NCBI RefSeq assembly: GCF_033473495.1
Contig: NC_088935.1
Coordinates: 2,666,001-2,730,000 of the forward strand
Direction: 5' to 3'
Source of the DNA: Cercospora beticola
Lineage: Eukaryota; Ascomycota; Dothideomycetes; Mycosphaerellales; Mycosphaerellaceae
Length of the DNA: 64,000 nt
The position numbers and the translations under genes are program-made. Shown one piece after another: positions 1 through 64,000 of this stretch (positions within the stretch are counted from its first letter, which is position 1; every line of letters starts with the position of its first letter). The notes beneath the pieces were generated by a model. That model was given only the letters and a program-made list of their open reading frames with translations. It made no database searches and was not told where the DNA came from.

Positions 1-1256
1 GCTCGGACTCGCTGCCAAAGTCTTGTTCTTCATGGCATAAGCAATGATACCTGTAACGTGCGGAGTCGCCATTGAAGTCCCTGACAGCGAGTTGACCATG
101 TTCGGCTTGCCGATCCAGCTTGAGATTATGTTGACTCCAGGCGCGTACAGGTCTACACAGGAGCCGTGATTCGAGAAGGAGGCTCGCTGGTTATCCATAT
201 CAATCGCGCCGACGGTGATCGCTGAACCTTTCGATCCTCCGGAGGAAGCGGGTGACGATTGACAAGCATCTTCACCATTGTTGCCAGCCGCCACACATAC
301 ATGAATGCCAGCTGCGAGCGCAGCAGAGACTGCAGCATCGATTGCTTGCACAGGCTCTGACGTCGCCAGGGACATTGATATGACCGAACCTGTGTAGTCC
401 TTGCCAGATCGAAGCTGCTCCTCGTGACGTCTAATAACATAGTCTATGCCTGCGATGACATCGGACGACGAGCCAAGACCGTTGGAGTCGAGAGCCTTGA
501 CACCATAGAGTTGAGCTTTCGAAGCCACTCCGAGGATTGAACCCGCGGCCGTACCAGAGACATGCGTGCCTAGAATGAGGGCATGGGTTAGTGCGTGCAC
601 TTAGCACGGTGTTTCTGACATTCGCATCTTCATGCCGCCACCAGAGGGAGATAAGTTGACTTACCGTGGCCGTCGTTGTCTCGCATGTCTCCATCGAATG
701 ACCATAGCATATTTGCGCGTCCACCAAAGACATTGTGCTGTGCGTAGAGACCAGTGTCCAGTATGTAAATATCAACACCGTTGCCGAGCGAATCGTCGGC
801 GAAATTGTACGTGTAATCCAAGGAAGATTCGCTGCCCTTCAGGGCCAACGCCGTAGAGATTCGTTGCAAGCCCCACGGGGCATTTGGGCGCGTGCTGTAA
901 ACATTGCCGCGGGAGACCGTTGTCGCCTTTTCTACCATGGTTACTTCGGTCATATTGGCCAACAGGTCGAGACAGTGAGACTTCATGGAGGCAGAGAAGC
1001 CTTGGAAGTAGCTGTTATTAAAGATATGCCGGACATCGGGATGTGTTGTGTTCAGATCCAGTTGACGCAGGATTTCCTCGACCTTTGCAGGGACTGGTTT
1101 GCTCTTGTCGATGACGACGATGTGCTCCTCTCCGCCAGACTGATGACTGCTTGGCTGCGAAGGTTGACTGCTTAGCTGCGAAGGGATCGCCAACACCGAC
1201 GAGACGCTGAGCCCAAGTGTTGCGAGTGCAATGCACTGTCCGAAGCGCCTCCACAT
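1..1256 (-). CDS. Subtilisin-like serine protease (S8, proteinase K type), 3' end beyond window
   Basis: Secreted endopeptidase. Exons read as 1256-665 and 569-1, with a 95-nt intron (664-570); 387 codons are visible and the frame runs off the left edge. The start MWRRFGQCIAL opens a signal-peptide-like hydrophobic stretch. An I9-type inhibitor propeptide follows (HIVVIDKSKP ... about residues 45-110). The mature S8 domain shows all catalytic elements: Asp in YILDTG (about residue 165), His in DNDGHGTHVSGTAAG (the intron splits the codon before THV), the oxyanion Asn in AAGNNGED, and Ser in SGTSMATPHV (about residue 363). A longer frame exists upstream of the chosen Met, but that extension is not signal-like. 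It is transcribed divergently from the 2219 gene. The family call is firm; substrate and role (nutrition, autophagy-type or virulence-associated proteolysis) cannot be told from sequence. Confidence 0.93.
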
Positions 1257-2218
1257 CTTGAAGCCGCGAAAGTCTTGGGATCGAGTTGGGAAAGCAGATT
1301 GAAAAGCTCGAGCTGAATGGTGTCGTGCCTGCACGACAAATCGAATTGAACAACGCCTAAAACTCCGTGAGTAGATTCAGAAAGAAGTGGAAGAAGCAGA
1401 AGAAATGGCAAGAGCAAAGAGCAGAGAGTGAAGCCTTCAAGACAATAGGACTATCGACTATTGTCGCGGTGATACAAGCCGGCACAACGGCTTGAGCGCG
1501 TGAATGGCCTGAATGTGGCCGCATGATGTCTGGACGACATATTGTTGTGGGAAGACTGTTCCATCGAAGACGCAGAGAGCGGACACGCGACTCAGCGTCT
1601 GAGAAAGTGAGGTCGAGTGTGCACAGCCATTCGACGACGCTCCAAAGGACTTGGCTGAAACAAACTTGTACGGCGGGCGACCGCTCTCGAACCGCGCAGA
1701 GAAGACTGACCCAAGGTCATCCGATGAGCGACATTGACGCCGACGCCATGTTTGGGCGGAGATGTGGACTCGTCATGGGCTGATGCGCCGTGCTGTTGTT
1801 GTCGCTGAACAGGTCGTCGTTGGTCTTTCGGCGCGGGCAGACGCGACGTGACGGCGCCAAGTGCCATGTGCTGGGTGCTGCGCCGGCAAATTACCTCTGC
1901 TTCGGACCAAGGGAATCTTGGAAGGCCATGTGCGCTCTCTACTTCATCTCGCCGTCCCAGCAGGACATAGCCGTAGTAAGGCCACATCCATTCATGCGCG
2001 CTGGTCCACCATTATCCGGCTGCAACCACAGCTAAGTACAAGACTGTTTTCCTTCTCCCAGCAGCTGCCTCTGTCGTGCATTGCGCTACCACGCAGCTTC
2101 AGCACCTCCCACCTGAAACCTACCACGTCGAACTTCCAGCACCCCACCTCGAATTGTTGCATCTCCGTGACTACTTCCACCTCACGAGCGGAAACTTTGG
2201 GGACAACGAAGCGCTGCA
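1257..2218. other. Divergent intergenic region
   Basis: 962 nt between the start codons of the subtilisin gene (minus) and the 2219 gene (plus), so it must carry both promoters. Pyrimidine-rich stretches lie just upstream of 2219 on the plus strand. The short overlapping frames here have no recognisable domain or splice logic. No RNA gene or repeat seen. Confidence 0.6.
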
Positions 2219-3406
2219 ATGGCGAGTCCGCCATTTGCTCCGGAACCTCGCGAGCTTCTACCTCCCCTTCTGGCATGCCTCGCTACCTCGACAGTCTCGC
2301 CTCAGCCGCCGCCCGCACTATTGCCTCTGCTCGCTCCCATACTTCGACAGCGTGTCAACTTCCTCTCGCAAAGCAGGACTGACGGCTGGCTTCCTCTACT
2401 CTCGTGGGATGTAGGCCGCGGCGCAAAACTTCCACAAGCTGTGGGACAAATAAATCTGGAGCCACACCCCGTATCAGGAGAGCTCGAGTTGGAAGATGTC
2501 AGCGCTGTGATGTATCGCCGGCTGGATCAAGAGACTCTGCAGGTCCGGCTCGAAGTGGAACAGTTTGGCTTGCTGCCGATATATGTGTGGTGTGAAAATG
2601 ATGAGCACGCGTCTTCTGGTGCAGGTTGGCGGCTTACGGAGCTACGTACTCTGAGCGACGTGAACGACGGTACAGATTGGTTCGATACAGCGGCCGAAGC
2701 AAACGAAGCAGCTGGAACCGGATACAATGCACCGACAACAGTAGGCGCCAATACTGCAGAGGGAGTCAATGGCAGTGATGTGGACGATTCCAACGATGAC
2801 TATTGGGCGGCATATGATAGGACTCCAGGGGAGACACCGGCGAGGACCCCTGCGAAGCGGTCTCCGGCTCCTTTCACCTCTGGGCGCTTACATCAGCTTG
2901 CAGATAGAGAAGAGGATGAATACTATGCCAGATATGGGGAAGAGGTGCAGCCTGCAATGGATTCGCACGATCCTGATGAAGATACCGGTGAAGTGGGCCA
3001 GAGCTCATTAAATGGACACACACTGGCTAGCGTTACCGCACCCGCACGAGCGGACTCTGCGGAGTATCGAACGTCCTTGCAGCCACACGATGCTTGGGGT
3101 GCGAAAGACTCCGCGATAGCAAGTGCGAACGAGCGAAGCCCCGAACAAAAGACCCACGAGCAGCTGTCGATGCCACGACCGATCTCGCCAGCGTCCTCAC
3201 ACTCTAGTATCGACCGCTTGGAAGAAAAGGCAGCAGAAATGAGCACGGCGAATGACCACGCGCAGCTGGCTGTGAAGCAACATATCAGTACGGACATCAA
3301 GAGCTTATTTCGGTTGGCCAAGGCATCGGGCATGGATCGTGAGGAATTTGTGAATGTCGTCCAGAGAGAGCTGGACGTGCTGGGCTTACTTGAACGTGAT
3401 GAGTGA
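2219..3406 (+). CDS. Uncharacterised fungal protein, 395 aa
   Basis: One uninterrupted exon from ATG 2219 to TGA 3404-3406. I do not recognise a named domain. Residues 1-150 look folded: a Pro/Leu-rich N-terminus, then a block with RTDGWLPLLSWD and LEVEQFGLLPIYVWCEN. Residues 150-340 are acidic and Ser/Pro-rich, probably disordered. The last 45 residues (KQHISTDIKSLFRLAKASGM onward) look helical and may form a small interaction module ending in LGLLERDE. The ordered-disordered-helical layout argues for a real gene and against a chance frame. No signal peptide or membrane span. It is followed by about 1 kb before the next gene on the same strand. Function unknown; I would not guess one. Confidence 0.75.
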   Translation: MASPPFAPEPRELLPPLLACLATSTVSPQPPPALLPLLAPILRQRVNFLSQSRTDGWLPLLSWDVGRGAKLPQAVGQINLEPHPVSGELELEDVSAVMYRRLDQETLQVRLEVEQFGLLPIYVWCENDEHASSGAGWRLTELRTLSDVNDGTDWFDTAAEANEAAGTGYNAPTTVGANTAEGVNGSDVDDSNDDYWAAYDRTPGETPARTPAKRSPAPFTSGRLHQLADREEDEYYARYGEEVQPAMDSHDPDEDTGEVGQSSLNGHTLASVTAPARADSAEYRTSLQPHDAWGAKDSAIASANERSPEQKTHEQLSMPRPISPASSHSSIDRLEEKAAEMSTANDHAQLAVKQHISTDIKSLFRLAKASGMDREEFVNVVQRELDVLGLLERDE

Positions 3407-4368
3407 CGCATGGCTTTGCCCGGATGGTAGCCTGGCGTATGGAAGATTGGGAAAGGTGCATAATAGTTCGGAGGGCCTTTGCATTAGCATTGAAGCGTTG
3501 GAGAAACATTGTTGGCGTTATTCATCCTCGGGACAGGGAACTCTTGTCAAGCCTGTATAGAAAATGATCAAGAAAGCAGGGCTCATCCTGAGTACCAAAC
3601 AATGTGCTGAGGCAGTGCCAGTGCATCATACGATTAGCTAACAATGGTTGTGTTTATTGTACTGAGCTCACGACCTGCGTTGATGCTACGCGCCACGAGC
3701 AGTCCCCACTCGATTCATCAGGGACAACGATCGGGTAATGCGGGCTCGATATCGGTAGGCACGGCGAAGGCGCTCACATTGCACAGTGGTGATTGGCCGT
3801 GTTTACGAGCAAGGTAACAAGCCTTTTGGCCCAGAGGCCAAGCTCGCCAGCCACATCTCTCTTTTGCTTAACTTGGCCCCAGTGTTCGAATGTCATCGGA
3901 ACAGCGGAGCGGCATCCTGGCTGCCAGCGAAATTGAGCCTGTGCGCCTGTCGGTGACGACGAGCACCAGCTCGACCAGGACTAGCAGAGCCAAGTGCATG
4001 CTTGATTTCCGGACGGTGGCTCAGCGGTTTTACGGCGACGTGCGCGAATAACCAGATCCTGGTCCACAGTCTAGAATCAAGCCTCGTGATTCGGCAGAGG
4101 AGCTGCAGGAGCTCACAGCCACGACCGCGCCGGCCGCGTGTCAGTCTTTAAAATAAGAGCTCGAGCTCCAGCGCTGCTGACCTGCTGTTCACGCGCGCGT
4201 TGGTTGCTCTCTCTTCACCTTTCTTATCCACTGATTTCACTAGCCACAGCACTTCCTTCCAGCTGTCAAGTTTCCTCGTCTCGTACCTCCACAAGCTCAT
4301 CTCATCTCCTGCCGCCGATCTTAGACCCTGATCCAACGACCTGATCCACCAGTCTCGACCCGCAACAG
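3407..4368. other. Intergenic region, 3' flank of 2219 gene and promoter of Cys-rich gene
   Basis: No coding sequence supported. The last about 200 nt (4190-4360) are rich in CT, as expected for a fungal core promoter and 5' leader of the downstream small gene. No RNA gene or repeat seen. Confidence 0.5.
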
Positions 4369-4484
4369 GTACGAGCGTTCTTCCTGTCCAGCTTCCGCGA
4401 CCTTGACACCCTTGCGACGTCCTACCCGAATCAGTCTTACTGTTCGCATTCACGACATCCAGCTAACGTGTGTTGACTTGACAG
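4369..4484 (+). other. Probable 5'-UTR intron of the Cys-rich small gene
   Basis: Donor CAG|GTACGAG at 4369, branch-like GCTAAC near 4462, acceptor TTGACAG ending at 4484, ten nt before the ATG at 4495. Leader introns are common in highly expressed small fungal genes. The signals are good; transcription is not shown. Confidence 0.55.
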
Positions 4485-4494
4485 AGCCTTCACC

Positions 4495-4822
4495 ATGTCG
4501 AACCAGGGCTACTACAACCAACAGCCACAATACCCGCCACAATCATAGTACGCAGAACAGGCACGCCGGCGTGATGTGGGGATGCGACACTGACGGTTCC
4601 AATAGCGGCCAGCCCCAATACGGCCAACCACAGTACGGCGGCCAACCTCAGTATGGTGGCCCTCCACCGCCAATGCAGTACCAGCAAGGCTACCCTCCAC
4701 AACAACCAGAGCAGAAGGGGTCTGGCAAGGAGAAAGGATGTCTGGCCACGTTCCTCGCAACTTTCTGTTGTTGTTTCATGTGCTGCGAAGCATGCGAGTG
4801 CTGCGCCGACTGCTGTGGGTGA
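4495..4822 (+). CDS. Small CYSTM-like cysteine-rich tail protein, 89 aa
   Basis: Exons 4495-4547 and 4606-4822, intron 4548-4605 (GTACGC donor, ACTGAC branch, AATAG acceptor). The N-terminal half is a Gln/Tyr/Pro/Gly-rich flexible region with short repeats of the form QPQYG. The C-terminal half is GKEKGCLATF followed by a dense Cys block with CCCFMCCEAC and ending in ADCCG. That arrangement (PQG-rich head, Cys-rich hydrophobic tail) is what CYSTM/PCC1-type stress proteins show, and the tail is proposed to sit at membranes. Without splicing the frame hits a stop that straddles the donor: exon TA plus intron G makes TAG. Family assignment is by composition and architecture only. Role in stress or metal tolerance would be inference from the family. 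Confidence 0.82.
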
Positions 4823-5413
4823 TACCAACATGCACAATGCGGTTGATCAGAAGTCTAACATATCACAGGTGAATGCTGCTTAGAGTGCTGTTAGATGGGG
4901 AGACCGAAACATTTTGATTGCATTTCATAGGATACCACTGGGGCTTGGAGTTCTGAGGAATTGGAGCGCGCGGCAATGAAGCTATCATGGGACACAGTGC
5001 GATCCTGAAAATGTCATGTGCCTCTGATTCGGGACACATGACGGGCATATGAACATTCGATTGCTCTCGGTTTGGGGAGATATGAGCTTCGGTCGCACTG
5101 TGCACTCTGCACACCTTAGATATCATTCTTCACTCCTAGACGAGTCTGCGTTATGACAATTGGCACAAGTCCCCTCTGACAACCCTGGTCAGCCTTATGT
5201 CTTGGCGTGTGATCGAACTCAGCCCTACGGGTGGACCGCGGCCACAGATTGTGGCTGCTGTGCTCGCGCCGGTCAGGTCCGCGTTGTCAGTAGATATGCG
5301 ATGTACCGGCCGCAGGGTGACGAATCACTGCCTCCACGGGTTGATGGCATGATGGGTTGTGGTGATGCTGCGCGCATTCGAACGGTTTGGTCACTGGCGT
5401 ATGGCGAGACGTC
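4823..5413. other. Convergent intergenic region
   Basis: 591 nt between the stop codons of the Cys-rich gene (plus) and TRS23 (minus). No coding sequence, RNA gene or repeat recognised. It must hold both 3' ends. Confidence 0.5.
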
Positions 5414-5909
5414 TCAAGCAGGCCTGACCAAGTAACTCCCCAAGGCTCTGTCAAACTTCTCCACACGTATGGGCATTTCCATGCTGTAGAATGGATTCTT
5501 CATGACAAAATCGCCGTAGATCTCGTAACACCTCCGCACCACGAGATCTGTGTTGGGCTGCTCAGGGCTGGTAAAGAGCAGAAACTTGACCCCAGTAGCG
5601 CTTTGAAAGCACGTTAGACGAAAGTGGCTGCTTTCCAGGCTCTCAATTCCGGTGGTGGGCGGTCTCCTGTTGCCAGGGATAGGCTGAACCGGCGGCGCCG
5701 GATTTATGCTACGGGAAATGGCGTGTATGCCGTGAAAGGTGCCAGCCAAGATGAGATAGTCATTGGAATCCAATTTCTGCAGCCCGGGAGCAAAGGTGCG
5801 ATTGTAGACGAGGCCACCTGTGTACCATATCAGTCTGAAAGCACGAGAGCGCTGAAGAGGATGTTCGAATACCAGCTTTGTTGATGATCAGAAGTGCGAA
5901 GACAACCAT
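5414..5909 (-). CDS. TRS23: TRAPP complex core subunit TRS23 (TRAPPC4, sybindin-like)
   Basis: Core subunit of the TRAPP tethering complexes, which act as guanine-nucleotide exchange factor for Ypt1/Rab1 in ER-Golgi traffic. Exons 5909-5873 and 5817-5414, intron 5872-5818 (GTATTC donor, GGTACACAG acceptor), giving 146 aa. The start MVVFALLIINKAGGLVYNR is the classic first strand of the longin-like fold of this family. Later markers are DYLILAGTFHGIHAIS, FRLTCFQSATGVKFLLFTSP, and the C-terminal YEIYGDFVMKNPFYSMEMPI with FDRAL. It lacks the PDZ-like insert seen in animal TRAPPC4, so it is shorter. The 404-nt second exon would not be recognised as a gene on its own without the 37-nt first exon. 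Divergent from the E2 gene at 6306. Confidence 0.92.
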
Positions 5910-6305
5910 CGTGATTTCGTGATGACAGCAGAGTTGAGTGTGTGAGCGCACTTCCAGCAATGGTGCTCGTCCGCTGGTAGTACCAATACTTGTCGCCTGC
6001 AACTATGCTGCTGTTCACTCGGACGTAAAGTTGAAGTCCGGCTGCAGGGGCCGAGCTTGCCTGTTGGCTTGGCGGCTCGAAACGCAACTAGCGGCGGTGC
6101 ACCTCTCGCTGGCACTGCACATCTTCCACTTCTTCTTTTGACCTTCCAGAGCCAACGATCGACCAGCACCACGACCTCTCGGTGTCCAGTAGTCTCTGGT
6201 CCCGTCGGATGGCCATGAGCCGCCGCCTTTCCGCCCCGTGTCTCAAGTGAGCTGCCTACTCACCGACATCCACCTCTCCGCCCCGCCGATCTACCCACCG
6301 CAGCC
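5910..6305. other. Divergent promoter region TRS23 / E2 gene
   Basis: 396 nt between two start codons in opposite orientation. The last 100 nt before 6306 are C-rich (CACC/CCGCC runs), typical of a fungal leader. No feature beyond that seen. Confidence 0.5.
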
Positions 6306-7847
6306 ATGTCGAACTCGAATACCAACGGCGCTATTGCGCGGATCACGCGAGAAATTGCGATGGCACAGAAGGGTACGGACCTGTCCATCGCGGTGGCTTG
6401 TCGCGACAGCGACGTTCGCAACGTGAGAGCCCTCATTGTCGGACCGCCTGAGACACCGTGAGTAGCCTTGTCATGCAGGCGGCGCCTGCACGCGGCTGAT
6501 CGTCCACTGCAGGTACGAGTTTGGCTTTTTCGAGTTTGACATGAAGTTCTCTAAGGACTATCCCATCAAGTCGCCGCACGTCCGCTGCATCACCACCAAC
6601 AACGGCCGCACTCGCTTCAACCCCAATATCTACGCTGAAGGGAAGGTCTGTCTATCCATCTTGGGCACATGGCGTGGCCAGCCAGGCGAGGAGTGGAGCA
6701 GTGCACAGGGCCTAGAGAGCGTCTTGATCAGTATCCAGAGTCTGATGTCTGGCAACCCGTACGAGAATGAGCCGGGCTACGAGACCAACAAGAAAGAGGA
6801 GCCCAATCCTACCGCATACATTGCTAAGATCCGGCATGAGACGCTAAGGGTGTCAGTGTGTCAACGCCTGGAAGGTCTGCTGCAGATTCCGCCAGACAAG
6901 ACGGAGCCCGCTCTTAAGAAGATCAAAGTCAGCCCCGCGGATGAGCCCCCTGAATCGCCCAAGTCCCCGCTGGCCAGTGGCACAAATGGAACTTCCACGC
7001 CTGCATCGATACATGAGTACGATGCGGAGGCGACCTATAACGCACTCGAACAGGGGCAGTGGGATCCTTTTGCCGACCTGATCAAGCGCCGATTCTTGTG
7101 GTACTACGATACGTATACACGGGCCATCGATACGTTCGGTGAGGTACAACGAGATGGCACTGCGTTCAAGCGAATGGAATTTGAGTATCCGCCGAACAGT
7201 ATGGAGGGACACTTTGCCTACAAGAATCTCAGAGCGCGCATGGAGAATATTCTGGCAAGATTGGATGAGGAAGCTCGGTCTTGGGAGCAACAAGGTGCCC
7301 AGCAAGTGATTGATGCAACACAGCTGGCAACTCAGCTCGCTTTCCAATTCAAACAGCTCGAAGACAAGTGGAACAGAGGTTCTTATGCTGGTTCACACAT
7401 GGAGATCAGCCTATCGAACGCCAAGAATCCATTTGTGTGGCATTTGACGCTGTTCGGCGAGCCGATGACTAACCTTGAGTAAGTGCGTAAAAGATCACTG
7501 GGGACGACCGCTGACTCATTCTTTACAGTGGTGGCATTTTCAACATGGATCTCTTCATCCCTCCCGACTTTCCCATCACTCAGCCACGAGTCAAGATCAC
7601 AACCCCGATCTTCCATCATCGCGTCTCAAAGAACGGCCACCTCTGCTATTTCGCATCACGAGAAGATGAGATAGGCTCCCATCTGGAAGGCATAGTCGCT
7701 GCCATTGAGGATAAGGAATCCAGCTTCGATCCGCGGGCAATGGTGAATCCGGAGAGTTTTGATTTGAGATGGGGAAAAGAGGACAAGCGCAAAATCTACA
7801 ACCGCAAATTGCGACGCAGCGCACAGGAGAGCAGTGAGTTCATGTGA
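6306..7847 (+). CDS. Tandem-UBC ubiquitin-conjugating enzyme (UBE2Z-like first domain)
   Basis: E2-type enzyme, 478 aa. Exons 6306-6457, 6513-7478 and 7529-7847, introns of 55 and 50 nt with normal signals. Domain 1 (about residues 5-170) has PYEFGFFEFDMKFSKDYP and the active-site segment RFNPNIYAEGKVCLSILGTW; Cys97 is the predicted thioester residue, and the HPN tripeptide is NPN as in UBE2Z. A Ser/Pro linker (about 190-235) and a helical stretch follow. Exon 3 opens a second UBC/RWD-like core: GGIFNMDLFIPPDFPITQPR and then HHRVSKNGHLCYF, with Cys412 at the catalytic-site position but no HPN. The second domain may be structural or a degenerate E2. UBE2Z works with UBA6 in animals; whether this protein charges ubiquitin or another modifier is open. 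It ends in a basic tail. Confidence 0.9.
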
Positions 7848-8319
7848 TGCTCCTATCGTGAAGCTTGTTTCTGGTCCATGCGGCGGCACAGTACTCGTCA
7901 TGCTGGAATTATCGAGACACGCTCGTTGCCACTGCAGACTGCTCGATGCCTTCCAGCTATCTTCCATCTGCAGGCCGACCAGCGGCTGACTGGTGGCTCC
8001 GCAGGTCTTGAGCTGGATCCCCGTAAGGCTAAAGGGACAGACACATGGATCCTGTCAACCGTCCTGCAGCGACTGAAAGCTGCATGAGAGGCGAGGCCGA
8101 ATGACAGGAGGCGTTACGGAAAAGTCAAGAAATTTGTATGATACCCGGGGAGTGATATATTAGCGAGGAGTTATGGCGTCTTCCCGGTGCTTGAACGCCC
8201 GGGACGCTTCGAATCTTGTGTCTTTTATGCACATTCTCTCGGTCGTCTTCACTCATGCCATGCTTCGTCATCGACGGGGAGTAGCTTTGGTGCGTGGTGA
8301 GACCGTTTCAACAGAGCTT
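7848..8319. other. Convergent intergenic region
   Basis: 472 nt between the stops of the E2 gene (plus) and the 8320 gene (minus). No coding sequence, RNA gene or repeat recognised. Confidence 0.5.
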
Positions 8320-9847
8320 TTATTGTGTGACACGTCTCTTGGCGTCAATAATGAGTTGTCTGACGACTTGCTGACTTTCGTCAACTCGTTCGACCTCGCG
8401 CTCCAGCGAATCCCGAACCTTCACGAACATGTCCTTCTGGCAGACCATCTTTTTCTCCTCTGGATCATATATTTGCTCGTTCTGCGCCGCCTCATCGAAC
8501 CCCAACAACATTTCAGCCATGTTCCTCCTGATTTGCTGAAGATGCGCCTGTTTCTTCGCCAAGCTCTGTTCGAAGTCTCGGAAGTGCCACATGGCCTGCT
8601 CCGGCCGGCTGACAGCGGCTTTCGCGGGTTCCTCAATGCACCAGGTCATGTCACCATTGGCGTCCAACGATCGTAAACGTGACATGTGCTTCTTTGTGTC
8701 AGCAATTCGCCAGTCCAGGGCTGTGGCTTTCTGCCAGAGAACAAAGTGTACCTGGCATAGAGTGTGGAGATAATATCGTTTACTTCGCTTCTCAGGGCAT
8801 TCTGCAAGTTTGTAGTAGTGATTGTAGTATTCGAGCTCCTTGACCGAGAGCCACGACCACAGAAACTCGGCTTCCCGGGCCAACTTTTCGCGTTTCTCGG
8901 TGAGCCGCTTCAGATTCCTTTCAAGATCCGCGATGGGATTCTCAGAGGTCCATTGGTAATTGGCATTGGCAGAGGCGCTCATTCGAACACCGATGTTGAA
9001 TGGGGCCTTGCTTGCAGTCAGTGCATCACCCTCTTTCCGGCCTCCTTGACTTTGAGGAGCACCATCAAGAGGAGAGCCTCGACCGGACGAGCCAGAGCCA
9101 GAGTCAGAAGTAGAGCTGCCGCCTTGGTTCACAAGCGGTCCTCGAGAAGCCGCCATAGTGCCATCAGCGGGGTGAAGCATAGGATCTTCCACAGCCATTA
9201 ATGAAATTGCCTTAACGGTTGCCGATGTGTCGGTAAGTGATGTGCTTCCCAGTCCAGCCGCGGGCTTGAGAGCTCCCACGAGTTTCATATCATCCCTTAT
9301 CTGAGTAATTCTGTGAGCAATGTATGCAGCTGCTACGCTACATGTGGAAGCTACGAGAATGTGTCGATAGATTCGCGCTCTAGTAGACAGCCTGCTGAGC
9401 ATCATAATGCTGCCCAATCCGGCCAAGATCACACCGTCCCTGAGACCGGGATATCTTAGGGGTTCGCGGTGTGGCTGGCGCTCGCTGGACGTAGTCTTGA
9501 CGGCCACCCTGTGACGCCAGCTCTGGCATGGGGAAGAATCGTAGGTCAATGATCCTATGGTAGCGCAGGTCTGATAATGAGTAAGCTGAGCAGCTTTGAG
9601 TGTGTTGCGAGACTTACAGCAGCACTCGCCGTACAAATTCGGATGCTCGTTCTATATCTGGGCGTCATGCAGGACAATGTCCATGGCACTGCTGCGGCCA
9701 GTCCGATGAAGCCTGTTTGGTACCAATCATCGCTCACGCTCCTCCTAACATGGCTTGCTTGCACATACCAATTGTTCTGGTGAGATTTAAGAGACGTGCA
9801 TCTTCGGTGCATTCTTCATCGACTCCAGCGCCGGAGGTGGAAGCCAT
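8320..9847 (-). CDS. Uncharacterised membrane protein with C-terminal coiled coil, 474 aa
   Basis: Three exons: 9847-9769, 9712-9618 and 9570-8320, with introns of 56 and 47 nt that keep one frame. The first 140 residues hold four short hydrophobic segments (GFIGLAAAVPWTLSC; IRICTASAATCATIGS; GVILAGLGSIMML; ILVASTCSVAAAYIAH). After a Ser/Gly-rich linker (about 185-220) a long charged helical part begins at NPIADLERNLKRLTEKREKL and runs nearly to the end, with heptad-like spacing in the segments around LEREVERVDESQQ. The design (N-terminal membrane anchor, long soluble coiled coil) suits an organelle membrane scaffold. I do not recognise a named family. The first two exons are short and less certain; a start at the internal MMLSRLSTRARIY would drop two membrane segments. 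Confidence 0.68.
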
Positions 9848-10172
9848 GACGGCACGAGAAGAAGCCTTGCGGCCTTGAGATGCTCAGGGACATGTGAGCG
9901 ATTTCGGTCGACATTGGCACGAAAAGATATAGATTGATATTGTTGCACAGAGTGGACCTCGATGACACCCTCGTGACACCGTGCAAGGCCGCAGTCCCCA
10001 GTGGGAGGTCGTAATGAAAATTTGATGTGTCTTTTGATTGAGCCAATCAAAACGCGACCAGAGGACGCGTCTTGCCATCACGAACTTTCTGCCTGCACTG
10101 CTGAACACACAAAACATCGCGAGGAGAATATGAGACCCCGACGCTCACCGACCACTCCTGTTCTCAGGCGAT
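9848..10172. other. Divergent promoter region
   Basis: 325 nt between the start codons of the 9847 gene (minus) and TOP3 (plus). Nothing further recognised. Confidence 0.5.
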
Positions 10173-12356
10173 ATGGTCGTGACGAGAGTTCTCTGTGTGG
10201 CTGAGAAGCCTTCAATTGCGAAGGCTGTGGCAGGACACCTCAGTGGGGGCCATTTCCAGACTGTAAGCACATTCAGAGACCACACTACTTCATGACCTGA
10301 CAAGTACAGCATCCAATCACCGGCAATCAATATGTGAAGAATTACGAATTCTCGTTCAATTTTCCAGGATGGGGTCCTTGCGAAGTTACCATGACTTCGG
10401 TGTTGGGTCACCTCATGGAGGCCGACTTTGGAGCCCAATACAAAAGCTGGCACTCGCAAGACCCTTCTGCTCTGTTTGACGCTCCAATCGAAATTTCTGT
10501 CGCGGACAAAATGAAGGCGGTGGCACGCAACATCGGAGTCAAGGCTCGCCATGCTCACTACCTGTACATCTGGACGGACTGTGATCGAGAGGGCGAGCAC
10601 ATCGGCACCGAGATCATGAAATGTGCGCAGGAGACCAACCAACGGTTTCGTACTGCAGGTAGAGTCGTTCGTGCACGCTTCTCGAACATTGAGCGAACGC
10701 ATGTGCTAACTGCAGCGCGAAATCCGATCACGATAGATGAAGCGCAAGCCAATGCTGTATATGCACGGCAGGAGCTCGATCTGCGTATCGGAGCATGCTT
10801 CACTCGTAGACTGACAATCGACCTGAAGCCGATGATGCCCTGGGCGGACGAACGCGGCAAGGTAATCAGTTACGGCAGCTGCCAGTTTCCAACACTCGGC
10901 TTCGTGGTTGAGCGATACATGCGCGTGCGCAATTTTGTGCCCGAGACCTTCTGGGCAATCAAGGTTATGCATCGAAAAGACGACCAGGAAGTCAACTTCC
11001 GCTGGGCTCGAACACATTTGTTCGACCGGATGGTCACGACGATTCTCTACGAAAAATGTCTGAATGCACGAGAGGCAGTGGTGTCGAGAGTGCAGACCAA
11101 ACCGACCTCGAAATGGAGGCCCTTGCCACTTACGACTGTTGAATTGCAGAAATGCGGCAGCAGATTCCTCCGGATGAACGGCCAACGTGTTATGAGTGTC
11201 GCAGAGAGTCTCTATCAAAAAGGCTTCATCAGTTATCCGCGCACGGAGACGGATCAATTTGACAAAAACATGGACCTTCGACAGTTGGTGCAGAAGCAGG
11301 CCCAGAACCAATCTCGCTGGGCGAACTACGCGCAAGGACTGCTCAATGGCGGCTTCCGATGGCCTCGTGATGGTCGTCACAATGACAAAGCCCACCCTCC
11401 AATCCATCCCGTCAACTTCGTCGCCGCAAATGCTCTCGATGACGAGTCGCAGCGAGTCTACGAGTTTGTCACCAGGCGATTCTTGGCGTGCTGTAGTGAT
11501 GATGCAAAGGGAAGCAAGACCGAAGTGAGCATTGCTTATGGTCCTGAGACCTTCCACGCCTCTGGCTTGACGGTACTGCAGCGCAACTACCTGGATGTGT
11601 ATCCCTATGACAAATGGACCAGCAGTCAAGTGCTGCCTGACTTTCAACAAGGAGAGTCTTTCGTGCCGACATCTGCCTTGATGCACGAAGGACAGACTTC
11701 GCCACCCGGATACCTCACGGAGCCAGAGCTGATAGCATTGATGGACACTAATGGCATTGGCACCGATGCAACAATGGCCGAGCACATTGCCAAAATACAG
11801 GAGCGAGAGTATGTGCAGACAAGACCGAGAGCCGGGCAGGCGCGCCAGAATGCCGGGGACGAAAGTGAGGAAGAGGTAGAAGGTCCCGTACAAGCCCAAC
11901 GAGGGGGCGGTCGAGGACGTGGTAGAGGCCGCGGCAGAGGTGGACGCGGTGGAGCCAACAACCGTCCTGGAGGAAGCACGACCGGAGTGGAAGAATTTAT
12001 ACCGACAACGCTTGGGGTCGCGCTTATCGAAGGCTACGAGAGCATGGGCCACGAGATCAGCATGGCGAAGCCCTTTCTACGCAAGCAGGTACGTCGCGCG
12101 ACACATCGTCTGATGAGAAGGCACTAATCGGTCCAAATCCAGATGGAGGTGAAGATGAAGGATATCTGCGAGAATCGCATCACGAAGCAAGCCATGGTCC
12201 AGGAGATGATTGAGCAATATCGAGCCACATACGTCCGAACAAAGCATGGCATGCACTTTCTTCAAGCGGTAAGTGTGGACCATTCGAAGATGGGAGAGCA
12301 ATACTGATGATTTTCTCCAGTCTGTGCGCAAGTACGTTCAAGGCCAACCAGGATGA
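10173..12356 (+). CDS. TOP3: DNA topoisomerase III (type IA)
   Basis: ATP-independent type IA topoisomerase that works with RecQ helicase (Sgs1/BLM) and Rmi1 to dissolve recombination intermediates in the nucleus. Exons 10173-10262, 10310-12088, 12143-12268 and 12321-12356 give 676 aa; introns 47, 54 and 52 nt. The Toprim domain shows LCVAEKPSIAKAVAGHL and the acidic WTDCDREGEHIG motif. The active-site Tyr is about residue 339 in FISYPRTETDQF. The core ends with VEEFIPTTLGVALIEGYES and a short tail SVRKYVQGQPG, with no C-terminal zinc fingers. A run of RG/GRGRG repeats (about residues 560-580) is inserted within the catalytic core, after EYVQTRPRAG. In TOP3B of animals an RGG box sits at the C-terminus and binds RNA; here the position differs. 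Confidence 0.95.
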
Positions 12357-13046
12357 ATATCTGCGTGATGACCACCTACTCACGTATGCACGTGTATGTC
12401 CGGAGAATGCAAGCATGCACGCAGCAACATCGATCTGGCCGTACAGAACACCGCCTCTATCATCCCCGCGCGATCATGCCCATACAACGCCCGTCCAGAT
12501 GATCAATCTTGCAAGTGGACACTTGCTGGATCCGGATGGACGAGTATTCACACCTGCCTTACTGAAACCGCCGCGCAATCAAAATTACCATTCACTTCGA
12601 CAGACATGATCTCGCAGTGCTTGTGTGCAGATGAAGAGATCAGTGTCGAGTGTCGTGAATGGAGGGAACCGTCAAGGCTAAAGAGAAAATGGCATTATGA
12701 CTTCTGGCGATGCAGACACAACGATATTTCTAGACGCAAGGAGGTCTTCAATTGCGGCATGTAGTCTATTTGATTCGCGTCTGTTCAGATGCAAAATCGG
12801 GACTGAGATCAACATTGTGAATCCACATATGGCGTGCTAGAAGCTATCCTTGAACAAACCGACCATCGGCTTTCGGAACCAAGCCCGCGTCCATGACTCC
12901 TCCCAAGCCGGATACTTCAGAACGCCGCGAGCTTTGTCACTGCACCCTTCTGCACGACAGGAATTGCTATTGGCTTGCCTCAACACAATCCTGATAGCTT
13001 GAATTGGAACTGCCTCAATACAACGTCAATTTGTGTTGCAGTCAAG
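12357..13046. other. Intergenic region TOP3 / glyoxalase-like gene
   Basis: 690 nt on a tandem plus-strand junction. Open frames here show neither family similarity nor splice continuity with TOP3. No RNA gene or repeat recognised. Confidence 0.45.
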
Positions 13047-13907
13047 ATGACACGATTGCAAGCACAGCTCGATCATGTGGTCCTTCTCCTTCCGTACCAA
13101 GATATACTCAACCCTCCAAGTTGGCTGACAGACAACTTCGTCATCAGTGAAGGAGGTCGACACGCCGATGGTAAGACAGAGAATCGGCTAGTACTATTCG
13201 AGGACGGAACCTACCTGGAATTGATCGCCTTCATCGAGGATGATCCCAAGCATAGAGAAGGCCACTGGTGGGACAAGCCCTACGGAGTTGTTGACTATGC
13301 CCTCACGACTGCAGACTCAGATTTTGGAGAGCTCTTCGGCATCGTTGATCGACTTTCCAAGACGGAGACCGGCATTTCCTACGATGCACCAAAGGATGGC
13401 GGTCGCATCAAACCTGATGGGCAAGAACTGAAATGGTATCATACCTCTCAGACCGCCATTGAATGACACGCTGACACGCTTGCCAGGCGCGTGACATTCC
13501 CAAAGAACACATCGAGAGGCAGCGTCCCATTCTTCTGTCACGATGTCACGCCACGGAACCGAAGGGTCCCCGCCCCAGACCGCAAACATCCTTCCGGCGT
13601 CGTAGGCATGGCGGGTGTCCTAGTCGAGGTCGCATCAGACGCCTCCCTTGCGCGTCTATCGAACGCCACCGCTGCCCTTCTGGATCAGGAAGCTGCCAAA
13701 AATGAGACAAGGTACGAGGTTGATGTTGTACACCAGTTGCCCAATGCCAAGAGTCAGACAATAAGGATCCAGAAGCGCGGAGGCGGCAGCCATGGTGAGC
13801 ACAGTGATCTCGCCTTGTCATTGGTCTTACAAGGTCCTAAAGCGATCGATGCGGTACACCGCAAGATCGATGGTGGCACCGTGTCTCTCGTGTTCGAACA
13901 GCAGTAG
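13047..13907 (+). CDS. Glyoxalase-like domain protein (Glyoxalase_3 type), 269 aa
   Basis: Exons 13047-13435 and 13487-13907, intron 13436-13486 (GTATCA donor, GCTGAC branch, TGCCAG acceptor). Splicing joins ELKW to RVTFPKNTSRGSVPFFCHDV, restoring a motif typical of this vicinal-oxygen-chelate-fold family; the unspliced frame stops within 13 codons. The N-terminus QLDHVVLLLPYQD carries the usual first-strand His of the fold, and FEDGTYLELIAFI is the matching Glu-bearing strand. The second half has HPSGVVGMAGVLVEVASD. Enzymatic activity of these fungal proteins is not established, so glyoxalase names the fold rather than the reaction. An in-frame upstream Met at 12975 would add 24 residues before the conserved start; I chose 13047 because the domain begins within five residues of it. 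Confidence 0.86.
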
Positions 13908-15596
13908 CGGTGGCGATGCAGAGTCTTGAATGGCGGCAAGTGGAGCCCCAGATGGAACCTGGTCGTCTAGCAGTGGAACTGTCCTTTGCATGGCATGGCG
14001 AATGGGTCATTTGGGGCTGCGGAGGGTGGCGGATGTAGCGTCCTCTATAGATCGGGAACCTTGTTGGTTGTGGACGGAGGTACAGCGGCTGTCACCAGGT
14101 AGATGTTCGTAGTGACATGTACGACGTTGGGACATACGAGCAGACCGCGATGAGGAGACAGGATGTCGCACACGAGTCCGTCATGGCCAGGGAAGAGAAG
14201 GCAAGTCCCAAGAGCCAGGTCGTCTCTCCCGTCCTGAGGCGCTACGACCGAGGCGGTGTAGTAGGTGCATCTCCAGAAGAACCCAAGAGACGCAGAGTGT
14301 GGGTCTGCATCCGCTTTGGCAGCTGTCATGTGTTGTGCATTCTGCACCCGAGTGGCTTGACGGTCTGTGTTGTGTTGAGTGCGGTGTCTCTCGATGCGCG
14401 GTGGTCATTGCAGAAATGCCTCTGCTGGGACTTGCCTAGAAGGAAGGAACTGTAGACAGGGGGCGGCAGGGATCGGTGCATCCTGCACGTCTACATCATC
14501 GAGCAAAGTGGGCGATAATATTTTCTTTGTGCGGCTTCCAAGATATTTCTGTGCGACGTTCGAAAAAAGGTTACTGCTTTCCTGGTTGGCGACAAAAGCC
14601 CTCGTGTGATGCGATGCACTAGTGCGACGAGATCTAGGAAACGGTTTTGGTTGCATCTGGTTGGTATGTCCAACGGGAAACGAGATTTAGAATGATTAAA
14701 TTGTCTCTTTTGTTACATTGCTGCCGAAGTAGCAAACGGTGGGTATCAGTTAATTACAAAGAAATTTTACTCTCTCGCTATGCCATGAAACCATATCGAT
14801 TCCGATTCATGACTGGTATAGTCCTTTCCAGCCAGCCGAAATATGGGAAAAAGTGAACGCAGGCTGAAGCCGAGCCTAGTGGTACATCAGACAGCGTAAC
14901 TGAATTGCCGTCTGCCACCACACCCCGTCTGCCCAGTACCCTCATCCGCTGTAACAGCGTCTCAAATCAGAAAGCCACCAACGCCGGTTGTCCCAATGCA
15001 GATATATAGTATACAATTCTTTTGTTTCCCATGGCGGATTGCTCCGCTCTGCCCTCTAGTCTCAACAAGATCCGCTAAGCTCATAGTGTCGCCACCCATA
15101 CCCGTCTAACCAACGCCGTGTAGTAAAGAAAAAGTGTCCCAAGGTCCGTGAAGATAATGTCGGTCGCGCGAAGAAGTGGATTTTGGAAGTATTATGCCTG
15201 TTCGCGTCGATGGTCCAGAGTCGCAGCGAAGATCGTGGCGTTGTGTTGGTGGGCGGGTGTGTGCGTGAGGTGGAGGACCGAAAAAAGTGTTGTTCAGGTA
15301 ATACAGCGAACGCTCAAGTGGGTATTATGCTCGAAAATTCAAGTAGCAGTGGTAGTAGTGATCGTTAAAGGCGGTTTGGTCGAGAAGGGCGTGGTTTGGC
15401 GAGTGGATCCACCAAGCTCCATGCGTGCAGGCTAGCTGCAACGTAAATTCGGAAGCTTGGATGGATTCTGCAACACAGCTGTCGTGTTTCGAAAGAAAGT
15501 TTGTGCAGCTGCGACTCGCTTTTCTCGCACGTCGCATCGTCGTATACGGAGTGTTTCGTTGAGCGGTGCATATCAAGGACGGCGCCCATGAGAGCA
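13908..15596. other. Gene-poor region, possible 3' flank of the small 15597 gene
   Basis: 1.7 kb without a convincing protein or RNA gene. The longest frames are Cys/Arg/Val-rich and unspliceable. A T-rich patch runs from about 14690 to 14830, and a TATATAGTATAC element sits near 15003. The part next to 15597 may be a long 3' UTR of that minus-strand gene. Confidence 0.45.
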
Positions 15597-15772
15597 TTAT
15601 CGTCGCGACTTCGGCGGCGGCGTTGGCTTCGGCTTGGGTGTGCTGCAGTGATGGTCAGTCACCGCACTGAATCGGCCAAGGATCACTGCACATAGTGAGT
15701 GCCTGCTTACCCTGTCGTGTCGTATGCGCCGCGGCCCATGTTGAAGTCTTCCGAATTGGTCCTGAGAATCAT
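15597..15772 (-). CDS. Candidate conserved microprotein, 35 aa, two coding exons
   Basis: Exons 15772-15711 and 15642-15597; the 68-nt intron 15710-15643 has a GTAAGC donor, a GACTGACC branch and a CTGCAG acceptor. Translation starts MILRTNSEDFNMGRGAYDTT and finishes with a Pro/Lys tail ending PPKSRR. An upstream leader intron with perfect signals is spliced to just before this ATG. Three things speak for a real gene: two well-formed introns on the same strand in the right order, an exact frame join, and a stop directly after a basic Pro-rich tail. The internal ATG at 15739 (MGRGAYD) could be an alternative start. No signal peptide, no Cys, no membrane span. I recall short fungal proteins with a similar MGRGAYD-like core but cannot confirm it. 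Too short for ordinary gene callers. Confidence 0.52.
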
Positions 15773-15790
15773 GGAGACGGTGTGTGTGAG

Positions 15791-15862
15791 CTGCGGACAG
15801 GCGCGCAGGTCAGTACTTATACGGGCCAGAAGGCGGAATGCATTGTGGCACAAGGGACTTAC
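15791..15862 (-). other. Probable 5'-UTR intron of the 35-aa gene
   Basis: Donor ATT|GTAAGTCCC at 15862, branch-like TACTGACC, acceptor GTCCGCAG ending at 15791, 18 nt before ATG 15772. 72 nt long. Confidence 0.5.
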
Positions 15863-18800
15863 AATTGCTCGCAAGGGAGTGGATTGATGGTGGATCGTTG
15901 TACAGAGGGCTTGCCCGTTGGTAGCAGGATGGTTCGCAAGTGACTCTGCGGGTGACCCAGGACAGGCGGCTGGAATGCTGGCGGAAGGATTTGCGGTCGG
16001 CAGTGTGCTACTGTACGCGGGCGCTCTAGGGTGGCAGAGGAAGCTAGTGGGTGGACGGAGAAAAAAGAAAATAGGCCAACGAGCGGCAGCGAGATCAAAT
16101 AGTGCTCGCAAACTGAAGAGCGACAAGGAACGTGGTGCCGGGGAGCAGAAGGCGAGTTTGGAAAAAGGGAGTGTGAGATTGTCCTTCATCGTTCCATGAC
16201 GTGCACGGTGCCTTCACGTTTGTTCCGCGAAACACACAAGTCGTTCCTTCCCCTGCAACCTGCGAAGTGTCGATCCTCTGAGGCCCTATCCCTGACGCTG
16301 GGACCGCCTGCAGAGACGTTCATGTACCTGCATTAGTGCTAGGCGCGGCACTTCATCCTTGGTCTGCCGCCCGCGGGTCGACATCCGGCAGCGTCTCGCC
16401 AGACATAGATGATGGAGCTCCCCGACCCGCGGAACGTGCCTGACTGGAGTTTTGGAGCTGTGGGCGATGGCATGACTGGCGGCGGTGGTGTTGATGAGAC
16501 GCGCCGGCATCTCTGCTTCTTCGCCGCCGCTGCTGCTGCTGATGATTGAGCCCTGGTCCTCTCGCGACGGGCCATCCATATTGCGGTGTTAGTTCGCCTT
16601 CTGGCGCGACGAGCTACGAGCTTTCTTGTGCTTCTAGCGCCCGGCGGAGTGCATAGGCCGAACTTGTGCCTAGAAGATGCTAGCTCGTACCGTCTGCCTG
16701 GAGTCTCAGCCTGACTTCCGGCAACGGGGAGACTGGGCGAAGCGCAAAGCTTGATACTCTGCCTGACTGCCTCATGTAATGGGCGGTGCCGTGGCCGCCG
16801 TGCAGATGCTGATTGCTGCCGCTAACTGTCGTGTCCTAACTGTGTACAGTGTGTAGACACTCCCGCCCGCGCCACGGCGAGTCGCCGCATCAACACGACT
16901 GCTGCCGCGAAAGGAGTGCCGACCTTGCTTTTGAGGAACTCCGGCCCGCTGGGAATAATGACTGGGTTGCGCAGCAGATCACAGGCGCCGCACCGGACGC
17001 CGGGGCCAGTCTGTGAGTCCAATTTTACCAGCCGAACACCAAACACGCGACGTGTCTCGCCGCGAGAGCGATGCATGCCGAGCTTGTTGATGTGCTTCAC
17101 TCGCGCACATCTCTCCGTTCTCCTGCCTCCCGTTGCTGCCGCACCGCATTCGACACCTTGTCAGCCAGGCTCGCGGAGCCTATCGCCGCTGCGCTTGTCT
17201 GCCCGGGTGCCGTCGACGGGGTTCGCTGGTTTGCTCCCCCTACACCCATGCCGCCGATGGTGTCACCGTTCCCGTTTGCCAGTCGAGCTGCAGGTGTTCG
17301 CATCGGAGCTGCTGCACGATTGATTGTCCGGATGCGCTTCCGCCCCAGCGATGTGTCGTTGCAGCCTCAAACGCTTGTCTGCGTTTGTCGCGTGGCTTGA
17401 TGGTGGTTTGTGTTTTGCGATGAGGTGAAGTCAAGACGAAAGTTCGCAGAAGCAGGCACCTGCAATCAAGTGGAAGGCACGAAGTGGAAGGCACAGCGGT
17501 GCGCGACTGCACACGGAAGCTCTGTGGGCGTGGGAAGGAAGGAGGCAGCCCGCGGTCGCATGCAACGAAACATCGTCTACGATTCTTTTTGCAACAAGTT
17601 CTGATTCTGCAGTTTGATGCATCGCTGTTTCGCCGGCCATCGCTTCCCGCCAGCTTGATGAATTGATGAATTGCTCTCGAAGCGAGCCTTGTTGACAGCC
17701 CCCCAAGTGCCGTTCGACCCACCGCTGGCGAGACATCCTGGCCCCAAACACGTATTCAGCGCACACTCGATACGCCTAGCATTTTCCATGCCACAAGGTT
17801 TTGCGCGATCTTCGATCAGCATTCTTCTCTGCATGGATTCTGCAGGCTGCGGCGGGCATCCCAACACGTGGTCTCACGGAAGTCAGCCGACGAACACACA
17901 AACGAGGCACAATAATCATCAGCAGCAAGCTGCACCCTCGATCAATCAGAGCCAAGCCAATGCGCCCAATGACAGACTGCCTGTCATATAGCTTTCGGAC
18001 CATCTGCCCTTGTTGCTCAACACATCAAGCCGCTTCACACAAACCGGCCAAATGGCAACCCCGGCATTGCTGACTGCTGGCATTAATCATGAGGGCCCTT
18101 GTATTCTTTGTTGGGTTTAAGCTTCTGTCCCGATGTTCCTGGTGCTCGGAGTATACATTACCACTGTCGTCTGCCCATCGATCATGGGTCGATTTCAAGC
18201 CCGCCTCACGCAATGCCCTCTTCCTCGTGAGCGTTGTTTGTTGGACACGCCATCGCACTGGCCAGCAATCCAGTGTCTCCGGCCAGGGATACCTCGACGA
18301 AGGCTTCGCAATCCTGTGAGTGCAGGAAATGCCGCACCGGAGCGAAGCGTGTACTTTATCGGCTTTCTCACGGCCCGAGACATTGCCGTCTGGGTATATA
18401 TTGAAGCCGGAAGCTTCGTGAGTCGCTGGCAGAATAGTAACCCTTCATCGCTGTTCGTAAATCACGTTGGCTGGTAACAAAAAACTTGCACTTGAGCGTG
18501 GCTCTCGCATTGCCAATTCGCGAGGCGGCGCATTGAGCCTTTCGACGCTGTTCTTGCGCACCAGGTGCGTTTATCAAACTTGAATCAGGCCATTTCTTGC
18601 CATCGGAATCAGTCATAGCCTACACCTAGATGAGGCCGCTGTGGAGGCCGCACTTCATCCGTCTACAACATCGTGCATCTCCCTGCACTCCGTATGGGTG
18701 AATATGAACTTGTTCTTCCAGACACATTGATTGGAGGGATAATGTTCGTGACCTGCACGATGCCAGTAGCAATCGACTTACTGAAACCAATGCTGGGGGG

Positions 18801-19091
18801 CCATTCATTCGGTCGCCCGACATGTGAGCCGCGCGAGCAATTTCAAACTTTTCTCATTTTTGGGTTGTGGTGTGAGGCGACGACTTTGGCATCCTTGATG
18901 AACAATGTGTAGCGGCATCCATTTTCAGCCGCAGTGTCAGCGATGGCGATCAGAACCCTGGCGGTGCTGGCGAGTAGTGGCATCACTTCTGCGCGAGTCG
19001 ATTTCGAGACGGCGCAACTGAAAGCAACGCTTCGATGGCTACGAGGAATGCTAATAAGTCAAGTCTCGAACACACACGGCATGTCATGCAC
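15863..19091. other. Gene-poor region, 3.2 kb
   Basis: No protein or RNA gene supported. 16.0-17.7 kb is GC-rich with C/T runs on the minus strand and could be the promoter and long leader of the 35-aa gene. 17.7-19.0 kb has no structure I can name. No tandem or inverted repeat noticed. Confidence 0.4.
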
Positions 19092-19568
19092 TTAAATGGA
19101 TGCTCTATATGACGGGACGCGTTCGGCGTCAGTTGTGAAGATTGGTTTCAGCACGACACGCGGAATCGAGTCCGACAGCCTGGCGAGGATCTGAAACGGG
19201 CGACCGCTGCACACGATGGACTCCTGCATGCCACTGGTCTGGGTCAAGAGGCGCTTGTGGCTGACTTTGCTGCCGTGGTAGTTGGCGCTCATCATCTTGG
19301 GCATCCAGAAGACGTGCACCGGGTCTCTGGGTGCAGCCGTCGGAAGTCGATGGCGATCGTAACGCTCGCCCAGTGTGCAGATTTTGGTCCTTGGGAAATA
19401 TTTGGAAGTGCGCAAGGTTTCGAATTTGACCTTTCCGCGAGGTGGAATGCCTCCCGATGGCCTGATAGCCGTGGTGCCGTACTATGGGTTCGTTTCAATA
19501 GCCAAGCCGGCCCGAGTGCAGACTTCGATGTCAGGTTGATGCCCGAAATACTGAAGCTGACATGACAT
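19092..19568 (-). pseudogene. Degenerate reading frame with one in-frame TAG
   Basis: A 159-codon frame from ATG 19568 to the stop at 19094-19092, broken only by TAG at 19484-19482. The part after the TAG reads like a folded protein: GGIPPRGKVKFETLRTSKYF, DPVHVFWMPKMMSANYHGSK, then SIVCSGRPFQILARL and PRVVLKPIFTTDAERVPSYR. Before the TAG comes LQYFGHQPDIEVCTRAGLAI. The stop could come from CAG by C-to-T change. An intron removing the stop is not evident; the only short GT...AG option is 21 nt. I do not recognise the family. It may be a relic, a sequencing error in an intact gene, or chance. Confidence 0.35.
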
Positions 19569-19840
19569 GTAACAAATTCTCTCGCATGATCTGTTCGAGA
19601 TGAATTCAACACGCACGACGCGTCAATATTCTATCAAGAAAGAACGTGTCAGCTCTGTCGCAACTTTTTGATGAGCTAGGAGGTCGGTATAGCGAACTTA
19701 GACTACCTCGGCTGTCGTCACTGCTCTGCCCGTCAACATCAACGACTCGCAAAAATGTAAACCGCACACGGCACCGCAGCGCTGCTGCAGCGACGGAGGT
19801 AGGAAAGTGTCCGCCGCTACTGTGACTACACATTCAGAAG

Positions 19841-20869
19841 ATGAAAGCCATCCACATCCCGAAATTCCATGAGGGCGATATCGCGTTACTGCGACCGAGC
19901 GATATCCCGCAACCGACTCCCAAAGATGACCAGTTTCTAATCCAGATCACTCACTGCAGCCCGCAACACGCCGATATCCTACACGCTCAAGGCAAACATC
20001 AGAATAATACCAAGCGAGGCTGGTGTCACCCACCGTTCACGCTCGGCTATGACTTTGCAGGCGTGGTGGAAAAGTTGCCAGCTCGAGGCAGTACGAAGAG
20101 AGGGTTGAAAAAGGGAGATCGCGTTTTTGGTGCTACAATTGGTGCTTTCGCCGAGTACATTTGCGTGACGGAAGATGCTATACGCAAGGCACCAAATGGC
20201 CTGTCCAATGAGACGGTCGTGGCCATGTCGAGTGGAGTGGTGAGCTATGCTTCTGTGGTCAACATGGCAAAGGTGAAGAAGGGAGAAACAGTCATTGTGA
20301 GTGGTGCGAGTGGTGGTCTAGGCAGTGTCTGCTGCATGGTTGCGAAAGCAGTAGGAGCCAAGGTTATTGCCCTCACTGGCGACCACGAGAAGGCCGAGCA
20401 TATGAGACGGGATATGGGAGTGGATCTGGTGCTGGTCATGGAGGACGGCTGGCTGGATAAAGTGCTAAAGTTCACTGGAGGCAAAGGAGCGGAGGTCTTC
20501 CTCGACAACACTGGCATGGTGAATGATGCGATACGAAGTCTTGCTTACTTTGGCAGGATAGTCATCATAGGCTTCGTGGCCCGTGGAGGCGTCATGGAAG
20601 AAGTGAAGATGAACAAGCTGCTGCTCAAGTCGGTCACGGTGATGGGCTATCGGTTCGGAGAGAGTGGCAGAAGATATCCCGCTATGCTGGAAGAGATATG
20701 GAAAGGGTATCTTGGGCTGCTAGAGGCAGGTCGCATCAAGGCCTTGCTGTATGGCGATTACAATGGGCTGGAGGATATGGGGCGTGCATTGAGCGATCTA
20801 CATCATCGCAAGGTCTATGGCAAGGTTGTCGTTAAAGTGGCCGACGTTCCCACAAGTGCGAGGCTGTGA
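19841..20869 (+). CDS. Zinc-independent MDR family quinone oxidoreductase-like protein, 342 aa
   Basis: Single exon, ATG 19841 to TGA 20867-20869. Medium-chain dehydrogenase/reductase of the NADPH:quinone reductase / prostaglandin-reductase-like group. The N-terminal GroES-like domain has PPFTLGYDFAGVVEKLPARG and KGDRVFGATIGAFAEYICVT. The Rossmann domain has the nucleotide-binding segment VIVSGASGGLGSVCCMVAKA and the acidic-end strand AKVIALTGDHEKAEHM. C-terminal markers are GRIVIIGFVARGG and HRKVYGKVVVKVAD. Cys/His ligands for catalytic zinc are absent, which fits the quinone-reductase group. Likely cytosolic, reducing quinones or enones with NADPH; substrate unknown. Neighbours give no pathway hint. 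Confidence 0.88.
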   Translation: MKAIHIPKFHEGDIALLRPSDIPQPTPKDDQFLIQITHCSPQHADILHAQGKHQNNTKRGWCHPPFTLGYDFAGVVEKLPARGSTKRGLKKGDRVFGATIGAFAEYICVTEDAIRKAPNGLSNETVVAMSSGVVSYASVVNMAKVKKGETVIVSGASGGLGSVCCMVAKAVGAKVIALTGDHEKAEHMRRDMGVDLVLVMEDGWLDKVLKFTGGKGAEVFLDNTGMVNDAIRSLAYFGRIVIIGFVARGGVMEEVKMNKLLLKSVTVMGYRFGESGRRYPAMLEEIWKGYLGLLEAGRIKALLYGDYNGLEDMGRALSDLHHRKVYGKVVVKVADVPTSARL

Positions 20870-21290
20870 TACACCAGCGACATAGATGTAGTGAAGGGCA
20901 ATGGCGAAAACACAAAGTGTGAGCGCAAAGCCACTTCTGGTCTTGAAGACGTGATGGACTATGCTGCCACGCACTTGGCCGTGGAGAGCCCAAACGAGGT
21001 TCCGAATTCGCGCTGATCGATCATTTTCATCCCAACACTTCCTGCCAATGCTGATGCCAATGCCTGTCCAATTCTGTGAAACGCACGGACCATTGTAACA
21101 CGCTAGTCTCGGCTCGCCATCGCGACCGCGCCTTTAGGTGTTGATTTGTCTGGTTCAAAGTTCCAGATCACACGCCACGACACGTTTCCCACATCTCAAA
21201 ATGCTGCTGCGGTGACCTGGGGAAATTCGGATCGCACGCCATGAAATGACCGTCGCTCCTAGCAGAATCTGGTGACCGAAAATCAGCAGC
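20870..21290. other. Intergenic region
   Basis: 421 nt between tandem plus-strand genes. No coding sequence or repeat recognised; it must contain the promoter of the 21291 gene. Confidence 0.45.
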
Positions 21291-23227
21291 ATGCGCGTGT
21301 CGCGTGCGAGAGCAGGGGTCTGGCTCAGTCGCTCCTCCGCAATTCCAAGGCCTCTGCGACCATGTCTGGCTTTCGCAGTAATTCGGGCGCAACGACGCTG
21401 TTTGCAGCTCCCGTATGGCCCTCAGACTCCTGGACCGCCTGACGCTGGTCCCGTGGAGAGCGAGGATGATGCGCCCAAGAAGGGCTCGTCCGGCTCAGAT
21501 GCCGGGAATGGTCAGTCCAGGTTCGATTGGAAAGGTACGGCCTTCAAGATGACTGAAGCTGCCTTGACCACATTCGCTTCGGTCGCTATCCTCGGAGCCG
21601 TGGGCTATGGTTACACTCGATATTACAAGTACATGATTCTGGAGAAGATGGAGCATGCATTCGACCCTGGGGATCCTGTACTCGACATAGCTGCTACTGC
21701 TAAACAAGGATCCGCGACTGGTGGTCATGTTCTTGTGGACGAGGAGAAGCAACGCGAACATTGGGTGCTCCGCAAAGAGCAGGCACTCATTGATCGCATT
21801 GTCGCTGGCGAGGTTAGAGGCCAGTACCATCTGATCGTTGGTGAGAAGGGCACGGGCAAGTCCAGCATGCTGATAGACGCCATGGCCAAGATTGACGGCG
21901 AAGGCTGCGCCATGCTTGAAGCCCATGCCAATCCTGAGATTTTCAGGATCCGACTCGGTAAGGCATTGGACTTCGAATTCCATGAGGACAACATGGGCTC
22001 ACTCTTCTCGATACGTGGCCCGCGCGACGCGGGTGCCCTTCTTGATGTTGAACGAGCATTCAACAAGCTAGAGAAAGTCGCTCTCAAGCGAAGACACGAG
22101 ATTGGACGTCCTCTGATTCTCATCTTCAACTCGATGCATTTGTTACGCGACGACGATGATGGCAAAGACCTGCTCGAGCTGATACAACAAAGAGCAGAGC
22201 AATGGTCTGCGAGCAATCTTGCAACTGTCATCTTCAACTCAGACGATTACTGGATCTACGAGCGCCTGAAACAATACGCCACCCGGATGAATGTGCTACG
22301 CATTCTCGACCTTGACAAGCAAAAATCCATTACAGCATTGCGGAACTATCGCACAAGATATAGAAACGACCAACCCAGCGAATCGCTCCTGGAGCAGGTC
22401 TATGACAAGGTTGGCGGACGTATGTCGTATCTCAATCGTGTCGCAAAGGCGGACGATATGCTTAAGAAGGCCGAGGATATTTGCCGTGCGGAGAAAACCT
22501 GGTTCTTGAATCAATGCTGGATCTTGGGCGCAGAGATGGACGACGATGTGATGGATCAACAGAAGTATGCATCCGCTGCTATGGTGCTCGCAAAAGCGCT
22601 GGTTGACCTGGAGAAAGAAATGGAAAAGACCTATGATGCTGAGCAAGGGCACATTCTGCCAGAAATACCGCTCCACAAAGCAAGACAGATCATGACTCGA
22701 GCGGATTTTATACAGGCACGTACTTGAGAGGGCCCTGGGTGGTAACTATTGCTGACCTGCTTGCAGAGCTACGATGCCATCAATATCTTCGCAATTGACA
22801 GCAACGCGAATGTCCGGCCGGATTCCGTTCCCATGATGAATGCGTTTCGAGAGATTTGCAGTGAAGAGGGCTTCGATGAGTTCCTGGAGGCCACCTTGGA
22901 CAGAATTGGAGACATCGAATCTTTGGGCCGCACAAGGGAGCTTACGATCAAAGATCTGTGGGACGGCGGCAAGTACAGGGTCAAAATGCAGGATAAGGAG
23001 CTTACCTTCGAATGCGAAAAGCCGGAAGAAGAGGAAGAGGGAGATGACAAAAGCAAAGGGAAAGCCGATGATGATGGCGATGATGGTAAGTGAGATGCTT
23101 CATTTCCTGTCGAAAATGCTTGATCATCTTCTGACAACATCGGTTTGCAGACGAGGCACTCGGAAAGGCACAGCATGTTGTTGCAGAGGCATACCAGAAG
23201 TATCTGGAGAGTCAGAAGAAGAAATAA
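21291..23227 (+). CDS. Mitochondrial-type P-loop ATPase, fungal, 606 aa
   Basis: Exons 21291-22715, 22767-23085 and 23151-23227. The Arg/Ser-rich N-terminus (MRVSRARAGVWLSRSSAIPR) looks like a mitochondrial transit peptide. One membrane span follows (LTTFASVAILGAVGYGY, about residues 93-110). The ATPase domain shows Walker A VGEKGTGKSSML and a Walker B-like strand GRPLILIFNSMHLL. The C-terminus is acidic (EEEEEGDDKSK). It resembles the STAND/archaeal-ATPase side of the AAA+ superfamily, a group conserved in ascomycetes without a characterised member that I can name. Intron 1 appears to start with GC instead of GT (ATACAG|GCACGT); no GT donor nearby gives the right frame. Inner-membrane location is inferred from the transit peptide plus span. 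Confidence 0.82.
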
Positions 23228-23486
23228 TTCACCGAGCCAGTTCCTGCACAAGATAACTCAGGCCGATCAATTCAACCTTCGTGTTCCGGCTCGTCTGCGG
23301 TGACGGGAATGGCAGAAGGCTCACTCTCCTATGTATTAATGTATCCACGTACCAATCAGATGTTCGATGACGAACGGAGCTACCCGCGCGGGACAAACGC
23401 TTCGATTCATGGCAAGCTGCACTGATATTCATCACATATTCGCCATAGCTCACAACATGAGCACAGAGTACGGACGGTGAATACAG

Positions 23487-24569
23487 ATGGTACTCCGGCG
23501 CAGTCTTCGCATCCATCGCACGAAGATCTTGGCAACCTTCCTCTTGCTGCCGCTTTTCTACTTCTTGCTTCATCGCCTAGCTCCGGCATTGCAGCATCCA
23601 TCCCGCATTATCGACCACGCCACCTTCGAACATGCCTCCACCACCGGTACCAATCGCTCCGTCGCCTTAGTCATTGCAACAAGGGCCGCAGACGACATTT
23701 CCTGGGCCTACAGACTGCAAATTCCACAGCTCCAAGTGATCCGCTATATCAGCGACTCTGCATCAGCGAAATACCGCCCAGCTGTTCCCAAGGGCCATGA
23801 GGCGTTGATGTATCTAACCTACATCCACGACTTTTACGATGACCTTCCCGAAATCGTGATCTTCATTCACGCAGACGAGAACCCTTGGCACATGGACGGC
23901 GCCCTTCTTGAATCTGTTTCATTTGCTCTGAACCACTTGGACCTCGAAGAAGTTCTTCTCAGGCAATATTTCAATTTACGTGTCATGTGGAAACATGGGT
24001 GCCCAGCACAAATTTATACAGCAGAGACGAGATTCGACGAAAAGAAACAGGAACAGCATCTGATGGATTCTGCCTTTCGATCCATCTTCGGACCTGATGT
24101 GGAAGTCCCAGAAATTCTAGCCGGTCCGTGTTGCTCTCAGTTTGCTGTCACGCGAGAAGCGGTCAGGCGGCGGGGGCGACATGAGTACAAGCACTATGTG
24201 GACTGGCTGATTGAGACGGATTGGAGCGATTACATTGCGGGCAGGGTATGGGAGCACATTTGGCCTGTTGTCTTCCTGAACACATCAGTAGACTGCACGG
24301 TCGAGTCACAATCGCTGTGCAGGATGTACGGGATATGTTTCGAGAGACAGCGAGAGCTTGAGAGATATCAGCAAGTCTGGGATGCGCGGCGATTTGTTGA
24401 CAATAATATCACCTTCTGGAATGAGCTTTGGAAGCCGAGGGACGTTGCATCGTTGAGGCATCGCCAACAAGAGTATACGAAGTGGCTGCACGAAAGGCTC
24501 GGCGCAGCGCTGAAGAGAGGCGAAGACGGGACTCTGAGAAAGGTCGCAGTTGGTAATCTCTATACGTAG
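23487..24569 (+). CDS. DUF3431 family type II membrane protein, 360 aa
   Basis: Single exon, ATG 23487 to TAG 24567-24569. A short cytosolic Arg-rich N-terminus precedes a signal-anchor (TKILATFLLLPLFYFLLHRL, about residues 12-31), and the remainder would be luminal or extracellular. Family landmarks are ALVIATRAADDISWAY, EIVIFIHADENPWHMDG, and GPCCSQFAVTREAVRRRG. There are N-glycosylation sequons at NRS, NTS and NIT. DUF3431 proteins have the look of Golgi glycosyltransferase-type enzymes, but no activity is established to my knowledge. A lower Met is not available before the anchor. Its stop lies 87 nt from the convergent stop of the acetoacetyl-CoA synthetase gene. Confidence 0.88.
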   Translation: MVLRRSLRIHRTKILATFLLLPLFYFLLHRLAPALQHPSRIIDHATFEHASTTGTNRSVALVIATRAADDISWAYRLQIPQLQVIRYISDSASAKYRPAVPKGHEALMYLTYIHDFYDDLPEIVIFIHADENPWHMDGALLESVSFALNHLDLEEVLLRQYFNLRVMWKHGCPAQIYTAETRFDEKKQEQHLMDSAFRSIFGPDVEVPEILAGPCCSQFAVTREAVRRRGRHEYKHYVDWLIETDWSDYIAGRVWEHIWPVVFLNTSVDCTVESQSLCRMYGICFERQRELERYQQVWDARRFVDNNITFWNELWKPRDVASLRHRQQEYTKWLHERLGAALKRGEDGTLRKVAVGNLYT

Positions 24570-24656
24570 TTACCGTCTTGTATTGTCTAGTATTCCACTC
24601 TGACAATGGCTCCCTGTCGAAATCTAGGTGCTGCTAAGGCGAAAACGGGTCTCAAA

Positions 24657-27078
24657 CTACAACTTGCTTGGGCGTGCTTCTCTCTCCAGTGTTCTGAATC
24701 GCCTGAAATATGTGATCGCATCCGGATTAACGACCGTGTTTGAAGGATTGACGTCTTTCCCAGAAATGGTTTGCTTTACTGCTGCTTCAACCTTCTTGCC
24801 ATTAATTGTTGTGGGAATCTCTGGCACCTCAATCACAAATTGCGGAACGTGTCTCGGAGAAAGAGAGGTCTTGATGGCGTTCTTGATGGCATCAGATAGC
24901 TCTGGCGTTAGTTTGTCGCCACTATTCATGGTAACAAACAAGAACACCGACTCGTCGGAGTCTTGTGGTCTCCTGCGACCAACGCAAAGTGCTTGTGAGA
25001 CACGTTCTGTGAATGGTGGAGCTTCGACAATGGCATAGATCTGTTTGACTTATCAGCTACCTCGCTCAAAATTGCCCTCTTCGCACCACTGACCTCCCCG
25101 GAGCCGAACCGGATCCCTGATGGGTTGAGTACGCCATCGGATCGCCCGTGCATGACTAACCCGCCCGTCTTTGGGTTCTGTTGAAGCCAGTCACTGTGTG
25201 AGGTCGTCAGCATGAGTTGAATTCCCATTAGAGCACATCACTCACTGCTGTGCCCAGACATCGATGTTCTCATATCGAGCAAAGTAACTGTCGAAGTACT
25301 TCGAGCCTCCATCATCTCCCCAAAAGAAGCACGGCATACTTGGAAAAGGAGTTCGCATGATCATCTCGCCAGCTTCGCCAGTCTCCAGAATGGACTCTCC
25401 AGTCGCCGGGTCTGCTATATCAACGTCCATACCCAGCGCGAATATTTGCATCTCACCGGCGTGAATGGGATCTGTCGGACTCGCAGCGATGAGCGAGGTT
25501 GCCGTATCTGTTCCGCCGGCTGTGTTGCACAAGTGGATGTGCTTCGGGAATGAACGATAGAACCAACGATATTGGTCGGGCGAAAGAGTGGCTCCAGTCG
25601 TGTAGACAATGCGAAGAGATGAAAGATCAAGCTCGTCCTTGGGTACCACCTTCGCTAGTTCTAGCTCCAGCAGGTACCTTGGCGAGCTGCCAAAGTACGT
25701 TACTCGGTATTTCTCAATCATTCGGAGTAGAGCTCGTGTGTCTGGGAACATCGGGGATCCATTGTAGACGATGGTTGCCGCTCCACTGGCAAAATAGCCA
25801 TTCATAACGTAGAACACTACCCATGATGTGCTGGAATATTGTAGTATCACATCTTTCGGAGTCGTAGAATTGTGTAGTATGGCGATCTTTTTCAGTTGCA
25901 CGAGGAGCCCGTGTTGATGGACGATGCATTTGGGAGCTCCCGTGGTGCCTTTCAAACACTTTGGTCAGCACGTAGCTCCAAGTTTATTCACACGATGGCA
26001 CCTCTCAGCGCGTGAAGTTAGAGACGATATCGGACACGGTGCCCAGAAGGTGGAGCCATTTGAACAGAATCCGCCTCAACTGCACCGCAAATATTTCGAG
26101 AGTATTGGTCAAGTGAAGTCCAGCGTCTTCGTCCTTCATGTCAGATCGTAACACATACCTGAAGAGTAACAGATCATCAAAGGATCACTGAATGCCACTT
26201 TTTCGAAAGTGAGAGGATCCTCCTGTTTAGCCTGTTGTAAGAAACTAGGATAGGTCCTAAAGCTGTAGGATTCGTCTCCGACAAGCGGTACGATGTAAAC
26301 CTCCGGCTTTGGATCCAGCCTTTTCACGATGTCCTCGACCTTTCTGAGTGTGGAGAGCCTTTTCCCCTTGTATATGGTATGGGAATCAGCAAACAGTATC
26401 TTCGGCGTAACTTGTTGTAACCGGCTGTAGCAGCCCTCAGCGCCTAAATCCGGGCTTATGCAGGTGAATATTGCCCCCAGGCTTGCACTGGCATGAAACA
26501 GAACCATGGCAGGTATGGAGGTGGCCACGAGAGCTGCAACTCGATCTCCTCGTTTGACGCCGCTATGTCTAAGGGCACTGGCTGTTAATCGAACTTGTTC
26601 TCGGAACTGCTTCCAGGTCATGATCTCGTCTTGATCGGTGTCTTCTCGAACTCCAATCAACGCTGTGGCATTCTCGTCTGGATTGGAAAATAGGGAGTTT
26701 TCTGCAAAATTGAAAGATAACCCGGGAAACCATTTCGGATTTGAGCTCATTGGTACAGAATCGTCGAAGGCCTTTGTGGTGCCTGCTGGTAATTGTGGGG
26801 TGAATTCAAGATACTCGTACAAATCGCACCACTGAGCGCCAATGATGAAGGGTAAGCACAGGTTCGCGACCAACGATACCAGACTGAAAGAGAATGCTCT
26901 AATAGACAACACTTACAAAGTTCTGCGGCTGTCGTACACTCCATCTTTGCAAGTCCCTGGTGGTTCGAAGATCCTGGCTAAATTTATCGTTGACATGAGC
27001 GCGATACCGATCCATAGGCGTGGCTCCGGCATTCTGGGGCCTCCATAGCACCTCCGGGGCACGCTTCTGTTCAGCCAT
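24657..27078 (-). CDS. AACS: Acetoacetyl-CoA synthetase (acetoacetate-CoA ligase), 673 aa
   Basis: Adenylate-forming enzyme that activates acetoacetate to acetoacetyl-CoA in the cytosol, feeding sterol or lipid synthesis and ketone use. Exons 27078-26917, 26831-26159, 25948-25246, 25193-25094 and 25040-24657; introns 85, 210, 52 and 53 nt, all phase-consistent. It starts [20 protein letters not shown]. Adenylation core motifs are [20 protein letters not shown] (the 210-nt intron splits the Gly codon of SSG|TTG), [29 protein letters not shown], and the hinge/C-terminal region [20 protein letters not shown]. The predicted acetyl-CoA-synthetase-type Lys is in [14 protein letters not shown]. Length matches the family. 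The long intron 2 is the least certain boundary, but its junction restores the P-loop-like signature exactly. Confidence 0.93.
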
Positions 27079-28129
27079 TGAAGTTTCGCTTTATCCACGT
27101 GCAGTCTTTCTCTTTTGGTGACTGCCTTCGGAACGATGTTGAGGTCGAGGGAAAGCGGAACACTCTCCGCCGACAACCGAGGATGCAGGAGCGTTGACCG
27201 CCAAGCAGAGCAGCACTTCCTCCGAACCATCACCTTACGCCAGTCCTGAGATACATTGCACAAAAGACATAATGTGCTGTCGTGCATGCTGTCCATGCAA
27301 TCGTGTATCATCTCTGGATCATGGCTGTCGGCGGTGCTACATCGATCACCGTAGTCCCACGCAGACGACTGGCCACGCCTCGGCCTGCTGCAAGAACGGA
27401 ACTCTCTAGTTGCACACCACGAATTTATATACGAGCGTCACAACAGCGGTATACTTCCAGAGTCGTTCAACATCGTCCGAGTGTAGGCGGCCCTGATGTT
27501 CTTAATTGCTCAATTGCCTGCGAGATCGACTTCGCACGACCATCAGTGACAGCCATATGGCTATAAGAGCCCTCGAAAGATACGACGAGGGCGAAGCAAT
27601 GCAGGCCGGTCAGCCATTCTCCCCAAATAATGGAGACCAGAAACGATGTTCAGCCGTGGCATAGGCGAAGTCCGAACAATTGGACTTTATGTGTCCACCT
27701 TGCCACCCTCGCATCGCCATAAATTCGGATCTCCGAAGATGCAGCAATCCCTTAGTTGCCGTCACATGGTAACCAGTCTCGAGCGAAAATGTATGCTGCC
27801 GAGATCTGTAGAACGTAGTCACCGATCAAGCCGGAATTGGAACACGGCTCCATCTCCTAGTGTGTCACAGGCAGTGGGTGAGGTTCCGCCCGGCAGTATA
27901 CCGGGACAAGCACCAAGTGACTTCCTGTGCTGAACACTCACACAAGCTGGCCGATGCGATGAAGGTGGACACTGAGACTGTGCTCCGAAAGACTTGATTA
28001 AATGCGTTATGTCGAACGTTCAATGCAATGCTACTCTGAAGCGTTATGCGGTGAGCTGATAAGCCACAGATTTGTCAAGTCGCTCAATGACTATTCCGGA
28101 GAGCTATCGTCCTGGAGCCTTAGAATTCC
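27079..28129. other. Intergenic region
   Basis: About 1 kb between the AACS start and the stop of the Ser/Thr-rich gene, both minus strand. It should contain the AACS promoter. Frames here are short and unsupported. A perfect 5-bp GC stem with a 7-nt loop near 27886-27902 resembles an anticodon arm but is not part of a tRNA. Confidence 0.45.
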
Positions 28130-29798
28130 TTATGTTGCTGTTCCACACGAAGATGCCGACCCATCTTCAGGTACTTTGCAGCTTCCCGTGATCCTTCGTG
28201 CGATGATGTTCGGCACGTTGGGATTAACCACCGGGTTCGGTCGCTGCCTCTGATAGTACCGACACTCCCTTGTCTCAGGATTGTAGTCGACCGAGTTGAA
28301 TTGTGGGATGAAGTCAAGGTCGCGCAAGCACTCTGCTAGAGAGTTGTATATTCCATAGACTGGCGGGTTTCCTCCTCCGGTCGCGCTGCAAATGACTTCG
28401 TAATTGCAACCGCAGAATCCCGTCTGTTGAAGGTTGCCGTTTGTGCACATTGAGGGAGGAGCCGGAGCGGTTGTCTGAGAAAAAGTACATTAGCACATGC
28501 GACTAATGGCAAGGCACGAGGGATAAGCAAGCAGAGAATTTGAGATGGCTGTCTCAGAAGCACACAAAGGTCCTGGTGCCAGTGCATTGGCTTGGAAAAT
28601 ATGCGAACAAACTGGCACCAATGCGCAGGTACGAATGACTGAGCAACTCGCCGGCCGAAATGCACCAAGAACATAACGAAGTGCTTACCGTGGTAGATGT
28701 AGTTGCGGAGGAAGTCGTCGAGGAAGCAGAGGTTGTGGTCTGGCGTGGCTTTAGTGGGAAGGTCAATGCGAGGCACGGAGAAATATCCATACCATGCTTG
28801 TTGTCGAAGCAGAAGCCGTTGATGTGCTCGAAGAGGAGGTGGAAGTCGATCCGGAAGTGGTCGTGGAGGAGGGCGTTGCTGCGGAAGTGCTTGTCGTGGA
28901 AGTGCTCGTGGTGGAGGAGGACGATGTAGTCACGGAATTGCTCGTGGAGGACGCAGAAGTCGATGTGGACGTAATCGTGGACGACGAAGATGCTGTAGTG
29001 GAGATGCTCGTGGAAGAAGCGGACGTGGTCGTAGAGTCCTGGAGCGGGTTCAGCATATGACTCTGTCAAGCGCCCAGCAGCGAATCCTCCGCCTGATGCT
29101 GGTCGCGATGTGGTATGCTTATGAGATCAGGTGAGGGATCAATTCTACATACCTTTATTTGCGAGGTGCTTGTCGAGCTAGGACAGTTGTCAGTGTTCGT
29201 AATCCAATCTGTAGGTAGTGCAAAACTTGCCTGGTAGTCTTTGTTGTTGTAGATGAAGCTTTTATGGTCTCCACGATGTTAGCTAGGTCAATGTTGAACC
29301 GGTGAGTCGTTTGTGTACCTGTACAGTGGTCCTGATGCAGTCTAAAGTCAGCCCGCTGCCACTATGTGATCGTCTCTCGAAGCATGTCGCTGTCGTTGTC
29401 ACTTACTTGGGATATCCAGGTGCTGGGGTCGTCTTGGTTATGCAAGAGCAAGCTGTCTTAGCAACGTGTTTTGGCCCATTCTTGATGGAAGACAGAAGGC
29501 ATTTCTCAGGCTTTCCCGAGCATTGGGTTGGCTTAGCAGGCGCACAGCTGGTGGTCGTGGCCCGGTAGGCTGGCTCAGCATCTGCAGCCCTCCTGTAGTT
29601 GACTCGGTGCTTCACTGTCGGAAAAGTTTTGCTGCAGTAGTCTTTCGCCGGTCCATAGTGAGCCAGAGGAGAGTACTTTGAGTATTGACCAGATTGACAG
29701 ACATCGGACTTGTAACCGCGAGGTTGCGGCTCAGGTCTACCGCTCACAGCATAAATGGTGCCGAAGAAGAGAAACAGTGAACGAGTGAAATGCACCAT
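28130..29798 (-). CDS. Secreted Ser/Thr-rich protein with Cys-rich head and tail, 369 aa
   Basis: Seven exons: 29798-29407, 29331-29319, 29268-29231, 29177-29153, 29038-28793, 28739-28689 and 28474-28130. Signal peptide MVHFTRSLFLFFGTIYAVSG. The N-terminal domain has Cys spaced through YCSKTF, TTTSCAPAKPTQCSGK and TACSCI. A low-complexity stretch of almost only Ser/Thr (exons 3-6) should be heavily O-mannosylated and act as a stalk. The C-terminal domain begins APAPPSMCTNGNLQQTGFCG and contains GCNYEVICSATG, YNSLAECLRDL and ETRECRYY, which is reminiscent of PAN/apple-like modules. No GPI signal at the end. Exon 2 is only 13 nt and intron 3 is GC-AG (CAG|GCAAGT). These features keep a single frame but need RNA support. 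Extracellular or wall protein; partner unknown. Confidence 0.75.
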
Positions 29799-30277
29799 GG
29801 TTGTGACCGCGTGCAGAAAGTGCGCGTGGTGAGAACAATGTTTGTCGATGCTAGAAGATATGAGCGGACAACCCACCTCAACACCACAGATCTGGTTATG
29901 CGGGCTTCAGGACTCTGCTCGGAAAGGTTATTGGGTTGGCCATCGCCATTTACGCCTTGAGGCGCTGCTAGCAAATTATCAATGATCTGATGGGGCTAGC
30001 CATAACAGAAGGTGCTCTTGGACGATCTGGCCAGGACAAAAAGCCTCTTGTCATGATCTATCTTGCATTTAGGATGGTTTCGCGCGTTGTCCGGGCCTGA
30101 TTCTACTGCAGCACGATCCTGTTCCCATGGCAGAACTGTCGAGGGGCAAAAGGTCTTCGCGCGTCTCGAAGCGCGTATTTCCAGATCGAGCTTATCCGAG
30201 TCTGCTAGCGTGAACGGAATAAGATTGAGAGGATCGCGGCCACCACGTTCGGCACGGTTGAGCTCTTCACTGACTCA
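29799..30277. other. Intergenic region
   Basis: About 480 nt upstream of the Ser/Thr-rich gene and upstream of the degenerate 30278 region. The final part (30170-30277) may belong to the degenerate reading frame. No RNA gene seen. Confidence 0.4.
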
Positions 30278-33200
30278 TTGCCACGTGTGATTGCCCTTTA
30301 CGGTCAACATCGATTTGTTGGTGATGAAGCCACAAACGCGAAACTTGCCAAGATCGCGGTGCGGTCCGTTTTCCGTCTTTCCAGACCCACCTCCTGCTCA
30401 ATCTCCAGCAACCACGCCTCAAGTCTGGACACGACCGGGCAACTGTCTCTGCGTCCATCTCTGGGACGGGCCACGTTCGACACAGCTGGAGAGAGACTCG
30501 ACATGGCCGACTACACGATAGACGGAACAGAAGCCTGCTCGCGGACAGCGAAACGGCAACTCGGCAGCATCCACGTTCTTTGACCTCTCGTCGCGACCTT
30601 GACTCCATATGTGCCTCGTCACTGGAAATCGAATGCCTTAAATACGCTGCACGAGGCCGAGAGACGAGTACAGAAAGACCACTTGAATGCCCAGGACTCT
30701 GCTGCTGGCTCTGGGCTGCCGGTGGCATTGCCTCACATCCACTCGCCAGATCCTGCACCTGAGCCGATCAACTACTCTTCTCCGCAGCCTCACGTCACAG
30801 CAGTCACCAATGAGATCATACGCTTTCGCGATCTGAATCTACCCATTTGCCATGTCATATGCTCACTGAAGCTGGTATTGTGGGACCTCACGGCATTCCG
30901 ATTCGTCTTCAAACTCCAGATTGGTCGCCAATCAGCAGCAAATCCTCCGCTGAACAATGGAGTCCGCGCTTCACCTTCAAAAAAAAAATTGCAAGTTGGG
31001 CTGTGTTGCAATCTCCTAACTGCAGCCTCGACAAGGACTCCATCGTCGATTGGGTGAAGAAGAACTTCGCATGTTACCGCGCGAATACTGGGTAACACCT
31101 CGGTAACAAGGTTGGAGCAACGGTGGGTAGCTACGACGACGTCTTCCAGTATGTATTGCAGTCCGGTGATTGGACTGCGAAGCCGCATGCAGAACTGCAA
31201 GCATTGCTGACATTGTGGGATCATCTGGCCAAGTGTGCTCTGCCGCCTGCTGAAAATGTGTCACATCTGCCACAGATGTCACATATAGCCCATACGCCCG
31301 GGTCCAATGCACGGCCAGGCGAAAAGCGGAGACGAGGCTATGATGATGACGATTCGACATTCTCCGCGCCAGCAACAGCATCGCCAGCTAAGCGGGCCAG
31401 CCTTATTCCGCCACCTGCACCCTTTTCATCCAGTATTTCTGTCAACCCTGGATTACTGGCAATCTTAGCAGACGGCTCTGATGCCGATTCTGTCGAGGAC
31501 AATTTGACACTCTCCGCTCTCACGACAGCACTGCCAGCTACGCGGCCTAGCTTTACTCAGTCACGTGGACGGTTTCCATCTGGCATTTCTGTCAACCCTG
31601 AACTACTGGAAATCTTGGCAGACATCTCTGATGCTGAGGTTGTGCGACCATTTATGTTTGAGAACCTGACGCCACGACAGAGGCAACTCCGTCATCATTT
31701 GCACTGCCATGCACCTGCACAACGTGGAGCCTCTTTCGCCGGTCGCTATTCCTGCCCCATGGCTGCACGATCAACTCATAGCCGTGCTGCCCGGCCAGGA
31801 CTCAAGCGCTCTTGCTGCACGATCTTTGTTGCGGATCTACATGCAAGGCCTGGAAGGAGTTATGCCGAGCCCAGATGTTGCGTCGCTGGAATCCAGAACT
31901 ATCGCTGCCATCGAAGCCGCCTTTGCAAACGGCGTCCCAGCAATCGTACAAGAAATTGACGCCCAGTGCTCTGGCGGTAAGGACACAGACGTCAGACTGG
32001 TGCAATCCGTCAAGGATGACTGCTCCGATCTGCTTGGATCTGCTGCTGATGGCGAATACCCCAGGGTTATCGCCACGCTCTAGCCATACGGAGACAATGT
32101 CTTATACTACAGCAGCGATCAAGATTCAAGTATGACTCGCTGCAATTCGTACGCAGCTTACGCAATCCAACTGGATAAGAACTCCCATACCAGAGTGGTT
32201 TATATTCGACATGGACTGTCTTCCCAAATTCAGCATCTCGGTCGTACTCTCTTAGAGAAGCCAACTGCGACCACTCGGTATCTTGTAGCGAAGTACGTTG
32301 CACATCAACAGCGCTATCCGAACTTGTATGAGCGTAGTGTGCTCAATTAAGAGACGGAAAGCCTCGCACTGTGCTTGAAAACAGCTACCAGTTCTCTCAC
32401 TGCGACAATTTCGCCATGTGCATCTTGCGAGGAAGTTATCAAGACGCCGCTGCTGACCGATGCGAGCTTATTGAATGTCAGGAGGTTATCCGTGGCAAGC
32501 GCGGACACATTGACATGCATACGAGTCTCCACATGTCAGTGTGCTCAACAGGAAAAGTACGGGATTATGCGCTACCTCCGGTACGAACGCTATCGGGCGA
32601 CTTGTCACTGCCTCTCGCTTTCACCACGAACGTACATTGGGGCCCGATCGATCTATTGCTATAACTACTTCTTCTCCGCTTCACCTCCCGCTTCATTGAC
32701 GATCCGGACCAGGTTTGTTAGACCACAAAGATCTGGACGTAGTGCCATGTTTCGGTTGTGGGGCTCGCATGCTCCGGGAGCAAATTGAAGCTCACCGGAA
32801 GGGATCTTTGCAGTGTGCCCTATGCAACGAGCACAGGCCTTCCAATCGGCGCCGTAGGCTGAGAATCCCGTGTATGGATGCCAGTGGCCCAGAAAGATGG
32901 ATCCATGACTTTGGTCCCCAAAGCGTAATCGCAATAACGAGCGAAGATGAGCTTCCATTTTCGATTCTGGGAGGTGTCCCTGTTCCCTGCATGCCACTAT
33001 CCCAAATGAAATATGCCCGAAAACACTTCGAGCGACGAGAAGCCCTTCATCGCCTTAAAGCCCCGACTACGCTGCCCGCAAACCACCACGAACCAGATGT
33101 CGAATCGATCCCTAGGATGCTTTCGGATCTCCAAGACTCATCGCCAGTCTTCATCCAGAACGCCTCCCTCCAAGCAGCCCTTTCGGTTCTCAGGGCGCGG

Positions 33201-33509
33201 ATCGACCTCAGCCTCCTACCGCTCAAGCACTCAAACGGGATCTCTTTGAAGCACAGTAAAATGCTCTGGCAAGGACCTTGCATATGTGCCGGACGTGATC
33301 ACACTTATAACTGTCGCATCGTAGACTTCAACTTTCGCCAGCTAGAAGTCTTTTGCCGTCCAGCCTGTTGTTCCTTTCCGGGAGCAGGTGCGGATTCGGG
33401 CATCGCTGCTGATGATGAAAGCATCACTTCTTTGTTTCTGGATTCGTATCCAGAATCGGATCTCTCGCGATGCGAGATTGCAGGTTCTACGGGCCTTATC
33501 TGGTCTTGA
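30278..33509 (+). pseudogene. Decayed large gene (frame shifts and nonsense codons), lineage-specific
   Basis: A run of protein-like sequence on the plus strand that no single frame carries. It uses frame 2 (30278-30850, stop TGA 30581-30583), frame 1 (about 30859-31640), frame 2 again (about 31670-32700, stops TAG 32081-32083 and TAA 32348-32350), then frame 3 (about 32700-33509). Convincing stretches include IASWAVLQSPNCSLDKDSIV, YDDVFQYVLQSGDWTAKPHA, RTIAAIEAAFANGVPAIVQE, KNSHTRVVYIRHGLSSQIQH, VVPCFGCGARMLREQIEAHR. The last holds a C-x2-C that could be zinc-binding. All three nonsense codons could arise from CGA, CAG or CAA by C-to-T. Some frame changes could instead be introns with poor signals (31092-31130, or a 91-nt GTTGTG...GTGGAG near 31640), so an intact gene is not excluded. 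The 3' end overlaps the minus gene at 33305 in antisense. Confidence 0.42.
31351..31650 (+). repeat. Diverged tandem duplication, period 150 nt (two copies)
   Basis: Copy 1 at 31351-31500 and copy 2 at 31501-31650 are in frame, 50 codons each. Shared marks are TCTCCGC near the start, CTGCCAGCTA/ATCGCCAGCTA, and the block TTTCTGTCAACCCTG. The encoded repeats share ISVNPGLLAILAD / ISVNPELLEILAD. Both copies have drifted, so the duplication is old. Confidence 0.8.
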
Positions 33510-35854
33510 GATGGTTGAACGGATAAGTCAATCGCTGTGCTGATCGAGCTCACTCTGCCTGAGCGATCTGAGCTAGCTGAGGCAAACGACAATCCCGTTG
33601 CAACGCTGCTGCGATGTTGCTGGGAACCTTTGCCAGGAGGTATAGCAAATGATGATGTTCGCGACTGCGCTACCTGTGTCGGAGATTTTTGGCCTGATCG
33701 ATTGTTCCGCCCTGGGTACTGCTGGACCGACGTTGGATGCTCTTGACGAAATCGCATGCTCTGCTCGAAGATTTTCTGGTCTCTGATCTGCTGATCTCGG
33801 ACTGCGAAGCGAAGGTGAAGCTCCTCAATGAAGAGATTCTTCGATGCCAAATCCGGGAATATCAGCATCAGATACTCGGTGCTCTTGATTGAAACCTTCC
33901 CGCGCGAGCGAGGATGTGATGGCGTACGCAGAGGCAATATGTTGAATGTGATAGGATCCGGTCGACCTTCAGAGTCGGTTTCGGACGACACATAGCGCAC
34001 GTTGAACGAGGACCGAGAATCCTTTCTGGCTCTCAGTGCGACTATGGTGCATCCGGGATCTCGATGACAAGGGCAGGACGTAGGATCGATGTAAATGTCG
34101 TTGTCCAGGTCGACGGCGAAAGCCGCGAAACTCTTCCTTTCTTTCCCCCTTTTGGACTTCTCGACCAGCTGCGTGAAGATCACAATGCACGAAGACTTTG
34201 CGCGCTCCGACTCAAAGCCTTCGCCAATAGCGTGCACCGTACTCGGTGCTGTGATCGAATGTGTCAAGCTGAGCCGGGCGGAATGAGAACCATGCGCTTG
34301 GGAACAATCCGAGCCAACTTGTGATGGAGCTGTTGGAAGCACGATCGGCTCTTGCCACAGCTGCACACGACTGAAGCCTTTGCATGCAAGCTCTTCATCA
34401 CTGAACTGGCACCGGACTCGGCTCTCCTCATGTGCGACTTGATATCCCATCAATGCACCCTGCAGTCGGTGGACGTCCTCGATACTTTTGAAGTCGAAAT
34501 ACTCCGCGTTGCGACAAAAGATCGCGAGCTCTAGACAAGGCTCGACTAATGTTGGGAATGCGTAACGAGGTATCAATCGATCCTCTGTCACGATCAGCTC
34601 GTGTTGTGTGACCACGACCCTCCCTCGCGCTGCCTGACTTCCACTCTCATGTACGATACGCAGGCGCTCTTCCGAGCTCTTGATCGCAGTCAGCGACTCG
34701 ACGTCTTCTGGAGAGCTTGACGCCAGGTCCATCGAGCACAGCTTCTCTTCCCCACCGCGTACCATGATAGGATCAGGCTTGCGATACTGAACATCCTCGG
34801 AGAGTACAGGTACCGGCCACACGCAAAAGTCTGAGTCTGGAAGCTCTAGTAAAGTCTCATCCGGGTATGAGATGAGCCTCGTCGAGCTCGCCATTCTCGT
34901 CAGGATCGCTTGCTGAACCTGGTTCACTGCACGCCTGTAGTAGTAGCCAGGTCGCGCGTTCTTGTATTCCTCGCTCTCCAGTATACGCTCAAGCAGCCAC
35001 CTCGACTTGAGAAACAGTAGGTATCCTCGGTGCGTCTGGCTGGATCCGTCCTCTCGACTTTCCTCAAAATGTTCAAGCAACGAATCGAAGCCTTTGATCA
35101 GAGGCACATCGATCTGTGCATTTGCATCTCCATCTGCATGCATTGATTGTTCAAACTTCCGTGCGATCACCTCGCTCACGGGAAACGCATCTTGTGAGGC
35201 AGGTATTTGGGGAGCGCCCTGACCCGACACATAGCCCAACCAAGAGGCATAGAACCGTGCCAATTCAAGCCGAATCTCCTGCGAGACTTGCAGATTCTGC
35301 TCGGATATCGCAAGAATGTCGTCAACTTTATCATCCAGGTCGGTGAGCATATTGACTGACAGCCGATCAATCACCAGGCGTATCTTCAACGAGTGAAAGT
35401 GCAAACGACGTCGCAGCACATCTGCTTTGATCTCCTGCTGGCCAAGATTGTATTGCAAATTCTCCAGCACATGAGAGTCTCGGTCGCGAAAGTGCTTGTT
35501 TTTCTGGAGCAAAGCGTCGCATTCTTTCAAAGTCTTGTGGAAGTCACCAACAATGGTTTTCCGTTCGTTTTCGAAATCTCTCTCCAACGGTCTGATCCCC
35601 GAGAGAGCTTTCTTCTCCCATCGCTGCTGTGCTTCCTTGAGAGCGGCATTCAGCTTGTCAAGCAACTCCTTGAATTCCAGCACCTCTCGTCGAAAATTGG
35701 CATATCGCACATCTGCGATCGTTAGAAGATGGGCGTCATATTACGGACTCTGGACATCACTACCTGCTCTATTCTCATAAGTGAAACCATAGTCATAGAG
35801 CTTGATCGCTAACTCTACGCCCTTAACTATGTCACTGACGCCGGAGAAGCTCAT
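33305..35854 (-). CDS. Uncharacterised fungal protein, 832 aa, coiled-coil N-terminus
   Basis: Exons 35854-35764 and 35712-33305, intron 35763-35713 (GTAGTG donor, TTCTAACG branch, GATCGCAG acceptor). The join gives ENRADVRYANFRREVLEFKE. The N-terminal 200 residues (MSFSGVSDIVKGVELAIKLY, then LDKLNAALKEAQQRWEKKAL and VLRRRLHFHSLKIRLVIDRL) are helical and resemble the N-terminal helical region found on several fungal NLR/STAND and ankyrin proteins, but no NACHT or repeat domain follows. A long middle part has mixed alpha/beta sequence. The last 140 residues are Ser/Gln-rich and disordered, ending basic (SSWRKLKSTMRQL). No signal or membrane span. A stand-alone relative of such N-terminal signalling modules is possible, but this is inference. 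Confidence 0.78.
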
Positions 35855-36402
35855 ATTGAGCCGCAAGTGTATAGATGTGGCACGGCAAGCAGCAAAGAGG
35901 TCAACCTGAGGAAGTCGAGGGCGGGTGGTCGAGTGTTGACGGACACCTGCCGTGTCAAGCGCTGTTGGCTTGAAACAGGCTGTGCCTGCAGGTCGGGTCA
36001 CGAGCTCGTCGCGGGTCCGAAATGCCTCATACAACGAGACTGGGGCGGCCTCTGAGGCCACATGCATGGCTGCACTCCACGCGAATGCGGAGTTACACAC
36101 GTCCAAATTTGGACAGGTAACTCACATCAGACTGGTCAGTCGATATGCTTGGCATGCTTGTGGCGGCGCCTCAAAGCTCACGAACCACTCAGCAACGTCG
36201 CCAAGAGGGGCTGGGTGGGAGTCACAGCGACTGTGCATGGAACTCGAACAGCACAGCCTGAGGAAGGATCGCAGGTCTAGGCGTGTTCAAAGCTCGTGTA
36301 AAAGCTGTGCGCCGCTGGAATGGAGTGTCGCTCTCCCTTTTCCTCAAGCACTGCCATTCCAACGAGAGATCCGCGGCACGTCGATCACTGCGTTGCAGCG
36401 AT
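35855..36402. other. Divergent promoter region
   Basis: 548 nt between the start codons of the 832-aa gene (minus) and the permease (plus). No other feature recognised. Confidence 0.5.
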
Positions 36403-38435
36403 ATGCCTCTTACTGAGACCGAGAGAGCCCTATTAGGCCGACCCAGAGATGAAGATGTTGACCATGACCACCAGAGAATTGATTATGCACCTCGAGAGAA
36501 GAGCAAGATCGGCAGATTCACTCTTGTGGCCCTGATACTGAATCGGACAATTGGATCAGGCATCTTCCTCTCTCCAAATCGTGTTTTGCAGGGCACTGGC
36601 TGCGTTGGCGGCGCATTGTGTATGTGGGTTTTGGCGGCCGTGATCTCGATCTGTGGCCTCTACGTCTGGTTGGAATGTGGACTGTCGATGCCGCAGAGAC
36701 TTGTTCGCGGAGAGAACAAGCCGAGAGGAGTGCCACGCTCAGGGGGCGAGAAGAACTATGTGAGTATCGCACGCCGGGAGGAGAAATGTCAATTTGCTAC
36801 ACATCTTCGTCAAAATTTTCAGTCACCACGATTTAGACATGGGCTAATATCTTCGTAGCTTGAGTTCATGTTCCCTAATCATGGTCTAAGGCTCCCACAC
36901 GCGCGGACTACCTTTATGTTCAGCGGAGTATTCATATTGATGTACAATTTGAGCGCCAATGCCATTGCTTGCGCACTGCAAGCGTTGCGCGCCGCCGGAT
37001 ACTATCAAAATCCCGAAGACGATCCTGCTAGAGGAGTAGTGCTAGCCGTAGCCATTGGAATGCTCACTTTAGTTGTGGTCCTTCATTCGTTCTCACGAAG
37101 TATCGGCATCTGGATCAACAACTGCTTTGCCGCGATCAAGATATCTCTTCTTCTGGCAATCATTTGTCTCGGAGTGGCTAAAGCAGCTGGAAAGTTCGGT
37201 GGACCTGGCGAGGTTGTCCGGAATAACTTCACTCATAATGTCTGGAATACTCAACGAACAGACGTACCCTCGTGGAGCAACGCCCTCGTGCTATGCCTCT
37301 TCTCTTTCGGAGGATACCGACAGCCGTTTTACGTTCTTGCAGAAGCCAAGAGCCCACGCAAGTACTTCCCGAAGTACACAATATCAGCAATGGTGATTGT
37401 CGCGTTCTTGTTTCTGCTAGTGAACATCAGCTACCTTCTAGTGGTTGATAAAGAACGGATATTAAACGACAACGATAGCCTCGATCTGGCGACACTGTTC
37501 TTCGACACCCTCTGGAGTGACAGTCAAGAAAAGGCTTCTCGCGCCATGGCAGTCATCACGGCCATCTCGATCTTTGGTAATCTTTGGGTAAGTTTAGGCA
37601 ATAGTCCTCGATCGAGTCGGCCGCTAATCCTAGAAAAAAGGTAATGACATACACTGCAAGCCGAGTGAAGCAAGAGATTGCAAAAGAGGGTATACTTCCA
37701 TACTCTCTATTCTTCGCCACATCCTACCGGACCCCGTATGGCCTCTGGCAGCAATGGCGGTCAAGAGATCGAATGCAGCCTGACGAGGTGGAACAAGCAC
37801 CCACGGCGGCACTGGCTCTGCACTGGGGAACTTCTGTTCTGCAAATTGCAGTTACGGCGGCAATCGTCGATCCCAAGAAGGCGTACGCCGCACTCGTTTC
37901 GCTGTACATGTACACAATTATCCTCGGATTCGCCTTTTGGGTGTCGCTCGGACTGCTCATAACCAAGACTCGTGACAGGACAAAGTGGCGAGAGAGTCGT
38001 CGGTACCGTCCGTGGCTCTCGCCTATCCATGTCTTTGTGTATGGAATATCATCGGCCTTCATGCTGATCGTTGCCTTCGTGCCCGCGGCGAAAGGCTCGC
38101 CCTTCCACGACTCCGTCACTGGCATACCTTGGTATATCATCCCTACAATTGGTGTGACGGCGCCGTTCTGGGGAGTTTTGTGGTATTGGGGGTTCCTCTT
38201 CTACCAGGCCAAAATCCGACGAGAGCAGCTGGTTGTCACACGGCAGCCGTACTGGGCAGCTGACCCCCATTGTCCGGGCGAGTACGTTCAGTTGGCGGAG
38301 GTCATCGACCATACTTGGGAGATTCCTGTTCGCCAAGGGGACTTGGAAAGCTCATCGCAGGAAAGTGTGTCTGAACGTCAGACTAAAACCCGAGCCCATG
38401 CTCGCGAGATCTTGCTCCGTGATATTGAAGACTGA
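36403..38435 (+). CDS. Amino-acid permease, APC superfamily LAT type (methionine-permease-like), 626 aa
   Basis: Exons 36403-36759, 36859-37587 and 37641-38435, introns 99 and 53 nt. About twelve membrane segments. The first carries LILNRTIGSGIFLSPNRVLQ, the substrate-binding GSGIF-type loop of APC transporters. GGEKNYLEFMFPNHGLRLPH spans the first intron and is typical of the Mup1-like/LAT fungal group. Further spans include AIGMLTLVVVLHSFSR, ISAMVIVAFLFLLVNISYLL, LVSLYMYTIILGFAFWVSLG and PTIGVTAPFWGVLWYWG. The hydrophilic C-terminus (SSSQESVSERQTKTRAHARE) could be a regulatory tail. A longer frame exists upstream of the chosen Met; MPLTETERALLGRPRD was chosen because the upstream part is not conserved-looking. 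Plasma-membrane uptake of neutral amino acids is the likely role; substrate is not certain. Confidence 0.88.
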
Positions 38436-38683
38436 AGCTCCAAGGAAGGGCCTCTCTATCCGACAATGTATAGTCATCGTTGCAACGGCCTTTGATGGGT
38501 AATGAGACCAGCTTTGCTACTTTTCAGGAGAATTTGTCAAGGAAAGCAGTCGTGTACACATGGACGTGGGATTGAAAGAATGTGTAGCTTCGTGTCTAGC
38601 AGAAACTTGCCTACAAACAATTGCTTGTCTCTGTCGCTATTCGTATAGTCTTCGTGACCACATCCACTGTTGTTCCTGTGATG

Positions 38684-39832
38684 TCAATCTTGCTCCTTCC
38701 TTCCGATAGGCTTTGCAGGCTCCACCCAATCGAAGTCACCAAGCGTCTTCGTCAGCCAAACATCTCCCGCCGATTTGGCAGCTCGCGGCTTAGATCCATC
38801 GAACAAGGTACCGCTCAAGAATGTGTGTGGAAAGCCAGGATCAAAATGATAAGCCTCATCCACCTCAGCAAGCTCTTCTTCGCTCAGGTGTACGCTCAGC
38901 GCATCGATACTTCCTTGCAAATGCTCCACCTTTCGAGCACCGATGAGAGGGAAAACGTATGGAGCTTTCTGCTGACAGTACGCAAGCGCGATACTCAATA
39001 GAGGAACGCCTTTCTTCTCGCCGAGACTCTCGAGGTGAGCGGAAACCTTGCGATCCAGATCAGAAGTTTGTATGAAGTTTCGGCCTTCGTTATTTTGTTC
39101 TCGCTGACGGAAGCCCTCTTTCGTTTGGAATCTGCCCTGGTTCAACACTCCGTACGGGCATAATCCCATGCCCTCGTCCTGACACATTGGAATAATTTCG
39201 CGTTCGAAGTCTCGCATCGCGGCATTCCACATCCCCTGGTACACGGCAAATTGTCTGAGTCCATAATCGCGAGCATACTGATTTGCTTTGCTCACAATCC
39301 AGGCTGGACAGTCAGAAATGCCGAGATATAAGACCTTGCCCGCCACAACAAGATCGTTCAATGCGTGCATGAGTTCCGGAATTGATACTGTGTAGTCCCA
39401 CCAATGGACGTAGAATAGGTCGATGTAGGACGTTTGGAGCCTTTGCAGTGAGCGCTCCAGGGACAATTTCATCGATTTAGCCCCATTACCTCCAGTGTTC
39501 GCCTTGATGATGTTCTGTTGGGCCGGAGCGTAGGCGCTGGTGTACTTTGTTGCCAGAACGATCTCATCCCGGTTCTGCCGACTAGCCATCCATTCGCCAA
39601 CCCACTCTTCAGATTGTCCTGCTTGGTATGTGTTTGCCGTGTCCACGAAATTGCCCCCGTTATTGTAGAAGTGATCGAGGATGTCGAAAGCGGTCTTTTT
39701 GTCGATTTTGCCATATCTCTCTTGCTGCTTATCGCCAAAGGTCATCGCACCGAGACAGAGAGGAGAGACTCTGACTGATGCGGTTGGCGCCAATTGGCGG
39801 TAACGACTGAGGGCTGGGTGGTTCTTCGACAT
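38684..39832 (-). CDS. Aldo/keto reductase, aryl-alcohol dehydrogenase / norsolorinate-reductase-like, 382 aa
   Basis: Single exon, ATG 39832. NADPH-dependent reductase of the AKR9-like fungal group. The TIM-barrel signature is complete: SPLCLGAMTFGD, the Asp-Tyr pair region NFVDTANTYQAGQSEEWVGE, the Lys strand EIVLATKYTS, and the His strand SYIDLFYVHWWDY. The cofactor end holds GVPLLSIALAYCQQKAPYVF and FPLIGARKVEHLQGSI. This group includes secondary-metabolite reductases (StcV/NorB type) and aryl-alcohol dehydrogenases, but no biosynthetic cluster surrounds it, so a general detoxifying role on aromatic aldehydes is as likely. Convergent with the permease; 248 nt separate the stops. Confidence 0.92.
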   Translation of the reverse strand: MSKNHPALSRYRQLAPTASVRVSPLCLGAMTFGDKQQERYGKIDKKTAFDILDHFYNNGGNFVDTANTYQAGQSEEWVGEWMASRQNRDEIVLATKYTSAYAPAQQNIIKANTGGNGAKSMKLSLERSLQRLQTSYIDLFYVHWWDYTVSIPELMHALNDLVVAGKVLYLGISDCPAWIVSKANQYARDYGLRQFAVYQGMWNAAMRDFEREIIPMCQDEGMGLCPYGVLNQGRFQTKEGFRQREQNNEGRNFIQTSDLDRKVSAHLESLGEKKGVPLLSIALAYCQQKAPYVFPLIGARKVEHLQGSIDALSVHLSEEELAEVDEAYHFDPGFPHTFLSGTLFDGSKPRAAKSAGDVWLTKTLGDFDWVEPAKPIGRKEQD

Positions 39833-40919
39833 GTTTGTTGTTTCAACGAGAGCGCAGTCCTGCTAGCTGTGTGTTGATAGTGAGGAGCCAGACACATGCC
39901 ATTCTCGACATATATGCTGTTGGCATTTCCCAGTGGATCGGACTTATCGGGGATATCACTTTTTCAAGTCCGTGTGTATGATGAAGCTTTGCAAGTTAAG
40001 AAGACTTCTGCGTGGGCCACTTATAATCTCAACGGCCATCGAGACTCGTCACTGGTGTTATTCTCGATACGGAGCAAAGTGTTTTAACACCGTCTGCAGC
40101 AGTTGCTTCCTTGCTCATCAACCATAGAAACGCCGATAATTGGCGAGATGCATCAACGTCAGATATGTGTGTGATGGTGGAGAGGAATCTCGCTTCGGGT
40201 CCGAGCAGATATTTGCTTGCTGCTGCAGTTTGCAGATTTCCTTCAGCTTGCGGTATCTGAGGGTATATTGGTCGGGTAAAGTCATCCCCCTCCGCTAAGT
40301 GCTTGTCCGACCTTGCCTGCTGTCGACTTGGCGAAAATGCAGTTTGCGAAGGCCACTCTCGATACATCCTGCAAGTTCGTCAGAGTGCGCGTGGCTTCAG
40401 ACGAGATACTTCCAGGTACAGGTGTCAGAGGACTGTGAGACGAAGTCAAGACTTGGCGAAGCGGCCCGCGACCGCTCGAGTGTTGGCAGGAGAATTTGTC
40501 GCATCGTCGCTTCGGAGAACACAACACAGCGCTGTCACCAAAGATATCGCCTCACCCGCGAAGTGATGGTCAAATTGCTCAACCAGATTCTGTGTATCAG
40601 CTGTATGTCGGGCATTCGAAGTAGAGTGGAGCCACGAAGGGGTACACCACGCCAGCGGTTCAGCCAATTGCAGTCTACAACACTTCTTCCAAGAAACGCA
40701 CTCGTTTCACATTCATTGTTGCGTATGCGAGATCCTACGTTCCCGGACGCTGTTGAGACCGTGACTGCATGAGAGGAAACACAAGTGCGACAAGTCAATC
40801 ACGCATCCAACTTACTACGCAGCATCCCGCCGAAATATTTGAACGGTTATATTTGCATTTGGATCTCACCTCCACACAACTGGGTATTCGATTACATGGA
40901 AACCCATCAGCCATTTCCC
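39833..40919. other. Intergenic region, AKR promoter to tRNA 5' flank
   Basis: About 1.1 kb. No coding gene supported; the longest frames have no splice or family logic. The last 100 nt are the 5' flank of the tRNA-Asp gene. Confidence 0.45.
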
Positions 40920-40926
40920 TCTTCAT

Positions 40927-40937
40927 TGGTCTAGTGG
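40927..40937 (+). promoter_or_regulatory. Pol III A box of tRNA-Asp
   Basis: TGGTCTAGTGG fits TRGYNNARNNG at every fixed position. Confidence 0.88.
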
Positions 40938-40985
40938 TCATGATTTCCGCTTGTCATTGAATCAATCTCAAGCGCGGGAGACCAG

Positions 40986-40996
40986 GGTTCGATTCG
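40986..40996 (+). promoter_or_regulatory. Pol III B box of tRNA-Asp, last base supplied by the intron
   Basis: GGTTCGATTCG against GGTTCGANTCC: ten of eleven match. The eleventh base is the first G of the 57-nt intron, so the insertion lies at the very edge of the B box and leaves its core intact. This would let TFIIIC bind. Confidence 0.8.
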
Positions 40997-41064
40997 TGAG
41001 TATCACCACAAATACCTCCAATAGGCTTTCAGTTGCTAACATGAAATTTCAGCCTGATGGAGAG

Positions 41065-41800
41065 CTGTACAGCAAATCTTTCTTTTTGCCATTTGAGAGC
41101 GATGGAAGTTGACATTAAATCTTTTTGCACAGGTGTTTTATCTCCGAAACCTTAAACGTTGGCGGGGTGGTATTCTTTTTGCCCTTTTCGTCAAGTCTCT
41201 AGCCTCCTTTTACGCTACCAGAAGTATTATATCAGTCCATGATGAGGGAGAACGAAGCAATTGAAGCGGATTACGAGAGTGAATGTACGGCCATTGTGAG
41301 AGACAGCAGCATTTGGCGATAGCAATAGGCATTGGATTGCCAAACTTTGCATTTGGCACGTCATCACGAGGGTGAATACGGCGCAAGATTTCGTGGATTG
41401 TCCTCGTAGCATGGACATTGACCTGGTCGTTCGTAGTGCTACTGGCTTTCGGAGACTCGTCGGAAGCGTACGTCTTGCCAACGACATGGCAGGGCGTGCA
41501 ATGGAGGCTACATGAAAATGTGGCTTTGAAAAGCAGTATTTCAGTGTCCAGCTGATTGATCGTATTTGCCCCTATTGAGTATTACTGAGCTGCGAGGCTA
41601 GTCAACAGAAATTTCAGATCTTGAAACGTGCGCAAGTTCCAATTCTCAGAGACCTTCATCTGCTCTGCAGCATTCATACACTTCTACAAAAATACAAATT
41701 GGTATCAATGGTTTCGTCAGTTTACGCCCCCAGCGCCTCGCTAAATCCAAGAGTGTGTGATCTGTAATCCTTTCACAAACTGCGTCCTGTGAATCACTTC
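41065..41800. other. Intergenic region, tRNA 3' flank
   Basis: About 740 nt. Besides the T-run, no feature recognised. It includes the 3' end of the 41801 gene. Confidence 0.45.
41079..41087 (+). terminator. Pol III terminator of tRNA-Asp
   Basis: T-rich run TTTCTTTTT with an unbroken T5 at 41083-41087, about 19 nt after G73. It supports Pol III transcription of the whole interrupted gene. Confidence 0.7.
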
Positions 41801-42730
41801 TCAATCTTCTCGCATGCTTCCCACTAACCACTTCTCCCACCAGTTCCGTAAAGCCATTACTGTCTCCCTTCCATCATCTCGCTTGTCCATCCCGGCTGGA
41901 TCTCCGACTACTGCTGAGGATAGCCAGAAAATCGCGGAGACCCAGGCAGCCAAAGCCATGCCCATGCTGAGAAATGGTGATAAGAGCATGACGAGGACTA
42001 GCATTCCGGGACGATATGAGGTGTCCTCGTCGGCGTGAGGTGGCAGGGGTGTGTAGATGCTCCGGAGCTGCAGGTTCAGTGCAGGGCCGACGAGTCCACC
42101 AAGCTGCTGACCGAATGTCGGCCTGCGAGCGCAGAGACGGACAGGCTGGGTCATGATGGTAATGAAGAGAGAGATGAGGGTCCAGAATGCATTGAGCGCA
42201 GATAGTAATGCGCAAGGACCGGCCAAGAAAAGCAGAATCTTCACGGCCTTCGATTCTTGTAATAATGTGGTGTCGTCGACATCGTCTTCTTCGACGTAAG
42301 CGATGCGAGTATTGTGTGTTCGTGAGTGTCGATCTCGAGACTGCCGTGACTGCCGTGACGGACTTTGCGCGGCTTTCTCGGGATCTCTGCTGCTTTGCCT
42401 TTGCTTCTTGGGCTGTTCTGGTTCTATTTCGCGTCCGAGACCGCCTTTCTCCAAATCAATGGACGATATGGGTGTAGTAGTGCTGGTATTTGACGAGGAC
42501 ATGGACGCCGACTTGGTGGGGAAGGTGAGCGAATCATGGTGAGAGCTGGTCGGCGATAGCGGTGGTCTGGGTCCAGTATGCCAGTTCTCTGCAGTGGTTC
42601 TGCCAGCAGGATACGCTACGGGTCGCGGCGGAGTAGGTGTGTTCGTAGAGTCTATGGGCGGTGTCGCAAAGGGATCGTGCGTGTCGTCTGAGTCGCTGTC
42701 GTGTCGCGGTGGATTCGTAGAGGCGGGCAT
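41801..42730 (-). CDS. Uncharacterised fungal membrane protein, 309 aa
   Basis: Single exon, ATG 42730. Residues 1-150 are disordered (Pro/Ser/Thr-rich, then basic-acidic runs such as RQSRQSRDRHSRTHNTR). Two strong membrane segments follow: KILLFLAGPCALLSALNAFW continuing into LISLFITIM (about 165-195), and GMLVLVMLLSPFLSMGMALA with AWVSAIFWLSSAVVG (about 240-280). Between them is a short loop with RPTFGQQLGGLVGPALNLQL. The C-terminus NWWEKWLVGSMRED is short. No signal peptide, so the long N-terminus is probably cytosolic. The layout suits a conserved ascomycete protein of unknown function. Confidence 0.8.
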   Translation of the reverse strand: MPASTNPPRHDSDSDDTHDPFATPPIDSTNTPTPPRPVAYPAGRTTAENWHTGPRPPLSPTSSHHDSLTFPTKSASMSSSNTSTTTPISSIDLEKGGLGREIEPEQPKKQRQSSRDPEKAAQSPSRQSRQSRDRHSRTHNTRIAYVEEDDVDDTTLLQESKAVKILLFLAGPCALLSALNAFWTLISLFITIMTQPVRLCARRPTFGQQLGGLVGPALNLQLRSIYTPLPPHADEDTSYRPGMLVLVMLLSPFLSMGMALAAWVSAIFWLSSAVVGDPAGMDKRDDGRETVMALRNWWEKWLVGSMRED

Positions 42731-45368
42731 GGTGACGGAATTGGCGCTAGGCGTGATGGGAAGCTGCTGTCGACGGCCGATGGCGGTGGGCAGGAGGACA
42801 TCAACAGCGACAGCAAGGCGGCATCTTGGGCAGAGAAGGCAGCGGACGCCGCCAGCTCATATGTAGCACACATGCCCGCCCGCCGCGCCAGCGACGAGAG
42901 AGTGTTTTCTTGGGGCCAAGCATTTGGACTTGGCCTAGTTACTGTCGATGGGATGGATCCAGGGATCTGCGGCGCTCTTCGTTGCAGCAAGCATTGGCGA
43001 ATTGCTATTTAGCACACATATTCTACTATCTGGCTGCAAAACTGCTTAGGGCCATGATTGCTGCAACTGCACTGCAGCGAGATGCACAACGCCGCTGCCT
43101 CTCTTGCTGTAGGCTCGTCTGTCAGTTGAGATGGAAAGCACTACTTCTGTTCATCGCCTTGCATCTTTTGCACTCGTTCCTGCTGATGTTATGGAATTCG
43201 CAGCTCAGGGCATTCGCTTTGCTCGCCAATTCACTGAGAGTGCCTGGGGTCATCTAGGGTATGTTCCATACCGCCCGAAATCCAGCCCAGGAGCTAAACG
43301 TAATGGCTAAATAGCAGTCCGCGCAAAGCACGCGGTCGTCGCCAAGTCTGCTTTGCGCTCGCAGCTCTTGTCATCAGCGCCCGGCGTCACGCACCGAGAA
43401 GGAGACGACTTGGCGGCGCTGAGTCCGCGACGGATGCATGCATGTATGGATGTATGGCTATGGCAATGCGATCCTCACTGTCTGCGCATTGCGGTGGACT
43501 TCAGCACTATCGCGACTCCGATCATCACCACCACCACCACCACCCCCAAGCTCCCTGAGTCCACGCAATGCCTGCCGGCTGCCGCAGTCGAGCATCACTT
43601 TACGCTCACCTTTGCAATCGGAGCGGGCGGGCTTGGCTCTGGCGATGGCATCGCAGTCTTGTCATGCTACAGCAGCACACTTTCCACACCGTCACATGAC
43701 CACTGCCAGCGACTGAGGGTCTGCCGAGCGCTCTCCTACCGCCATCATCATGCCAGGTTCTGCGCAGACACGAGAACATGCCGCTCTCGCCGCCTCAGCG
43801 TGGCCTCGACAAGCTGGGCGTGCCTCCATCCACGCGCCCTACCACTTGGCCCACCGCTGGCACTCGGAATTGGCTGCTCGGTGACCAAGAGCTGATGCAC
43901 TCTGCTCCAAGCTGCGCGTCCCTTTGCACACGAAAGCCAAGTCAGCCAATAGCTTTGCCTGCTCTGCTTCACCCTTGGCACACACGAAGCCACGGACGGC
44001 AGTGCGCGCTACTGAACGCAGATCCTCTACTAACTAGTCCTCTGCTTGGCCAAGCCTGTTGTGTCAGCTCCCGAAATGTCTCCTTCAGAAATACGGACCA
44101 CTTTCCAAGCATCTCCCAATTTTCACTTCGGAAGACTGTTCACTTGGCACAGAAGGTGTTGTTTGGCAGAGTCACTTTCACTCAACTACGCCGCGGTGCC
44201 AATGACCATCTTCTACCACGCAGCTGCCGTCTTCCGTCTTGAGGAGTCGTGCTTCGTTGCAAATTTGCCTGCTGGGTCACGCAAATCCCAAGTGCCATGC
44301 CGCGCAAAACGAATCCTCCGATGCACTCTATTGCCCAGGTCTGGTCCGCTTGCACAATGCCGTGGAGGTCTCTGCCACCTATCGGAGGTTGTATTTACGA
44401 AGCCAGGCATCCACTGACTGCATCACGCAGCCAAGGAATTTCCCTGGTCCAGGCCATGTACTGATGAAACCAACGCCGCAGTGCGCATCAACATCGTCAC
44501 AAGTACATATTAAAGCGAGTTTCCTCCTTCCGATGTCGACTGTCCTGGAATGAACTTTGCGTTGCTCTTCTTTAAACTCCGACGATGCCTCCCAAAGGTT
44601 TACGCGATCTGGACCGCTGCAACGGCTTTACAGGGAGCTGCATCACGATGCACATCAGCGAGCGCAAGCTTCACGATCAATCACACAAGGTGCGACAATT
44701 ACTACCAGGATCGAGATGGTCTGCTATATTTGTCCCGCGTGTCTGGAAGGCAGCATGCACGTAAGTGGTTTCTCGTTTGGGCATATAATCTTCCCCGGAA
44801 AGGTCACGATGACAGCCGACTTTAAGCCAACATCCCGCTCGTGACTTAATACACGCCCTTGAGCTCTAGTAAACTACTTCGACCTTGCACGTGCTGCCCG
44901 TTCTCCACGGAAACGAGAGTGCTTGTGGCAGCGGACAGCCTGTTCGCAGAACCCAGCTTGTACCATCGAGTACGCTCACAATTGTTTGCTAGTCGGAGCT
45001 CGTGAGTGTTGCATTTGTGACGTTCTCAAGGTGTAGAACTGCTTGTGAACCCCTCCAGTATGTCATGTTCTGAGCTCGATTTGGGAATTTTGAACAACCA
45101 CACGACATGACATTAGCAATAAGGTGTCTACGATAACGATTCCGCATCTCGGATCTTCAGAGGCGAGCTCAGCACCTTGAAGAACGCGGTAGAGTATATG
45201 CTCCTCATGCCAAGCCATTCAGCGAGTACAGATTAGGCTATTATGAACCGAATGCAGCATTTCTCCCTTGAGGCTAATTAACAAGACTGATTCGTATATA
45301 TGGCATTTTGAGCATGCAATCACAATGTACAAGTGCATTGTTGTGACTCTTCGAGCTACTTATTTACA
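42731..45368. other. Large intergenic region, 2.6 kb
   Basis: No convincing gene. A short CCACCACC run lies at 43527-43550. Frames between 43.3 and 44.3 kb are Ser/Cys/His/Arg-rich and overlap one another in several frames, as non-coding GC-rich DNA does. A 59-codon ATG frame at 44584 followed by a GTAAGT is noted but not supported. Confidence 0.45.
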
Positions 45369-46661
45369 ATGGCAGACGTGCAACCACTAGTCAAGGACGA
45401 CTTCTTCGCGGATCCAAGCGGCCGGGTGTTCAATAACAAGCTGTACATCTATGGCTCGCATGACCGCAAGACAAGTATCCCAGACGACGACAATGGCTCG
45501 CAATACGACATGGCGGACTACCATGTCCTGTCGATGGACGAAATCGGAGGACCTGTAACGACACACGGTGTTGCTTTCAAGGTTGCTGATGTGGAATGGG
45601 CTGCGAAGCAGTTATGGGTCAGTCGCTTTTCAGTGATCACGGTTGCCACTCATCACTGACTTACTCAGGCACCAGACTGTGGCTCTAAGAATGGCAAATA
45701 CTATTTCTTCTGTGCGTCTGCACAAGCTCTCCGGCTTTGACTGCAACTAATCTTTTCTCAGTCCCTGCGCGAGATCACGAAGGCGTGTTCAGAATAGGAG
45801 TTGCGGTAAGCGATCAGCCTGAAGGTCCTTTCATTCCAGAAAAGGCACCTATTGCTGGTAGCTACTCCATAGATCCAGCGGTGTTCATCGATGACGACTC
45901 ACAAGTAAGAAGACATGGCCCGAATTTGGCGTGCTGTTCGTGCTGTTATATTAACACGAGTGCAGGCATATCTATACTTTGGTGGTATTTGGGGAGGACA
46001 ACTGCAGGTATGAAGTCTCATTGTGCCTCAACAAGACCTGCTGACAGTGTTTCAGTGTTGGCGATCTGGAAAGTATGATGCAGACGTATACCAAACAATG
46101 GAGGCAACTGGTGATGAGCCAGCTATTATGCCTCGATATGCCAAGCTCAGTGAAGATATGAAGAGCTTTGTTGGAGGGGTGCAGGAGTTGGTCATCAATG
46201 ATGAAGATGGCAAGCCAATTCACGCCAGCAAGCACGACAGACGCTTCTTTGAAGCTGCTTGGTAAGTCGCTCCTTGCTGTGAACATTGCCAATCTGACCC
46301 GTCCAGGATGCATCGTCGAGGGAACAAGTATTATTTCAGCTACTCGACCGGAGACACTCATTACATTGTGTATGCAATGAGCGACTCGCCAACGGGACCT
46401 TTCACGTACGCTGGAAGAATCCTTGAGCCAGTTCAAGGATGGACAACACATCACTCGATTGTTGATTTCAAGGTGCGTACACGAAGAGCCCCCGTCAATT
46501 GGTATATGCAAAAGAATATTGCTGAATAGTTACAGAACAAATGGTGGCTCTGCTACCACGATACATCCATTTCTGGCGAGAACCACCTTCGTTCTGCAAA
46601 GATCCGAGAACTTGTATACGACGATGAAGGCCACATCTCGCTGGCAACACCACAATCATAG
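45369..46661 (+). CDS. Glycoside hydrolase family 43 (arabinofuranosidase/xylosidase type), 324 aa
   Basis: Seven exons: 45369-45617, 45669-45711, 45762-45904, 45966-46007, 46056-46261, 46307-46472 and 46536-46661, introns 45-63 nt, all phases consistent. Five-bladed propeller enzyme cleaving arabinose or xylose side chains. Candidate catalytic residues are the base Asp in KDDFFADPSGRVF, the pKa-tuning Asp in YSIDPAVFIDDDSQAYLYFG (an exon junction lies within), and the acid Glu in RRFFEAAWMHRRGNKYYFSY (another junction lies within). No signal peptide is visible at MADVQPLVKDDFF, so it may be intracellular and act on imported oligosaccharides. The stop is 5 nt from the stop of the convergent SDR gene. 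Subfamily and substrate are not certain. Confidence 0.92.
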
Positions 46662-46666
46662 CACTT

Positions 46667-47589
46667 TTAGCACGCCCAACCTCCATCGATAGCATAAGTC
46701 GCTCCTGTAACGAAAGAAGCTTCATCACTCAACAACCACGCAATCAACTTGCCCACCTCATCGGAAGTTCCAAGTCGATTGATCGGAGTCGGATGATAAT
46801 CGTTTGGATCCACTCCTTCAAGCGCATTTCGTTTGTCCATCAGTGGCGTCTGTATCGATCCCGGCGTGACAGCATTGACGCGAATATTGCGCTCGCCGAC
46901 CTCTTTTGCGGCACTTCTTACCAGGCCGAGGACGCCATGCTTGCTGGCAGCATATGCTGCATGGCTAGCGAAGCCCATCAGCCCTTGCACGGAGCTCACA
47001 CATACGATGCTTCCCGGAGATGAGATTTGGTTCAATTCGGCTCGCAAGCAATACATCATTCCTGTTTTGGCATCTTATCGTCAGTGAACGCGTGGAGGAA
47101 GACCACATCTGCCGATGAAGTCTGGAGCCATCGGCTCATGTTGAGGATATTCACACACCTGTTAGATTGATCCTCATGATAAGATCCCATTGATCGTCAT
47201 CCAATTCTTGCACAGTCCGCGTGCCATGATGTCTGCGAAACAACAGAATCAGATTAGCAAAAATTGACACCAACTCCAACCTTCGTCAATACACACCTTC
47301 CTATCACGCCCGCACAATTCGCCGCCCCAGTAAGTTTCCCGAACTTCTCTTTCGCTCCCGCAATCCAGGTTTCGACCTCGGAACGCTTCGAAACATCCAC
47401 TTTGGTGACAAGCACCCTCTCCTTCGGCTCTAGCGACTCCTTCGCCTGTGCAATCGCTGCATCATCCACATCTGCGATAGCGACGCTCGCGCCTCTAGAG
47501 AGTAGAATTCTAGCAGTGGAGAGGCCGATTCCAGACGCTCCACCCGTTATGGCAATAACGTGGTTTTCGAAATCGTTGTCGCGACCCAT
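46667..47589 (-). CDS. Short-chain dehydrogenase/reductase (classical SDR), 253 aa
   Basis: Exons 47589-47297, 47232-47159 and 47061-46667, introns 64 and 97 nt. NAD(P)-dependent oxidoreductase. Cofactor motif AITGGASGIGLSTARILLSR (TGxxxGxG), acidic residue after the second strand (AIADVDDA, suggesting NAD preference), NAG-equivalent AANCAGVIGR, catalytic Ser in IVCVSSVQG, and YAASKHG with the YxxxK pair. The C-terminal PGSIQTPL and ATYAIDGGWAC are standard. Size and all motifs are typical, so the enzyme should be active. The substrate is unknown. Its head-to-head closeness at the 3' end with the GH43 gene hints at, but does not show, a link to pentose metabolism. Confidence 0.92.
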
Positions 47590-48077
47590 AATTTATATGT
47601 CTTGAGTATTCGGTAGATCAATGCTCTCTTCTGCTCCACACAACAAAGGTGAAGACAGCAACGAGATAGCTGTTAATTTTGGGTACCCCAACAACACTTA
47701 CGGAGAGAGATCAGCCGAGCGAAAACGGTTAAATGCATTCGGCTGAACACGATGCGGCGCTGTAGTCTCTCACGTGCACTTGCAGAAAATTTGGGAAAGA
47801 GGAGATGTCAAGTCACGCGAAAGCCTCAATATGATATGAAATGGTCGTTATCAGGAGAATCAGGTTAGACTGCTGATGAGAGTCTACTCTTTATTTACAT
47901 TTTTATAAAATGCTGTCCGGCTTGACCGCCGTGGCTGTACAAAATGCAACAAACGCCAACATGAGTGAGACACGACCGATTTGGTCTGCTTCTGTACCAT
48001 AGAGATTCCATACATGCAAGGAAAAGGTAAAAGGAAATCATCAAGTCATAGGCCACATCGTGCAAGCCAGCAGGCGC
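47590..48077. other. Intergenic region
   Basis: 488 nt upstream of the SDR start and downstream of the Ser-rich gene's stop, both minus strand. AT-rich near 47880-47940. Nothing else recognised. Confidence 0.45.
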
Positions 48078-49163
48078 TCACCGAATACCAAACTCCAAAG
48101 CAGCGAGAGCTTGCGAGTTAGCGTAGCTTGGTCTTCTGGGAGGATTGTTGTCTCCCTTGTCCATCTCCGGAGTCGATGTTCGTGTTGCCTCTGCAAGCTT
48201 CATGTCGCCGTTCATCAACTTCGCCCATTCGATCCGCTGTTCCTCAGTCAAGCACACCATGGCGCTGTCGTCTTCCATGTTGAAAGACTTCCTGAAGCTC
48301 TTGCGCGATTCGTCTGACGCGCCGTTGGTAGAGTTCAAGAAGCCCTTCGCAGCCGATCGTGGCACGTATGACTTTCGAGACATTGTGCTCACCACGCTGA
48401 CAGGTCGTGACTTCGCAGGCTCAGTGTTGTTACGTGTGAGACGGCGAGACAGGCGCACGTCGTCTTCCGAATCATCCCTTCGTACTGACTCCGACGACTC
48501 GCCGCGGCAGAGAGGTGGAACAGGCGGAATATCAGAGTCGGAATCGTCTGGGTTAGAAGACACCCAGAATGAGGAGCGAGATCGTCTTGATTTGATGCTG
48601 CTGATGCTGGGCTGCCTTCGAAGAGTGCTCGTCGAAGCATGTCTGCTGCGTCGCTTTTCTGCGGGCAGAGTGGACGTGGCCGGTTGTGCTGATCTATCAA
48701 CGGTAACGGGCATCGAGGGCAGTGCTGGCAGTGGTGCCACTGGCCCTCTCTCGTTCTGAGTGAATCTCGACGACTGTCGCTTCGCTGCGCGCGGCTGACC
48801 AGTGGCTTGCTCGGCCGGGCTGGAAGGGAGCACGGAGAGTGGAATGTCCTTTGCCTGACCGGCACGCACTGTCTTCGGCATCTCTGGCACTTGTTCGTCC
48901 GTATCGGGACGGCCACCAAACCAACTGCGGCGATTGTTGTATATCGACCTTGTTCGTGACATGGACAGTCCACGACTCCTCCGAGAATCCTTTGGGCGGC
49001 TTGATTCTGCATCCGGGCTTCTCACTGCGGATGCGCGATGGTTGCGGTCGAGTGTGCTCGAAAATGTCGACGATCGGTCCGCTCGCTGATATGGGGAGTG
49101 TGAGTGGCGTGGATCCTCATGGTCCTTCCCACGGAGGGACTGCAGCCATGCGAAGAACCGCAT
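48078..49163 (-). CDS. Uncharacterised Ser/Arg-rich disordered protein, 361 aa
   Basis: Single exon. I chose ATG 49163 (MRFFAWLQSLRGKDHEDPRH); an upstream in-frame ATG at 49232 would add 23 residues of low quality. Most of the sequence is disordered, with many SRR/RRS phosphorylation-like sites (RRPDSR-type runs, SISSIKSRRSRSSF) and a SKSYVPRSAAKGFLN region. A small ordered-looking block near the C-terminus, DDSAMVCLTEEQRIEWAKLM, looks like a conserved helix. No signal peptide, membrane span or zinc motif. Possible phospho-regulated scaffold; this is inference from composition only. Confidence 0.7.
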   Translation of the reverse strand: MRFFAWLQSLRGKDHEDPRHSHSPYQRADRSSTFSSTLDRNHRASAVRSPDAESSRPKDSRRSRGLSMSRTRSIYNNRRSWFGGRPDTDEQVPEMPKTVRAGQAKDIPLSVLPSSPAEQATGQPRAAKRQSSRFTQNERGPVAPLPALPSMPVTVDRSAQPATSTLPAEKRRSRHASTSTLRRQPSISSIKSRRSRSSFWVSSNPDDSDSDIPPVPPLCRGESSESVRRDDSEDDVRLSRRLTRNNTEPAKSRPVSVVSTMSRKSYVPRSAAKGFLNSTNGASDESRKSFRKSFNMEDDSAMVCLTEEQRIEWAKLMNGDMKLAEATRTSTPEMDKGDNNPPRRPSYANSQALAALEFGIR

Positions 49164-51019
49164 TGAGTTTGAAGTCGTCTGCTGGTCCGCACCTGTATGG
49201 AAGAGCCGATGTCGCTGTAAGGGGCGTGGCACACTACGACCAGAAGCTCGTTGCTAGGTGAATATTGACCTCGAATGCTCGATCAAGTAGAAAAATATGG
49301 GCGTGAGTTGCAGAGAAAGGAGCACTGCCGGCGAGAGTGAAGGCGTTATAGATACTCACACCTCCATGGACGGCCGTTGAGGGCTGGACTATCATATTGA
49401 GCCACTGCAGTCTGCACCGTTGTTCGCCAAAATGTGATAACCCGAGCTGGACTGGCGCTGCATACTAGGCGTGAACTCAATGGTGCAGACGATGCGCAGA
49501 CTTGCGGCGGCTCGGGTAGCATAGTTGAAGGGTTTTGGGGATCTTCACGGTGCACATGCACAGCACGGAGCTGGCAAGAAGCCCGCATGTGCTGTTCAGG
49601 AACAGGGAGCTCGCGTGCCTCGATGAGTGTGGGAGCCTTCGCTCTCGTGGTGCTGCACATGGCAGTGATTCTTCGTCGAATTTGGGTGGCCAAGACGCGG
49701 TTGCGGCTGTGAGTGGCGGTGTTCCAGAATGCTGGCGCTGGCACCTCGTGGGAGCATTGATTTTGACGGGAGCCGGCCGCCTCCCGCAGCTCTCGGCGCC
49801 GGCGAGGCCGCATCGGCATCGTGATGGCACCGATGGTAACTTTTGCACACCGTTCTTGTCGCAGCCGTGGCAGCGTGTGCGATCAGCACCGTCGTGCATG
49901 GCGCGAGTCACATCTGCTGCGGAGTGGAGGCTGGAGCAGCGATGAGCGAATGTCGTCAGCTCATCAGAGTTCAAGTGCGGCGGACGACTCTTTGCTGGGC
50001 GGTGTACCAGGTGCACGTACGTGCTGAAAGTGTCGCGAATTGCGGATTGGGACAGCGTAGAACAGAGCAGAGTAGGTCAAAATTGTCGAGCCAGTCGCAG
50101 CCTTTCTCGCGCCCAGACGGCCAATCGAGCCTGCCGCGATCCCAATCGGGTCTGCTATTCGATGTGGCGCCCCTTAGCCGCTTGGAAGACGTGTCGTGCA
50201 TGTCCACATGCACTCAAACCAGGTTTAGTGTACTGAGGCTGCAGCGCCGACCTAGCACAGATAGCTATTGAGTTATGTGCTTTGCCGCTTTGGGTTGTCG
50301 GACGAAAAGCCACCCTTTGCTGTCATACGAGAAGCTACAATCGAATGCCATGTGGTCGGCGTCGCCGTCAATTGTTGCTAGCTGTACTGGATTATAATAC
50401 GCACGACCCTCACATTGGGCCCTTCTGGACGGATGGCTGTGAGCCACCAAAAAATGTCGACTTCGTCCTCAAACCAGAAACGTCCATCATGGGAGATTCG
50501 TGGCTACCCGGCGAATTGGCGCCCTGCCCCTCGCCGTGCTGGCACAATGGACCCAGTCTGGCACCGCTCACTCGTGTACCTGTCATGACTTCTCCCCTCC
50601 TTCGAGCACAGGAGGCTCTCCGAGGCCTGTTCCGAATCGACCGGGCTCTCAATGCTCCGTGCAAACCGGAGAACAATAGCGGCCCTTGCTGACCTCGTTG
50701 CACTTCTTACGCTTGAGGGTTATCGATACTTTCCATGCGACTGAGACAGCCCAAGCACTGTCTCAGATCAACCAAAGCACACATCGCCATGCAGCGGCCC
50801 CGCCATCGCTCACAGCCAGTAACACGATCAAGACTACGCATGCACTCGTATGTCGTCCATTGGGATATCTCGCCGCGGCAGCTGAATGCTCCAAAAATTT
50901 TGCCGGGCATGTACCTGATAGGACCTGGGGCCGACAAGGCGTATGGTGCACGCCATGAGCCAACGAGGTGGTCGAAAGGGCATGGAGATGTGGAGATGTT
51001 GAGACACAGCTCAGCGCCC
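49164..51019. other. Intergenic region, 1.9 kb
   Basis: No gene supported. Overlapping frames in 49.3-50.0 kb on both strands are His/Ser/Arg/Cys-rich and mutually shadowing. It should contain the promoter of the Ser-rich gene near 49.2 kb and the 3' flank of CGR1. No RNA gene or repeat recognised. Confidence 0.45.
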
Positions 51020-51421
51020 TCACGACTTGAGCAGCTTGTTACGCTTCTCTCGACGCTTGAGCCGTTCCACACGCTTCTTGTGCATCTTCTCAGCCATCTT
51101 TTCATAGCGCTCCTTCTCCTCTTTGGCCGCGCGTTTGTCCTTGATGGCTTGTATGCGGCGCTACACCAGACAGTCAGCTGGAGTTCACTTCGCCTGACAG
51201 TCCGCATTTGAACTTACCTGACGCTCTTGCTCTTTCTCGTCCTTCATCTCCTTCTCCACCTTCTTCACTTCGGCGGCCTGCGATTCGCGTGCGACTCGTT
51301 TTGCGTAGCTCGTTTGACCAGCAGCAGGACGAAAAGCTCGCCGGGGCTCGTGCCACTGTTTGCCATTTTTTCGCATGCCGGGCGCATGTGCTGGTGTCGT
51401 CGATGTGGTCGTCGCGGACAT
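51020..51421 (-). CDS. CGR1: rRNA-processing protein CGR1, 114 aa
   Basis: Small nucleolar coiled-coil protein needed for 60S pre-rRNA processing. Exons 51421-51218 and 51160-51020, intron 51217-51161 (GTAAGT donor, AGCTGACTG branch, GTGTAG acceptor). Family features run the full length: [18 protein letters not shown] near residue 15, then an unbroken charged helix ([18 protein letters not shown] joined to [20 protein letters not shown]), and the C-terminal [20 protein letters not shown], which carries the nucleolar-localisation-type basic cluster. Length equals the usual 110-120 aa. Divergent from the ornithine carrier; 290 nt between start codons. Confidence 0.95.
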
Positions 51422-51711
51422 GATGGTGTGCGTGGGTAGTCAAGACTGCTCGTGGGAGGAAAGAAAGTCGCATGCATGCACCGTGGGTGCGTGGGCCCTG
51501 GTCCGCAATTCTGCATCGACCAAAATTTAGCTCCGTGGCACCGGCTATCGATAGTGAAACGCGTGGGAGAAATGCGGCATTTTGGGTGCTCGCTCGGCGT
51601 TGACTCAATGCAATGCCAGTGCAACCTCTGCATCTGCTCTTCTTCTTGCACACACATGCACAGATGGTACTGCTACGATAACACGCCGACACTGTCGCCA
51701 ACACCCGTGTC

Positions 51712-52704
51712 ATGGGGACAGCGGCGACCACTGCGGACAGCGCCGCGCTCTCCACGACCACAGCATCGGTGACGATGGCTCAAGCTCCGACAACGGCCAG
51801 TGGACAAGGCATTGAAGCGCTGAAGGACATATCATGTGGCTCCCTGGCTGGCATGGTGGGCAAGGTCTTCGAGTACCCATTCGACACTATCAAAGTGCGT
51901 CTGCAGTCTCAGCCAAACCGGCACCCTCTTCAATACACTGGTGCTTGGGATTGCCTTCAGCAGAGTTTAGCAAAGGGTGGGCTGAGAGGCCTCTATCGAG
52001 GGTTGGGTGCACCGCTGGTCGGTGCTGCAGCAGAGAATGCCTCGCTCTTCTGGGCTTACCGGCTCTCTCAAGATGTACTCAAAGCAACCATTTACTCCAG
52101 CAACACCGATGGCGAGAAGCTGCCTATCACGGCGCTCGTCACAGCAGGAGCCATCTCTGGTTCCTTCACATCACTGGTTCTTACACCAATAGAGCTCGTC
52201 AAGTGCAGAATACAGGTTCCAGCACAATCACCTCTCGACCCGACGCTGCGATCGACGCAGAGCATGACGGCGATCATAGCCGACATATGGCGACGTGACG
52301 GAATTGCCGGATTTTGGAGAGGACAACTGGGCACGCTACTCCGCGAGACTGGTGGGGGCGCTGCATGGTTTGGCAGTTACGAGATTTCGACGTTGTACTT
52401 CAAGAGCTGCCTGGCGAACCCCGAGACCGATGAGATACCCCTACTGCGGCAGCTGTCGTCAGGAGCGTTTGCCGGCATTATGTACAATTTCCTCTTCTTT
52501 CCTGCCGACACGATCAAGAGCAAGATCCAAACGGGAGAGCTGACGGGTGTAAAGCCTTCGTTCTACAACGTCGGAAAGGAGCTCTTTCGAGCGCACGGAT
52601 TGAAAGGGTTGTACCGAGGATGCGGTATCACGGTGGGCAGGAGCGTACCCAGCTCGGCGGCCATCTTCTACATCTACGAGAACCTGAGGAAGGTGCTTGG
52701 CTGA
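51712..52704 (+). CDS. ORT1: Mitochondrial ornithine / basic amino-acid carrier (ORT1/ARG-13 type), 330 aa
   Basis: Inner-membrane solute carrier exporting ornithine from the matrix for arginine synthesis. Single exon. The three tandem repeats each carry a PxD/ExxK signature: PFDTIKVRL, PIELVKCRI and PADTIKSKI. Each is followed by the G-x-x-G loop pattern (GLRGLYRGLGAPL, GIAGFWRGQLGTLL, GLKGLYRGCGITV). The repeat-2 segment FWRGQLGTLLRETGGGAAWF has the RE..G-type contact residues of the ornithine/carnitine-carrier group. The first 32 residues are Thr/Ala-rich and not conserved-looking; a start at MAQAPTT (51775) is equally possible. Arginine biosynthesis genes are not adjacent. Confidence 0.9.
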   Translation: MGTAATTADSAALSTTTASVTMAQAPTTASGQGIEALKDISCGSLAGMVGKVFEYPFDTIKVRLQSQPNRHPLQYTGAWDCLQQSLAKGGLRGLYRGLGAPLVGAAAENASLFWAYRLSQDVLKATIYSSNTDGEKLPITALVTAGAISGSFTSLVLTPIELVKCRIQVPAQSPLDPTLRSTQSMTAIIADIWRRDGIAGFWRGQLGTLLRETGGGAAWFGSYEISTLYFKSCLANPETDEIPLLRQLSSGAFAGIMYNFLFFPADTIKSKIQTGELTGVKPSFYNVGKELFRAHGLKGLYRGCGITVGRSVPSSAAIFYIYENLRKVLG

Positions 52705-53277
52705 GACACGAACAATAGACATGGGCTCATAGAATTGGCAAGCATAGCGCGGCGTTGGTGAGGGGGCGTTGGTGCTCCATACTGAGAGTAGGGTTCACTC
52801 AGGCTAGTCTACAAGATGATGCCATTTTCTTCGAGGCGCTTTGTGTAATAATTCCCTAGACATCCACCTTGCTACATGACGAACTTCGTGAGCATTAACA
52901 GACCCTCGTCGTGCAATGGGGGTCGATGTGTGATGCGTTGCTGGGCAGTCCCGGTGTTTGTTGTCCATTACTCGATGTAGAAAACATGTTTGTGCGACGC
53001 ATGGTGCACACGACACCTCACCTCTCTCCGCTTGTCTCGCTGTTGCTCATTATTCCACCGCGCTGTGCACCGCCACCCGTCCTCCGCCCCTCACTGCGTG
53101 CTAAGAGCAGCGGCGCACGATCTCCATCCAGCATTGTCGCGGCCACTAGAAGCGGTTCGTTGATCCCGAGCACAATACCGCCGTCCCCGCTGACGACTGT
53201 TGGAATGTAGCAGCAGCAGCAAGCAACAGCAGCTGCAGACGAGGCCAACACAAGCGTCGCGCGGCCTGCACACGGCC
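52705..53277. other. Intergenic region, MOB1 promoter and leader
   Basis: 573 nt. The 3' half (53030-53270) is CT-rich with short CAGCAGCAG runs near 53210-53235, typical of a fungal 5' leader. No gene recognised. Confidence 0.5.
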
Positions 53278-54287
53278 ATGAGCTCCTTCATGAACACAAT
53301 GTTCGTCGCCCAACACTCCCCTCCTCAGCCTTACCTGCAGTCGCCCAAGCCGCTGCCCGCGCTCCAATCCAATGTGCTCGCCGCATCCGAGTCGTGCGCC
53401 CACGTCCCGTGCCCACAAAATCCGCAGGCGGCAGATCGCTCGCCTCTGCAGAGACATCTCCAACACATCTTTGGCGGTGACGAGCAGCGACCGCACGAGA
53501 TGCAGAGCGGGCGAGGACGTGGGCTGGGCTGGGGCCTAGAGGGCATCATGAACAAGGCTGACCTTTTGACCCGCAGCAACAGCAATGCCCGTACTGCTCG
53601 CGGCACGGCCTTCCAACCTCAAACGCGGAAGAAGGGAACCAACAGCTGGCAGCTTAAGCAGTTCGCCGAGGCCACGCTAGGTAGTGGGAGTCTGCGCAAG
53701 GTCGTGCAGCTTCCAGAAGGCGAAGACAGAGATGAGTGGCTCGCAGTGAACGGTATGAACAACGCAGGATTTTTCCAGCTGCGCCCGCTGATGTGGCCTT
53801 AGTGGTCGACTTCTACAACCAAATCAACCTGCTGTATGGCGCCATCACAGAGTTCTGCTCGCCGCAGTCCTGCCCCGAGATGAAAGCTACGGACGAGTTC
53901 GAATACCTCTGGCACGATCCACCCGAATTCCCCAAGCCGACTCGCCTTCCCGCGCCCACATACATCTCCCACCTGCTGTCCTGGACATCCAATCATCTGT
54001 CCAACTCCACGACGTTCCCAACGCATCCCGGTGTGCCCTTCCCCTCCAACTTCCAGCAAACGATACGGACCATCTTCAAGCGCCTGTATCGCATCTACGC
54101 ACACATCTATTGCCACCACTACAGCGTGATCAGAGGCTTGGGCCTGGAAGCACATCTCAATACTGGGTTCAAGCACTATGTTCTTTTTGTGGAAGAGTTC
54201 GGGCTGGCAGACGAGAAGGGCAATAAGAAGGGAGAATGGTATGGGCCGCTTGGCGAGCTCGTCGAGAGCATGTTGAGAAGCGACTAG
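53278..54287 (+). CDS. MOB1: MOB1 family kinase activator (mitotic exit / septation), 227 aa spliced
   Basis: Regulatory partner of the NDR/LATS kinase (Dbf2/Sid2) in the mitotic exit or septation initiation network. Exons 53278-53300, 53577-53752 and 53803-54287. Intron 1 (276 nt, 53301-53576) has donor GTTCGT, a strong GGCTGACC branch and CCCGCAG acceptor. Removing it gives [20 protein letters not shown], the usual N-terminus of fungal Mob1; leaving it in keeps the frame open and would insert 92 unrelated residues. Core landmarks: [40 protein letters not shown], zinc ligands in [11 protein letters not shown], and [20 protein letters not shown]. Length and all metal ligands are normal. The exon 1 boundary is by eye, but the result is very like the family. 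Confidence 0.92.
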
Positions 54288-54611
54288 CGTGGGCATTTGA
54301 CGTGTGGGGAAGGCGTTCCTGGAGCACTACGCGGTGTGGAAAGTAGCACATGGGTTTGCGGCGTTCACAGATCGAGACGCATGGACTAGGGTCCAAATCG
54401 CGGTTTTGTATGGAGCACGAGGAGCATAGCGCGGGTAACGGCGTTGAATTGACCAGATGAAATACACAACGAAACAGCAAGAGGCAGTACTTTTGATTAC
54501 CATTGCGTCTAGAGTAGCAGACTCAGCAATGTGAAGCGACATTTTCTTCCGCCCATACGAGTCTCCGCTCATGCGTCTGCATTTTCGCAGTTGAAACTCC
54601 CAATCCCGCGT
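54288..54611. other. Convergent intergenic region
   Basis: 324 nt between the stops of MOB1 and the Nudix gene. No feature recognised. Confidence 0.5.
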
Positions 54612-55169
54612 CTATCGTCTAATGCTGCATCTGTCGAGTGCTTCCAGCAGCTCAGGACGGTCTTGCAAGAGCTCCCTAGCCGTCCGGTATGTCATCCACT
54701 TCCGGTCTCTCTTGTGCTGCTCCGGCCAAGTTTCACGCTCCACGGTGACTGTGACTTCGTAGAAGCGGTACAGGGCCTTTGGTGCGACGGCTCCGTACTT
54801 CCGGATGGAAGCTTCGCTTCGCTTTTCTTCGATCGTGCCCAGATCTTTCTGCACGCGACACTCGATGCCGGCTTCCTCCCAGGCTTCACGACATGCCGCT
54901 TCTTGGCAGGTCCTCTCATCGGTCTCCCAGCCTCCCTTGGGTAGGACCCAGCCCTTGCGACTCGAGCTTTGGATCAACATCACGTAGGTACGCTCTGCGT
55001 TCAGGGGCACAACTCCTGCTACGAGTCGCTCGCCGTTGGGGCCATATCTGAGTGAGTCACGTGTCAGTTGGATTTCTAGAGCGGACGGCAAGGGCAAAAG
55101 TCGATCATACCTCTGCCTGTCTCTGCCAACTCTGGATTGCATCGATCGTTCTCCTTGCTGCTGAGCCAT
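54612..55169 (-). CDS. Nudix hydrolase, diphosphoinositol polyphosphate phosphohydrolase type, 164 aa
   Basis: Exons 55169-55111 and 55047-54612, intron 55110-55048 (GTATGA donor, AACTGACAC branch, CACTCAG acceptor). Likely Aps1/Ddp1-type enzyme that removes phosphate from inositol pyrophosphates and diadenosine polyphosphates. The Nudix box is complete (GGWETDERTCQEAACREAWE, then EAGIEC; about residues 59-83), preceded by GWVLPKGG as in this subgroup. The N-terminus MQSRVGRDRQRYGPNGERLV is correct only when the 63-nt intron is removed. That intron is a multiple of three and stop-free, so a retained form of 185 aa would also translate. Divergent from ATE1. Confidence 0.9.
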   Translation of the reverse strand: MAQQQGERSMQSRVGRDRQRYDRLLPLPSALEIQLTRDSLRYGPNGERLVAGVVPLNAERTYVMLIQSSSRKGWVLPKGGWETDERTCQEAACREAWEEAGIECRVQKDLGTIEEKRSEASIRKYGAVAPKALYRFYEVTVTVERETWPEQHKRDRKWMTYRTARELLQDRPELLEALDRCSIRR

Positions 55170-55951
55170 GTTGGCAATGGCAGCTGCAGCTTCGCGTTGA
55201 GGGCGCGCTGGCGCCTGTGGGCGACTGTGTGTGCAACAGCGCTTTCAGTGCCCTTTTCTGAAGTGCTTCGAGGGGACTACGCGGGGCTCGGTGTGCGCCG
55301 GGTTCGTCGGTGGTGTAGCTTTAGTATGCTTGCCAAGCACACGAAAAGCGTGGGTGGGCGGCGGTGACGAGCGGGCTCAAACGCCCTTGCGGCGGGCGGG
55401 CCACGAGAGTCGCGGAGCAGGCCTGTGAGATGTGGTGGACATTATGGGGGAGAAAGTGGTGGAAGCGGAGGAGAAGAAGGAGGAAGGGAGGAGGCGGAGG
55501 TGAACAAAAACTTGGGTTGCAGCCACGTGCTGACTGTGGACAGAGCGCGGCATGGACAAGATGGGCAAGGCACTAATGGCAAACATCCAGGCGCCGCTAT
55601 AGCCGCGGTAACCTGTTTACTGTAGAAAGGAGAGCAGAATCAGAGGCGGGTGAACGATAGCGCTGCAATCAATGCATTGCCGGCAACAATCAACAATGCG
55701 TGCTTGTTGTCTGCGGTCGGCGTTCGCGTCGCTGCAACCCCCGACGTGCTCGTCCTCCAGGCGTTTACCCTCCGCCTCCCACGCCTCGCAGTGACATAGA
55801 CTATTTCTGGGCGACGACATGGTCCGCACCGTCGCCGTCGCCGTCCCACTGACCTGTGCCACTCTCACCGCCCACGCAGCCGACGCAACGACGCCCGCTG
55901 CGTCGCCGTCGGCTCACTCGTCTCACCATGCAGAACTGCCTTTCTCCTGCC
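55170..55951. other. Divergent promoter region Nudix / ATE1
   Basis: 782 nt between start codons. 55430-55505 is an A/G-rich tract. An in-frame ATG at 55928 offers an alternative ATE1 start eight codons upstream. No gene recognised. Confidence 0.5.
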
Positions 55952-57809
55952 ATGTCGCTGTTGACCCCAATTGGTAGGCAGTGCTTGACACGCCCCGTCT
56001 TCTGCAGATGAGTAATAATTGTTCTAGGGTATCAATCCGGTGACTGTGGCTATTGCCGCAAATCAGAAAACAGTGGGCGCACCCCAGACTCTCGTATGCC
56101 TCAATCGATCAGCAGTGCACCTGTATTCCTTTGCATATCTCCTCGAATGGCGCATATTTCCACACTGCGTGAAGCCACCGCTCTCGCCACGATGGATTCG
56201 CTCGTCAACAGTGATGGGCGCTTGAGGCTGACCTGATGATACAGGTGCCTCGTACTACATGAGGACCAAGACTCTTAGTCCAGAACATTACCAGGAGCTG
56301 ATGGATCGCGGATGGAGGCGCTCCGGCAGCTTGTTGTATCTTCCAGACGCTGCTAGGTCCTGTTGCACGCACTACACGATCCGGTAGACCTCCAGTTCAG
56401 TCAACACACCGATAGCGTCATTAACCTTGTCCAGACTACCGGCGGCGGAGTTCAAGCCGACCAAAGACCAGCGTCAAGCATTAAATCGATGGAATCATTT
56501 CGTGCTGGGCGACGAATACACCAAAGCAGCAGCGCTGAAATACCCCAGAACTCGGGAGTGAGTTCATCTGAATATGGCCTATGATTAACCCACTCATTCA
56601 GTTCTAGGGAGAAGAAACGCTTGAAGAGTGAGTTCGATTTAACGCTAGCGGTACACCAGAGCGAGTCGAGTCAGCTGAAGCCGGACATTCAGCCGCAACA
56701 CCGATTCGAAGTGCAGCTCGAACCCGACTGTTTCTCGGAGGTGAGCACTATGGCGCAATGATTGCGGAACTATAGAGGCACTCGCTGATCACTTGAGGGT
56801 TTGCCAGGAGAAATTCTCATTATTCGACAACTATCAGCGAAACGTGCATGGAGAAGGCGACGATGACATTAGCAAATCTGGCTTCCGTCGCTTCCTTTGC
56901 GGTTCTCCTCTCAAGCGTCGCACTGAGAAAGACGGCAAGCAGCTTGGCAGCTTTCATCAATGCTATCGGTAGGGCACACCAGCATCAGACTCATTTACTG
57001 CAGGACCTGTGCTGACCACTTGTGATCAGTCTTGATGGTCGCCTCATAGCAATGGCTGTGCTAGATCTTCTCCCCCACGCTGTTAGCGGTGTTTACTTCT
57101 TGTACCATCAAGACTTCGAATCATACGCTTTTGGCAAGATATCGGCTCTTAGAGAAGCGGCACTTGCACGTGAGCAGGGTTACCAGTACTACTACAGTAA
57201 GTGCCACTGCACATTTCAGCATGCTCATCATCACTTTCGCGACCAACGCTTTTCTAATCCGCAACGACATGCAGTGGGCTACTACATACACACCTGCAAA
57301 AAGATGCGATATAAAGCCGATTACAAACCACAATACGTTCTGGATCCCCACAGTCTAGACTGGCAGCCGCTCAACGATGAGCTGAGAGCTCTCATGGAAA
57401 GCAGACGCTACGCCAGTCCGTCACTGGAGCAAAAGAAACAAGCCCAGGGGCAGAGTGATGTCGAACAGGAAACGATGTTTCCGATACCACTCGATGCCAT
57501 GAACTCCGGACTTTCCATTCTGACACTGGGCATGCCGGGCGTGTTGCCCCTCTCTCAATTGCAAGAAGAGATCGATCTCGGCAGCATGAAAGTCTCGATT
57601 GGGCGCGAAATGGGCGTCTTTCTGGCACAGGTGAGCTATATCCGTACGCTGGCAGGTAACGTCAACTGGACTGACAAAGGACGCAGCATATAGTATCATG
57701 GAATTCGGGGGATTTCTCTGATGCAAAGACTATCAAAGGCATATTTGCAGAACTCGCCGCTGCGGTGGGGCCGACAGTCGCCCGCGAGGCGATCGTCGAC
57801 TTTACCTAG
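55952..57809 (+). CDS. ATE1: Arginyl-tRNA--protein transferase ATE1, 431 aa
   Basis: Transfers Arg from Arg-tRNA to N-terminal Asp/Glu of proteins, making them N-degron substrates. Nine exons: 55952-55973, 56028-56093, 56245-56383, 56435-56557, 56602-56740, 56808-56968, 57030-57196, 57275-57630 and 57687-57809; introns 44-151 nt, all in phase. The N-terminal domain has the family's Cys motifs [14 protein letters not shown] and [16 protein letters not shown] (needed for activity and cofactor binding), then [13 protein letters not shown]. The catalytic C-terminal GNAT-like half has [40 protein letters not shown], and [20 protein letters not shown]. It ends [12 protein letters not shown] 55928 is a possible earlier start. 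Acceptor of intron 4 can also fall 6 nt later (TTCTAG), swapping two residues in exon 5. Confidence 0.94.
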
Positions 57810-58272
57810 AAGAAAAGTCTGGATCGATAAGGTCCAGCGCTGGCGAACGGCATGGTCACAGACAGATGCCACTTGTTTCGAAGGTGTGCCAACATGCATG
57901 TCCCACAAAGTGCTAACATTTGTGATGAGCTACTCCAAGCTGCCATGTAGCAGCGGCATCGGGCATTCACTTCCCCAATTCCAGGTCGTCTTGACCGTCC
58001 ATCCGAACTTTCGTGCGCATGAGGCATCTCTGCCAGCCACGCCCTGTATCCGTCCCCGAACTACGACTTCTCAGTCGCGGCAGCTTTGATGTGTATTGCG
58101 TTGTGCCATGAACGTATGTACTGCCCATGCAATCTTAGGGCTTGGAGTCAGCCTTTCCCCGATACGACCTCCCCGATTTGTGACAGCGCATGTCGATCTA
58201 CGAGAGTGGCTTGCACGGCCGATGCGCGCAAGTATATGTACTTTTTGGAGATTATGCCATCGGTCGGCGTGT
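57810..58272. other. Convergent intergenic region
   Basis: 463 nt between the stop of ATE1 and the stop of the 58273 gene. No feature recognised. Confidence 0.5.
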
Positions 58273-59466
58273 TCACCCTGGTGGCACGAGCGAGTATTCC
58301 CGATCACGATGCAGTTTGTGGTAGAACTGTTGCATCGGGGCGTCGATGAATGAGCCTGGGTAGATGAAGTCGAGCAGCACGTTCCGAACTTGACTCCAGT
58401 ACGCCAATTGTAAGTCTTGCATTAGGCTGTACAGCAGCTGATGATAGAAGGTGACTGTTGACCCGCAAGTCACGCTGATCACAAAGACTGCCCACAGTGC
58501 AGCCTCGGCGGACTTTTGGTCTTGCAAAGCGGCGTGGTCGAGCACCATGGCTTCGTTCCATGCGGCTTGCAGTCCGAGATCGTAGTTTTGATTTCCAGCA
58601 AAAGTCGCACCATCTACCCGCTGACCTTGAAAAATGGTCAGACATACGCATGCCAGCCGCAGATGCTTCGATATGGGATGATCGCTCGACTGCAGCGGAT
58701 CCAGGACAGCCGTCGTGGCGGTGTTCATCACGATGTCGAAGAGTAATTCGTTCAGTCGGTCTTGCACACCATTACTGGCGTAGTCGAAGCAAGCCGTTCG
58801 GCTCAGCAGGACCATGAAGTCGTCAGATATCGTGATTCGCGTCTGTAGCGTCGTGAAGCCACGGGGAAGCGCGATGGGTAGGCGTCGATTAAACAGGCCG
58901 CGATCTACCTGCACTTCTTCCATCTTGACTCCACTGTCTGCGATGTAGCCATGCCCGCCGACCAGTACGTCGTTAGCATTCTTCAAATCGGGCCGGCCAC
59001 CGGAGGCAAGAGCAGCTGCGCCGGAAACGAATGAAGCTGCAGTCAAATGCAGGATGTTGGTGATCCAATTGACCAAAGGCTTCAGGATGCCATCGCTGTC
59101 GAAGTTGTCTTCGTTCCGTCTCGGATCCGGGGCTGGAGGCTGGGGCCGTCGTGGCTCCTGGTACGATCGTTGTGAATGGCTATGGCTTGGCTGCGGCCTC
59201 GGTGGGTTGTTCGATGTTGTGGCTTCGGCTGGTCGAGGTGGTTGATTTGCCTGCTGAGTCTCGCGGTTCCGGGCTCGGGTTTCCCTGCTTTGGGCGGCAC
59301 TCGCACGAGCAGCTTGAGCACGAACGATGCGGCGCGAGGCCTCACTATGTCGTCCTCGCTCCGACACAATGACCAGCGGGGGATTGCGCCTCGGGCCACT
59401 GGCGTTGTTGCCGCGACCCGGGGCGGGTGAGTCGTCCGCCGACGAATTCTGTGGTGGCGATTGCAT
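58273..59466 (-). CDS. Uncharacterised fungal protein with C-terminal helical domain, 397 aa
   Basis: Single exon, ATG 59466. Residues 1-125 are disordered and Arg/Pro/Gln/Ser-rich, with a basic stretch (SEASRRIVRAQAARASAAQS) that could contact nucleic acid or act in nuclear import. Residues 125-397 look folded and mostly helical: ILKPLVNWITNILHLTAASF, LFDIVMNTATTAVLDPLQSS, HLRLACVCLTIFQGQRVDGA, SAEAALWAVFVISVTCGSTV. The layout recalls fungal proteins with a basic N-terminus and a middle-homology-like domain of transcription regulators, but I see no Zn2Cys6 cluster. No signal or membrane span is convincing. Function unknown. Confidence 0.75.
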   Translation of the reverse strand: MQSPPQNSSADDSPAPGRGNNASGPRRNPPLVIVSERGRHSEASRRIVRAQAARASAAQSRETRARNRETQQANQPPRPAEATTSNNPPRPQPSHSHSQRSYQEPRRPQPPAPDPRRNEDNFDSDGILKPLVNWITNILHLTAASFVSGAAALASGGRPDLKNANDVLVGGHGYIADSGVKMEEVQVDRGLFNRRLPIALPRGFTTLQTRITISDDFMVLLSRTACFDYASNGVQDRLNELLFDIVMNTATTAVLDPLQSSDHPISKHLRLACVCLTIFQGQRVDGATFAGNQNYDLGLQAAWNEAMVLDHAALQDQKSAEAALWAVFVISVTCGSTVTFYHQLLYSLMQDLQLAYWSQVRNVLLDFIYPGSFIDAPMQQFYHKLHRDREYSLVPPG

Positions 59467-61525
59467 GGAGGGCCTCGAGCTGGTGGTGCGGTGGGTGAAA
59501 CATACAAGGGCAGGTCGGGAGGCGCAAGGCGAATGGGTATGAAGTCGATGTCAGTAGCGCGGTCGGAGGGAAGCAGTGCCCCGGATAGGTGAGTGCAATT
59601 TTGTGCTTTTGGGGGACGTCGATTGGGGCCTGGACGCAGCGACAGCTCGTGCTCGGGCGTCGTGCATCAGCGGACGTGTGCAGCACAGCGTGAAGAAGAA
59701 GCGAGGCATGATAAATGACAGGCGCTGGCTGGCCGGCAGGATGCAGATCATCTCGTCAAGTGCATTTTCCACGATCTAGCAATGCAAGCAGAGGCTCTGC
59801 GGCTCGACGAGACAGATAGGGTGCAGCAGCGCACCCGAGCGAGCCAGCCATGTTTGCATGAGGCTAGAGCAGCAGGCGCGATGTACCGTCGCGACGCCAA
59901 GGGAGGGCTCGATGGACCCGGGACCGATGAGCGCGTGTGGTCGCTTCCTCGCCAGACGACGGCGCCTGCCAGGCGTGCAATGATGATGTCGCGAGCAGGC
60001 GCGGCGGCGAATGGCGAGCGGGCAGCAGCTCCGTCGCCGCTGGTCATGGCGCTGCTGTCATAGCACAGCAGCAACGTGCCAGCTGTGCTGTGCAGCGAGT
60101 GGTACCACAGATTCTTCAGAGCTCCCAACGCCATGGCGACGTCATGAGCGCGGCCATGAACGACATGCAACCCATGTTCATCTTGTTGTTGTTCGCAGCG
60201 CTGCGCTCCACTGCACGCACGCCATGGCGATGCTGCCCGCTCTCCGTCGACGCCATCACCTCGCCCATCACTGGGCCATAGACATCCACTCCCGTCATCC
60301 TGCTCGAATGCGTGCGGTGGGAACGCCGACGCGCCTCGGCAGCCTGCTTCGGATGCGCTTGCGCCAACACGGCTTGCCCGTTTCGAGGTAATGGAGAGTA
60401 CAGTAGTCGAAGTTGCGTCCACAAGTACACTGGCCAACGCGGCAATCCTGCGACCGATTCATGCTATGCTCCAGTATTTGTAATGGCGCACGCCGCCACG
60501 CGAAAAGCTGCCGGGCACCTCGCACTCAACTTTGTCCGCGCGAATTGGCTCCTGCGGCGACTTGGTTTTTCTCGCTCTTGCTCCTACGGACCTGCGGCGC
60601 TGTCGCCATCGCTCGGTCACAAGTGATCGGCGGCATGAACATCACTGCCGCGATTGGGTCAATGCATCTTCTCTCGCAATGGGGCAGATCGACTTATGAG
60701 ATCGTGATTTCCTAATCCGCACTCGATGGCTACATGCAGTTACGGCAAAGTCTGTCCTGAGCCACTGCAGCCTGCTCTTTTCGACTCTCGACTGATATGT
60801 CTCGGAAGTGGGATTGCCAGTGGTCGACACGTGATTGCAGTTTTAGCCCGCGAAGGTTAGTCAGAATCGCGATCGTGTCAATCGTGATTCGTCTCAAAGT
60901 GGTTAGACGTGAAGTGGCATTGAATGTGGACTCCATTAATATTGATGATGAGACGAATTTGACGAGACTCCATTTCTGCTGTTATTGACACATTCTCGTG
61001 TCTCCAGGTTCCAAGAAACGTGCCAGACTCCGACTTCATCCCTACGTCATGTGATTCTAGTTATTCCCGGGGAGTTGCGGGGAGAGCATGCATCCTGCGC
61101 GACGTAAACAGGACCGATGATCTGTCCAGCTCAGCCCTACGGAACAACCACATGGCCGCGATGCCTCGCCGCCATCTGCAACCGACGCTGAGATGAATAT
61201 GCCCACCGAGGCAGCACGTCCGCGACCATCTCGTCGTCAGCTCCCAGTCGCACCAGAGGCTGTAAGGAGCGACCCCATGATGATGGAGCTCGCGGCGGTC
61301 TAGTGTGTGTCAAATGACCCCAAGACCATTCCTTCCTTGTCCCTCGCCGCCAACCGCCTCGCGCCGACAAATTAGGTTCACAGAATCGACGCTGGTGTGT
61401 GCGCGTCCGCGAGGGATGTGGGAGAGCTCCAGCGAAGCACACTGCTGCTGCTGCTACTTGAAGCAGCACTCGCTTTCTGCTTTCATCGTCCTGCGAACAG
61501 CATCCTCATCACCTTCATCCGCAAC
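59467..61525. other. Divergent intergenic region, 2.1 kb
   Basis: No gene supported. Overlapping frames in 59.7-60.5 kb on both strands are Ala/Arg/His/Ser-rich and look like GC-rich non-coding sequence. It should contain the promoters of the 59466 gene and of the glutaminase. No RNA gene or repeat recognised. Confidence 0.45.
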
Positions 61526-64000
61526 ATGCGCGCTCAGGCAGTGACGGCGCTGGCAGCCGCTCTGCTCAGCGGGCTCAGCGGCGCTTCGACGCTGACCCCG
61601 CCCGTCCTGCCGTTGATCGTGAGAAATCCATACCTTTCCACCTGGCTGGCCGATGCGAGAGAGGAGCCATGGTCGAAATGGCCCATGTTCTGGACGGGGC
61701 AATCGGTATGTTGACCAGTCGCGAGTCTTGAGTCTCCCCAGCTTGCTGAGCTTCCCCAGATGGGCTTTTCCGTGCTTGCCTCTGTGCCAGAGACGTCCAC
61801 CGTCTATCCGCTCCTCGGCCGTCCTCACGATTCTCTCGACCGCGAGAGCAATCACTACAACCTTGCCTTTCCAGAGTACTTGGGCGCCAAGTACGACGCG
61901 TCGACCACGAACCTGACCTACGTCATATCCAACTCGAGCTCCAGCCAGAATGTAGAGATCGTGTTGTCCTTCCTCTCGCCTATTACGCCGACTTCCACCC
62001 TTCGCCAGGCGATTCCTGCGTCCTACGTGACCGTCTATGTCAAGGGCGACGTCGATGTCAACGTCTACATAGACGTCAATGGACAATTCGTGAGTGGTGA
62101 CCGCGGATCACACATCCAATGGGCACTCGAAGAAAAGAGCCAGAAAGGCTCTGCAAAGCTGAAGACCTTCCGCGTCAAGAGGAGTAACGAAGAGCTCTTC
62201 ACTGAGAAATGGGACCGCGCTGAGTGGGGTACCCTGCACTTCACCGGTCCCTCGCACACTGCCCACGAAGCTGGTACTTCTGGCATCCTGCGACAGCGAT
62301 TTGCGAAGACGGGTACCTTGCAGAACTCGGTCGATGACGCTTTCCGTTCCATCATGGACGAGGAGCCCGTCTTCGCCTTCGTAAAATCTTTCAATCTGAG
62401 CTCTGCCAGCCAGCAGTCTGGCACGCAGCAGGACAGCGTTGTATTCACAGTAGCTCACACCCAAGATCCGGTCACTCAGTTCGCCTCTAGCCGTGGTCTT
62501 ACTTGGATGAGACCTCTGTGGATGTCGTACTTTTCTTCCGATGCCGAGCTCATTGACTTCCATTACACCGATTTCCATCACGCCCGAGCGCTGGCGCTGG
62601 ACTACTCACAACAGGTGGCTCGAGATGCGTATGCCAGCGGGAGCGACAGTTACAAGGATATCGTCGAGCTGAGTGCTCGACAGGTCATGGGTGCGACCAG
62701 TTTCAGCGGTACGCCTGAAAATCCGATTTTGTTCTTGAAGGAAATCAGCAGCAACGGGAACTGTCAGACTGTCGATGTCATCTTCCCTGCCTTCCCATTC
62801 TTCTTGTATACGAATCCGAGGTGGCTCGCCTACTTATTGGAACCGCTGCTGGAGCACATGCTGAGTGGCCAGTACCCGAATGACTATACTATGCATGACC
62901 TCGGGACCCACTTCCCCAACATGACCGGACATCCAGATGGGCGGGATGAATACATGCCGGTAAGTGTTCGCTCAAGAGCTTGCCGTCATGGCCTGCGCTC
63001 GGGTGTTGAAACGCATTTCCTGCGAATGGAAGGTGGAACCCAACTGACGAATTTCAGGTTGAAGAATGCGGGGACATGTTGATCATGGGCCTGGCGCTGG
63101 TGAACAGCTTGACGTATGATTCTGCAGAGACAGCTCAATCACCTTGGAGCGCGCTCGGGGAGCCGAAGAGCCAGAAGGAGCTGCAGATGCAGAGTGACGA
63201 TGCTACACCGTTCTCATTGCCTTCCAGGTTTGGAACTCCTGAAGGCATATTTGGTCTCGACGATCAATTTGGCGGCGTCACGTCTAGCCATCAAGCGAAG
63301 AAGTGGCTGTCTCGCACGTACCGTTTGTGGAAGCAATGGACGGGATACCTGGTGGACTACTCACTGTATCCACACAACCAATTGTGCACCGATGATTTCG
63401 CAGGATGGCTTCCATTGATGACCAATCTCGCACTCAAAGGTATCATTGGCATCAAAGCGATGAGTGAACTCGCCGAGTTGAGCGGCGAGACCGGCGACGC
63501 CAAGTACTACCGCAACATTAGCGAGTCGTACATCAAAGAATGGGAGAAGCAGGGGATGAGCCGCGATGGAGGTCGAGCCAAACTCGCGTACGATTGGCAC
63601 GGCAGTTGGACGACACTGTATTCTCTCTACGCTGATGCTCTGCTGTGTTTCCATCCCAGCACGGAGGCGGCAGAGAGCTCCGTCGCAAGCTCTCGCAGTG
63701 GAGGAGTGCAGGCGCCTCTCAATCCTGGAGCCAAAGGCAAGGCGAACTTCATTCCTGACCGCATCTACCAGACTCAGTCCGACTGGTACGGCGTCGTCAT
63801 GCAGAAGTATGGCTTGCCTTTGGATTCACGACATCTGTACACCAAGAGTGACTGGGAGTTCCAAGCTGCGGCAGTTGCGAGCAAGAAGACACGATCACAG
63901 ATTCTAGACAAGGTCGCCACATGGCTGAACGAGACAGCATCAGACCGACCATTCACTGATTTGTACAAGACTGAGGGCGATGGTGGCTTCCCGGGGCCCA
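61526..64000 (+). CDS. gtaA: Secreted glutaminase GtaA-type (DUF5127/DUF4965/DUF1793), 3' end beyond window
   Basis: Extracellular enzyme hydrolysing glutamine to glutamate. Exons 61526-61705, 61760-62959 and 63058 onward; introns 54 and 98 nt, in phase; the frame runs off the right edge. The signal peptide is MRAQAVTALAAALLSGLSGA. The N-terminal part has NPYLSTWLADAREEPWSKWP and MFWTGQS joined to MGFSVLASVP. Then come AFPEYLGAKYDASTTNLTYV, the central PAFPFFLYTNPRWLAYLLEP and YPNDYTMHDLGTHFPNMTGH, and the DUF4965-type MPVEECGDMLIMGLALVNSL across the second junction. FAGWLPLMTNLALKGIIGIK belongs to the helical catalytic barrel; TQSDWYGVVMQKYGLPLDSR follows. Several N-glycosylation sequons (NLT, NSS, NIS) agree with secretion. 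The family name rests on these motifs; Taka-type glutaminases are about 690 aa, and about 770 codons are visible so far. Confidence 0.93.

Follow-up and report, generated by a model that had tools for sequence, protein, structure and literature searches.

In textbooks, the introns of tRNA genes are endonuclease substrates. What, then, is one to make of a nuclear tRNA gene interrupted in its T arm by an element with the signals of an mRNA intron? Such a gene, tRNA-Asp(GUC), lies on the plus strand at 40920..41064 of the window, i.e., the whole 64,000-nucleotide stretch of Cercospora DNA analysed here (G000:C1:2666001-2730000). The genus is supported by two proteins encoded in the window: the product of 33305-35740 has 98% identity over 99% with a C. 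kikuchii protein, and the topoisomerase of 10301-12127 has 97% identity over 98% with one from C. berteroae. An earlier note on this DNA left two outcomes open: either the spliceosome removes the intron from a Pol III transcript, or an introner-like insertion has killed the gene. The second reading, under which interrupted genes are dead or silent insertion copies and intact genes elsewhere supply the tRNAs, would agree with a review section according to which insertions in the D and T arms of nuclear tRNA genes of eukaryotes are usually read as likely pseudogenes (PMC4090602).

Anatomy of the tRNA-Asp gene and its paralogues

Read directly, the gene consists of 3 exons and 2 introns of different kinds, all on the plus strand. 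Exon 1 (tRNA positions 1-37; 40920..40956) contains an unbroken A box, TGGTCTAGTGG (40927..40937), and is followed by the usual 16-nt tRNA-type (TSEN) intron at 37/38 (40957..40972), just as the earlier note had it; the other three tRNA-Asp genes found have 16, 30 and 32 nt at that site. Exon 2 (positions 38-61; 40973..40995) ends with the unbroken B box GTTCGATTC (40987..40995), the last base of which abuts the 5' splice site of a 57-nt spliceosomal-type intron at 61/62 (40996..41052). This insertion starts with GTGAGTATC, providing a GTGAGT 5' site, and finishes ATTTCAG, with TTTCAG as the 3' site; inside it, GCTAAC (41035..41040) is a putative branch site with the branch A at 41039, 13 nt before the intron end. 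The insertion between positions 61 and 62 had been claimed on the strength of these very features, and it stands, with borders that cannot slide by even 1 base; only the distance of GCTAAC from the end, given as 12-17 nt, has to be corrected, to 13-18 nt. Exon 3 (positions 62-73; 41053..41064) supplies the 3' strand of the T stem, the acceptor strand and G73, and a T5 run 18 nt 3' of the gene (41083..41087) is a putative Pol III terminator. With A box, B box and T-run terminator, the DNA has the layout of a type 2 Pol III gene. Removal of both introns restores the cloverleaf, as previously described, in the form of a 72-nt mature tRNA-Asp that is the same as the product of the three other genes found (L002, L003 and L076). 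Predicted splice junctions read, e.g., TTCGATTC^CCTGATGG and, in the initiator tRNA, GGCGCA^GCGGAAG. As expected from the interruption of the T arm, the gene was not reported by ARAGORN in bacterial mode, by ARAGORN with introns allowed, or by Rfam at the gathering threshold.

One segment of the 61/62 intron, CTCCAATAGG (41016-41025), is complementary to the 3' acceptor strand (41053-41062), and so is the equivalent segment, CTCCATCAGG, of the 61/62 intron in L002; before intron removal, these segments could compete with the acceptor stem. The hairpin of the intron with the 3' acceptor strand also accounts for a minus-strand match to Rfam mir-980 (24.8 bits against a gathering threshold of 47), which was rejected as a microRNA.

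Genome searches for other tRNA-Asp genes and for the 57-nt sequence, both suggested as checks in the earlier note, had different outcomes. All searches covered genome G000 (36,074,111 bases in 10 contigs). A tRNA-Asp DNA query returned four places including the window, and a pattern for the 5' half with <=3 mismatches added one more fragment. L002 (G000:C4:3734458-3734600) carries a 53-nt GTGAGT..ACTGAC..CTCAG intron at exactly the same 61/62 site; L003 (G000:C1:3142398), devoid of a spliceosomal intron, is a natural empty site; L076 (C3), obtained from a later pattern, has a 53-nt GTAAGT..CAG intron, but at 23/24. After intron removal, all four genes found are identical over 72/72 mature positions, with no decay of the mature sequence. 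Between the window gene and L002, exons plus the 37/38 intron are identical at 87/88 positions, as against 39/62 for the spliceosomal introns and identities of 0.47 and 0.53 for the two 50-nt flanks, so that intron and flanks are near saturation. The presence of differing intron sequences at the same site of independent loci led us to reject an assembly error. The 57-nt sequence itself, by contrast with what had been considered for an introner-like multicopy element, has no second copy in the genome, and introns of different isotypes are little alike (see below).

A tRNA-Asp gene without a spliceosomal intron and two true fragments (L004 and L038) are the kind of loci that would be expected if interrupted genes were dead copies. 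However, an identical mature tRNA-Asp next to diverged introns and flanks shows that the window gene has not decayed. Judged from the sequences, the pattern is that of selection acting on the mature RNA while the intron is free to change, rather than that of a dead copy.

Introns of spliceosomal type across the tRNA genes

The tRNA-Asp intron is, by our gene models, one of many spread over the tRNA genes of Cercospora. Searches with the Rfam tRNA model, exon patterns, motif patterns and DNA queries, which do not amount to a census, identified 36 spliceosomal-type introns, each 51-61 nt long, in 28 nuclear tRNA genes that represent about 17 isotypes; 21 genes have one such intron, 6 have two, and 1 has three. 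Isotypes were assigned by hand, as ARAGORN often gives a different anticodon, and intron positions follow our own numbering. The introns lie at 61/62, 61/62 and 23/24 in Asp; at 14/15 in both initiator Met genes; at 61/62 in two Trp genes; at both 20b/21 and 61/62 in two Leu-AAG genes; in the variable arm of Leu-CAG; at 25/26 in Leu-CAA; at 20/21 and 54/55 in Thr-UGU; at 5/6, 25/26 and 70/71 in Arg-UCG (which, by reading, would have four introns if an apparent 37/38 intron is counted); at 23/24 in Pro-AGG; at 58/59 in Arg-CCU; at 68/69 in Ala-UGC; at 20/21 in Ala-CGC; at 53/54 in two Phe genes; at 4/5 in two Cys genes, one with an additional variable-arm intron; at 16/17, 16/17 and 18/19 in Val-AAC; at 65/66 in two elongator Met genes, one of which also has an intron at 4/5; and at 68/69 in Ser-UGA. 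An uncertain Thr-like gene, L093, has two D-arm introns and two U-U mismatches in the T stem, and no other gene among the 28 is less certain. None of the 36 was found in the anticodon arm, over positions that the searches covered unevenly, and none of these spliceosomal-type introns is at 37/38, where separate introns coexist with them.

The searches differed in yield. The Rfam tRNA search, again not a census, scored 62 of 905 candidates and gave at least 44 matches at E <=10. By reading, such introns are present in 14 of these and absent from 23, while 3 appear to be organellar and 4 fall into a tRNA-like group; for comparison of scale, 200 tRNA genes are stated to have been predicted in C. 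sojina (PMC7032006). A DNA query scored 40 of 55 candidates, and the second Cys gene was not among the matches listed. A query with fungal tRNA sequences yielded a single gene, that of the initiator. Among the motif patterns, B box plus 5' splice site gave 15 matches against 33 in the reversed control (all 15 read, 5 being tRNA genes); an 11-nt A box plus 5' splice site gave 37 against 24 (all read: 9 tRNA genes and about 12 members of an unrelated RNA family); a 12-nt A box plus 5' splice site gave 30 against 43 (8 of the 30 inspected, none a tRNA gene); and branch site, 3' splice site and B box gave 30 against 114, comprising 2 known genes and, among 8 others inspected, the second Cys gene. 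Three of these patterns fall below their reversed controls; tRNA genes could be told apart only by reading the matches.

All 36 introns are GT..AG, the placement chosen where borders slide. Two thirds (24/36) start with GTGAGT or GTAAGT, the 3' ends are CAG in 26, TAG in 6 and AAG in 4, and CTRAY occurs 8-17 nt before the intron end in 31; two introns have weak 5' sites, GTACGG and GTTCGT. Because 18 of the introns were found through signal-based patterns and, hence, weigh less as evidence on signals, we consider separately the signal-independent subset of 18 introns in 17 genes, namely, the given gene and those found by exon patterns, DNA similarity or the Rfam model (L002 came from a query that included the window intron). 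Here, 18/18 are GT..AG under the same rule for sliding borders, 14/18 start with GTRAG, and 16/18 contain a CTRAY motif whose A lies 8-17 nt before the intron end, compared with 1.07 expected from shuffles (maximum 7 in 5000). With 60-nt flanks, ARAGORN called a tRNA in 28/28 spliced genes versus 3/28 unspliced ones, and in 63/720 cases after removal of equal lengths at random other places. When the removal was shifted by 12 nt, 4/36 and 12/36 were still called; with shifts of 1-3 nt, 29-35 of 36 were, so that ARAGORN does not prove the borders to the base, which are fixed by stem pairing and GT-AG.

In the same genome, a scan for mRNA-like introns produced 32 ORF-bridging candidates of 45-64 nt versus 5 in the reversed control; the scan was limited to 45-65 nt, which makes the length match to the tRNA introns only partly independent. 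Group I introns, whose catalytic core takes up about 200 nt or more, were rejected on account of the intron lengths of only 51-61 nt.

These signals also bear on the possibility that the tRNA splicing endonuclease cuts out the introns as ectopic tRNA introns of the sort present in red algae and nucleomorphs. The review section on such cases does describe non-canonical introns in both the D and the T arm, with some genes having two or three, much as in Cercospora (PMC4090602). The introns of the Guillardia nucleomorph, however, are 3-24 nt long, and those of Cyanidioschyzon have critical bulge-helix-bulge (BHB) motifs; section 5 of that review mentions no spliceosomal signals for the algal and nucleomorph introns (PMC4090602). 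In our set, a central 4-bp bulge-helix-bulge helix was found in 0/36 introns (a simple one-register test), all 36 models have GT..AG borders, 31 have a branch site, and the window gene and others contain separate 37/38 introns without such signals. The canonical 37/38 (TSEN) introns, although present in the same genes, differ in position, in lacking GT-AG and a branch site, and in being processed by endonuclease and ligase instead of the spliceosome. Endonuclease cleavage of the 36 introns appears extremely improbable.

How did these introns arrive at their sites? The intron cores of different isotypes have a mean identity of 0.52 (maximum 0.67, 95% point 0.59; 604 pairs). Same-site introns of paralogues exceed 0.59 in Val (0.73), Cys (0.69), elongator Met (0.65), one Leu-AAG comparison (0.63) and initiator Met (0.61), and fall below it in Asp, Trp and Phe (0.55 each) and in the second Leu-AAG comparison (0.53). 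As several exceed the 95% point, some sites at least have been passed on by gene duplication. Over 9 comparisons between paralogues, 759/805 positions are identical in the exons (37/38 introns included) versus 381/597 in the spliceosomal introns, and same-site pairs have kept their splice signals in eight isotypes (Asp, initiator Met, Trp, Leu-AAG, Phe, Cys, Val and elongator Met), which again speaks against dead copies. The three Val-AAC genes with introns at 16/17 (twice) and 18/19 (once), L107, L108 and L110, have an identical 74-nt mature sequence, and the shift of site could represent either intron sliding or a separate gain.

Initiator tRNA, polymerase and the predicted order of processing

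Some isotypes do not force splicing: for Asp and Val-AAC, copies free of a spliceosomal intron (L003 and L010, respectively) exist beside interrupted ones. The initiator tRNA is another matter and provides the strongest functional argument among the isotypes. Two initiator genes were found, both interrupted at 14/15 within the A box, and no uninterrupted one: a 26-mer core with <=3 mismatches and the exact 13-mer anticodon arm GGGCTCATAACCC each match only the two interrupted genes. By eye, compensatory changes set the two genes apart at pairs 7:66, 49:65, 51:63 and 52:62, indicating that both have been kept as RNA; compensatory changes at 5:68 and 52:62 were likewise seen by eye between the Cys paralogues. 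With both genes interrupted, splicing looks obligatory for the initiator tRNA, and, if the assembly is complete, translation could not start without removal of this intron. For Trp, Phe, Cys and Leu-AAG, too, both copies found are interrupted, in searches that were non-exhaustive.

These observations, along with the terminators and B boxes retained by most of the genes (see below), make it very improbable that the interrupted genes have died or fallen silent. Of the two outcomes in the earlier note, the one with a killing insertion looks very unlikely, considering the 72/72 identity of mature tRNA-Asp, the site in common with a paralogue, the spread over at least 28 genes and the interruption of both initiator genes; the first reading, under which a Pol III transcript contains a spliceosomal intron, is strongly favoured.

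That the transcript is made by Pol III needs separate consideration, since the normal substrates of the spliceosome are Pol II transcripts, and the spliceosome might remove the introns from Pol II transcripts of these genes. TTTT is the stop signal of Pol III, and it occurs in 0/36 introns, compared with 6.3 expected from shuffles (P=0.0008); with one gene per isotype, the figures are 0/23 and 3.7 (P=0.0126). The comparison with mRNA-like introns, 5/32 with TTTT versus 0/32 tRNA introns (those modelled at that point), is marginal (P=0.053). A run of T4 or longer lies within 60 nt downstream of 26/28 genes, and an exact B-box match is present in the last 100 nt of 26/28 unspliced genes. The Phe B box is completed by the final G of the intron, and the A box is split by the intron in initiator Met and Val-AAC. 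On the side of Pol II are the two elongator Met genes that lack T4 in 60 nt, one of which has T9 about 85 nt downstream, and Arg-UCG with TTTT in an exon, which Pol III would have to read through and which mildly speaks against a strict TTTT rule. On balance, boxes, terminators and the absence of TTTT from the introns point to Pol III, and transcription by Pol II seems improbable.

We therefore return to splicing of Pol III transcripts. Very probably, the nuclear tRNA-Asp gene is functional and transcribed by Pol III, and the 57-nt element is a spliceosomal intron of U2 type that the spliceosome removes from the transcript. Pol III would transcribe from the internal A and B boxes, across the intron, to the downstream T-run, as suggested by intact boxes, the presence of terminators and the absence of TTTT. 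The spliceosome would then recognise the short intron by intron definition and remove it, which the splice signals and the exactly restored cloverleaf lead us to infer. As the cloverleaf could fold only once this intron is gone, RNase P, RNase Z and, for the 37/38 intron, the tRNA endonuclease presumably act after the spliceosome. More broadly, the supply of several tRNAs in Cercospora, including the initiator and probably Trp, Phe, Cys and Leu-AAG, likely requires that the spliceosome process Pol III transcripts; on molecules that also have a 37/38 intron, the tRNA endonuclease would act next. The many interrupted genes, both initiator genes found among them, suggest that Cercospora needs the mRNA-splicing machine for making tRNAs.

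If this is true, the spliceosome works routinely on structured Pol III transcripts, translation is tied to splicing, and the capacity for pre-mRNA splicing directly limits translation initiation. The tRNA introns also offer a natural system for studying how very short genes gain introns, where structure gives an exact read-out, and essential genes can escape standard tRNA annotation of such fungi.

Known systems and other RNA-like loci

The closest precedents come from other non-coding RNAs. U6 snRNA is made by Pol III, and repeated intron insertions in fungal U6 genes were reportedly described by Canzler et al. in 2016. Fungal U6 genes are alike in having mRNA-type introns in a small structured Pol III RNA; they differ in that U6 is not a tRNA, whereas the Cercospora introns affect about 17 tRNA isotypes and at least 28 genes, with up to three introns per gene, some within the internal promoter boxes. 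Fungal U3 snoRNA genes, with normal spliceosomal introns in a structured non-coding RNA, are another precedent, but these concern a snoRNA and are nearly confined to one stem-loop, and according to the same paper, U3 and U6 were as of 2017 the sole small structured RNAs in which frequent interruption by an intron was known (PMC5832005). Introner-like elements of Dothideomycetes exemplify spliceosomal intron gain in the same fungal class (PMC4457414), but the tRNA introns have no near-identical copies. The word tRNA is absent from the available text of the introner papers PMC9860276 and PMC4457414 (main text). A full-text literature search, assessed by titles and abstracts among the matches listed and with subscription papers and preprints outside its range, gave no earlier account of nuclear tRNA genes with spliceosomal introns, although one may exist.

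Several other loci surfaced in the searches. Eleven of them (L064, L065, L066, L067, L068, L069, L070, L074, L079, L087 and L091), perhaps with L060 and L092, make up a dispersed, partly clustered RNA-like family. The 11 aligned members have a conserved start, CAACGATCG..TTGGTCNAGYGGTA..GTAAGTCG (A-box-like), about 100 variable nt and a conserved end, CGATTGTTTTGC; the ends look pairable, and four members had no Rfam match at E <=0.1. The family is possibly an undescribed Pol III RNA. Five tRNA-like loci (L031, L100, L105, L106 and L132) have in common the start GGGGYTGTGGTCYAAYGGTAAGA, the T arm and the acceptor end, with very variable anticodon arms and inserts. L125, outside the count of 28, is a possible degenerate tRNA gene. 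Three AT-rich, mitochondrial-looking tRNA genes (L017, L025 and L028) lie within about 530 nt (G000:C2:3502591-3503121), perhaps as a nuclear insert of mitochondrial DNA. Finally, L120 (G000:C4:883990-884310), the decayed 5' half of a tRNA-Ala(AGC) gene about 250 nt upstream of the intact L024, is a true pseudogene and provides a contrast case.
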